A DNA stretch of 64,000 nt from Tyto alba (lineage: Eukaryota; Chordata; Aves; Strigiformes; Tytonidae), in the NCBI RefSeq assembly GCF_018691265.1, contig NW_024881322.1, positions 18,533,107 through 18,597,106 on the forward strand, given 5' to 3'. Made by a program: the position numbers and the translations under genes. Every line of letters starts with the position of its first letter. Within the stretch, counting starts at the first letter, position 1. Shown piece after piece: positions 1 to 64,000 of this stretch. The notes beneath the pieces were generated by a model. The model was not told the origin of the DNA. It did not search any database and worked only from the letters and a program-made list of their open reading frames with translations.

Positions 1-3460
<3,460 letters not shown>

Positions 3461-5996
3461 TTAGTGTGACCAAATTTGACATGCTGCTTACAAAGGAAGT
3501 TAGAGTGAAGTTACATAGGATAGAGACATTAATACCTTTTATATCCAATTCCTTTAATTCCTTTCAATCAGATACCTGTAATACCATCCGAAGCCAACAT
3601 AAAAAGCACCCAACACAAAAGACAACCAAACAACAAACAAGCAAAGCATACTTAAGTGACAGACACCAGAAAACAGTAATTTTAATTACAAATCAGTGGG
3701 ACCATTCACATTTGCTTTAAGCATCTCTAATAGCTTTATGCAGAAAAAGGTACGTAATGGATTTAAATGGGTGAAGCAGAACAAATCAAGATTCCCACTG
3801 AAAAATACAAACTGGTATCCTTGCAAACAGTCTTGTAAATTAACTTCTGGACAGCTATGCTCATGGCAGACAAATCTTCCCCTCTTCACAGGAGTGGTCC
3901 TCTTCAGTAAGATACCAACTCCTAGAATAGACTTCAGAGTTGATTTCAAGTGCAGAGACATAGCCCACGTAGAGTCCTCCTACCCAAACATTCAAGGGTC
4001 AAAAAGTTCTAGAAATTCAGGCAAAGAGTTTTCAAACAGCCAGAATAAGAGACCTTGCTCTTTTCTCAAGTATTCTACAAAAACCCAAACTGTCTAGCTG
4101 ACTGCAAACAGGACGCTGATTCCACTTTTACTGATCACCCTCCTAGTAACTAGTGCTTCATTTTTGCTATAGGACTGTTGGCAATTAATTTGTATTTTTA
4201 CATTATAATCCAAATGCATTGCTAGAATATGCTAATCTGCTCAGCATTTTTCAAAATCAAGGACCATATGCTGTGACTATGCTGGCAACGACTATTTTGA
4301 CAGCATCCTGAAACAAAACCACTACATCGAAGACTGGCTTCCTCTCAAGAATTGCACTGTAACAACCTACAGTATTTCACTGAACAGCTCAAAATAGCAT
4401 TCACAAGAGCCATCATGGACTGAAAGGCTGGAATGTCCACTTGCCAAAGGTTAATACATTCTCAAACAAGCATAATCTATTTGAGCAGAAACAATTCTAG
4501 CTCTTCTAATTATCAAGGTAAGTAAACAAGAACACAGGTGTCCTCTCCAGGCTGGAGCCAGATGCCCAGTGCTCCCTCCTCTGCCCTGCACCACAGCTCC
4601 CCTGACCATCCTGAGTACAGCTTTGCCACGTTATTGAAAACTCTTTGCTGCTGTAGGCAGAGCTCTATTTTCAGCAGCTTTGTATAGATTGTATCCGAGT
4701 TCTGTCAGACTTTATAATGACTGGGGGGTAATCAATACAGAACCTGTTTATTCTCAATACAACACCTTCATTTACACCGAACAAAAGGTAATAATCTAGG
4801 AGAGCCTGACACCTGTTTTTATGCAAGACATTAAATCATATTATGTAAGAAAAATTGTCGAATTTTTAGATATAGAATGAAAATGAACCAAACAACAAAT
4901 GGCAGAATTGCCAACCCAAATCATGGGAAGTATCCTTTGAGGAAAAAAGGCAAAGCATACAAGTTGCACATAATGCCCGAAGCACTGACTAGACAGAAGG
5001 GAAGGACAGACAACCAGCAGTGGGAGGTGAATCTAGAGCAAAGTGTCAGAGCTGCTCTGTTTCCGTGCCTCAAGGCAGCAAGCAGAATCCACCTGTATCT
5101 CATCTGCCACACCACCAGTGGTTACAAGATTAAAAAACAGAATAATTTTTAAAAATAATCCTGGACCATTCGTGTTAGAGCACAGTGAAGACAATCAGTT
5201 ATTCCAAGTGCACTAAGATACTGATTAGAGAACTGCATGTCTCAAGCCTACTGTTGGCCCACTTGCACTAGTATGTGGAAGGAAAACCTTTCCCAAATCA
5301 CTTTCTTGCACCATTTCTGCTGTTCGCATTCGTAAGTACTCCAAGCTGTAACAAACTACACAGTTTTCACTTTGTTAAATGAGAAAAAAGCCTATACATT
5401 TTCATTAAATGATGTTGTATGGGAATTGCAGCTAGGATTGCAGACCAGAAAAGCTAGTCAATTTTAAGATCAATTTGTCAGAACTAGTCAACTTTTCATA
5501 TAAAGTTTCAGAATATTCCCTACGGTAGCACAAGTGGCACAAGCTAAATCCCATCTGTCTAAGAATAGTCAAGCCTGTCTTAACGAGACAGCATAATGCT
5601 AAAATTTCCATTTAACAAATAAAAACATGATACTGGATTGTCTTAGTGCAATGGTCTGATTCTGAGAGTCCTCAGGCCATGTCCCTCTTTCTCTGTCCCC
5701 ATTTCCCCTTCTGAATCCTACTAGCTGTTTCTATTGTTTTAAAATCTTTTTCTTTCCATTCTTTCATCCTCTTCATACAAAGGGCCTAAAAAAAACATCT
5801 GCTGAAGATCCCAGTCTTAAAAACTTTTATCCAAAAGAAAGCAACTATGTAGCAGTCAACTCATTTATGGGCAGATTATCTCCTCTCCACAATAGATACC
5901 AGAAAGCAAACACAACTCTAAAGAAGTTACACTATTTCTAGAGAAACCCCATCTCCCAAAGCACAGTGTGACTTCCATGCAGAACCTGAGCTAACC

Positions 5997-6350
5997 TTGC
6001 CAGACCTTACCTGGCATCACACTAAGGAGGGGAACCTTGCCATAACTCCCTGCACCCTCTTTCCAGAAGAGGGGGACACTGGCAAGTGGGGTGAAAGAGC
6101 CCAAGCGATCCTAGTGCCAGCCTGGTGCAGCCACAGCCAGACGCACTGTCTCGTTCCAGACTGGGCACTCACCCCGATGCCACGGCGAGCAAGGCGGTAC
6201 GCGTGCCACACGTCAGTGCAAAGGCTGAATGCCCTGGGTCCAAGGCTGCACCGAGCCCAGCCAGCCCTCCCGGAGCACCGCACCGCAGAACTGACTCCAC
6301 AGACTCCGCTGCGCACAGACACCGGAGCGCTGCTACGCCCTGCTCCCCAC
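5997..6350. other. Intragenic CpG-rich patch in EZH2 intron 1
   Basis: A GC-rich island of about 350 bp sits in otherwise AT-rich intron. CpG dinucleotides are dense from about 6150 to 6340, unlike all nearby sequence. On the EZH2 strand a strong donor-like GTGAGT lies at 6172-6167, preceded by about 170 bp of GC-rich sequence, and TGACGT occurs near 6211. It could be an alternative first exon or promoter, or a GC-rich repeat remnant. Overlapping frames on both strands are a by-product of GC content. Confidence 0.5.
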
Positions 6351-8410
6351 CTCTCATACCAGCCATATTTTTCCATTACTTATAATATTAAAGCCACCTA
6401 ATTCCCTGAGCTGTATGTAGCGTGTACCCCAGTGCGTGGGTAGAACTGGACATTAACTATACGAACGAAAGGACCAATGTAATTCCAAACAGACCACCAT
6501 CAAATACAAGAAAAATAACAAAACCAATGCCTCTTTTTGACCAATAAGGAGTTTGAACTATTGTGTTAGTAATGAGAATTACTGAACTCACCTAAACAGT
6601 GATTTTGAAAAAAACCCTACAAGAAAATAAAAACAAATACATAGCTATTCTTTTCAGTTTCTACTCATGCATGGCTGTAAATGAAAAACAACAAAAAGTG
6701 GCAGTGTCCTAGAGCATATACATTTGCGTTTTAAATACTCTGTTGAGCATTTCATAATGATGTACAAGATGCACATTCTTGACAGTAAACTTTAAAGAAA
6801 CTTCATGCCTACCAGCTTAAATCAGCCAATACTTACTTTCAGCGTTCAAAGTGTGTACAATACATCTAGGATTCAGAACAAGAGACAAAGAAGTGTAGAA
6901 AAATTTAATCTCAAATTGCTCCTGTTTTGCCTACAGAACATAGAAATAGCCTTATTTAAAGACAACATCCTATTTTTTCAATCATTTTGGCAATATCCAT
7001 CAGTGACAGTTAAGCACACAGATAATTGTCTAAATTAGGCAGTGTATTCAAGCAGTTACACTGCTGTCAAAGACTATATTTAAGCTCCTCTGGCTACTGT
7101 ACCAAATTTCAGGGGAAAAAAATATCAATGAAAATTTTCAATCAGGAAAGCATGGGAGAACAAATAAGGGGGTCTGCCCTTTTAAACAAATTATATTAGT
7201 TTGTAATTCTCCTTAATATAACAAAATATTTTAAACTGTAACAATATTACATTATCTTCCCTCTGCTCAAAATTTTTGGAGATATTTATGAATTAAAACA
7301 TACCGTGTACAGTATTAATTCACAAAAAAAGAACTGAGAAGTTATCTACACTCAAAAGATTATTCATATACTTTAAATATATGCATACACTGATACAATA
7401 CTGTACTTAAGAGCACTCCTAACCAACAGATTCAATGCAGAGTAGGGGAAGGGAAGGATGGGGGAGAATATAAAACCCAACAGAGAAACTGCATATGCAA
7501 CCTGATGCAAACTGAACAATAAAATAAGTCATCATGATTTTTGTTGCCTAGTAATGAAGGAATAAAATAATTCAGATGGGGCAGGGGAGGGTAGGGGGGA
7601 AGTACTACTTCTACTTTCTATAGACAAATGCATTGTCTATAAAAACAAATTCGCACTTGCTTCTCAGAACCACGAGCTCTAAAGGAATGTATTTAACTGC
7701 ACGACCCTGCTCAATGAGCTACACCACACTGCTTCTCGACCTCTTCTACCTCAAAATTAGCATGCCCACAGCCCTGCAAACAGGTACGTACTTCAGTAAA
7801 GTTCTCTGGACTGGATGCACTGACACAAAGTACGCATCTGAGCTGGCTTTACAAACTGTCACTTCAGGTACAATAAACTCATTAATTTAGCTACAATACT
7901 ACACAATGAAGGTACTCACCCAAGTAATTTCCTCAGCAGCGGTGCAACCTTACAATCATCCCACACTTCCCAACACTTTATTCTTACCCCAGTACTGCCC
8001 ACTGAGCCACAGCCACTCTTCTCGAAGGGATGCATGCTAAACTGGATTAAATCAACCAGTCACAAATAATAGTTCATTTTGTGATTGATTGTTCTCTGAA
8101 AAACAGATCAGTTCGATGATCCCATCCATAGCTGTGGCTTCCTGTGCACAACTAGAAAGCAGGAAGCATTTGTCAGGAACTCAGACCAACACCAGGGAAA
8201 AACTAGTGCAGGCAATTACACCACAAACAGGCACTGGTTTTATACACCAGTTTGCTCTGGAGCAGCAGGCATACCACTTCAACTGTAAACTGTTATCAGA
8301 TCTAAACAGCATACAGGTCTCTCAGCCTAAGCGTAGGCAATCTGACTAACAGAGAAATTATTATATATTAAACTCTATCTGAAGTCATCACTGAACTTCA
8401 GGCATCTACA

Positions 8411-8436
8411 AAACCTAGGGTTTAGGGTTTGGGTTT
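8411..8436 (+). repeat. Short TTTAGGG-like heptamer run
   Basis: About three imperfect TTTAGGG/TTTGGGT units are followed by an oligo-T tract. The run is too short and the wrong unit length to be an interstitial vertebrate telomere array; it is probably chance or a decayed T-rich microsatellite. Confidence 0.35.
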
Positions 8437-9968
8437 TTTTAAAAAAGACAACAAAAACAAAAAACTACACCCCACCACACCCAGTGCTTTTCTTCAAACT
8501 ACAAAAAATTTTTGCTCCAGCAGCAGAATTTAGGACATCTTTCATGTTCAACTCAAAAAGCAGAATTTTAGCAACAGAAGGGATTAACAACATTCTTCAA
8601 TAAGCCTGCAAAAAATTCAATACTTGCTAGGGAAAAAAAAATAAAGATAACACATTTCAAGTATCAAAAATCAATGCATTAAACTTAGACCTAAAGTTGT
8701 TAACTTTCCAAAACCACCTCATAAAAAAACCTCAAATGATCTTTTATGTTACAGGATTTTACAGTGCACAATACAACCAAATGATTGTTCAACTGCAGCT
8801 AAGTATTTTTCAGCTATGTTAAATTAAACTATTACTTAGAAAATCTTGGAAATTTAGTTTACTTCATGCACGCTAAATGTAAAACAAAACAATGTTCTCT
8901 GTGAACCAATCCTAAGCCTTTCCAGAGTAAGCAGTTTCCAATAGACTCTTATTACAATTACCAAGCACCTGAAAATAGACTATCAGTAAAACACATATAG
9001 CGAGACTTAAAAAGAAATTACTATTAAAAGTTAATAAAAAATTAATGCTGTAATCTGTCAGATCTGTCTCCCTCATTTATACAAAATTTTATTAACAGCA
9101 CAGAGAGATGCATGAAAAAACTATGGTCAAGGAACAATATTACTCTCTTGGGCTAAGTAAGAAAAATTGTTCACTGCTGTGATTTCGGATTATGCAAACT
9201 GTGGGGGCAGGTAGGAGAATGACACTCCCAGCACCTCAGAAGGGCTTTTTACCTGTGCTATCAGCAGACACATAAATAAAAAATATGCACAGAAGTTTTG
9301 TAGTTCCTTACTACTGTACTTTTCGGATTTTCTAAGCAAAACAAAATACTGTTTTCTTTCAAGCTTACCTAGGTGAAATAGCACATTCTCATTTCCATGG
9401 GAAGAAAAATATTCCCAAGGCCACTGTCAGCTTTGGTATTTCAGATAGCAAACCAGACAACTAACAAAAATCTCTAGCTCTGAAATATAAGAGAGGAAAG
9501 ATTAACACAGTTTATTAGTAATGCTTCACTACAAAAACAACTACAGCACATTTACCCTTTTACAGAATTAGTCACAGAGAAATAGATGAGAGCAAACTGT
9601 AGTGTGTTTTTTACTATTCTATATCCTAGAAATGTGGTATTTTAAGTTTACAGTGCAGTTCAAACTATTTTTAATCAAGAAATACGAAAAAATACTTATC
9701 TGCACTTTAAAAGTGTACATCTTGTTATTATTCCATATGCTGAAGTTCTGTATTGTTAAAAGGACACTTCAATTTAGAGAGAGAACTTACATCAAATGCT
9801 ACCATCAGTTCAACTACCTTCCTCAAATACTATCTGGTGTCAGTTTTACCTGGAAAAGACATCATCTGTCTACTCTATCAGTTGTCCCCGGCCACTCATT
9901 TCCACCTCTGCTCAGCCTTCTCTACTGTGAGAGCTTAAGTGCTTATGATTCTGTTAAACAAACTAGGT

Positions 9969-9993
9969 CAGAGAAAAAAAAAAAAAAAAAAAA
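9969..9993. repeat. Poly-A tract in EZH2 intron 1
   Basis: A long uninterrupted adenine run that follows GAG. It reads as poly-T on the EZH2 transcript strand. There is no adjoining retroposed gene that I can recognise. Confidence 0.8.
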
Positions 9994-12359
9994 ACAAACC
10001 TGTCTGAACAGCCCAGAAAACAAACACACTCAGTTTTTAAATACAATTTTTCAACAAAATCAGCTCCACGAGCTGGTTTGTTCAGCAGCTACATGAATTC
10101 TTGAATCAACACAAGCGAAGGTGGGGCAACACTGGGGCAGGAACAAGAGGAAAAGAACTGAAATTGGAGAAGACAGAAGTTTAGGCTTCAGAGGTGTTTG
10201 TCAAGCCATGCCATCTCTCTGTCACTCAGTTTTACCAGTACAGAAAAATTATACTAAACAACCAAAACCAGGAAACATTTACTAAGCCATCCATGCCTGC
10301 TGTGCCACTCTTTGGGCAGACAGATGCCAACAGGCTTATAAAGGCCGACAAATATCTAATCTCTGTTAGGTTCTGTTTGGCAGTTCATGAAATGACCTAA
10401 ACAGGTAACTCCAAACAGTTCATCTGTCCTTCCTCACTCTGACAGGCTTCAGTAGTTGTGGATGATGTAGGTTAATAAAATACTCACGATCAACTCTAAC
10501 AAGATTTCACGTTCTGCAAGAAGGTTCTCAATTACTCAAGAGATGGAAATTGTTATACTAGCTATTGCCAAAGACAAAACTATTAATTTTAACAAATTTG
10601 ATGGAAGGAAGAGAACCATCAACGGCCTCAGATATGCCAATGCCAAAACCCCAAGCTGAGGAGTAATGTCTGTGTGTGAAAGCAAATGTCCAAGTATCAG
10701 AATACTTCCTCTTCCTCCCCCTCAAGTTAGGAGAAAAACCCTGGCTTGCAAGTAGAATTAAAAGCCAGTGTTTCAATTGCAGCGTGGGTAACAACCACAT
10801 CGAAGACACATTAGTGTCAGCCCTAACACCAATACAGACTGACAGTGGGTGTAGGCTTTCCAGGTAATACAACAGCACCAAAAGCAGACAGTCTGATGCT
10901 ATAAATAGGCATGCTTTTATTATGAGCAGTCTCATCACAATTTATTGTGATATAGCAGTCTCATCCTATTACTGTGATACAGTCGGTTAATCACAATTAC
11001 TATTAGCAACAGTAACATACATTTCAGTTTGTGGAATCCCTTCAAAATTGCAGTCTGGCACTACAATATTGTGGGGATTTTTACGTACCAACAACTTAAA
11101 ATTTTTGCATCCACTGGAAGAGTTGTCAAACTCCAGGCCAGGGCACTCTCTCCTCCCTGACACAATCAGTGGTTACTAGTGTATTAACAGTTACTTAACA
11201 GAATTGAACTTTGAAGAACAACATTTCAACTTAACCAAAAATAAGCAGCACATTCACTTACCCATTTGCTTTTGGAAGCTGATGACTAATACATCCTAAT
11301 GTACTTCTCAGCTAGGATTTGGAATGGAAATGGTATCTTAAAATGGCATGTTTCTTCTGTTCATTGTCTGTCTACACTACTTCAGCATCTCAGAATTCAC
11401 ATGGCAAGTATGACACATTTAATTGAGGTGATCAGTTACATCAAACTAGATCTTTTCTGCACTCAAAAGAAGCAGAGTTTCCTAACTGGACCAAAATTGC
11501 ACATGCTGCCCTGATAAGCACTCTAATTGTCATGGAAAAAGAGGAACCATGCAACCAGGGTCAAGGGAAAGGAGCAAAGCCTCTCCCTGACAGTGTCAGC
11601 AGTTAGAACATATCATCCACTTGTCTTGGACTACAATACTTCCATACCATGTAAAGCATACTATTCCAACTGTGCAATTTTTTTTTTTCTTTACAAGACT
11701 TTGCACAATCAAAGCAGTTAATGTGGCAAACTACTTGAAAGCTACTCGCACAGAAGTAGCCTGTTTCCTGCTATCTCTTGATCAACTGAAGATTGCTCTG
11801 AAAAGATGTAGTGAGTGGCAAAACAACAGCAGCAATCTTGTATACGTTGTTGTAACTTGTGTACATTAGTTGCCAGTGCAAGACAAACATAGAAGATGTC
11901 TGTAACAAATGAAAAGCCAGTGTAGGTTCGTTCAATTCAGTTCTGCCTCATACACCCTGCCAGTCATTCACAACAACTGCATATATTCAAGTCAATGGTG
12001 AACAAGGGTTATTTTCCATTTGCTATTATTAGCACAAGCCTGAAGCTTCAAGGCATGTTCTATTTATTCTTAACAAAATTATTTAAGAACACTGCATGTA
12101 GGCTCCCAAACTCCTTAAACAGACTCTTTAAAACATGTGTCATGTTTTCTGGGCATTCTCAAAATTGGACAAGTCACTTCAAGAATTTCAACCAATGCGT
12201 AAAGGAATTATTTCCCTGAATAGCATGCTTTCTTACACAAATCAGAGCTAAACCCAGATAATCACAGAAGTTGAGCACTATTCTAGCCCTTTTACTAAGA
12301 CACACTAATCTATGCTAAATGAAAGTACAAGAGGCAACAGACAAGGCTCAGCAAGGGAT

Positions 12360-12565
12360 TTCATTTCAATATAGGGAGAAAATTCTTCACAGTGAGTGCA
12401 GTCCAGTACAGGAATGCATAAGCAGAGAGGTGCTAGAATCTCCATGCTTGAAAACTTATTAAAAGTGGTCTAGAAAAGGCAACTTCAGTGTTGGCCTTGC
12501 CTGAGCAGGAGACTGGATCGGATGACCTGTAGATGTACCTGCCAACCTAAACTATTCCACAAGTC
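12360..12565 (+). mobile_element. CR1 LINE 3'-end fragment
   Basis: The sequence resembles the 3' part of avian CR1 non-LTR retrotransposons. In order it shows a 'GGGAGAAAATTCTTCACAGT' segment, a degraded 'GAGAGGTGCTAGAATCTCCAT' equivalent of the CR1 'gagaggttgtggagtctccat' block, then 'CCTGAGCAGGAGACTGGA', 'GATGACCTGTAG' and 'CCAACCTAAACTATTC'. CR1 is the dominant LINE of birds and other reptiles and is usually 5'-truncated, as here. The copy is heavily diverged and has no open frame. It lies antisense to EZH2, inside intron 1. Boundaries are approximate. Confidence 0.8.
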
Positions 12566-15208
12566 AATACAATTCTGAACTGGGCCCGCCATCTCAAAAC
12601 TGAGGACCATGCTATTTTTAAGACTGATGCTATGGAGTTTGCTTGCCTTTTAAATTCCAGTTTAATACTTCAGAATATTAAAACAATCGCTACTGAATCC
12701 TAAATTTTTTGGTATTTCAACCAGCTATGGGTACAATTTGGAAAATAACACCACTATTATGGGAACAATAATTTGTGAATTAAAATGCTTAAGAGCTTAA
12801 TCACACTGAACTCTTCAGTTTGGTGCATAATCAACAATTGTTCTAATCAGTAGAAACATTTGTTCTGTTAGTTTCCTGTAACAACTCCATCAGCTAGTTA
12901 GTTCACACACTCCTTCCCACTACTATTCCGTGTGCTTGTTCATTTGAAAGAGGCCTTCTCTGCTTAACGGTACAGCTGGAGTCTTCAGTTCTTAGAAATC
13001 ATCATTTAAAAAGACAGATTGGAAAGCTCTTAACTAATTAAGAATGTAGTCTAACTAGTGCTGCTACATATTCTTCATAAACTTACCATTATGTTTAAAA
13101 TAAAAAAAAATCTAATTTGAGAAAAGCCCTTTGTTTTCTTCTTATCCAAATAGGGTTCTGCTTCTCTTATAGCCCAACCTTTGTGCCTTTCAAGTGTCAC
13201 TCTTTTCAGACCTTTTACTCTGTCATTTAAGGGACTACATCCTTACCTTGCACTTCTTGTACTTAAGATTGGGAGCCTGATCTCTGCCCTGGAACATTAA
13301 ATGGTTGGTTGGGTTTTGTTGTTTTGTTGGGATTTTTTGGGTTTGGTTTGTTGTGAGGTTGTTGTTGTTTTTGTTTGTTGTTTTTTTTTTTTTTTTCCAG
13401 ACAAATTTCACTTTTTCTTATTTTTAAATAAACTTAAACATGTTCTAGAAGATATCAGTAAGCAAATCAGGCAGTACACGTGTTCACAATAAGCAACTAC
13501 TCTATGACCCACAACTGGAAAGATGTGCCTCCTCTTCAATTATTTCTTCCCAAGCACAATGGTTTTTGGTCCTTGTTACTATCGCAACAACTCCTTAAGT
13601 TAATAGCTCTCAATTAATAGTTGAGGATAGTCAAGATTACCAAGATGCTTTTCTGTATCTTTTGAGTAAGAATTCCAGCTTCTTTCAAAAGAGGCTTAAA
13701 AAAAAAAAAATCACCATTATGTGGCAAATTCATAATTGATCATCACATGTTACCTTGACCAAGATGTCAATCAAACAACTGTACACATCCTTTTGTCTTA
13801 CAGCTGTATGAACAGCTGTCAGCGAACTGAGAGTACAGTTTCATGACATACTTAACCAAATCAAACTAATTATTTGTAGTAGTACTACTACCAAATTAAC
13901 TTATTAACTGTAATCACTATATTTTTTATTTTCAGTATTATTCCCCAAACTAGTTGGAATGGCTACTAAATTATGGTAACATAGGCAATACCTTTTATCT
14001 GAGCTAAAATTTTCTCTAAATGCTTGATTTTTAGCTTTCCTATGATGACAAGGCTGATACATCCTTTTGCATATATCCTCTACACCAACTTCTGATGCAA
14101 ACGTCACACATAAAGCAAATGTGACATGGCTTACAGATCACTAAGTTATGTATGTTTTCTGCAACAGATTCATGAAGGACTGCAAGTGCTCTGGCATTAT
14201 TTAAAGCTGCAGCGTGAACTCACATTTTATAAAAAAAAAAAAAAATCAGGAAAGTAATGAAAAACAAAAACAATTACTAACAGAAACACCAGTTAGGGCT
14301 GCAGACACTGGTGTATCAACAGGTAGCAGCAGATATCTACCCAAGCAGATCTCTACCCATGCCACCACAGCTAACTACAATTCAGAAGGCCCACTGCCAC
14401 ACCTGTTCTCTGCTCCGGTAACATAACTGCATACACTACTTTAAAGTAGCTACAATCCTGCACTGTACCCCTAGATGTTGCTAGGGAATGCTGGTATCTT
14501 AGATATGAGGAATCCTTCAGTCAAATTTCCAGATTTAGTAGGAGTTCTTGTCTTCCCTCCCCATCCTTAACTCCTGAATTCTGCTTGACTTGATCACAAC
14601 ATCTACCTTCCTTCATCAATTACTGTTTCTAGTCTGTTTTTAACAGTTAAACAAATCCCTTCATACACAGCTTCTCATTACTGCCCAAATATACCAGACA
14701 AAAACCATATGGAGGACCAGGCAGCTTTGACTTTCAAGCATCACCCCTACTTTCTGCTGGCATTGTCACAAAAAAGGATCACTTTTATCCACCACTTGTT
14801 CCTGCACCTGTGCTACCATTTCCTTCCCGACAGCGTGAGCATTTTTGCAGCCAGACACTGACAGAAGTGAGCAAGTCCACTGGCTGAAAATAACTTGCTA
14901 ATTTTGACTGAAGAAAAGTGAACATCCAGCCAGCCACTATGTCCCTACCTATAGATGTTGTGAACTATGGCCTTAGACATTCAATTTTCAGCTCCTTGTG
15001 AGAGTATTACATGCCTAAGCCAGATCAATTTCTGGATGTGCTCTAGTCATACTGAAACCCTTATCACTTATTATTTGAAGTGATCGCCTCACATAGGAAA
15101 TCAGAGCAGTTCAGTTACTGACACACAAGACAGGAGGGGAAAAAAGTCAACTCTAGGGCCCACAGAACTCACATTTTCTTCAATCATGCTCCCCATCTCA
15201 TTTAAAAT

Positions 15209-15239
15209 AATAATAATCATAATAATAATAATAATAATA
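15209..15239. repeat. (AAT)n microsatellite
   Basis: About ten AAT/AATC units, with one interruption (AATAATAATCATAATAATAA). A simple repeat inside EZH2 intron 1. Confidence 0.85.
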
Positions 15240-15714
15240 GCCTCACACAGTATTTTATTTATTGCTTTCTTCCCCTAACAGTTCATTCACGTAGATAGCT
15301 TAACACTATGTTGCTTGAATATTCTTTTTCAGGAGTTTCTACCACCATTACAAACTGACCAGGCAGATATCAAAAACTCCAACTCTTTACCACGGACAAG
15401 GAGGAAAGAATGGGAAGAATGAAGAGTCAGGCAGCTCTTGGATATTAAAGAGAAGGAAATGTTCCTTCACTACCTTTTCCTTCCTGGAAAAACATGAGGA
15501 ATCTTAATTTATCTTCTTGATATTTTTACATTATAATTTTTTCTTTTTCCAGGTTAGAAAACTACCAAAGCAATGCAACTACCAGGTATTCAACATCCCT
15601 TACCCTATCTGCCAGCGTGTTAAAATCTTTGCAACTCAGAGGTTATAAATAACTGAGATGTCCAAGAAGTACTTAAGAAAATAGAACCAAAATCGTCTGT
15701 GGTTCTTAATATCT

Positions 15715-15736
15715 AAAAAAAAAAAAAAAAAAAAAA
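15715..15736. repeat. Poly-A tract
   Basis: An uninterrupted adenine run within EZH2 intron 1; no associated element is recognised. Confidence 0.75.
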
Positions 15737-18700
15737 TCTGCTTCAATAATTTAAATAATAAAAATGAAGGAAAAAAAGGCCAGAACTCACCTGATCTTGA
15801 CAAAATCCCCCAATTGTTCTAAAAATTTTTGGCACTAACTACAGGTTGATTAAACATGAAGTACCTGAGTAAGATCCAACAACAGAACTGTTCTAGAAAA
15901 CGAGCTTATTTCAGATCTTCTACCAGCCATAAAGAAGGAAGGCATCAGTTTGATGACTTTTTCCTGACAGTGTACTGCCTTTGGATTTACTCTGACATTA
16001 TCTCATTTTGTGGGAGTCCTTCATTTAGAACATTTACTTGTCAAGAAATAATGGCATGGGTACTTCTCAGAGTTTCATTCTCTTCAGTAGACAAAAATAA
16101 AAAAGTTATGTCTGTTAATAAAAAAAAATAAGATTTTAATACAAATAATTAGATTTCCAATACATTTCCTTAAACAATATACAAACAGAACAAACCAAAA
16201 AGTAATGTAGTATACTTTGTTTTCAGTTTACCCTTAAAAGAAGAAGATAAATCCTTACTAGAGTGTTCAGTCTGCATATGCAAGCCTGCAACTTCCAAAG
16301 GTATTCTTCCCTTCAAAATCTAAAGTTATTTCTCTGTATCTCTACAGCTTCAGGATTTAGAAAAACAAAACCAGACATGAAATAATTACTGAATACCATG
16401 TCAGGAGTAAGAGTTACCATTTCAAAGAAAAATTTTCTAAATATTGGTTTCTTGCAAACCATTTCAACATTTGATACTTTTAGAAAAATACTGCTTTAGA
16501 AATAAAAATAACAAGTTCAAGTACTCATCCACTTGGGTGGGGGAAGGGGGAAAGGGAGAATGGGGAGATCATAACCAAGCATTTTATATTAAAGATCAAA
16601 CTCAAACTGGCACTAACTGAAATCAACTGACACCTCACTTCAGCTTGGCCAACGACAGCTTTTGGATATCTGCATGTATAAATACTTTCATCTATATTCG
16701 CATGAGTGATAAGATTATTTGGATCAAAAAAAACAAATAACATTTTAATTATTTGAACAGCATCAAAAAGTTTCAAGCCCAATTTTGATCATGCTTTTTG
16801 CAAGTCACCATTAAAGCCATCCAACATTTCTTACACAAGACCAAGTCTGGCTATTTGTCAGGAGAAATTAAAGTTTTATGCATAAAACCTGTACTTCGCC
16901 TTTGAGTTGTTCAAATGTGTATCTCCAAATTTCTCTCTTCACACTCATTCACAGATGCCGAGAGGAGTTAAATGAATCCCACATACATTCCAAATAACCT
17001 CTGTTGACTAACACCTCCATCTCTTAAAATTTAGCTTTTTGATATCCTGGATAAATCTGGCAGAAAAATCGACACTTGCTGGGAACACTTAAGGCATGTC
17101 TCCACAAGCAAAGTAACGTAGGGTGTGCACTGACTATTCCACCCAAACTTGTTTATGGACACACCTTTTTTATTCTAAAAACTCTAAAATAGCCACAGGT
17201 TCTTCAGCTCAATCCACGCACACAGAAACAACCCACACTCCATACTGGAAAAACCCTGCCACACAACAAATAAGTGGTTCAGTAGCTACTCCATACTTCT
17301 TTCCCTGCATAGGCAAATAGCACTTCCACATATGCAGAATTTATTGTATATCTGGCAAATTTTGGAGCTGAACTGGTATTTGCCAGCTGTCTGAAAAATT
17401 CCAAAATGAGTTGCAAATGATGAAAGCAACCATAAGAGTTATTTACATAACTCTAAAGTCCTCAAAATGACTGGGTCTAATGTATGGCATCCCTATTCTA
17501 TAAGGTATATGGGGATTAATCCGTCAGCACATTAGATTAAACGTTGCTTATAAAGGGAAAAAAACAGAGGTACTACCTTTCCAGAAGCTTGATTTAATAG
17601 AGGAAAATTAATGAGAAACAGTTTATCTTAAAAACAAAACAAAAAAAAAAACCAAGCCAAAACAAACAAACAAAACAACAAAGAACCCAAAAAAACTCCA
17701 CCATCCTCCAGTGGAAACAAAAATCAGCTCCCTTAGGCTGTGGAAGAGAACAAATAGTAAAGCTTTAGGACCAATTATTGTCCCACAGTTTCAAAGCAGT
17801 AACAGATTTAACACCAGTAATGATTTAACTATTTTAAAAATAAAATGGCATATGTCAATCTCTTCTTCCAACAGTTAAACAGTAGATTTAACATTGCAGT
17901 AAACACATTAGTAATAAATACTCACTAGAAAGATGGCACAAACTAATAGACATATAGCTAGAAGGACTTATCACAAATGACAGATTATATGCTGTTCCAG
18001 GTTATAAATTGTATCATTAAAAAGAGACAATAACTTAATGAGTTTGATACGTTTACCATGGTATAGTTTCACAGGTAAATCAAGCATCTGTAACGTACAT
18101 CTGCCTGATTTCTGATAGAAGCAGCAAACTGAATTGCATCTCTAGAATTTTTATCTTACTTAGTAAAAAATTAAATCAGACAACTACACACCAAAAATAT
18201 AAAGCTTATCAGATTCACTCCCATTAAGAAACATAGAAAGGAAACCAGCTCATGTTAAAAAAAAAATAAATTATTATATACAAGTCATAAGATTTTAATT
18301 TCCTTCCTTTCAAATACTTTGATTCTTTAAATTATATCTGATGGCTTTGGGATTTAAACTGAACATGCAGGCTGTGAAAAAGAGAATGGATGGCAGGAAA
18401 AACTGAACCAACCACATAAAAGGCAGAATGGGAAGGAGCCAGATACAACAAAAACTGACAAGGAAATAGGCCTGGTTCTAGATTTGAAAATAAGTTAAAA
18501 GTATAAAGAAATCACACCCTCCTGCAAAGATTTATTTCAGTTCACATCTTAGAAAGCCTAGGATGTGGACTGCAATTTGTACTATTTTGCTTGCATGATT
18601 ACACATACAACACCATTTAAGCAGGCACCAAAAAAAGAAAACTAATAGCAAATTCTGAAGTTCTTCTGCAATTGTGTATCAAGGAAGTCTTTATTTGCAC

Positions 18701-19986
18701 ACAGTAAAGCATCAGTTTTATCTCATTTGTTAATGAAATCAAATCTATCCAAATTAGAAGCTTTGGAAGGACTACATCACATTTTCAACAAATTACACTC
18801 ACATCATTACATTGTTATTTTTATTCACAGCATTCAGAACATGCTCAGTATCTATCTAGATTTCCAAATGGCCTTCTCACCTTAAAAGTACTACTGATTT
18901 TACCATTAGAAAAGGAAGCATAGTATGCATTATAAGTCATTCCAAGACAATAGTTTTTTTCACAAATTGAGCAGAGGCACTATTATTGGAAAAACCTACA
19001 TCCAAACTTCAGCCAGGTAACCAAAACATTCCTAAAATATGGGCATGACCCACATTAATCTGGGGGGCGTTTGTTTGTTTACAATTTTTTTTGGACAGAA
19101 CAGGGACATTAACAGACATCCTCTTCTCTCCCAATATTTTTTTAGATGACAACAATTTACAAGTGTGTGGTTAAGTAATAAGTTAAATATTTAAGAATTA
19201 CTTCCTTCTTTACTATTTTTAAAAGCAGCTTAATTTGTCAATGTTATATGCAAACTGCACTTTTCACTCTTCCTGAGTTGCCTCTACCCAAGTTTACTAG
19301 AGCTACACTTTTTAATTCAGAATATATATTCCAACTATAACACTGGAGGTAGTTTTCTCACTTTGACCAAGGATCCAGACACCTCAGGTCCACAGCCTGA
19401 CACCTCTCAGTGGAAATCCAGGCGCCCAACCAGAAACAGCCAGTAACAAACTACTTACTACTATCAGTTACAAAAAACAGCATTGTCACTACCACGTTTT
19501 AGAGGGCTTCTTGGAGATCAACAGAACCTACTCTCTCCTCCAACAAATTTCACTCTTTGGTTTCACCTCATCCATAAATAGACATACACTGCATCATCCC
19601 CAAATCTTTAACTGATCTCTGTGAGAGCAGATAGAATGCCTATTTAATAATTCTGTACATTGTCTTCCCTTTAATCTTTAGGTCAACAAAACTCTTGGGC
19701 ATATACTCAGAGGTAAAACCAAATTCAAGCACACTGCTAACTTGTAACCAACGTTTTTATCCTTCCCCTGTGAAATACCTCTCCCTGTTTTGCATCCATT
19801 TTATTCAAAGTTTTTCTTTGTCTCACCTTCCTTCCTCCCAGACATAGCAGTTTAACTGATAAACTTCAGTTAAGCAATGTCAGTACTGGAGTAATTCATC
19901 CATTTCAAGACTGACTTAGCCACTCTAGAACAGTTGTACTAGTCATATACATAGATGCTAGATGTATAGATACATTTATAGATACA

Positions 19987-20004
19987 GACAGCATAGATGC
20001 TGTC
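19987..20004. repeat. Short perfect inverted repeat
   Basis: GACAGCAT and ATGCTGTC face each other across a 2-bp spacer, at the end of a tract of ATAGATAC/TAGATG-like words. It is probably a by-product of tetranucleotide-rich sequence. Confidence 0.55.
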
Positions 20005-21359
20005 TTCAGTCAGACACCATCTGAGCCCAGCACTGCTCTCCATGGACCTTGCATGAATAGAAAGTTGGTAGCAGTTTTAACATTAGAATAAGCCTTTCGT
20101 TATGTCCTGCAGCTTCTGTTAACATGGGTCTTGTTCGCTAATGTAAGTATTATTCAGACACCTCATCAAGTCATTAACAACTGTATTTACAGTACATAGT
20201 CCATTTAATCCACTTTTTTTAAAATCTGGTAAACTCAATTTTTTTGGATAGGCAATTCTGTAAAAATTATCTGCTTGACTCAGTATAGCTTAGCAAAGGC
20301 CAGGTCCTGTTCCTGAGATTTCCAGCATCCCTGCTCGGGAAAACTTTATTTCCCCTTAAGTTTCACAGACACCTCTCCTCAAGTCAGATATGCATCTATA
20401 AGCACTAACTGTAGAATCACAGAACTTTCAGATTACAGCCAACATTAAAGTTTCCCACAGCACTTTTGCTCAAATACAATGTAAAGTAAATATTTATTAA
20501 ATATGCCTTGTCAGTATTGCAGCCATTTTAAAAAAATAACTCTCACCATTCAATAACATGAATATAGTACCATCATCTTAAATTGTTCAGCATTCTATCT
20601 GTGAACATATCAAATTGTATACATGATATATGGAGCTAAAGAAATCTTGCAAATGGTAACAAAACCAGATTTTTTTTTACTAATTTCGAAAGGAATTTTA
20701 GAGTACACCAACTTTTCTGGAAACATTGTTGGAGTGCACTAGATGCTAGATGTAACTTATTCCAACATAAACTGCTTTACAGAATATGGCAGTTTGCTTC
20801 AATAATGCACTACAAAAATTCCCTTCTCACTAAACCAGAGTTTCTTTGCAGGTAAGCATAAGTGCAGGAATATATTTACATTTCACCTATGGATGTTGCA
20901 ATGTTACAGAACAAACACAAACCCATCTGAATATGTATCTTCAACAAAAACACCGTATTTCAGCTTGTTGGCAATTCTAGCAAGAGAGGAAAAAAAATAG
21001 AGCAGGGAAAAAAAAAAAAAAAACCACACACCACAACAAATTGAGCTTGATTTCAAATCTGTCCTACGTTTACACGCTACCACTTTAGCTCATTTTAAAC
21101 TGAGAAAAGACATTTTATGACCTTGTGATGATGCAGGTTTTCAGGGTCTGTCACTTTTCAGGCTGAAATTACATATTTAAAAAAACTCTGACTTTTTTTT
21201 TACCCCCAATTTTTGTCCTAAATTAAAATCTTAAATTTTTCCAGAGTTCACGACAAAAACAGCTGTTGGCATCTCATGGAACATTTTAGTGTCATAGATT
21301 TCTCCACAGGTAGTTTAACGTTAATTGTTACCTTCATTCCTCATGGAGACAGAGGGGGG

Positions 21360-21413
21360 AAAAAAAAAAAAAAAAAAAAAAAAAAATTATTTTCCCTCTT
21401 TTTTTTTTTTTTT
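21360..21413. repeat. Poly-A/poly-T inverted homopolymer pair
   Basis: A run of about 27 adenines (21360-21386) is followed 12 bases later by 15 thymines (21399-21413). The pair could fold into an A/T hairpin and is prone to slippage. It lies in EZH2 intron 1, near its CpG-island end. Confidence 0.85.
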
Positions 21414-23308
21414 GATAAATGAAACTCCACAACAAGAAGTGTAACATTTTTGATGTAACGATCTTAAAGCCAGTACTTGATAAAGCACTAACTCTTGAAG
21501 TTAAAAACATTCGACACGTCCCACAAAACTTTTGGTTGGTATCTCCTAAAATACTGGAAGCATGCTTTCTGAAAGATTCTGCAGATGTTAAATATTCACA
21601 TCTTAATAATCTAAAGTGAGAGTAGTTATAGTACACTACGTACAAGTAATTCTCACCCCTCTGAAGATGCTTTACTGTTACCACAAATAAACATTCCCCA
21701 GACACAATGAATGACCTTTTGATTTTTATAAATCACAGTAAGAATCTGAGCATGCCAACCCCTAACAAAAGATGAACCTATCTATGATGTAATCCCAATT
21801 TAGAAGTGAAGATTACACTAAAAATGCTGGTAAAACTCTTAATTGAAATCTGTATTAGTAAGAACCAAACTCACAATAGCTGAAACTACAGTTGCTAGAC
21901 TTAATCAAAGACAAACCTATCCTCCAACAATTAAACAACCTGTTCAAACTGTTACATGTTCCTTATTACAGGGAGTGAGAATCTGAACTTCCAGCTCTGT
22001 AGCTAAAAGAAAAAAAAACTTTTATCGAGCTCTAGTAAAATAAGGATAGTGCTTTGAAAGTTAGAAATAAGTATCTTGAGTAATGTGTAAGTTTACGATC
22101 CTATTCCTACTGCATCTGTGCACAGACTGATTTTCTTTTGTCTGCTAACAATTTCTGAATCACCACGCATAACACCCGTTAACGTCAAATATGTACACGT
22201 GATGCCACAACACACCGATTTCTTCACCTTTACCCAACCATACATTCGTCGCCCAGGGACAGCTCTGCCCAGTACCCTCCTTCACACCTCTCCCCATACC
22301 CTCGTTTCAGAGAGTGCTCTGTATACCCCTGCTTGGCGACATTAGAGCCGAGGAAAAAAAAAAAAAAGAAAAGAAAAAAACCACAGGATTTCCAGCTCCC
22401 TACGAACTTTCTCGCGGCGCTCTGGATCGCACCATGCCCTTAATGACTGGGAAGTTCGCCGGAGCCACCCCCTCTCCCCCTCAGGCTCCTTCCCTGACCC
22501 AGGAACCTGCGAGGCCAGAGGCGGGCGGGCGGCGAGCCCCCAGACCGGCGCCGGTCTCCCCGCCAGGCGGGTGCGGACAGGCCCCCGCCCCGCCCCCCCA
22601 GCGCCAGTTCCCGGGTGGGCCGAGCACACTCGAGACCGGAGCGGTCCCGTCCGAGCCCCCACGGGAGCCCGCCTCGGCGCGGGGGGGGTGGGACAGCTTC
22701 CCACCGCTCTCCTCACGGGTTTCTGGGCCGGGCGCTCCGGGACCTCGCCCGGCGTGCGTTCAGGCACACGCACCCCCCTACACCCGCCACCCAGCCCTGC
22801 CCGAAACGCCCGCCGCCCCACGCAGCCGGCAGCGACGGGGAGGAGGGGAAGGAAACCGCCGGCTCTTCCCGGTCCTCCCTCTCCTCCCCCGCCCGCCGCC
22901 TCCCCCCCCCCCCCCCCCCCCCGCCCGCTCGGGGGGAGGGACGAGGAGCTCGCCCCCAGCCCGGGGCTGAGCTCCGCCAGACGCGGAGCGGAACGGGAGC
23001 CGTCGGCCGGGATGGACGGAGCCAACTTAGACAAAGGGCACTTCAGACTCCATGTCTTCCCCCCCCCCCGCCTCCCCGGTTGTCAGGGCCGGCAGCCCGC
23101 GTATCGCGTCCCCTCCCCTCCCCCCGCGCGGGAAGGGGCCGGGAAGCGGCGGCCGCTCCCCGGGAGCCGTCGCCCGGCGGCTGCCCCCTCCTCCCTTTCC
23201 CCCCCCCGCTTCTTCCCCCCCCACCACCGCCAAGGCGGCCGGTTATAAAGAGCCGTTCCCGGTGCCAACGCCCCGGGCCCGCGAGGTGCCGCTCACTCGC
23301 TCACTCAC

Positions 23309-23420
23309 CCGCCCGCCCGCCCGCCCCGGCCTCACGCCGCCGCCAGCTCCGCGCCGCTCTCCCGCCCGCCCTCAGCCTCCCGGCGGCCGGATTCACCCTC
23401 CCGGACCGAGCGCCAAACGC
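23309..23420 (-). other. EZH2: EZH2 non-coding exon 1 (predicted)
   Basis: On the minus strand, ATTGGGCCGCCGCGTTTGGC followed by GCTCGGTCCGG closely resembles what I recall of the start of human EZH2 exon 1. Transcription therefore probably begins within or just downstream of this block, near 23400-23435. I place the exon end at the best donor, GTGAGT starting at 23308 after a GCGGGCGG context. Other weak GT sites in this GC-rich run exist, so the 3' limit could differ by tens of bases. The exon contributes only 5' UTR. Confidence 0.55.
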
Positions 23421-23508
23421 GGCGGCCCAATCGGCGTCGCGCTCATTGGCGAGCGCTGAGCACCGCCCCCATTGGATGGACGCGGACGGGGGCGCCTCCG
23501 GCACCAAT
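23410..23508 (-). promoter_or_regulatory. EZH2: EZH2 core promoter: E2F site and four CCAAT boxes
   Basis: TTTGGCGC on the minus strand (23417-23410) is an exact E2F consensus. Four CCAAT/ATTGG boxes follow within 82 bp at 23427-23431, 23445-23449, 23471-23475 and 23504-23508, in both orientations. E2F plus multiple NF-Y boxes without a TATA box is the layout of cell-cycle-induced promoters, and EZH2 is an established E2F target. Farther upstream at 23775-23780 and 23785-23790 are TTTGAA and TTCGAA, matching CHR-type words, but their distance from the start site makes a CHR role uncertain. Confidence 0.8.
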
Positions 23509-25158
23509 CAGGCGCGGGGGGGGGCGGGGAGAAGGGCGGGACCTCTCGCCCCACGTGCGGAGGGGGAGGGTGAGGGGGGGTGAACTCTTTGTTCTCGCGC
23601 TGGCCGCGGGGGACTGGAGGCGGGGGTCGGCGCTTCCCTCCCCAGCCCCTCCGCGACATGGCGGCCCCCGCGCTGGAAACCCTCCGGCCGCCTTCACGCC
23701 GGAGGGAGGGGGAAGGAGGGAGGTGAGGGGATCGGTGGGCGCGGGGCGGGGCCGCGCCGCTCGGCGCTGCCGAGTTTGAATCAGTTCGAAAGTGGGAGCC
23801 GTTAACAGCCCCAACGGTCCCGCCGCTGCGCGCGCCGGAGGGCGGGGGGGGGGGGGGGGTGGGGTGCGCAGGCCTGTGGGGGGTTCGCCGGCTCTGGGCC
23901 GGGCTGAGGGCAGACGGGCTGCGCCTCACGCCGCTCCCCGCCGCCCCTGCGGATGTCGCATGCCTGACTCACTTCCCAGAGCTGCGTGAGGCGCCCGCGT
24001 CCTTTGACCTTTACTTACCCAAATGTTACTGGTATCGGCCTTTTTATTTTGTGTGTGGTTTGGGTTTGGGGGTTTTTTTTGAGCGTTATACCGTTCCCCT
24101 TGGCTTTCTCCGCCGAGCTGCACCCCGAGTGGTTTCCCCACTGTGAAAGCCCTGCCCTACCCTGCCGTGGCAGTGGTAATAAATCACAGCAGCAGCAAGG
24201 TGTCCACATCTGGCTTGGATCATGTTGCTTGTTATGTGCTGTCTCCAGGCTCTGAGGTTGCTATCAGTTTTCCCTCATTTCTAGTCTGTGAGACATGCTC
24301 ATCAATCTTGTTGCCCAGGTTGTGTTTAAACCTTGAGGATTGTGCTCCTTTAGTCCACTGATATCTCGCTCTTTGGTCACTCCAACCGTTTTTCATCTTC
24401 AGCGGTGAAAAGTAAAATTGTGCAGATAAGTTTCCTAACGGGGACTTTGGCCTTCCCTTGTAAGTGTATCCCTTTCCTGCGCATCCTGCCTTGAGCGCTG
24501 CTTCAGAGGCGCAGGGGAGCACGAGCCGCACCCTTGCTTCAACAGCTTGTTCCTGTCATCCTTCCTGACCAAATAATCAGCTCCCCTCTCCTTTGCAAAT
24601 ACCTTGGTCCGTCTTCAGGGTTGAAGTTCCGCAAGCAGGCAGCAGCCACCGTCATGAGGTCCGGAGTGATAGAAGTCTCTTGCAGGGGAAATTAATCACA
24701 AGTGCAACCTCGTTCCCAAATCGTGCAGTTGGCTTACATGTCAAATGAGGCTCAGTGTTATTCTACCTAAATGTGGTGTGCTTGTGTGCTTTTATAGGCT
24801 CTTTCTATATGTAAGTACTTAATATTTCCAAACTTCATCACATATTAGACTTGCAACGAGATCTTAAGAGTGGGCATTCCTACACCGTATGTTCTTTATT
24901 TACCTCATGGCCTTGAAAAGGGGTTTCTACTAGTAGCTTATTTTCATTTTAAATCTCTGGGGGTTTGTGAGTTAAGAGCAAAAAATGCGCCACAGAAATT
25001 ATTTCCTCTTACAGTTTACATGTCATACCATGTTAGACTGCCATACCCTTCCTCTCATTCCAGTGGAGTGGCTGAAACTGGAAGATTACATTAAAATTAC
25101 CACATTTGCAAAATAGCTGAATTTCCAGAAATTACTAATATTTGAATCTATTCTGCCC

Positions 25159-25190
25159 CAAAATGGCTGCCACCACCAAAATGGCTACCC
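25159..25190 (+). promoter_or_regulatory. Tandem YY1-like motifs
   Basis: Two copies of CAAAATGGCT, 18 bp apart and both on the plus strand, match the AAnATGGC core bound by YY1. Each is followed by a C-rich trinucleotide (GCC, ACC). Whether they are bound is unknown; the motif is short, but duplication in the same orientation makes chance less likely. Confidence 0.35.
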
Positions 25191-27579
25191 AGTCCCTTCA
25201 CAACTTAGAGTTTGTAATTTGATTGTTAGAATTGTACTTCATGGGATCTGGTTTTAGTCAGCAAGTATAAATAATCATGGCTGAATGAGCACAGGACAAC
25301 GTAATATAAGAGGTACAATCAGCCACAAGGTGGAAAAATCTGTGTTGTACAGCCTACCCTGTGAACTAGACCTCAGCACAGATTGCTTCATTTTTCTCTG
25401 TGGCACAGGAGATTATTCATCTGTTATACCTGAAACTAATGCTTACTAGAAAATTAAACGTGTTTTGAACAGTTGCTCTTTCTCCTTTGTGTTGTAGCAG
25501 AACAACCTGTCCACCAAGGCTCCATTCTAGGCTCTTAAAGCAATGAGCTCCTCAGCAAGGAACTCCATTAGGTGCCAAATTTCTGATCAGTCATACAAGC
25601 TGTCTCAAACAACAAGGAGAATTTTAGCAGCTGCTTTTTTCCGCACACAGCGGTTTAATGTAGCAACGAGCTTCATACAGACTTTCTGTTTTCACAGAGT
25701 AAACCACCAAAGTGGTTTTCTGTTTCTGCTGTCTTTTCGTGATGACAGAACACCGATTTGAACAACTATGTGCCTTCTGCAGAGGCATTCTGACCAGATC
25801 TATAGGCAAAAGTAGTACAAAAATTTTTTAAAATATTTAAAATCTGGTATTTTGAGGAGTCGTTCTGAAAGGAGTGAATTCTGATGGCAGACTGGAATAG
25901 TGATTTTGAGAAAAGTAGCTAATGTTGAAGAAATATATATGTATTACATGACAATGAAAATAAAATCAGACTCGGGAGGAAAAAAGTACCAGATTTGTTT
26001 TAGACCCTTCTGGAGTTGTTGAAAGCTTTTGCCTTTTTTTATCGCTAACGCATTGTAGAATAGCTTTTTCCATGTTCCCAACACATGAAAGAAACATGTA
26101 TGTTCATGTTGTATGTACGACTAAAATGGTAGAGTAAGGATTTGTCAGTGCTAGATCACTAACATCAATTAGACATAAAAATAATTGTTTAACAGCATCA
26201 CAGGATATTCCTAACTCTGCTTACATTGGTGTGGACATATGTGCCTCTCTTCACCCTTTAAAGAAATGGCCTTTGAATACGGAAAAAGAGAGGTCCAGTG
26301 CTACAAAGCAAAATTGATAGTTAGGTGTTTTCTTTTAAAGATTTTTGACATCTCAGATGAAGTGGTATTTCCAAAGCACAGATTATTCTTTATGCGTTAT
26401 CCTGATGATTTCCTTTCAGTCAGAATCACAGAGTGTTTCTTCCATCTGGCTGGGGGAACCAAGCAAGACCAGTCAGGGAACTGCCTTAGCCTGAAATAAC
26501 CACAGGTGTTGGCCCATCTTCGCTAAGGAGAAGCAGAGCTAGGCTGCCCCCACCCTTGGCAGCCCTGAGCAGGCATGACAGTAGCTGCATCTGTAATTCT
26601 TGTAGATAAGCTTGTGACTTGCTGATCGCATTGTTGCTTTCCTTTGTGCTTCAAGATCGCACCGTAAGGAAGCTGTGTGCAGCTTTTGGGTGGGTCTCCT
26701 CTGTGGCGCAGTCTGGTGGACTTCGTGTATTAGTTACGCAGCCTTGAAAGGTTTAGTCTAGTTGCTTGTGAGCTCAGTTGCCCCGTGGTGGAGAGAAGAA
26801 GGATGCACACTCTGTCCTTGTGATACCTACCACAAGCAAAGCCTGTAGTGCTGCAAATAATATTTCATCCAGCAAGCCACTTAGGAACATGGTCTTTGTT
26901 TCTTTGTTAGTTTTGGATTGGTTTGTTTGTTCTTTTGTTGTTTTGGTTTGGTTTTTTTTCAGTATTTTATTTTTTTAAAAAGAACATATTCCATTTCCAT
27001 GTCTGTTTTTGTAGATGTAATTCCATACACTACTCATTCAGTTCATAATACTAATCTGTACTTTCCCTGATACCTTGGCTGGCTGTGTGGCTTGCATTCT
27101 GCATTTTAGTCCACGTGAATGTGGTAAGATTTTACAAAATGTTTACATACATAGAAACATATATACAGCCTAAAAGAATATGTCTGTAATAGAATTAAAC
27201 TGTTACACGCTGCAGTGTTTGCACAGAAGTCAGCACATACCCTTTTAAGAGTTGGCCTCTTGTTACATTATTATAAAAAAAGCGGTTCTTTTGTGTTAAC
27301 TTTTTTTAAAAATGACTGTTTTGTAACTAGACATTTCAAGATCAACTATGTTTAAAGATGTTTTTCCATTAATATCTGAATGGTACTTATGGGCCGGTTT
27401 CTCTAAAACAAATGCAACTGTATGTCCTCTTCCACCAAACCTTTCTGACCTCTTTTTTTTTTCTTCCCCATTTGCCATATGCTTCTCTGTAGAATTGAAT
27501 TTAATAATCAGATAATCAGCCAACATAATTTTGGACGTAGTGGCCATTAGGCTAGATGAGGAGAGCAAGGAGCCAAGTC

Positions 27580-27790
27580 ACGGCAAGGCATAGCACGGAC
27601 CTGATGTTTTTCAACCCTGCCAGGTCTCCTGCTGGGCCCCCAGCACCCTGCCCTGCCCTGCGCTGCTTCTCACCCCGGTGCCAGCTGGTGCTGCAGGCCC
27701 AGCCCTTGCGGTGCTGCCTCGGCCCCGGGCCGGCGGGCTGAGGAGGGCCAGCGGCGCAGACCCACAGCTGAAGGGGCTCTGAAGGAGGTG
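27580..27790. other. Isolated GC-rich patch upstream of EZH2
   Basis: Roughly 200 bp of GC-rich sequence with clustered CpG around 27700-27760, lying about 4 kb upstream of EZH2. A donor-like GTGAGA occurs on the minus strand near 27674-27679. No repeat family or protein domain is recognised. It may be a small regulatory CpG patch, a non-coding exon or an old GC-rich insertion. Confidence 0.35.
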
Positions 27791-30700
27791 CCACGCTCAG
27801 AGGGTCCCTGCTAGAAGTTGCTCCTTCCCTGTCGTGTGACCAGCGGGCACCATCTGACTTGATGCGCTTGCCAGAAGACCTGGTGCCTGGGTACTTGCAC
27901 TTCTGAAGAGGTACCCGGGCAGGTGTTTGCAGTCAGGGTGCAAAGCGTGCACAGCGGCGAGGGTAGGTGTGCTGTCTGACGCCATGAAAAATAAACAGAC
28001 CACACGCATGAAAAAAGGTGTAAACAGTAAGTATGTTGCTAAACATAACCAGGATTTGATGAAGTGCTGTTACAGGAAGATGCCCACATTTCTGTGCCAT
28101 TGAGGGGCTCTCTGTGTCTGATGCTGTGAATGGTAGCGCATGCAGCTGGTTCTTAGCTCTGTAAAAGTATCCGTGCCCATCCCTCCCCCAGCGAGTGACA
28201 GAAAGCTACCTGGCCTTTCACTGAATGTTTGCCTCATGTATCGTGATAAAGGTATGTAACATGTTTTATACTAAGTGCTTTCAGCATGCTGGGCCGCCTC
28301 AGCCCTACCATACTGAGTTTAAGGAGATTTTGTTGAGGGAAGGAGATGCAGGATAAATAAAGGTGAAAGCAAGAGTGATGCGAACAATTAACTCAAACTA
28401 TGGCTCTGTATCAAATACAGGATATTATCTTTTTGGCTAAAGAGAAATGTTGCCGGAAGGAAAACTCTGGTGGTGTTTTTATACAATAACGGAAGCAATG
28501 TAGGTGATTTTCTATTAACTTTTTTTAACACGCAGAGATAAAGCTTATTGCATGTGATCACCCATTTCAGTTTGTGAAGGGGATTAATTGACTTCCCCTG
28601 GCTTCGATTAGAAATTAATTTTACTTTAAAAATTTCCTGTAAGTAATGGTTTTACTTTAAAGAATCTACTTTTCTTTATTTTGTGGAACCTGCTTAAGTT
28701 GTGTAACAAAAATACTTTCCCATCCTTGTCTGCTTTTTTGCCCTTTTATTTTTTTTCTTTACCTGACCTGCATTTACTGTTACATTCAAACCACTTAAAG
28801 GTCTAAATGGTATCCTGTAACAAAACTGCCACGAAAGCATATGCTTGAGAACTTAAATTTGAGAACCCCATCCCCATTTCCAAGTGTATTTGACAGTGTA
28901 GCTGTATGATACTGCTGAGTGTGCCACTCACAGGGGAGGATTTTGCTGCAGATTTAAAGGTTCAAGTGGGCATTCGTGAGTGTTGATGGATGGTCTCCCC
29001 TTGGGCCAAATCCAAGATTTGCTTGAATATTCTGTTGCTGAGGTGTCACAGTTCTTCAGTGGCAGTGGCTAAGTGACCCTAGCTGATGGACAGAGTTCAC
29101 TGACTCAATTCAAACATTCTTGTTCGGCTGAAGAAGGTACTTCTTCAGACAGCAAAGTGCAATACACATGTAGTGATGAATCAGGCTGTTTGAAAAAGTA
29201 AATGCAGCTGTGAAATATCTTTCTGTTTATCATTTCACCTCTCAGAATATTACTTCCAAATGTAGCTAACCTTCCACCTGTGTGTGAAATTTGCCATGCA
29301 TAGGTCTCCATTTTTAGCATCATTTACCCTTCCTCATTCTCTGATATTTATGGTATGCCTTACTTTCAGCTCTTCCTTTGCAAAGGTACTGTCCTGTTCT
29401 GTCCTAGAATTACCTAATCCTGACATCTAAAATAGTAGGAGGTATTTGAAGTTGCACTGACCCTACCTCCCTTTTTAAAAAATATAATAATGCATATCTG
29501 TATATACACATGACCTGACATTCTCAAGGTTAGTGAATTCATGAAGGTAAAAATGAAAATATGGTTTAGCAACACAAGCTTGATTAAACTGAAAAAAAAT
29601 CACCGATCTTCTCACCTTTACAGGAGAAGACTAGGAATACCTACACTTTGAAAGTGGATTTGATAATCTGTTAAATCTTGCCAGGACTAGTAAATTCTAT
29701 TGTCAAAAAAGTAAATTTAAGAAGATGTATGGTAAAGACTTTACAGTGAAGTAAAAATGTAATGATACACATCCACCCATTAAATAAACTCCATCTAATG
29801 CAAGTTATAAAAATAAGATGTTCTTCACAAAGGTTTATGGAGGTGTACAAAGTACAAAATATGTATCCTATTTGAATATCCTTCTGGGTTGTGTTAGTGT
29901 TTCTCATGATTCAGGAGCCTTTTCAAATGATAGTTTATTCCAGATTTCATCCCTTGGGTATGGGTTGCAGAAAGCTGCTGTCAAGTCCAGGAAGATATCA
30001 AGTTGCTGTCCCACTCCTCTTCCTTGTTTGCGTGTTTGTGGAGAGCCTTTAGTGAGTTGAGATGTTGGTCCCTACCAACAAAAGGCAAAGCCTTCCAGCA
30101 CCCCTGCCTTTTTGTTTTCCAGACTTAGCCCTTGATGAAAACATTCACAAATAAATGCAAATTTTGAAAAAGGATTACCCAGATCCATCCAGTACATTAT
30201 GTCAATGAGTTTACTTCCTATCTGTGAGGATTTCTAGTTATTTGGCAGTCTTTTTGCCAAATATGCAGTTCTTTATCAAATACATATCTCTCAAGATCAA
30301 AATGGTAAAAACAAAAATCACTCTACTGCTGGTTTGAGAAAGCTGTTACTGAGAAAATAATGTTCTATTTCTAAAATCAGAGGATGATAAGAGTTTTTTG
30401 TGCTTAATGACAGAAAAGGTCACCATTGCCGTGATTTATGTGCAGGTAGAAATACAGACAGACCTGTGCATGAAAGTCCATCACGCAGTGATGCAAGACT
30501 TTGTCATGAGATGGGTAGATGACATTACATTTTAGATGTCAGCTAAAAATGCCAGTCAGGTACATAATGGAAAGAATCACTGATTTGAATTTGTATCAAA
30601 CTTGTATCATAGAATAAAAAAGATTGTCAGTTTAACAATTTTAAAATGTTACATATCACTTTCCTCTCTGAAGCCTTCATGGTGGATATGAAACATAAGA

Positions 30701-33700
30701 GAAGTTAAGGGAACTGGACTTTAGCCAGGAAAATTTTTAAATAAATGAGTGTCTGTGCAGACTGATGCTAAGAAATGCTTTATGAAGGATAGATTGCTAA
30801 CAGCTACGTCAGTGTTAAAACCTTCTCTGTAATTTACATACAAAAGGCTACATTTTGCTCTCAATAATGCTTACTTAAATAAATATTATCAAGTGGAGAA
30901 TCCCATCTTTGCTTTCAAAGCAAGTGAGGTAAAAAGGAGAAAAAGAGGAGGCTAGGCAAGGTCTATGCAGCACTAAATTTCTACTTAAGACTTTAAAATA
31001 CTTCTAAGTCATGCTGATGGATTGTTTCATGAAGTTTAGTATCTGTCAGACTGAGGGTGTAATTCTGATTTTCTCAGTCTATGTGTGTCTCCAGTGAATT
31101 TTAGTTGGCATTGCTCACTGGGAAAGTGAGATGAAACTAAGGCTGCAAGTATGAAAGACTGAGTCAACCAAGTGAGTGAAACAGTGACTAACTAATTAAG
31201 TGAATGAGTGAGCACGGCATTGTTTGCTTTTGTGATCATTTCTTTGCATGAGTGAATGGCAGGGCTGTTACATGTGTGTGAATGACTGGGGTCAGGGTTG
31301 CTGAACAATCCATAATTTGTGTGGTCTTTACATCGTTTGATTAGTCTAATGAGCCAAGTGTTTGGAATATTAATACATGCAGACTAGAGCTAAACTCGTG
31401 ATGTAGTTTGGAAACAAATTAAAAATATGAACGATAATGTGCCGAAGTCTGGTTTCAGTTCAATACATGTAACTGTGCATTGGGTAATCAGCTGTTCCAT
31501 GGAAGGTTGCTTTCAGCCCACGGGTGTCAGGGAGCTGAATGGTACACTATTACTTCTTCCAGGATTATTCTTCAGTGACATGACCAAATCTGTAATTTAT
31601 TGCAACTTAAATTGTGTAATATAAACTGAAGCATTATCTGACAATGAAATTATTTTCTGTCTTATTTCACTTTCATAAAGGAACAGATTTGGCTATTCCT
31701 ATATCAACTATTTTGCTTCCAAACTAGTTAACAAGGCTAGCAACAATTTTGTCACCCTAAAAGCTTATTCCTTCAAACAACAGAAACAGAAGCAGAATAA
31801 AACCTTGTTCTATTATGTCAAACATATAAACCCTGTTCTGTTGTCACTTTTCATTTCAGAGCTGCATGCAGTTAAGAGGAGTCAACACTACGCTCCTAAA
31901 ATCCAATCAAGTCATAGATGTGAAGTGTGGATATAAATAAATAAATAGTTTAGAACCTTTAAAACTTAGAGGTGTTTCATCCATATGGGATTTTTTTTTT
32001 CCTTGAAGACTCACTGGTCTTCATTACCCTGCCCTTTTTCTCAAAAAATAAAAGCAAAAAAAAACCCACCAGAAAGCCAAAAAAACACCCAACAAAAACA
32101 ACAAACCAAAAATCCTTGTAACTTTCAGTAGTAGGAAAGGTTGAAGAGGATATATCAAGCATTAGTAGTTACCAGCATTTCAACAACACCGATGTCTTGA
32201 CCTGAGCTGGAGAATGCTTCTAATTATTGTAAATTATTCTGAATTTGAAAGTTGAGGTTATGGGAAACATGTATATTACATAATTAATCCTACAGTTTTT
32301 CAGGCTTTTCTTGCATGTTGGCTGACTGTTCCAGTAGAAGATATTCCCTGATCCTAAGCCAAAATCTGCCCTCTTATCTGCACTGTACTGTCTCACAGTG
32401 TTTCAATAAATGGAGCAGCTGGCAGCATTTTTTCATATATCTTATGATCTGACAAGATTTTGCCATTCTTTAAAAAGCAGGAATCCTTTGCTTTTCATGT
32501 CCTTCGGGTCTGGGATGGCGGTCCTCCAGAGAAGGACATGATTTGGCAAACAAACCGTGATTTATCAAAATGCTGATGTTCTGCATATGTTGCCTTCTTT
32601 CCAAGTGTATTTGGTCCTGATTTGGATGCCTTAAACTGTGTGACTAGCTTTAAAGAGAGTAACAATTTGGGGATTTTTTTGTGGGTTTACCTAGCCAAAA
32701 GAGCTCTTCTGACATCATGAGCCAAATTAGTCACTGATGTATGGGCAAGCCCAATGCCAAAGGTAAAGCTTTGTGACTTTCTGACTGCTCTCATGGAAGT
32801 CACGTAGATATTGAGGGGCAGAATCATGACTGTGAGAAGTAACAGTAGAATTTTGCTTGCGCTAAAAGTAATTAAAAATTACTTTTATTGAGTTAGGCTA
32901 AAGCTATTATTAATACAACGATCCAGATTTTAAGAAAAGTAAAAGAATTTACTACTGGGAAAAGAAAAGGGGGGAATTGATCAGTATGTTCTAGTTATCT
33001 GTGTAGTGGTAAAAGTAGGATGGGATTCCATTCAGGTCTTGTGACAAAAGTGACCAAACCCAGAGATAAACAAAGACAAAAAATATTGAAAGGTTTCAAA
33101 TGGGAAAATTGCTTTATAGAAAACTGAGAATTATCAGTTTGTGTTTTAAACTGATTGGTAAACAGCAAAAGTCTTCCAATCAGTCTCTTCAACCAAAACA
33201 CCTGTTCCTATCTAAGGCTACTGTTAGCAGCCATTTTACAAAGAGCTGAAAATTGGCTGATGTTCTGCTGAGTTGCTGAGTCTTTGAGTACTAATTCCAA
33301 ACAGTGCTACTGAATAGAGAAGGCTGAACAACGAGATGAATCAGAGGAGAGGCTTTGGAGGTTCTTTCAGTCTAGTCCTTTAGTTTAGGATTAATTGCTG
33401 GCAACTTGAGGTGGTGAGGAGTAGATGGTCCAGGATAAGGGAACAGTTGTGATTTACTCTTTGCTTTGTGTTTTATTGCAACTGCACTTCCATGTGCCTA
33501 ATTCTCACATTTTCAAAATGAGGATAGGATTAATGAATGTTTATAAAGTGCTTCTGATGCCTACAGAAAAGGAGGCTTTAGCATCTCAGGATGTCGTGAT
33601 TAGAGTGGAAAATTACCATAGGAAGTTGTTACTGACATTCATACTTGTGGAATTTTAAAATTCTTTTCAGAGTACATTCTGTATTGGAAGATTTGAATGC

Positions 33701-36700
33701 AACATTGAAATACAGTATCAGAAGATAAGTAGGAGTTAAATCATGTCATATTTGTTTTAGGTGGCCAAACAGGGGGAGGGAGAAACCTTGCCCACAGCTG
33801 GATCAACTTTTCAGATAAGAAAGGGCAATGTGCCATGTTAGTTACACCATACAGCAAGCAAACGCTTGTCTGCATGTAATTCCTGCAGATCTTCAAAAGG
33901 TCACAGTCTGGCTGTGGCTCGATGTCTACCACAGATCACGGAGCTGAACTGAAGAACATCCACCGCATGCAGCTACCAGACTGCAGTCCATTTCTTAAGA
34001 TAGACTAACAGACAAAAATAAAATCTGGATAATTCATTTTGTATTTGATCTTCAGCCTTATAGTGGTGCCTGCACAAAAGCAGAACCTCATGAATACTTT
34101 TGAGCATGAAGTTGTTAAGGATAATGGAGTACCCTGTGGAGGTGCTGTACATTTCCACCTTCTTAGCCCGTGCCTCATGTAACTGATTCGGAATTCTCGT
34201 GTTTTCTCAGCATGTGGAAGTCAAATGCGCGTGTTTTGTGCATCACATACTCTCAGGGAGCCTCTTTTGCAGTGTCTCTCACAGGTCTGGAAGTTCACAT
34301 GAGTGTGAAGATAGAGAGGATCAATAATAAAGAACTGCTGCCATTTGGCAGCTGCTCATTGGTGCACACTAAAAGTATCTACAACTATTTCACCAGATCT
34401 TTGCTGCCGTTTTCTGTGTATAGGCTCAAAGGACCAGAAAACTGCTAGAGAAGCTGCATCTTTAAAACCAGTTTGTACAGTGCTGCAGGAATGTCCAGCA
34501 TGAATGGCTTCAGATTCACACTTCGAGTAAATTTTACACATTCTCAGATCTGTAGTGCAATTATTTATAGTATGTACAGTGTTTTCCTGAGAAACTGTAT
34601 GAAGGCAGATAAAGAGAAACTTTATTAATCCTGAGATTCAAGCTGTATTCAGAGGACAGTGGCAGTTCAGCGGGCTCTCCTATACTGCATTGGGTGAGAA
34701 AGACGTATCCCTGTGTGCCTTATCCAGCATACAGAGGATACCACATCAAAAATCAAAGGCACCAAATCAGCTTCATTACACTGCATAAACAGAAGGCTTT
34801 GTGGTTTTATTTGCTCTCCTTTTTTTAAAAAAACCACCAAATTTAGGAAATTAAATGCAGAAAGAAATAAATGAAACCCTACATTCATACACACATACAG
34901 TTATCCTGTTAAAGTATAAGAAGTTGGGAAATGCAAAAGTTAATGTTTCTGTCAGCTCTGCTGCACTGAATGGAGGCAGTCTTTCTCATCCTGTTTTCCT
35001 TGTTACATTTATCCGGGTTTATGGCCTCTCTCAAACTGCAGAAGCTTCACAGTTTTTGAGAATAAGATACTGACATCTGGAACAAACCAACTGAACTGCC
35101 CACACTTGTTTGGAAAAATATAATTAGACCCTTGCATAATAATAAAATGCAACTTAGTAATAAAATTAACTGAATGCATTGATTGCTATACTTTTGCTGT
35201 TTAATGTGTACTGTAAAATAAACCCGATTTACATTGCGACCAAGTTAATCTTCCTGTAGAAGCTTAGTATTTGCATTTTGTGGTTGCTAACATCCTGCAT
35301 TAGTGAATTGGAGAACAATTCTATGCTGTAGGTTTTTGTTTTGTTTTGGTTTGGTTTTTTTTTAATTATCTTCTACTTGTTAGCCCAAAGTGAACAACAC
35401 CCGGAAAGTGACTAATCAAGAGAATATTGCCAGCACCTCTGTGCTGAAGGAGCTTTGAAATGTATACCCTTCTAAGGACTGCTGAAAGATCTGTGTTAAT
35501 TAGCATGTTCTTCATGAAATAATGTGTGATCTTTGGCAAATTATTATCTAAACAGTTTTTCACACACAATAATACAATACAATAACACAATAAATGTTTG
35601 GGACTGAAATTAAGGGGTTACCAATCTTTCTGAAGCATTTTTGTAATGTGATTGATCACTAGTGTTGTACATTACTGAATATATGAAGAATTCGACTTGA
35701 ACTGGTTTTGTCCAGTGTATATTAATAAAAAGATTATTTTGAGAGGGGGAGGGGGGCTGTTCCTGGGTTTGTTTAATTTTTTAAGGGAGGAAACATCTTG
35801 ATTTACTATACACTATTATTCTGAATTTAATATTGGATGTTAAATTTGACTGAAAGTACCAATAGAATTAGCACGTACAGAAAACCCCCAATTACATTAG
35901 AAGGATAAACACTGCACTGCTGCCCCCAAAACCTGCTTACAGTCATGTCTTCTAGTTGAAGTCAAGTCTACCAAGAAACACATCATTTTGATCTGCTTAG
36001 TATAAACAGTCCTATATGTTAAAGCTGGATTTGCAACCTAATGTGCAAATAAACATGCCTTCAAAATGCAAATGTTTCAAATTAACAGCTAGTCCCAAAC
36101 TTATGTAGGTTGGCAGTGGGTGCTGAGTAAGGAAAAATGCCGCTTGCAGAAGCAAGTGGAGACCTGGAGTAGCTGGTATTTGGACATTCAGTATTCATTG
36201 TCCATCACCAAAGGCAGTAAAAACATTGGGAGCCGTGACCATTTCCCATGGGATTAGAAATGTAAGAATTGGTACAACAGCACTTTATTTTCCATTTATG
36301 CATCATACTATAGTTTCTAAAGTTTTAGTCATCTGTATGTTTCAAAATATGATGTGGGTGTAAAGAATTAAATTCCTTTTTATAATGCATGTAAATTATG
36401 GAATACACCGATTTACCAACTACCATAAAATTTTCTGTTTCATTTCAGAAATCTGGCCCTTTTCTTTAATCTTGTCTTCCCTGAGGAAGAACATCTAGAA
36501 TTCACATTTACTTAAAGAAAATAAAAACAAAGCCTATGCATGTGCTATGCATAGAATAGGAGAAGAGGGGAGCAGAAGAGGGCTTAGTCCAGGAAGAGGA
36601 GTTAGTCCCAGTTTTTGAATAGCTGAAATTTTGACAGTGATTTCATCATCTAGAGGCTGCTTTGGCATTAGGTTTGAAAAATTCTCAGACTTAGTCCCAG

Positions 36701-37251
36701 GACCATACAAAATGACTAGTATTTATACAATGCCAAATATCAGTGTAAAAGTGGATAGTTAGGTATAACTGAAAAATTATACGGGACCCTGTTGTGGCTT
36801 GTTTGTGAATATTTGCCACGTTAGATGTGCAATATGAAGATACTGTAGGCCTGCAAAAAGAAGTCTGGAGTTTTACAGGATTTTTTTCCATTTTTCTGTT
36901 ACATTCAAAATCTGTTTGCCATAATGAGTTAAAGCCAGGTAGGACAGATAAACATCTGTTCGGCAAAATTTTGCTCAAGACAAAATGTGTTTGGTTGGCC
37001 TTATTTTTTCCCTTCCCACATGTAAAATAAGTACGTACATACTATTTTTTTTTTCCTAGTGCCGCAGTCTTTCAACAGAGGCTGCACAAAGACTTGCAAT
37101 CACTTAATATGGAAATCTTACCTTCAGAAAAGCAGCTGTTGAACTGAGTATAGGTTTTGTGAAATGGTGGTGGTTGCACTGGGGCACTGTGAGGTCCCCA
37201 CGAGTGCGTCTTCAAGCCAGATGAACGGGCCCCTGATCACACGGCTGTTGA

Positions 37252-37309
37252 CTGATGCAGAGCCCGCACTTCTTCGGACGGTGCGTTTTCCGTGCGGGCT
37301 TTGCATCAG
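37252..37309. repeat. Long-stem inverted repeat (18-bp arms, 22-nt loop)
   Basis: Left arm CTGATGCAGAGCCCGCAC (37252-37269) and right arm GTGCGGGCTTTGCATCAG (37292-37309) are complementary at 17 of 18 positions. The odd position is G opposite T, a wobble if transcribed from the plus strand. The loop is 37270-37291. The hairpin lies inside an isolated CpG-rich patch (about 37160-37430). The stem is shorter than a usual miRNA precursor, and no family was recognised. Confidence 0.8.
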
Positions 37310-37340
37310 CCACGGTAAAATGGTACGGCGCCTCAAGGTC

Positions 37341-37410
37341 AGGGTAGCTCAGAGGGATAGAGTGCCTGCTCTGGCACTAAAGCCTGCCACGGCAAAGTTC
37401 TTCTTCCGAG
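37341..37410 (+). other. tRNA-like (possible tRNA-derived SINE) sequence
   Basis: TAGCTCAGAGGG at 37345-37356 matches the A-box/D-arm of tRNA genes, with CTC and GAG able to pair as a D stem. About 40 bases later AGTTCTTCTTCC sits where a B box would be, but it matches poorly. No acceptor stem closes, so it is not a functional tRNA. It could be the head of an old tRNA-derived SINE or chance. The hairpin immediately upstream may belong to the same element. Confidence 0.3.
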
Positions 37411-40400
37411 GCCACAAACACATCTGAAACATGTGGGAGAGTTTATCCTGGGTCAGTGTTTCAAATTATGTGACCACTGTGGTTTTTATCCAGCATCAGT
37501 GTAAGTATAACATTCAAGTTTATATCATGAAATCACAGTCTGACTTTAAACTATTTAGCATTGCATGCGGCAGTGAGATGTGATCATACCTCATAAGCTG
37601 CCAGTGTCCTAATTTAGGAAATAATGTGTGCCAGAGGTCCAAAATGGATTAGATCAAAATGTGAACACTGCAAAGAACCAAAAATAATGCACGTTTTCTT
37701 TCCTTAATGTCAATAACATTTTCTGTAGGCATACATATCTTGTATTTTACCATTAATGGAAATAATTTTCAGCAATAAATGAAAGGGATGGCTTACTTCT
37801 AATTACAGAACTTTTTAAAAAAAAAAAAAAAAAAGCAAGCAGTACATTTGTAAATCAAGGATACCGAGACAAACTCTGGAAAGGACTGTACACCTGCCTT
37901 ATTACTGGGAAGCAATAACAGATGCAGCAGTTTAGTTCAGCACCTTTCAAAATTCAACACACTGTTGGTATCTGCCTTGCTTCAATAAAACTTTAGTGCT
38001 GTGTAAATAGAGCAATCCTGATAATTTTCTGGATTGTTTCCAAATGCCTTATTTTTTGAAGGAGATCAGCCAGCTGAAATGTCAAAATTTGGAAACTAAC
38101 AGACATACTATATACATTGTAAAACATTTGTCTTCCTTGATACTTCATAGGAATTTTTATATTGTAAGAATATGACACTTCATTTAATCCAAGTGCTTCA
38201 GGGGTTTATTGGCTAAGTGTTTTGTACTAGTACCTACACCTGGTTCACAGGTATAAACTCATTTAAGATTTTTGGATGGCACGCAATAGTGTCTTCCAAT
38301 TTATGAAGAAGAGTATTCTTAGTAACATTTACCATTTGAAAATTTTGCTTTATATACTAATAATTTTAAGTGCTTTTAGACCGTTAGACCCATTTCCTGA
38401 CATGCCTATCATACCTGTGCAAATCCCAGACACATGGTTTTGTACCAGGGAAAGAGCAGAGGGGAACAGCATCTGTCATTAAAGAGAAGTAAAAATTACA
38501 AATACCAGTCTGGTCTAAAACTTTGGAAGCTATGATTTTGTCAGATTACATGACGCTCTCATGGAGTACTTCATTCTAAAATTTTGTAAGGATGATAGAT
38601 TCAGTTTTAGAATTACTGATACTTTTCACTAAGTTCTTATTTTGTTGAATTACTATCCTTTCTAATCATTGTATTTCAGCTACTTCTCCCTATTTTTTAA
38701 TCTGCTTTGTTTTACTTAAGCTTTTTACCCATGCATAGATGAATCCACACATTAGCCTTTCTGTCTTGCCTGAGCATTCTTACAATCAGCTCTTGAGAAC
38801 CACAGTTCAGGCCTAACAAGCAAATGAGATGCTTCGAAACTACAATTATGTGATTACATTATGGTCTGAACCAGCCAACAAGGAACCAACACCTATTATC
38901 TTGTTACCACATATTGTATGCACATCCAAAATATGCAATGAAATGTATAATAGACTGGAAAGGGTTGAAGATGTTTGGAATACAGCTGGTCAACCTTTCT
39001 GATATTTTACAAAGTGTATATACTGTAAGGGAAAATTACAGCAGCATTTGCTGTGCAGCTGATTAAAACCAATTATAGACAGTCAGGTTTTACTGAAAGA
39101 TGAGTTATTTACCATTTTGATTTACTTTTTAAGTTGCAGAATCATGTTTGCCTTCACCTCTTATTGAAAGAACCAGCTGGTAGCTTACTCACATGCCCAG
39201 ACTTTGGGCTCCAGATGCTGAGACCTGCTGTAAGTCTCTGTTAGTTCCAAACTGGTCAGGAGAGGAGAGGAAAGATGCAGATTTGTAGGGGATCAGGGAA
39301 CAATATAAAAACTTGGATCTTAATGTTACAGAGAGGTTGTCTTTAGCAGAAGTTGTGATTTTGTACACCTGTATGTATCTATGAAGGTATATATAAAGCA
39401 CAAATTATAATGTGTTAAAGTTATAGGTCCTTGCTCAGCAAAGTCTGTGAAGTATAGGCTTAAGTACTCTGCTGAACGGGTGCCACATTTGCTACAGCGT
39501 TCAAGTTTCCTGTGGATTGCAGCTGTCTGAAATAGCTCAGTTGCTGAAATGAGGCCTTTAAAAGGGATGTGCAGCACATATGCCTTAACCTGCAGGTAGG
39601 ATTGTTCTACCAAAATGTAATTTCAAACCTTCTTCAGGTATTTCTGATGGAAGTACCAATATTTTTTGATACAATATGCAATATTATAAAGCAAATGCTA
39701 TTTCTAATGTTCTTTTCCTTCACAGTTATGTAGATAGAAAGGGACATTTATCATAAGCTCTTACATGTTTGTTGTCAACCTCAGCCTACTGAACAGCCCC
39801 AAACTTTGGCAAATTCAGTGTCACGTAACTAGACCCCAAGTAAGAATTTTATGGAAAGGGAAATACAGAGGAAAGTTTACAGCTGAGAAATGTGTTATTG
39901 TAAGTGGAGACCAGAAGAAAGCGTGTTCATATGTGTCCATGGCTTCTGGTGTTTTGCCACTCACATCAGGACATACAGCCTGGTGTGGCTGAATTCTGAT
40001 CAAGAGTTGATCTGCTATGTACTTCCCTGCTGGAAAAGTCTGTGTCTCCAAGTAAGTTATTGAAAACCTTATTTACCAATATACATTTACTAAGACAAAG
40101 CATGACTGAGTGGAACTGAAGATACTGCGGACACATCTAAATATTATTTAATATTTCTCTAGACTGAAAGATGTGCTTATGTACATATGCAAGACTGGGG
40201 ACGATGTATTGTTTAACTGATGACGGAATCAGGTCAATTTTATGTAAAATTATTAAAACTGTGGCACAAATACACATATATTTTATTTTTATAGGTAATA
40301 GTTACACTAGCAGTCAAGTTTCTAATTTACTATGAATGCAAATAAATTTTAAATAAAGCCTATCTTTAACTGACAGAACAAAATTCTACTTACTTTCATT

Positions 40401-40855
40401 AGCAGGGAATTAATTCATTTAATAAATCAGAAGACTTTTCTGAGGTAAATGTGAAATTACCCCTAGTTTAGAGAGCCCACAAGTAGCTGAGACATCATTT
40501 CAGCTATGACGTGAAAAAGAAAGGCCACCTGAGGTAAATTTTGTCTAGTATAAATAGGCATTTAAGAACTAATTATGTATCTGAGGGTTTCCAGGGTTTC
40601 ATTTTGTTGAAGCATTTTTAAGTGACTGTGGTGTTCCTCAAATACACCGAAGGGTTAAATGTTCTGCCTGCAGCGGGGCTTTCCCTGAAATGGAGCTGCC
40701 CGGGTGCCACAGGTAAGAACTGAGGACTCGAGAGAGAGGGAAGCAGGGGAAGGGAGGGATTTCTGTGCATCCCTGTTCCCCAGACAGGACGTCAGTGTGG
40801 GAGAGAAGGAGGAAATCGAAACATTTGAGTGTAAATGAGTGAAAACCAGCGAAAA

Positions 40856-40882
40856 GGGGGGGGGGGGGGGGGGGGGGGGGGG
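40856..40882 (+). repeat. G27 homopolymer
   Basis: Twenty-seven consecutive guanines on the plus strand follow a GAAAA context. The run can form G-quadruplexes and its length is likely to be unstable or mis-assembled. There is no gene nearby. Confidence 0.95.
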
Positions 40883-41659
40883 TGCACAGGACGGGGAGGG
40901 GAAGGCACTGAGCTGTCGAGTAGGTTGTAAATAGGTGAAAGGAGAAAGAGCTACGGACCCAGATGGAGTTGTAACATAAATTACAGGATCTAGTGCTTGT
41001 GATAACTCAGTGCTAGACCCGATGAGCTAGAAAATAACCTTTAAGACTTCTGTTCCATCAGCATCTTATGTTTTTTAGTTCTTAGGGATTACTTTGTGGG
41101 GTATAGCACTGATTTAATTTTCTCTCTTACTTTTGGTCTCATTTTCTTTAGTTGCTAACATGCCTGTATATACCAAACATCTCCTGCAAGGTGCTAATGG
41201 GTTTTATGAAGACCACCAGCTCATCTACCAGCCATAAAGAAAACAAGTACCAGCACTCTTTCACTATTACCTCCTATTCAAATCCACTTGTAAAAATACA
41301 AAGTCTGCATATCCTTTTTGTGTCTCACCGGTGCTCTGCGTCACTGGTGACACAACAGAGGAGGTGGATACGAGTCAGGAAGTTTTGGGTTTGTTCTTTG
41401 CCTTTCCAGCCCTACTGTGGTGTTTGGAGCAATTCACACTTTTTATTCCTCTTTGGTTTCTTTTTTGTTTGTTTGTTTTTTTTTTTTTATTTTTCTTTGT
41501 TTGTGATCATAAAATACTGATGATGTAGGCTTTTGTAAAACAATTCATAAACTTTGGATGACAGAATATCAGAGACCTAATCATTATTAGCTAGAAATTA
41601 TTTTAATTTTCCAACATGATTTATAAATACCAAATATTCCCTACAAACCCCAAGGAAAT

Positions 41660-41731
41660 ATAATAAAATAATAATAATAGTAATAATAATAATAGTAATA
41701 ATAATAATATCATCATGATGATGATGATGAA
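41660..41731. repeat. Compound (AAT)n/(ATG)n microsatellite
   Basis: An AAT/TAA run with TAG interruptions passes directly into about six ATG/ATC units. The open frame through it, with a His-rich then Ile-rich translation, comes from the repeat. Confidence 0.9.
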
Positions 41732-42822
41732 AATTCACAGCTCCTGCACTTAAATGTTTTTCCCACTTTTTACTGTTGTGTAATTTCAATAAATTTTTCT
41801 TATCAAAGTACAACTTAATTAGATGTCAGAATACAAATGCTTAGATTGGCTTAATGTAAGCTTCATTCTACTGCTTTATGCAGGAAAATCAAATAGTGTA
41901 TTATACTATATTCCCTATGGATTAAGTAACATATTTAACATATACAATAAATTACTGCAAGTAATGCAATTATAATAATGACAATGGATTAGGTTGATAA
42001 TGGTGTTATTTTCTGGTTTGAGTTCTGTTAGTGCAGGCAAAAACACGGTGTAAAAACACTGATTTGGAAGCAGGTTTCTAGTTAGAAAAATAGTACTTTC
42101 ACAAAAAGCTGCAGTTAAAATGTTTGCACTTGTAATTAAAGTTATTTTTAGAATGCTGTATTTATAATAAATTGATATTTAGACAATAAAGGATTTTAAG
42201 TCTTTGTTTTCAGCATTTTAAAAAAATGTTATTTTACTACATGATGTATCTCTCCTTGCCCTGACTTTTATGTGCTTGTCCTGCTGACAAAACTAACTAC
42301 TGTTAGCCCTACAGAGCTGCGCAGCTGATGGAGCGCCAGGTGGGTTTAACTGAGACTTGTGAATCCCTAATGAAATTATCATTTAAATTCTAAGTCGCTT
42401 CCTACCAGCAACAGTATGTGAAGCAGAGGAGTGCTCAGATCACTCTCAGGCTGAAGTAAGCAATGCCACCCACGTGGTGGCAGGGACAGGGGTAACGCAG
42501 GACACCATTTGGGCACTCCTGCTATGGTCTTCTTGGGGTGCGGTGAGCAGAACGCTATTTAAACGTGTGGCTCGAACACCACTTGGCACATACACAGCTG
42601 CTCTCAGTGGAGAGAGCATCCCGGGGTCAAGGAAATCCTAGCCAGCTTCCTTTTTGACTCAAAAAACCTCCAGTGATTGTCTTGACAGACATTAAGAAAA
42701 TCCGCTTCCTGTGGAATCAGGGGACCTGTGAGCAGAGAGGATTCATGTTTATCCTAATGTGTTGTATGAGTAAATGCGATCATGTAAAAACCAACCCCCC
42801 TTCACACTCAAAACTATAGTTT

Positions 42823-42856
42823 TTATATATATATATTTACATATATATATATATAG
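42823..42856. repeat. (TA)n microsatellite
   Basis: Two TA runs are separated by TTTACA, the pair being roughly symmetrical. A simple repeat that could extrude a cruciform. Confidence 0.85.
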
Positions 42857-43199
42857 TTCTTTGGGTAGCTTTCAATTAATATCTATTTATACATTCAAAT
42901 GCTAATTATGAATGCCCACTGAAACTACTCACTTAACATCTTGATTTATATTCAGGATTAACCGTCACTTCTAATTAATATTCTGTGTAAGCCTGTATAC
43001 ATAGTATATGCCATGATTTAAAGTGAAACAGTTAAAACAGTAATAAAATAAGCAGACACGATTTCCATAAGACATATACCTTTTACACCCAGAAAACAAA
43101 CTTGCAATCCAATGTGTTTTCAATTTTTTATTATCTTTTCCTGCTTCCGACAGAGTAGAAATAGATACTTTCACATGCAAGAATATATAACCCAAACAT

Positions 43200-43240
43200 C
43201 ATATTTATTTATTTGTTTGTTTGTTTATCCATTTATTTAT
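43200..43240. repeat. (TTTA/TTTG)n tetranucleotide repeat
   Basis: Alternating ATTT and GTTT units form a low-complexity tract. The open frame across it is an artefact of the repeat. Confidence 0.75.
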
Positions 43241-44678
43241 TTTACTTCTGACATTTGTTGTTTCATTGTTTGGTTTTTTTTTTTTCATTGTCCTTTTGGT
43301 ATTTTACTATTTTTAAAAGAATATATTCTCCCTCTTTCAGTCGCTGTTTCTTGTAATTATCCTTTCCAATATCTCTGCATTCATCTGCAGAGGAAACTGA
43401 GCACTGCATTATTTCTTACACACAGATTGACCCAAAGAACTGACTGCAATTCGGCTTATCACTGTCAGATCATTTCTGCTTTACCATATTCAAAGGAAAA
43501 CCTAAATTTACCATTGTTTTTTAAAAACTCGAGAGTATTTAGATTATGAATTTGACTGAAATACCTCTCAGTGTAATTGTTCTGGGGTTTTGAGAAGGCA
43601 TCATAAAAATAAAAAAAAAGCCATAAAAAGACACTAAAGTGACAGGGGTAGCTTGAAACTAAAATCCACAAAATACAGAAAGAACATTTTCTCTTAACAC
43701 AGGAGTACCTAAACATTCCGCCAGCAGCAGATCATATTCTGTATGCCTCGTTGGCTGGGAAAATGGAAAGATTAAGTTTCATGTTAAGGACATATCCAAG
43801 ATAATTGAGGTTATGCTAGTAATCTTCGTATCTTCTCTGTTTGTTTGATACACATAGTGTAGTAACGTCTCTCTTTTAAAGGCTAAAAAGCTGCTGTTGC
43901 AGTTACTGTGAGGCTTGTGGGTGATTTTACATAAGTGCTTAGATATTCATGTTGAATACAGCTTAGAACAAGACAGGTCTTTACATAATTTCAATTAGTT
44001 TATTTTACAGCCACTAATATTCTTTTACATCCATCACAATACTGACTGACAGAAAATAGAGTTTTGCTTTCTCTCTCAATGAGAATAACATTACAGTGTA
44101 CTTCTTAAGCAAATAACCCCCAAAGAATAAAAGATGTCATATGAAGTAATGAGATGAAGTGTCAACAGTCTGGCCTCCACATTATTGTTATTATAGTCAT
44201 TAATTTATTCATTCAATTTTCATTGACTGGTTTCTTCCAGAAATTGTTTTTCATGAGAGGTAGCACCAAGTATGTAGATACATAAAAAGTAAGAATCATT
44301 TTAAGAGCACCATCTCTTCACTCTGAAAAATAAAGTATCATACTCCACAATGGCCTGAAATATCAGTGATCTGATCGGATGCCAGTCAGACAGAGAAGAT
44401 ACCCGTTTTCTGTGTTGAAGTTTCTGGGTCAAAACAGTGAAACTAGACTACTTGGTTCATTTCTGTAAGGCAACGGTTACAATCTAACAGTGACATGAAT
44501 TCTGCAAGACTTCCTAGATCAGCTTCTCTTTATCAAAATATTTTTGCTTAGTCTCAGTTCTAAGTATTGCACCTACTATAGTTACTGATCTGATGAAAAT
44601 AGGCTCTATATTCATAAGTTTTATCTGCAGCATTGTTTCTGTTAGCATATCTTAGTTGTTATTATCATACAGTGATGA

Positions 44679-44702
44679 TTTTTTTTTTTTTTTTTTTTTT
44701 TT
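44679..44702. repeat. Poly-T tract (T24)
   Basis: Twenty-four consecutive thymines between GTGATGA and GCAATGG. It could be the reversed tail of an old retroposon, but no body is recognised next to it. Confidence 0.85.
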
Positions 44703-46773
44703 GCAATGGAGTTGGCTGTGGCCAAAAAAGTCTAGATGTCATTTTAAAAAAAGAAGCAAAGCTTTCATTTACTGTTCATTTACTTTCTATTCATTTACTT
44801 TCCTGGTCACTGATAAAGCAGAGGGAAGCATTACTGCTCCTTTAAAAAAATACTTACCAAGAAAGACAGTAACTGATATTGTCTTCAGTTCTAGGTGTTA
44901 AAGAGCTTTGCCCAAACACTGGTTACTGATGGCATTCCTGAGAGAAGGAAGTCTAAGCAAACCCTGCACTTGGCCAGAAGATTGCTGAAGAGAGGCATGG
45001 AGAGAAAATGAACTCCTTATGGTGCTTTTTAATGAGACCTGTGATTAACAGTGAATCTCATCTGCCTTTTATTTTAAAGCTCATTTCTTGTCCTCAAGGT
45101 TAAAATCGAGGGTCAGATTTATTGGGGAGAAACAAGGAAGCTTCAGTACCCTCCGTTAGCTGCTGCCTGGAGCCAGCTCACAACAGTTTGTTTCCATCCT
45201 TAACATACATAAAATCATGGAACCAAAGAGGCCAGAAACCTAAAGTATATACAATTAATCCGCCTCCTTCCTAACTCCTAATCTCAAAACTATGCTCACT
45301 TGTTATTTGGAGACTGATTGGTGATGTCTGTGTTTCTGGGACTGCCCACAGGGACCTTTCTGTGGGGTGATTTCAGCCGTGGCTGCAGCTGAAAGCACGT
45401 GTCTCCATGTGCGCCAAGATCGCATTGCTTGTGTGTGATTTGCAGGAGTGTAAATTGCATGCACTCTAAAAGGCAGCTGTGGGGTGGCTGAAATCTGAGC
45501 ATACATAGATCATAATTCATGATTCCTGACAACTCTTGTCCAACCACCCCACAGCTCATCACATCTGGCAATGCTGGCTCTCGTCACCCCCGCAGCCAAA
45601 TCTCCAGGAAGGCCACAACCCCTTTGTCACAGGTCACAGCCCAACATATTAACACAGAGCATCGCCGATCTGGGGTTTGATTCGTATTTTGGCAGTGGCT
45701 GAAAGTCAGATGCAGCACCGTTCAGCTAATTCTCCCAAGCCTGTCTATAACATAAAGCTGGGTCTTGCACTGCTCCAGCACAAACCCCGCAGGCTGCGAA
45801 TTGGAGCCTGGAGTTATTAATCTGGCAGAAAAGACAATGAGCAGGAGCATCGTGCAAGCTGGGAGCAGGAAAGTCTTGGGAGACCTCCCTTGTAAAGGTC
45901 TTCCAGGAAGCATCTAACGTAGGGATTTTTTACCCCTTCATTTTTAGTCAAATATTCTTGGGATGCTAAAAGTTATATCATCATCTCTTGAAACATATTA
46001 ATAATGCTTAATGTTTTTCAGTAAGATGTGGCTTATTTTAGCTGAAAGTTTTTACAATTTTTGCAGGAAATATGTGATGAAATTCTGCAACTGATAGCAC
46101 TCAGGAGACTTGTACTGCTCTATCATTTTCAAATAGGCATGAATCCATGTAACACTACTTTTTAAAAGCCATAAAACTGGATTTATCTGATTCACCCTTT
46201 AATTGATGTCATGGGTGCGTTGAAAATATGGCTAAAATGAGTCAAGATGACATGCATATTCCAAGTAGGTGTGTCTTAATATCAGCAACTATTTATTTTC
46301 AGGTTCTTTATTTATGCCGACAGCATCTCAGTGATGTTCTTTTGAACTTGTAAATGCATTCAGTTTTGAATCTCCCTGTCTGATTCTTGATTTAAGACAC
46401 TTGCTGACAAATAGACTAAAGCGAGTTGAAATCCAGAAGAGTAAAATGGAGACATTTAGCAGCTCTAGGCCAACCAGTCGGTGTGAGGAAGGGTAAAGCC
46501 TGTGCTCAGGGTTATCCTGAGCTAAGCAAAGGATCATGTTTCCTTTGTACATTACTGCCACCTGCTGCATTTCACCAGCAGGCTCGTAGAGTGGGGGTTT
46601 TTTGCTTCATTACACGCGGAAGAGCTCAGAAAGCAGAACAATCCCCACAAAATCCATCTCTCCGCACCAGTTTCAAAAAGCCCAATATTATTTTTAATTC
46701 AGTAACTAAGCATACCCCTCTCTCAATAGTCGCTCAACTCAATCAATGTTTCGCAGCAGTTTACAACTCGGTC

Positions 46774-46989
46774 ATTTGCTTATATTTCCCATCATGCACA
46801 TTTGTTGCAATCCAAGAACTAGTTCTGCCATCTGAACCGCCAAAGAAATGTGGCAAGGGGACTGAGAGATTATTTACTGGTGCTCATGATACAAAGTATA
46901 TCTTGTACATTCACGAGCTGCTTTCCTTGGATGCGCTAAAGAAATCATCCTAACTGTGGCGGCACAGTGTTTGAGAGGTTTATATAAAA
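46774..46989 (+). promoter_or_regulatory. Pol III type-3 promoter of the Y4 RNA gene
   Basis: Upstream of Y4 lies a full external promoter. TTCCCATCATGCACAT (46786-46801) matches the STAF/ZNF143 site at about -224 to -209. ATTTGCTT (46774-46781), one base off the octamer, sits 12 bp ahead of it. CATCCTAACTGTGGCGG (about 46946-46962) resembles the snRNA-type PSE at about -64 to -48. TATATAAAAG (46981-46990) is the TATA box, about 29 bases before the start. These factors recruit SNAPc, TBP/Brf2 and Pol III. The layout parallels the Y3 promoter in this window. Confidence 0.85.
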
Positions 46990-47009
46990 GCCAAAGGAGC
47001 AATAACAGA

Positions 47010-47105
47010 GGCTGGTCCGATGGTAGTGGCTTCACAGAAATTATTACTGTTAGTTAAACTAACCTTTCTATATTCCTCCCCACTGCTAACCTTGACTGGC
47101 CTTTT
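47010..47105 (+). ncRNA. RNY4: Y4 RNA (Ro60-associated Y RNA)
   Basis: The RNA starts GGCTGGTCCGATGGTAGTGG and ends CCCACTGCTAACCTTGACTGGCC plus oligo-T (47102-47106), closely matching vertebrate Y4. The lower stem pairs GGCTGGTC (47010-47017) with GACTGGCC (47094-47101) over 8 positions, including two G-U pairs; this stem is what Ro60 binds. The upper stem pairs AGTGG (47025-47029) with CCACT (47080-47084) and extends with wobbles; the upper stem of Y RNAs is linked to initiation of DNA replication. The internal loop differs greatly from the human one, as expected for Y RNAs. An upstream Pol III promoter and a T5 terminator support an active gene. Orientation and order relative to EZH2 match the human cluster. 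Confidence 0.93.
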
Positions 47106-47106
47106 T
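47102..47106 (+). terminator. Pol III terminator of Y4
   Basis: Five thymines directly after the closing GGCC of the Y4 lower stem form a standard RNA polymerase III stop; the mature RNA keeps a few of these Us. Confidence 0.85.
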
Positions 47107-50100
47107 AATGCCTTTTAGGCACCTGATTTTCCTAACAGGTTGGCCACCTCCGTTAGTCTGTAGTGACAGTGACGCTCTATCTTCTCAGATAAACTCTTTG
47201 TGCTTTGAGTGTCAGTCCTCACTACCTAATGTAACTTTTACAGGAGATAGTTCAGTACATAGTGCATTTCCCTCTGAAACAAAAGCGAATAGTCGTTCTA
47301 CGTATGCTGTAAGGAGTGAATTTCCAAATTTATAGGGGTTTTTGGCAGAAATAATAAAGCTATGATTCCAGGTACTTGAGCCATAACAGTTAACAAAAGA
47401 GACTACCTAAAAATAGAGACAATAAATCTATCTATCTGACCAAACTAAAATCCTAGTGATTAACCCCAGTTGTCTGATTCATACAATTTCCCAGGACATT
47501 TCAAAAAGCTCCTAAGCAATCGTACGTGTGCCAAACCACAGCCAGGTATCAGAGCAGAGACTCTGCACTCCAGTGGCAGGGGAGGCAAGACATCTCCTCC
47601 CGGCAGGTCTGGGCCCCTGACACTGCAGTGTGCAGCCAAGGCCCGCTGCAGTCAGTGCACCGCAGTGTTTTCTATAAGTGGGTAACAAAATAGTACCCTA
47701 CGAAGACTTGTTTTTTCACCCTCCTCTGCCATTTGTTACCAGTAACTGTTTTTTCTTTTTCCCGTAATGCTTAGCCTTTTCGTAAGATTAGCTGACAGCC
47801 TCCTGGTAATTTGTTACTTCACCAATATTTTATGATCTCCTTAAAGTATAACTTTATGTTTCACTCTTTTGAATGCAAAAGGATAGTGATGATGGCTTTA
47901 GATAAAAGGCAACAGGAAAAAATAGTACTTACTCCTGAGTAAGATTTAGGTGGTCAGTAAATGCTACCTAATCTGCAGAGAATATAATAGAACCAGGGAA
48001 ACAAAGACCTTTACTTTTAAGAAGCCAAGGAAAATTGGAAAGGAAATACTACAGTAGAAAAATGCAAGTTACACCCAGATGGGAGATGAGGAAAGGTGAA
48101 GAGTGTGAAGAACTTGCAGAAGCATTTCTCTCTAATAAGACCTACTAGTGTTCAGGAAAGTTGTTTTGTAGGGGAGGCCACACCTGCATGACTGATTTAA
48201 AGATGGATTTCTCAAGACCGAAGATTATTTGAAAAGGTGACTAGAAAAAAATTACATGACAGTTTAAAAAAAAAAAAAAATCCAGAAAATAAAAAATTCT
48301 CATCATTGAGAGCTGAACAGTAATTTAAGCCTTAGTCTTGAAGTGAACAGGATGCAGAAAGGAAAGATGTACCTACAGAATTCCAGGCTGAGCAATTTAA
48401 CCATTAGGTCAAATATTTGTATGGTAATATCATGAGTGTCTAAAAAATTCCCTTTCCTTTGATGCAATTCTCTCTGAAATTGAGGGTAATGAGGATATGT
48501 GTCTGTTATAGGGGACAGACATTAGAGAGAGAAGAGACTGTTAAGTGCTACTGCCTATTTGGTGAAAAAGGTGATGATGGGCTGCATTCACTGGGACAAG
48601 ACCCAAGTATTAAGCTTCAGCAAAAATCAGGGCAGTGCATATAAATTCCATCCATAAGGCGCAGTTAGCAAAAGTATTCTTGTCTAACAGAAATATTTGT
48701 AAATATGTGGCTTTCCCAATGTGTTCAATGATGACAAATTATCTACTTCGTCATCTCTGCCATGTGTTCTCTGGCTCTGTATCTCAGCTGCTGTGAAAAG
48801 GTCTGTCAGGGCAGGAGAATTGAAATGAAAATGGAGGGTTTTTTTACATTTTTGCCCTACAGAAGAGTTTCTAATGTTTGCCCTAAAAGCCATGCTTTAG
48901 ATTTGTTTATAACACTTATCGTGATCCAATTTGTAAGGTAGATATACCTTCCTAGGATCAAACTGTCACAGCTGCTCTACATAATTTCTGAGACACACAA
49001 AAATACTACCAAAAAAGATGGCCCTTTCTTCATCTGGCTGATTTTCTGAAAGTCTCAGGACTCAGGTCTGTTCCTCTGGCCATGTTTCAGTCATATTGAC
49101 AGTGGTGGTGATTTTACCAGTTGGACTTACAATTCCTCCTCATTCATACTCAGTGAGTTAATTACTTCACCTTGTTTGGTTTTATCTTGCTGGATATTTG
49201 GAGCAGCAGACAAGGAAGACAGACCAAGGGTAGGCATCCTTACCGATTCTCAGGTGTATCAGGTGAGCAGTCCATTGGCTGGGGTCACAGTCTGAGCAAG
49301 ACTGAGCAAACCAAGAAGGGGATATTCTGCCTGCTGCTATAAGACTTCAAAGTGCAGCCATGTCAAAGGTAAAATCATACAAAAATTCAAATGATGTCTT
49401 CACAGTGACTTTTGATTATTTTGTAGGGGCCTACAAAACACTAACGCGGACAAGATGACCCAGTGGAAGCCAAAATGATTCATATGATTACTGTTTGATG
49501 AAAAAAACCGCATGTAACAAGGTAGGAAACCTAAGTGGTGGATAACTCGGTGGAAATACCTATTCTATCAACAGCAAGGAACAGCAAGCATGCAGATTAA
49601 TCATTAGGACCTATAGAAAATGGAAATGAACACGTTTTATGGTGAACTATATGTTAAGTCCATTCCTCAGAAAGAACTTGGAATTCATCTGTGGTGTCTG
49701 AATAAAAACAAAGCAAAACAAAATATATAGGGAAAGTAAAAGGTTTGTGGAAAAGTTGGGCCTGTTTACAGAAAAGAGGAGGTTAATATATGGAGTTATG
49801 AGAGAAAGATGTGAAATTACAACCCAGAGGAAGTCAGTTTGGGACTCTACTTATTCATAAGATAAGAGGTGAGTTTTAACAGTAATGAAATATTGAAACA
49901 AGCCATATTTTACTTTGGGCATTGGTAATTTGTGCAAATTCTTGCCACGATATATCAGGGGTACAATACTGATGTGGCATTTATGTGGGTAATGATACTG
50001 CACAGAGGATTAAGCTAAGGAGGATCAGAAAGAATCCTTTTCTTGATTACAGGTTCTTGCATGCTTCTGTAGAAACTGGTCTCTTGTTTATTGATCTTGG

Positions 50101-51526
50101 TTATGAGCTATCATACCAGATAAATGTTCTCTCAGGAAAACTGCTTGTTTCTCAAAGTCTTTCATTCCTCAGACACATTGTGATTTTTTTTCCAGTGATT
50201 TTTAGTTTAAGAATTTTCTCTGTAGGACATTACATTGTTCTCCGGAAGCCAGGATGCTTCAGGGACCACCATGTAAAACTAGAGGAAACTCCCAGCTCAG
50301 CACAAAAAACTGTCAGTAAAACATGCTGAGTATATTTATTTAATTAATGTGGCTGTCCTCACAGCAATTGAGTGTCGGGTAGCATTTGCTAGGTAGCAGG
50401 GAAAATTGAACAGCAGCACATAAAGGAAAATTCTTTGCAGTTAGTTTGCTGGAACATATCCTATAGCTCAAAATGTTTTTGTCTTGTAATAGCGGTGCAA
50501 GACAGCAGAGATCACAGTTCTGAAATGCTTGGAAAGGTAATACACTTCACACACTACATTTCACTACATACATATTGCATTAAGGAGGATAGTGGTGCTG
50601 TTTTCTATAGCAAACTTTATCTGTACTAGAAAGTGCAAGTATTCTAACCAGCATCAATCTAAAATTGATGTTGTAAAACAGCCATGAGCCTATGCTACAA
50701 ACACACGAGACGGTTTATGCTTGTTACTGAACTAAATTCCTTGAATACAAGCAAAGGAATATTAATGGCTCTACATTAGATGTTCTCACCAGTTTCTACA
50801 TGAACTTTAAACTAACAGGTAAAGAGCAGAGATAGGAAAATGTTACTATTGTACCTGATAATCTAAAAGCTATGTTTCCAGGTATTCACTCAGCTGGAAC
50901 ACAAGTAATAAAATATGTTCTCACAGGCGAGAATCCAGCACTTTTAATGTAAAGGAATACTGTTTTTGAGGAGAGAAGACAACCACAAACACACGGGATT
51001 TTTGTACCAAAACCTGCTGTGGTTTGAACCCAAACTCAGAAGCAACTTAAATTTCTCATTCCAGTTTTAATGCAACTATTTTAGAAAAGGTTTACAATGC
51101 AAAGATATAAAGTCTAGAAGGAAAGTCTTCAGAATGAGAATCTCTGGCTGGAACTTGGATAACAGCCTACATTACTGTAAATGTAAACTGAATCCAAATG
51201 TAGGCCCCTTAGGTCATTCCTGACTGTTGTAGCAACATAAACATTATTTGTGCTTGAATATATGCAGTAACGTGTACGTATTTGCTTGCCCAGTGCTATT
51301 CAATGCCTTATTAAATTACATTCTGAAGGATGACATAACTTTACTTCACCTCTCTCAGAGGACTTTCAACTGAGGTTAAAATTTCTCATTAGCCTCGAAC
51401 GACACCTTAGAATAAAAATTTAAAAATTAAGCTGTTGGTTTAAGGGTAACATACAGATTATTATTTTCCCCTGATACAAAAACTATGAGCTTCTTTCCAA
51501 ACTTTGAATCCTTTCTTCCTAGCCTT

Positions 51527-51690
51527 TCAAAAAAAAATAAATAAAAAAAAAACAAACAAAAACCCAAACAAGCAAACAAACAAAACAAAACAAACCAAAC
51601 CAAAACAATCCAAAACAAAGCAAAAAAAAAAACCCAAAAAACAACAACAACAAAAAAAAACCCAAAACAAACAAAAACAAACACCAAGCA
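51527..51690. repeat. A-rich (AAAC)n-like low-complexity tract
   Basis: About 160 bp built almost only of A with scattered C, in AAAC, AAAAC and CAA units. The Lys/Gln/Asn-rich plus-strand and Phe/Cys-rich minus-strand frames here are artefacts. Confidence 0.9.
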
Positions 51691-54600
51691 ACCTGCTTTC
51701 ATGTTCCATAGTGCATTTTTGAAGTGTAGAAAGTAGCTGTCGTTTAGGTTTCTAGCATGCCAGATGTCTTATTTTGGATGTCAACATTAAACCCAGACTG
51801 CAGGGGAGATGAGAGGGAAGGCAAAATAAGAGTTAATTTTGTTTTGTTTGCTTTAAAGCCACTCAGCAAATCATTGAGACCCACTTTTGCAGAGGCATTT
51901 AGGCATACAAAATTAGGAGTCACTCCATATCTGCTTGACAAGGCACCAATTATCCTAATTTTCTTGTGTCTCCAGGCCTTGGCCTTTTCTAACACTATCA
52001 GTTTGGGGAGGGTTACTGAGAAAAGGGTGAGGAGGACTGGTTTCCACGTGTAGCACAAATATGCAGTGTACCAAAGCTTTTGCAGGAAAACATCTGTAAC
52101 AGAGTCAAGACAACCAGCACAGATGAAACACTATGTGGCCTCAATTCATCATTAAGCTCATAAACAATATTTTCAACATCAAAAGGAATAACTGCACCCT
52201 TACAGTGCTGCTGATACTTAAATATTTTGCTAGATGAGGACATCAGTTGGCAGTGTTAATAAATGAGATTTGAATAATCAGCTCTTTGCTGTAAACCATT
52301 TAACTGCTTACATACGGTCATAAACTGACTGTATAGTAAAAGGTTGTAACCTTAATAAAAACATGTAGTGTAAATAAAATCTTATGCAACAAGGCTTCTC
52401 TTATTTTATATCTTTTACTTGAAGGCCAGCTGAGTGCTAAGTACTGATAGTGAATATTATTTGAAACACTAAGTTAAAACTATGATGTGCTAAGCACTTC
52501 TCAGGGGCAACCTGAAATATTTACTAGGTGGAACAGAGATATTTTGGAACATGATTATATTGCATTCATGGCCATCATTTGTATTTTTACATTTAAATCA
52601 CTATTCTCACCATGACAAAGTCTTATTCCCTGATCAGGCCTACCAAAACAAATTCAATATAGATGTTCCAAATGAGAAATGTAACTGATATACCAGTTTA
52701 TACAGGGCATAACATTACAACTGTATTAAGATTTCAGCATCTGTGGGTTCCAGAATAAGATGACATGTCATCATAAATTAGGAAGTAGCAATATCAAGTC
52801 ATCTTTGGAAGAATGATTTGGATTAGAAAGGTGAAGTTCACAGACTAGCAGGAGACTTATTGGTAGACAATTTAAACTGAAATGAAAATTTTAGAGGGAA
52901 GATGGTCAGGGCTGTCAGAACAAAATAAACAGCAAGATAATTTCCTTGTTTGAAATTGATAGAAATCAATTTTCAGGTGACTTTTCCTAAGGTTGTCTGA
53001 ACAGGAGCAAATAAAATTAGCTTTAGTCTCTGAACAGATTAGTTTCAAGTAAGCTCATAACCATGAACTTTAAAAGTCTTTAAATATTTTGCCATGATCT
53101 CTTGCCTTTAGAGACAGGAAAGCTTGCTTCTCTGATTAATAATCTTAATTGCAACATTTAACTTATTCAGCATACTAAACCATGCTGTAGCTTTAAATCA
53201 GAAAGAGAGAAGTTTTTTCCCCATATCTGGAAATGCTTGAAAGACAGTATTTATGTTCAAATTTTTAATTACATAAATGCCAATTTATAGGCTTTCCTTT
53301 AGACAAAACAAAGACCCCCTGACCAACTACATTGTGTCCCTGTCTGATCACACCTTCAATCTCTGAAACACCCTGCCATTTACTACTGCATTTATAGACA
53401 CAAAGCAAAAGCAGAACAGCAGAGCGGTTGTTCTGCTACTACACATGGCTTCTGAAAATTCTGGAGTATTGTGGACTTATTAAAACTCCTGGGAAGAAAG
53501 GAGAAGCAATATATGCTAGCGAGAAATTTAGTTGGTCTCATGACATCACTTTGTCTTCAGCGGACACTTGCAAGTCTGTAATGAATTAAAGAGCTTGCCA
53601 GCGTGGTACAGAGAACAAGAAGAACCTATTTCAAAGAAAAGGAATGTCATACTGTCCTATTTAGTTGATTGATTTTGACCAGGAAGATCAGTCATCAGTG
53701 GGAAATTGGCATCACCAAACACTGGTTTTACTACCACTTGTTGGCTACAGTTGTGATGCTTTTTAAAACTGTATGAGTCCAGAGACATTCAGGAAAGCAT
53801 TATAGAAAATAAACCATGTGTTTCTCTCGGGAAATGTAAGGTAAAGGAGAAAAGAGATGTCTCCAGGATCTTATCTCCACCCTCTGCAACCTTATTGCCA
53901 GATTAGATCACTTGAAAGAGCCATTTGTTGGCTCCAGATTCCTATATGTTCTTTAGGTAGATTAAGTCTGTACGGAAATCAGGGAAGTTTTACTTCTCAG
54001 TGCTTTGAATGAGTATCCCAATGAACAAAATTCCTTTCTGAGGTATGAGCTACACTACTGTTTGCTAAATTCAATAATTTTGATCAAATATTTCTTCTCA
54101 TGGAGAAGTTTTCTTCTTGAGAAGAATGCTTTGACTAACAGAAGTTACTTTTCCCTTCCTACACATTGGAAGGAGACATCTCTTGTTCTTTATATTGGCA
54201 GATGTAAAGATGATGCAAAGACACTCATTGAATCATGTGTTGCCTTGCATTCCTCAAAAACGCTTGGGAATGTGGTTTACAGTATGTGTTGAAGTGTCAA
54301 GTGAGGTCATTTGTTGCTTTTAGTGAATGCCTGTATCCCCATCACTAACATTAGATGTTGAAATACTGTGTAGCACGCTGTATTTGGGCACACTGTAGAA
54401 TCTTTGTCAACTTTTTTCAGTCTGTAAAATTAATTAAAAGTAACCATACATAAATAATTATAAAGATTTATGTAGCAGCGTCAATTCTGCCACTTAACAT
54501 GTCAAATATTTTGATTGTAGGTTAAGTCTCTAAATGCACAGCTAAACACACAGGCAATGGATAATGAGAGAGAAGAAGTCAGCATTAAATTTAACAGGTC

Positions 54601-55133
54601 TAGTCAGAAGAGCAGTGGTTTGCAACAAACAAATTAACACAAGTTATACAAAGAAATCCTCCTGAGCTCTCATAAAAACCCTGTCCTATTACATCCAAAG
54701 TGGATCTCCACTGTAGATGGGGTCCTCTGGAACAGATAGCAAGGCTCCAGCCTGTATTATTACATGTATATTGAAAAAGGTAGAATAGAAGATGACATAT
54801 AACCCCTACTTTAGCCCTGAACCCCAGTTCATGCTGCAAGGTACCTAATTAGTGTGCTAAAATAATGCTAAAATAATATTGAATTTGAGGCCTGTGGAGA
54901 TGTCGCTGGAACAAGGCCAAAGATGAATAGAGGACTAATAAGCATGGGATCAATCTTGGTGTCTTCCTGTGGGCTGGCCCAAGGTTCCCATTGTCTGCCA
55001 GGGTTCACAACTACTTTGAGTCTTTGCCATGAAAAGGGATTATTCTTACAGGTCTAATCCTATAATCCCTTGAAAATCTCTGCAATAAATAAAAGGTGTA
55101 TCTGTGAAGGTAAGTAGGGCCCTGATGTGAAGC

Positions 55134-55138
55134 AACAC
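55134..55138 (+). repeat. Target-site duplication, left copy (first solo LTR)
   Basis: AACAC lies immediately before the LTR start TGTC. The right copy at 56029-56033 is AATAC: 4 of 5 bases match, the difference being one transition expected for an old insertion. Confidence 0.6.
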
Positions 55139-56028
55139 TGTCATGGTTTGAGCCTGGTTGGCAGCCTGACACCACGCAGCCACTCTCTCCCCATTTTCTT
55201 CCGGCAGTAAGAAAGGACAGAGAGCTAACAACACTCAACAGAGTAGGACAGTGAGAGGCATTGCCACATCTTGAGAACACCTTCCCCCCACCCCTTCCTT
55301 CTTCCCGGGCTCAGCTCTGCTCCCGATATCTCTACCTCCTCCCCCAGTGGCGCAGGGGCAGGGAATGGGGGGTGCAGTCAGTGCTGCTGCTACTTCCATC
55401 TTTGGTGGGGGGAGCTTCTGGAACTTCTTCCCCCCTGCTCCATCGTGGTCCCTCTCTCACAGGAGACAGTCCTCCACAAACTTTCCCTGACGTGAGTCCC
55501 TCCCACGACTGCAGCCCTTCCCGAGCTGCTCCGGCGTGGGACTCCCCCGCATGCTGCAATCCTCCCAGCGCTGAATTACAGCAGCGGGGCTGCACCTTTC
55601 CCACAAGGCCCTGGCCTTCTTCGGGTACAGCACCTTGATTAACCAGGCAAAAACCACAGGCCATAAATCAATGTCTGCTCCACCGCAGATCTCCATGGGT
55701 GGCAGGGGGGGCCGCCCTGCCGTCTCCCCACAGGATACAGGGGGGTCTCTGCTCCGGCACACCTCCCCCCTCCTTTCTTCCTCCGTTCCCCCACTGACCT
55801 TGGTGTTCACGCAGCTGCAGCAACTCCTCCTCACAAGTCCCCCTGCTCATCACCACGTCCCTTCTTAAATACGTTATCGCAGAGGTGCAGCTGATGGGCT
55901 CAGTTTCCAAACAGACGTGAAGCTGACTTGGAGCTGGGGGAGCTTCGAGAAGCTTCTCAGAGATGGCCACCCCTATAGCCCCCTCCCCTGCCACCAAAAA
56001 ACCCCACCACTCACTCAAACCCAGAGCA
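55139..56028 (-). mobile_element. Solo LTR of an endogenous retrovirus (older copy)
   Basis: An 890-bp element beginning TGTC and ending in a decayed GACA equivalent (GAGCA), flanked by AACAC/AATAC. It is closely related along its length to the LTR at 61274-62354. It is oriented minus: a TATTTAAG TATA-like box lies at 55871-55864 on the minus strand. At the place of the CCAAT box in the other copy, the sequence now reads GAGCCCATC, so the box is broken. About 110 bp that carries the AATAAA signal in the other copy is missing between about 55222 and 55224. No internal retroviral region is present, so this is a recombined solo LTR. The 5-bp duplication suggests an ERVL-like group, but the family cannot be fixed here. 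Confidence 0.85.
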
Positions 56029-56033
56029 AATAC
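56029..56033 (+). repeat. Target-site duplication, right copy (first solo LTR)
   Basis: AATAC follows the LTR end directly and pairs with AACAC on the left. Confidence 0.6.
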
Positions 56034-56514
56034 ATATGAAGATAGGGGTATGAAAACTTAAGGAAAGTAAAACAATCACTTTTAAGGGTGAAAACAGGGC
56101 TTGCTTCTAATAATGCATATTCACTTGCTGGAACCTGCCATAGCAATGGCACAAAAGCACCGAGAGGCAGCTGAGAGTAGCCCAGTTTTGCAACATGTTG
56201 AAGGAAATAAATTCCACAGCAAAGCAGATTCTGAAGTAGTAGCAAGTGAAATGGGTTCCAACTGTGATATAGTCCAAAAAGATGTTGGTAGATTAGGAAC
56301 TTGTTTGAAAAGCCTGGATACAATATTACTGATGTAAAACATGTGCAAATGAACTGTGTGACATAAACAAATCCCTTGCCAAACACACACATTTACAGCA
56401 TTATCAAGGTATTTCATAAAAATGAGAGGTAGCAAATAATCTCAGGGATCATTCCAAACTATGTGTGCATCCCTTGCATCATTGCATTGTAACTGATTTT
56501 ATACAATGGCACAC

Positions 56515-56571
56515 TTTCCCCCCCTCCCTTTCCCCCCCTCCCTTTCCCCCCCCCCCCCCCCCCCCCCCCCC
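56515..56571 (+). repeat. 14-bp tandem CT-rich repeat running into C26
   Basis: Two copies of TTTCCCCCCCTCCC (56515-56542) lead through TTT into twenty-six consecutive cytosines (56546-56571). It is strongly asymmetric and can form i-motif/G4 structures. Assembly length is uncertain. Confidence 0.9.
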
Positions 56572-58035
56572 TTTTTCTGCTCAGTAGGTTTATGTAGCTA
56601 AAAGAACTCTGCAGGAGGAAGAAAACCACTTTTGATTTCCTGACAAATCAGGAAATGTAAAAAGGTTCTCAGTTTGAGGAGAAAGCCCAATGACAACAAA
56701 TCTGGCTGTTTTTTCTGGCTGGACAGTACTCTCCCATGAACGAGACAGTGCTCTGATGCCCCTCCTGTCATACTAAGCTTTCTTTGACCCAGGTTGAACC
56801 TGTTGGGTCACCAGTACAATAGACTGATGTGTCTTCAGAAAGAGCAATTTGGATGAAGCTATGATTCTTCACTTCCTGGTTCAGAATATAAAAATTCTGG
56901 TCCTTAATGGGTATTGGAATGAAAGTACATCACTGTTTTGAAGGAATTAATCCATTAATTGTAGTACCATCGGTATACCGGTATTCCTCTACAATAAAAC
57001 TGAAACGTTTTCTTTTGGTTCCAACCTAGTATTATAAATACAGAGGCCAAATAGCCCACATTTTGAAATTCAGATATTATTCCAAAGTTTAGGAAATAAT
57101 TCCATCTTCTAGTCTGGCAGTCTGCTTGGTTTGAGAGCAAGAAATGTCTGTATTTTCACTTTTTATAGCTCAAAGAAGCCTGATAGGTCATAGACAGCAA
57201 GCTGAATTGAGCCTCTGGAATATTTTAAGCTAATCTCTCTGAAATCAGTAGGAGAGACACTTGCTTCCTCTAGAATTATTTAATGTACCCCTCAGATAAG
57301 GCAGTGAGCTACTGCACACACAGCAGTTTAAAGACAGTCTAAAATCAGGCTCCTGAGTATTTTCAGGGCAATTTCATCCCTCCCTTGTCTCCTCACTGCC
57401 CCTGTAGAATCGCACAGTGAACTCTCTGGGCTGAAAAAGTAACATTTTAAGTGTTGTTTGCCACTGTATCACTTTCCTGGATTAGCTGGGTTGATGAAAG
57501 GGAGAGGGTGGGAGTACGCAACCAGGGCATCAGGGAGAAAAGGTGCGACCTTAGCATCTTAGATTTAGGTCAGGAGAAGAGGCTGTAGAACTGCTTGCAA
57601 GGTCTCCTTTGCTAGGCACTCAGAAATGGAACAGTGAAAAGAACCGCCACACAACAAAAGAGCAGTGAGATGCTGAGTTTGGAGGGTAGAAGTACTCCTG
57701 CCCCAGTGCTGCAGCTAATTTCCCTCACGATTGTGCTCTTTTGGAAAGCTACACTATAAACTGTATGGTTGAGCTGATCCACATTAACCAGGGCCCTTCA
57801 AATATTATGTGCTTTTTTGGGTTTCAGAACTGAGGCCATTTTATTGCAGAGATGTGGGGGTTTGCTGCAGAAGCAGTTATCCCAGCACTGCTGAGGTGCA
57901 GGTGGATGTGGGAGTGGCTGGGACAGAAGGAAGATTCTTCATCCACTGATTTCATTTGCAAGCAAAGCATTTCACTGAAACTCTACGTTTTGAATGCATT
58001 CTTTCCTTAATACACTTTGGCTCTAATGTTGTCAG

Positions 58036-58063
58036 AAAAAAACAAAACAAAACAAAACAAAAC
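58036..58063 (+). repeat. (AAAAC)n microsatellite
   Basis: About five AAAAC units. It is complementary to the TTTTG run at 58415-58441, about 350 bp to the right. Confidence 0.85.
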
Positions 58064-58414
58064 AGACTTTTTTGAGGTATTTATTTTATCCCTAAAAGAA
58101 AAGTTCTGTTTTGCAATAATAGTTTAATCATTTCTTAGTAGCTGTTGAGATCCAGATCCCACACATGCACATTTGCTACTGGTCTCTCCATCTCCTCATC
58201 TACATCACTGATGTACTATGGAGCAGGGAGCTAAGGCTTCAGCAGCCCCTCTCAAACTGAAAGAATATATTCATATAGATAAGTGTGTGACCCTGCTCGT
58301 CTGTCTCTGGAGGGGCTGCAGATGCAGAAACACCGGTGCAGCACGCAGTACTCAGTGCAGGACTGCTCACATAAACCCTGCACACCCCACTTGTTAAAGA
58401 TTAGCTGAAAACAG

Positions 58415-58441
58415 TTTTTGTTTTGTTTTGTTTTGTTTTTT
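58415..58441 (+). repeat. (TTTTG)n microsatellite
   Basis: About four to five TTTTG units, the inverted partner of the AAAAC run at 58036-58063. It lies about 100 bp upstream of the Y3 distal promoter element. Confidence 0.85.
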
Positions 58442-58538
58442 CTCCTATCTCCTGTAATGTCTGCTTTGCTACTTGAACAAGAGCTAGACAATAGCACCCT
58501 TTCTTCATTAGTTTTCAATTTATGGCTCGAGGCTGCTT

Positions 58539-58751
58539 ATTTGCATGTCACTTACCCATCATGCAACGTTGTCCGTTGTTGCTTAAAGAAAAAGGTCTAC
58601 ACGAAACATATTCCACACTGGATTTTAAGAGAGATAAAGCTGAATTTTATTTTTTTTTAAGAGAAAACAGTAATCATTTGATTTTGCAAAATCAGAATTC
58701 TAGCTGTACCGTCATAACATAAGTGTGATAGCGTTCTCAGAACTATAAATA
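58539..58751 (+). promoter_or_regulatory. Pol III type-3 promoter of the Y3 RNA gene
   Basis: A perfect octamer ATTTGCAT (58539-58546) is followed 13 bp on by TTACCCATCATGCAACG (58552-58568), a near-perfect STAF/ZNF143 site. Together they form the distal sequence element at about -237 to -208. The PSE-like ACATAAGTGTGATAG lies at about 58717-58731 and the TATA box TATAAATA at 58744-58751. This is the complete layout used by U6, 7SK and Y RNA genes and predicts strong, ubiquitous transcription. The same spacing of the STAF site to the start (-224) is seen at Y4. Confidence 0.92.
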
Positions 58752-58775
58752 GTTCTTCTACAGAAAACTTGCACC

Positions 58776-58877
58776 AGCTGGTCCGATAGCAGTGGTATTT
58801 ATAATTAATTGATCACAGTCAGTTAAAGATTTCTTTGTTCTTTCTCCACTCCCACTGCTGCAATTGACTAGTCTTTT
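58776..58877 (+). ncRNA. RNY3: Y3 RNA (Ro60-associated Y RNA)
   Basis: The sequence AGCTGGTCCGATAGCAGTGG, the internal AATTGATCACAGTCAGTTA and AGATTTCTTTGTTC segments, and CTCCACTCCCACTGCTGCAA followed by TTGACTAGTC closely match vertebrate Y3. The lower Ro60-binding stem pairs 58777-58783 with GACTAGT (58866-58872), including two wobble pairs; the first base is A where human has G and cannot pair. The upper stem pairs GCAGTGG with CCACTGC. TTTT at 58874-58877 terminates Pol III. The intact promoter and stems argue for a working gene, not a retropseudogene; Y RNA pseudogenes lack such promoters. It sits between two solo LTRs. Confidence 0.95.
58874..58877 (+). terminator. Pol III terminator of Y3
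   Basis: Four thymines follow the lower stem; this is the minimal vertebrate Pol III stop, shorter than the T5 of Y4. Confidence 0.8.
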
Positions 58878-61268
58878 GCTGTTGATGTTCCACATATTTT
58901 ATAATATCTCCTGCAATTGAACATTATAGAAATAACATTTGTGTAGAGCTCCAACAGGTAGGACAAAGCAAGGATGTAGCTGCCAGGATTCAGGATTATT
59001 TCCAACACTACATACATGTAATTCAATTTTCCTCATCCTGTGTCTGCTTTTTTTAAGTGCTTTAGTGACTAACATTTTTCGTATGTCCCGTTCCCTTTAA
59101 TTTGTAAGATGACAGACTTTTTTGTTAGACTCTGATTTTCTGGAACAAATGAGGATTGAGTCAAGAATATATTTTTAAATCTTAATCCTTCATGGAATAT
59201 GCTTTCTTCCCCAATCTCTTTGAGACGCCAGTGCCTGCTACTGGATTTTTACTGTTGTTAACAATACAGGCACTGTGCTTCAAAGGCATTTGAAATTGTT
59301 ACTCTCTGCTGAAGGCAGAGGAGGAAATAGGAGTCACTTACCTGAGATTCTGCTTTAATTATGTGGTTTTTCATTTCTAATACATCATGCTCATAATTTC
59401 AAGCATGCTTTTCACAGATTAATGAAATTGAATAGTCAAAAGAATAAATAGCAAAAATTAAGTGATGACTGCCTAAACCTTTCACAACAGGACACAAGAA
59501 TTTCTGCTCTAGGTGCTTCAAGCAAATGTGCCATTTAATTATCAGAGAATACAGCAATTGAGAAAGGTGGGGGCTGTCATTTTATGCAGAAATATATTTA
59601 AGTTATGGTCATCATGAGCCCCAAATGTTTCTTTGATGATCACTTCCCACAGGTGGTGGCTCTAGGCTACAAGCTTCAAGCCATCTCAGCCCCCCTCTTT
59701 CTAGACTGGGGGTTTACGTGGTGGGTTTTTTTTTTTAAGTCAGTCAGCTGTGAGATGTTAATTGTGCTGAGAAGAATATATCCTCAGCCACTGCAGATTC
59801 ATTTTCCTGTAGGTTCTTTATATCAGTATTTCTCACCTTTTTGAAATCTGCATTTATTGTTCAATTATTGAAGCCTGCTGGCTAAAATGCTATTGTTCCT
59901 GTTTATTTTTCTTTTCCATTCCACCTGCCCTCCCCCCCCTATTTTTTTCCCCCTTGCTTTCCTTTCAGCTGCGTCTACTTTATAAATTTCTTATAGCCTC
60001 ACAAATATATAGTGTATGAACAAAATGTTCCTTTTTTGGACTGAGCTGCAGAGGCAAAGTTGCACTATACACTCCTTTCACCATCTCCACAACCTCCCTC
60101 TCACCGTGTCGGGAGACTGAACGTGCAAAGGTGGTGAAAGCTCACTTGTGCTCACGCAGTGCAACTGCACCGTGAGCTCTGCAGGCACAGCTCTGGAAAT
60201 CAAGAACCACGTACCTCTCCATAAACCCAAATGACATGAAAATACCGGTAGAAACCTGTATGCTGTCATAGATTTACATCTAATGTATGTATATATATGT
60301 ATATATATATATATATATATATTTGTTTTTTCCCCTCTTCAGGATTTTCTTTACCAGTTACCGCTTAGAAACCTACAGGTATTTCACTACATCCCTTCTC
60401 CAAGGGTGTGGAAGCTTTTTCTGAATGAGGGCCAAAGATAGCCTTCCAGTAACTCTCCTTTGCCACATATTGGTATTTAACTTAGCACTGTTAATCAGCA
60501 TGATAATAACTGTGCTCCATTTCCTGAGCTGGCGGCGGGTGTGGTGGTTGCAAATGCTGGGCTCTATCTCCACCACAAGGCCCTGAAGAACTTCCCACCC
60601 ATGACCCTTCCCCTCCCTCCTGCAGGGACGTGGCCCTTCAAAATCCCAAGGGGTGTGTGCTTCAGGGATAAAGCTGAGATCCTGGTGTCAATTATTGGAG
60701 TTAATATGCCAGGCACGCCTCTGCTGAGCTGCTGACCAGGCGCCAGCTGTCCACCCAGCCATGCCTGCCAGGATTCCAGCGGAGAGGCCGCCGGCCTGCT
60801 CAATGCCACAACACCCACCTCGGTGTAACGGGCGTTCTTGGCAGGTGCTTTGACAAGCTGGCACAGATTATGAAGCCAGTTCCAAACTCACCGTCGTGCC
60901 CTTTCTGAGGGAAAGGCGTTGCAAATGTGTGTGTGTCCCCCCCCCCCACAAAGGCCCCTGCTCGCCCTCACGCCAGCCCCGCTGCTGCTGCAGGCAGCCA
61001 TGCCTCAGTGGGCCAGGCTGCAAGGGGCAGGCCAGGGCCTGGGAGCCAGCGGCAAGCGGGGTGCCTCTGTGGGGTGCAGGAAGCGTCTCCCCTCTTTTTT
61101 TGACGTCGGCTTTCCCCCTCCCCCCCCATCACGCCTCCCCCGCTGCCCACCTGTCCTACTGGTGGCCCCACGTTGCTCTTCAGCAGGAGGCCTTGCAGCC
61201 ATTTTCTCTTCCCCGCCTCAGCCCTCGGTGCGAGGGGCTGCTGGGGCTGTGCTCCGGCCCGGCATCAG
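58878..61268. other. Intergenic region between Y3 and the second solo LTR
   Basis: About 2.4 kb with no recognisable gene. A (TA)n tract is at 60285-60321. From about 60530 the sequence becomes GC-rich, with oligo-C runs near 60939-60950 and 61117-61127. The open frames in that part have no known domain and overlap on both strands. Confidence 0.65.
60285..60321. repeat. (TA)n microsatellite
   Basis: Alternating TA with two TGTA interruptions near the left end. Confidence 0.85.
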
Positions 61269-61273
61269 TGCGG
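61269..61273 (+). repeat. Target-site duplication, left copy (second solo LTR)
   Basis: TGCGG directly precedes the LTR start TGTC and is repeated exactly at 62355-62359. Confidence 0.85.
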
Positions 61274-61468
61274 TGTCGTGGCTTGGGCCTGGTCGGCAGC
61301 CAACCGTCACCACAATGCAGCAGCTCTCTCTCCCTTCCCCTCCGGCAATGAGAAGGGACAGAGAGCCAGGCGTGGGGTCCGAGATAGGACTGGGATGGGG
61401 AAAAATCCCCCTTTTATGATCACGAGCAAAAGGCAGACTGGTTAGGGGAAGAAAAAAAAGAACATACA

Positions 61469-61474
61469 TTTATT
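61469..61474 (-). promoter_or_regulatory. LTR polyadenylation signal AATAAA
   Basis: The only clear AATAAA on the LTR sense strand, in the region absent from the older copy at 55139-56028. Confidence 0.6.
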
Positions 61475-61735
61475 ACAGACACTAACAACACTCAACAGAG
61501 TAGGACAGTGAGAAGCATTGCCACATCTTGAGAACACCTTCCCCCCACCCCTCCCTTCTTCCCGGGCTCAGCTCTGCTCCCGATATCTCTACCTCCTCCC
61601 CCAGGGGCGCAGGGGCAGGGAATGGGGGGTGCAGTCAGTGCTGCCACTTCCTTCATCTTCGGTGAGGGGAGTGTCCAAAACTTGTTACCCCCTGCTCCAT
61701 CGTGGTCCCCCTCTCACAGCAGACAGTCCTCCACA

Positions 61736-61871
61736 AACTTTCTCCGACTTGAGTCCCTCCCACGGGCCGCAGCGTTCCCCACACTGCTCCGTCATGGGTC
61801 ACTAACTTCCTCCGACTGGATTCTCTCCCACGACTGCAGCCCTTCCCGAGCTGCTCCGGCGTGGGACTCCC
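61736..61871. repeat. 68-bp tandem duplication inside the second LTR
   Basis: Two diverged units begin AACTTTCTCCGACTTGAGTC and AACTTCCTCCGACTGGATTC, and both run through CTCCCACG and CTGCTCCG. The older LTR has a single unit here. Confidence 0.7.
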
Positions 61872-62189
61872 CCGCATGCTGCAATCCTCCCAGCGCTGAA
61901 TTACAGCAGCGGGGCTGCCTTTTCCCATGAGACCCCGGCCTTCTTCGGGCACAGAACCTTGATTATTCCGAGCAGGAGCCACAGGCCATAAATCAATGTC
62001 TGCTCCACCGTAGATCTCCATGTGTGGCGGGGGGGGGCCGCCCTGCCGTCTCACCACAGGATACAGGGGGGTCTCTGCTCCGGCACACCTCCCCCCTCCT
62101 TTCTTCCTCCGTTCCTCCACTGACCTTGGTGTTCATGCAGCTGCAGCAACTCCTCCTCACCAGTCCCACTGCCCGTCACCACGTCCCTT

Positions 62190-62224
62190 CTTAAATACGT
62201 TATCGCAGAGGTGCAGCTGATTGG
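62190..62224 (-). promoter_or_regulatory. LTR promoter core: CCAAT and TATA-like boxes
   Basis: On the minus strand a CCAAT box is followed about 22 bp later by TATTTAAG, a compact retroviral-type promoter. The element could drive minus-strand transcription toward Y3 and, distantly, EZH2. Confidence 0.6.
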
Positions 62225-62354
62225 CTCAATTTCCCAAACAGAAGTGGAGCTGACGTGGAGCTGGGGGAGCTTCGAGAAGCTTCTCACAGGGGGCCGCCCC
62301 GATAGCCCCCTCCCCTGCCACCAAAAAACTCCACCACTCACTCAACCCAGGACA

Positions 62355-62359
62355 TGCGG
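62355..62359 (+). repeat. Target-site duplication, right copy (second solo LTR)
   Basis: TGCGG directly after the GACA end, identical to the left copy. Confidence 0.85.
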
Positions 62360-62885
62360 TCATGTCTGTGGTGAGAGGGGCTGTGGCTGACCCCTCCCAC
62401 TCTCCCGCCACGCGCTGTGGAATGTCTGCATTACTGCAGAGTTACTTAATAAAACTGAGGCAGCATCCAGTGCACGAGGAAAAACACCTGCATTATTCAT
62501 CACTGCATTCCGACAAATTGATAGTTTTAAAATTATTTTGCAGAATATGACTCTAGTCTGCTCCGCTTTCACAGGGAGTTTTCTTTTCCTGCTTTGGAAA
62601 CACAAACTTGATTCTTTTTTCTAACCCCTTCTCCCTCCCACTTGCCACATCCCTTGGGCAAGCACAATCATTTTTAAAGAAAGCCTGTTAAATAAGAGAG
62701 ACCCAGCAGAATCTGCTCTAGAGCCCCCTCAGCAGTCACACGCAGGGTCAATCTACGCTTTCATTCCAGCCTGCTGTACATCCCTGCCATCCCACCCAAC
62801 ACATCACTCCTGTTGGAATCATCCCAATGCACTCACACTGGCTGCCATGGCTGAACAGGGATCTCTTGCATAAATAGCATATTGG
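62360..62885. other. Short intergenic gap between LTR elements
   Basis: About 0.5 kb of mixed-composition DNA between the second solo LTR and the third LTR fragment. I see no gene or repeat family in it. Confidence 0.6.
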
Positions 62886-63020
62886 TGTCTTAGTTTGGGC
62901 TGAAATAGAGTTAATATTCCTTTTCAGGGACTAGATGAGTGCTGTGTTTTGGATTTAGCTTTGGGTTTGGTATGGAAAAAATGCTGATAGTTATTTTATT
63001 TTTGTCATTGCTGGTAGTTC
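62886..63020 (+). mobile_element. Fragment of a second ERV LTR family
   Basis: TGTCTTAGTTTGGGCTGAAA, then ATAGAGTTAAT and GCTGTGTTTTGGATTTAG match the 5' part of a very common avian ERV LTR that I remember as starting 'tgttttggtttgggctg'. Only the first 130 or so bases are recognisable; the remainder, including the usual promoter part, is missing or diverged. The family name and right edge are uncertain. Confidence 0.55.
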
Positions 63021-64000
63021 CTTTCCTTGCATCCACTTTAATTGCTGATACATTCAGCTTCACAGGGATTTATCTATGAAGGCAATATATTGTTTTATTT
63101 CTTAAGACGTAGTGCTGTGTAAGTGCAAGTTTCTAATGTCTTCCTACTGGGTACAAGCAGCTCTGATCATCCCTCTGATGTGCCTACTCTGTCTTTTGCC
63201 TCTTCCAGTTGCAGAGGCCTTTTTTACAACTTGAACACATTGAGAGGTGAAACTAACCCTCTTAGTGCAGCACCCATACCCACTGTGACTCAGTTCAGCA
63301 AACCGTTGAAGATACAGCTATGTCAACATTGTTTTAAAAAAGCCTCAACAACCTGCCTTTCTTTCAAACACAAGCAACGACTAAGTTTCATCCCCATCTC
63401 GGAGGCCTGTACAAATCTTAGGGTAGTATGTAAACCCTAAATGTAGAGATCACCCCATTGTTTCCCCAAAATTCCTGGAGGCCAAAATTTTGAGCAGAAG
63501 AGGCAATCATTGCAAACAGAAAAGGCTGTACATATGCTGTTACAAGAAACGTAGGAAAAAGTCAGCCTCAAAGTATTTCCTTCAAAAAATAAACTGGTGT
63601 GAATTGAGGGGGGTATTTAAAATTTAAACTTCTAATTTTTAAACAGTAGGACTTTCTGACTTTAAGTATTTGGGAGCCCACTAAGAACGTATCAGCCAGC
63701 TCTGGTGGTTACACCTCATGGCTGGCTTTGCAGTCACTAGATCAGGAGATGGATTCTTACTAAGTACAACTGTCACTTCAACATATTTTGGACAGCAAGA
63801 CTTTACATTGTATCTTATGTTGGGAGGTAAGAATGCCACAAAGTGTCTTTTATATTTGCATGATGACTATTTGTCTAGAAAATTCCTTCTCTTCATAGTA
63901 TTTTGAACCTTTGAAGTTTGTATCCAGCTGCTAGGTTTCAAATGAGACTTTACAGACTGACTTTATTAGTCACTCAGAGTATCAATTATTAGAATATTAA
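63021..64000. other. Intergenic region at the right edge
   Basis: AT-rich sequence with short open frames of no recognisable family. PDIA4 would be expected somewhere to the right if synteny with human holds, but no exon of it is seen here. Confidence 0.55.

What the first reader, a model, noticed from the sequence alone, without database searches (positions are those of the whole stretch)
47010..58877. Two intact Y RNA genes (Y4, Y3) in conserved synteny next to EZH2
Seen: complete Y4 and Y3 sequences with Pol III promoters, both plus strand, upstream of minus-strand EZH2. Known: human RNY5, RNY4, RNY3 and RNY1 lie between EZH2 and PDIA4, and birds are reported to have fewer Y RNAs. Inference: this is the ancestral locus, and Y1 and Y5 are absent from this side, at least within the window. 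Gene finders that look only for proteins would call the region empty.
Basis: partly seen in the sequence, partly recalled or inferred. Interest (0 to 1): 0.75.

Follow-up and report, generated by a model that had tools for sequence, protein, structure and literature searches.

The report
Bird Y RNA gene cluster, three genes

Summary
Rfam RF00019 matches window 47010-47105 (+, 69.3 bits) and 58776-58877 (+, 78.3 bits); no other Rfam family or place in the window reaches its cut-off. By sequence they are Y4 (78% to human Y4) and Y3 (84% to mouse Y3). Each has a TATA box near -30, a T-run terminator and, at -236/-237, an octamer plus SPH/ZNF143-type site; that pair has 2 matches in the window and 0 in 100 shuffles.

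No Y5 was found in the cluster, nor genome-wide within the partial searches that ran.

The locus reads EZH2(-) - Y4(+) - Y3(+) - Y1(+) - PDIA4(-). Gardner et al. 2015 (PMC4378963, passages read) report a conserved Y4-Y3-Y1 cluster in birds, with Y5 absent from all bird genomes studied but present in alligator and turtle. Real, functional-looking, already known.

The parts
47010..47105 (+). Y4 RNA gene
   Evidence: RF00019 69.3 bits; 75/96 identical to published human Y4; fold z -3.79
46774..46798 (+). distal element of Y4: octamer (one mismatch, ATTTGCTT) plus SPH/ZNF143-type site, start at -236
   Evidence: 0 of 100 shuffles
46981..46987 (+). TATA box of Y4 (about -29)
   Evidence: read from the sequence
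47102..47106 (+). Pol III terminator T-run at the end of Y4
   Evidence: read from the sequence
58776..58877 (+). Y3 RNA gene
   Evidence: RF00019 78.3 bits; 86/102 identical to published mouse Y3; fold z -3.54
58539..58565 (+). distal element of Y3: octamer (exact ATTTGCAT) plus SPH/ZNF143-type site, start at -237
   Evidence: 0 of 100 shuffles
58744..58750 (+). TATA box of Y3 (about -32)
   Evidence: read from the sequence
58874..58877 (+). Pol III terminator T-run at the end of Y3
   Evidence: read from the sequence
3260..3460 (-). open frame that holds the first coding exon of EZH2 (the matched part is residues 7-49 of the frame)
   Evidence: best E 8.4e-21 to EZH2 chains in the PDB
22101..24300 (.). 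CpG island, presumed EZH2 promoter, about 19 kb upstream of the first coding exon
   Evidence: promoter role inferred

Best explanation
The window holds Y4 and Y3 of the ordinary avian Y RNA cluster, whose third member, Y1, lies 4.7 kb past the window end. Shown from sequence: three intact-looking genes in one orientation between EZH2 and PDIA4, each with an octamer + SPH/ZNF143-type element at -234 to -237, a TATA box near -30, a conserved Ro60-type lower stem with the bulged C, a GUG/CAC upper stem and a terminal T run. Inferred from the family: each is transcribed singly by Pol III (type 3 promoter, Oct-1 and ZNF143 helping SNAPc). La would bind the U tail and Ro60 the lower stem. The RNAs would serve in Ro60 RNPs (RNA stability, stress) and, through the upper stem, in initiation of DNA replication. 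Y5 was lost on the bird lineage; the rest is the old tetrapod cluster.
For: RF00019 hits. The closest of three published paralogues is the expected one for each of 3 genes: Y4 78%, Y3 84%, Y1 91%. The octamer + SPH pair, with up to two mismatches in all, occurs exactly 3 times in 133,893 bp, once per gene at -236, -237 and -234. In 20 random sequences of the same dinucleotide make-up, 8 have one and 12 have none; the stricter form has none in 100 shuffles of the window. EZH2 on the left and PDIA4 on the right. A TROVE (Ro60) domain exon is encoded in the genome. Print: conserved Y4-Y3-Y1 cluster and no Y5 in birds.
Against: No expression data were available, so transcription is inferred. The PSE was not placed: the best ungapped three-way motif lies at unequal distances and had no control. 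The stems are not perfect: the first lower-stem pair of Y3 is A-C and one upper-stem pair of Y1 is C-A. Y1 folds less convincingly than the other two (z -2.68; 3 of 200 shuffles fold as well). In human cells the RNY4 octamer is not occupied by POU2F1 (passage in PMC3499247), so Oct-1 use at Y4 may fail here too. The genome-wide Y RNA search scored only 51 of 231,982 candidates.
Confidence: 0.96

Rival explanations
1. One reading: the locus here holds only Y4 and Y3, with Y1 and Y5 both absent.
For: Only two hits inside the window.
Against: Y1 at C62:18601797-18601908, 76.2 bits, same strand, 91% to mouse Y1, with its own octamer + SPH element.
Confidence: 0.01
2. Y4 and Y3 here are retro-pseudogenes of Y RNAs, as are most Y copies in mammals.
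For: Such copies are common in mammals (892 Y RNA annotations in human), and a few unlinked, probably pseudogenic copies occur in several birds.
Against: They sit in the cluster with upstream promoter elements, which a reverse-transcribed copy would lack, and stems and terminator are kept. The genome search found only the 3 cluster members (51 of 231,982 candidates scored).
Confidence: 0.02
3. A decayed Y5 persists between the EZH2 promoter and Y4, for instance the weak match at 30546-30637 on the minus strand.
For: A model built from 6 Y RNAs (none of them Y5) gives 17.5 bits, E 0.14 there, with a Y-like 3' end.
Against: The match lacks the upper stem, has 28% G+C, lies on the opposite strand to the other Y genes and no octamer + SPH pair was found near it. 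E 0.14 is within chance for a roughly calibrated model.
Confidence: 0.03

Closest known systems
Avian Y4-Y3-Y1 cluster (Gardner et al. 2015, PMC4378963; passages read)
   Same: Three paralogues Y4, Y3, Y1 in this order; no Y5; three copies as in chicken.
   Different: No difference found. The passages seen give neither strands nor neighbours (EZH2 is not mentioned in the main text), so those two points were not compared.
Mammalian Y RNA cluster (human chromosome 7q36, four genes; passages read)
   Same: Y4, Y3 and Y1 in one cluster; neighbours EZH2 and PDIA4 as in human (human neighbours recalled, from no call).
   Different: Y5 not found here. Y1 is on the same strand as Y3 and Y4, whereas in the eutherian prototype Y1 is inverted (pig paper PMC4124155, passage read).

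Membership tests
Y RNA (Rfam RF00019) | match to the covariance model over its full length above the gathering score | tested here: met
   69.3 and 78.3 bits in the window, 76.2 bits for Y1, cut-off 38, model positions 1-96 in each
Y RNA (Rfam RF00019) | Ro60-binding lower stem with bulged C and internal bulge, UGGUCCGA ... UUGACUAG | tested here: met
   3 of 3 genes, and no other place in 133,893 bp with up to 1 mismatch in each half; one terminal pair of Y3 is A-C
Y RNA (Rfam RF00019) | upper stem with GUG-CAC core | tested here: met
   the three core pairs are standard in 6 of 6 aligned sequences (3 from this genome); a flanking pair is C-A in Y1
Y RNA (Rfam RF00019) | type 3 Pol III promoter (distal element, PSE, TATA) and T-run terminator | tested here: inconclusive
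   distal element in 3 of 3 genes (control for the two in the window); TATA and T run read in 3 of 3; PSE not placed securely
Y RNA (Rfam RF00019) | Pol III transcript bound by Ro60 and La | not testable with these tools
   no RNA or CLIP data; a TROVE domain match, positions 2-179 of 442, is encoded in the genome
Bird Y cluster Y4-Y3-Y1 without Y5 | three genes in this order in one cluster | tested here: met
Bird Y cluster Y4-Y3-Y1 without Y5 | no Y5 in the genome | tested here: inconclusive
   none in the cluster; genome-wide only a partial RF00019 search and a Ro60-stem pattern with exact halves

The most novel reading that the evidence does not exclude
The three bird Y genes keep a distal promoter module at a nearly fixed distance (octamer + SPH/ZNF143-type site at -234 to -237), while the Y4 octamer carries a mismatch and Y1 lies in a CpG island. 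This would fit Y4 being driven without Oct-1 in birds, as its unoccupied octamer suggests for human, and Y1 being a constitutively strong copy. It is a promoter-level detail of a known cluster.
Probability: 0.2. Interest if true: 0.2.

Novelty: already known. Interest (0 to 1): 0.08.

Why it matters
It gives one more contiguous example of the bird Y RNA cluster and corrects a false absence that came from the window edge. It does not change what is known.

Tried and rejected
Y1/Y5 absence: Y1 found beyond the window, so rejected for Y1. Y5 in the cluster: cmscan with E up to 5 over window 22000-64000 and up to 1 over 70 kb to the right, an unfiltered search with a 6-sequence model, a Ro60-stem scan with mismatches and a scan with published Y5 primer ends. 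None gave a Y5. The best near-miss on the Y5 5' primer in the EZH2-Y4 interval (43901, 6 mismatches of 22) equals what the Y4 gene itself and a place at 89517 give and has no Y-like surroundings by eye.

Genome-wide Y5: a pattern with exact Ro60-stem halves gave 61 matches; the tool's control, the pattern read backwards, gave 2,852, so the pattern alone proves nothing. By eye on the 61 printed rows only the two window genes carry GTGG at the right offset; Y1 is too long for that pattern's gap. One row (C36:8750731) begins like Y5 for a few bases. It and one other (C41:19542475) were fetched: no Rfam Y RNA match with E up to 10 and at most 4.3 bits with the Y model, so both are taken as chance. 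A Y5 with a changed stem would escape these searches.

Other weak Rfam matches (mir-500, CrcZ and others, all below their cut-offs) are taken as chance. A loose pattern was badly chosen, close to chance (25 against mean 18.8; 8 of 100 shuffles reach it), and not used. The two 2007 papers on Y RNA evolution (Mosig; Perreault) are not held and are known here only from other papers' words. A genome-wide look for further octamer + SPH pairs did not complete.

Full report
Observation. Rfam RF00019 finds exactly two matches above its cut-off in the window, at 47010-47105 and 58776-58877, both plus strand and both over the full model. A permissive scan of 22000-64000 adds no further Y RNA with E up to 5. 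Both fold more stably than shuffles (0 of 200 as good). Against three published Y RNA sequences (mouse Y1, mouse Y3, human Y4, from the key resources table of PMC6060611, passage read), the first is closest to Y4 (75/96) and the second to Y3 (86/102).

Surroundings. The window is G000:C62:18533107-18597106 of a 1.25 Gb assembly in 70 contigs. The genome has at least 150 matches to the feather/claw beta-keratin family (150 of 298 candidates scored), which with the genome size points to a bird; the species is not known and this is inference. On the left, the open frame at 3260-3460 (minus strand) matches the N-terminus of EZH2, and the CpG island at 22101-24300 is its likely promoter. To the right, the nearest thioredoxin-domain exon found lies on the minus strand 16.4 kb past the window end. 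That one was tested and is PDIA4: best PDB match Protein disulfide-isomerase A4, E 5.9e-68, next A3 at 1.9e-61.

The missing gene. A search of the whole assembly with RF00019 gave 3 matches, all in this cluster (only 51 of 231,982 first-look candidates were scored). The third, C62:18601797-18601908, starts 4,691 bases past the window end. A separate scan of 70 kb to the right found it as the only Y RNA there with E up to 1 (76.2 bits). It is 103/113 identical to mouse Y1. Its fold is less striking than the others (z -2.68, 3 of 200 shuffles as good), and one upper-stem pair is C-A. So the inference 'Y1 absent from this side' was an effect of the window edge.

Promoters. A composite of octamer and SPH/ZNF143-type site (consensus recalled), with at most two mismatches in all, occurs 3 times in 133,893 bases on both strands, at -236 (Y4), -237 (Y3) and -234 (Y1). 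Of twenty random sequences of the same dinucleotide make-up, 8 hold one and 12 none. A stricter form gives 2 matches in the window and none in 100 shuffles. TATA boxes lie at about -29, -32 and -30, and each gene ends in a T run (read). The PSE could not be placed. In human cells RNY4 is one of the few such genes with a single activator, and its octamer is unoccupied (PMC3499247, passages read). The Y4 octamer here also has a mismatch, which is suggestive only. Y1 lies in a CpG island (68101-69000 in window-extended coordinates).

Y5. None was found in the cluster with the Rfam model, with an unfiltered model of six Y RNAs that holds no Y5 (next best after the genes 17.5 bits, E 0.14, at 30546-30637 minus, taken as chance), or with a Ro60-stem scan (3 places, all known genes). 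Genome-wide, an exact-halves Ro60-stem pattern gave 61 matches against 2,852 for the backward control, of which by eye only the two window genes have the upper stem. One match that begins like Y5, on C36, and one on C41 were fetched and are not Y RNAs by either model. Y5 loss is therefore supported, not proven.

What is known. Gardner et al. [quoted passage not shown] Their table gives 3 Y RNAs in chicken, 2 of them confirmed by RNA-seq. They also report extra unlinked copies in several birds, probably pseudogenes; none was found here in a partial search. [quoted passage not shown] here all three genes are on one strand, which fits the older arrangement. That EZH2 and PDIA4 flank the human cluster is recalled; a search for papers naming them together with RNY genes found two listings, neither with PDIA4, and in one of them EZH2 appears only in the reference list. 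Nothing I found departs from the passages read.

Mechanism. By membership in the family (review PMC4726728, passages read), the RNAs would be made by Pol III, bound by Ro60 on the lower stem, and act in RNA stability and, through the upper stem, in initiation of DNA replication. The genome encodes a TROVE-domain exon (80.5 bits). These steps are inferred, not shown here.

Verdict. The cluster has the members reported for birds and is already known. Interest is low.

Noticed in passing
L002:1501-1612 (C62:18601797-18601908; window-extended 68691-68802): Y1 RNA gene on the plus strand 4.7 kb beyond the window, in a CpG island, with octamer + SPH element and TATA.
   Followed up: yes
window 61200-62400: GC-rich stretch that looks like an interspersed repeat: by eye a row on contig C19 resembles part of it, and a 68-base unit repeats at 61732-61865. 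Possibly an LTR; only observed.
   Followed up: no
window 30546-30637 (minus): Weak match (17.5 bits, E 0.14) to a model built from six Y RNAs, with a Y-like 3' end but no upper stem; probably chance.
   Followed up: partly
window 51528-51683: Long degenerate CAAAA-type simple repeat between Y4 and Y3.
   Followed up: no
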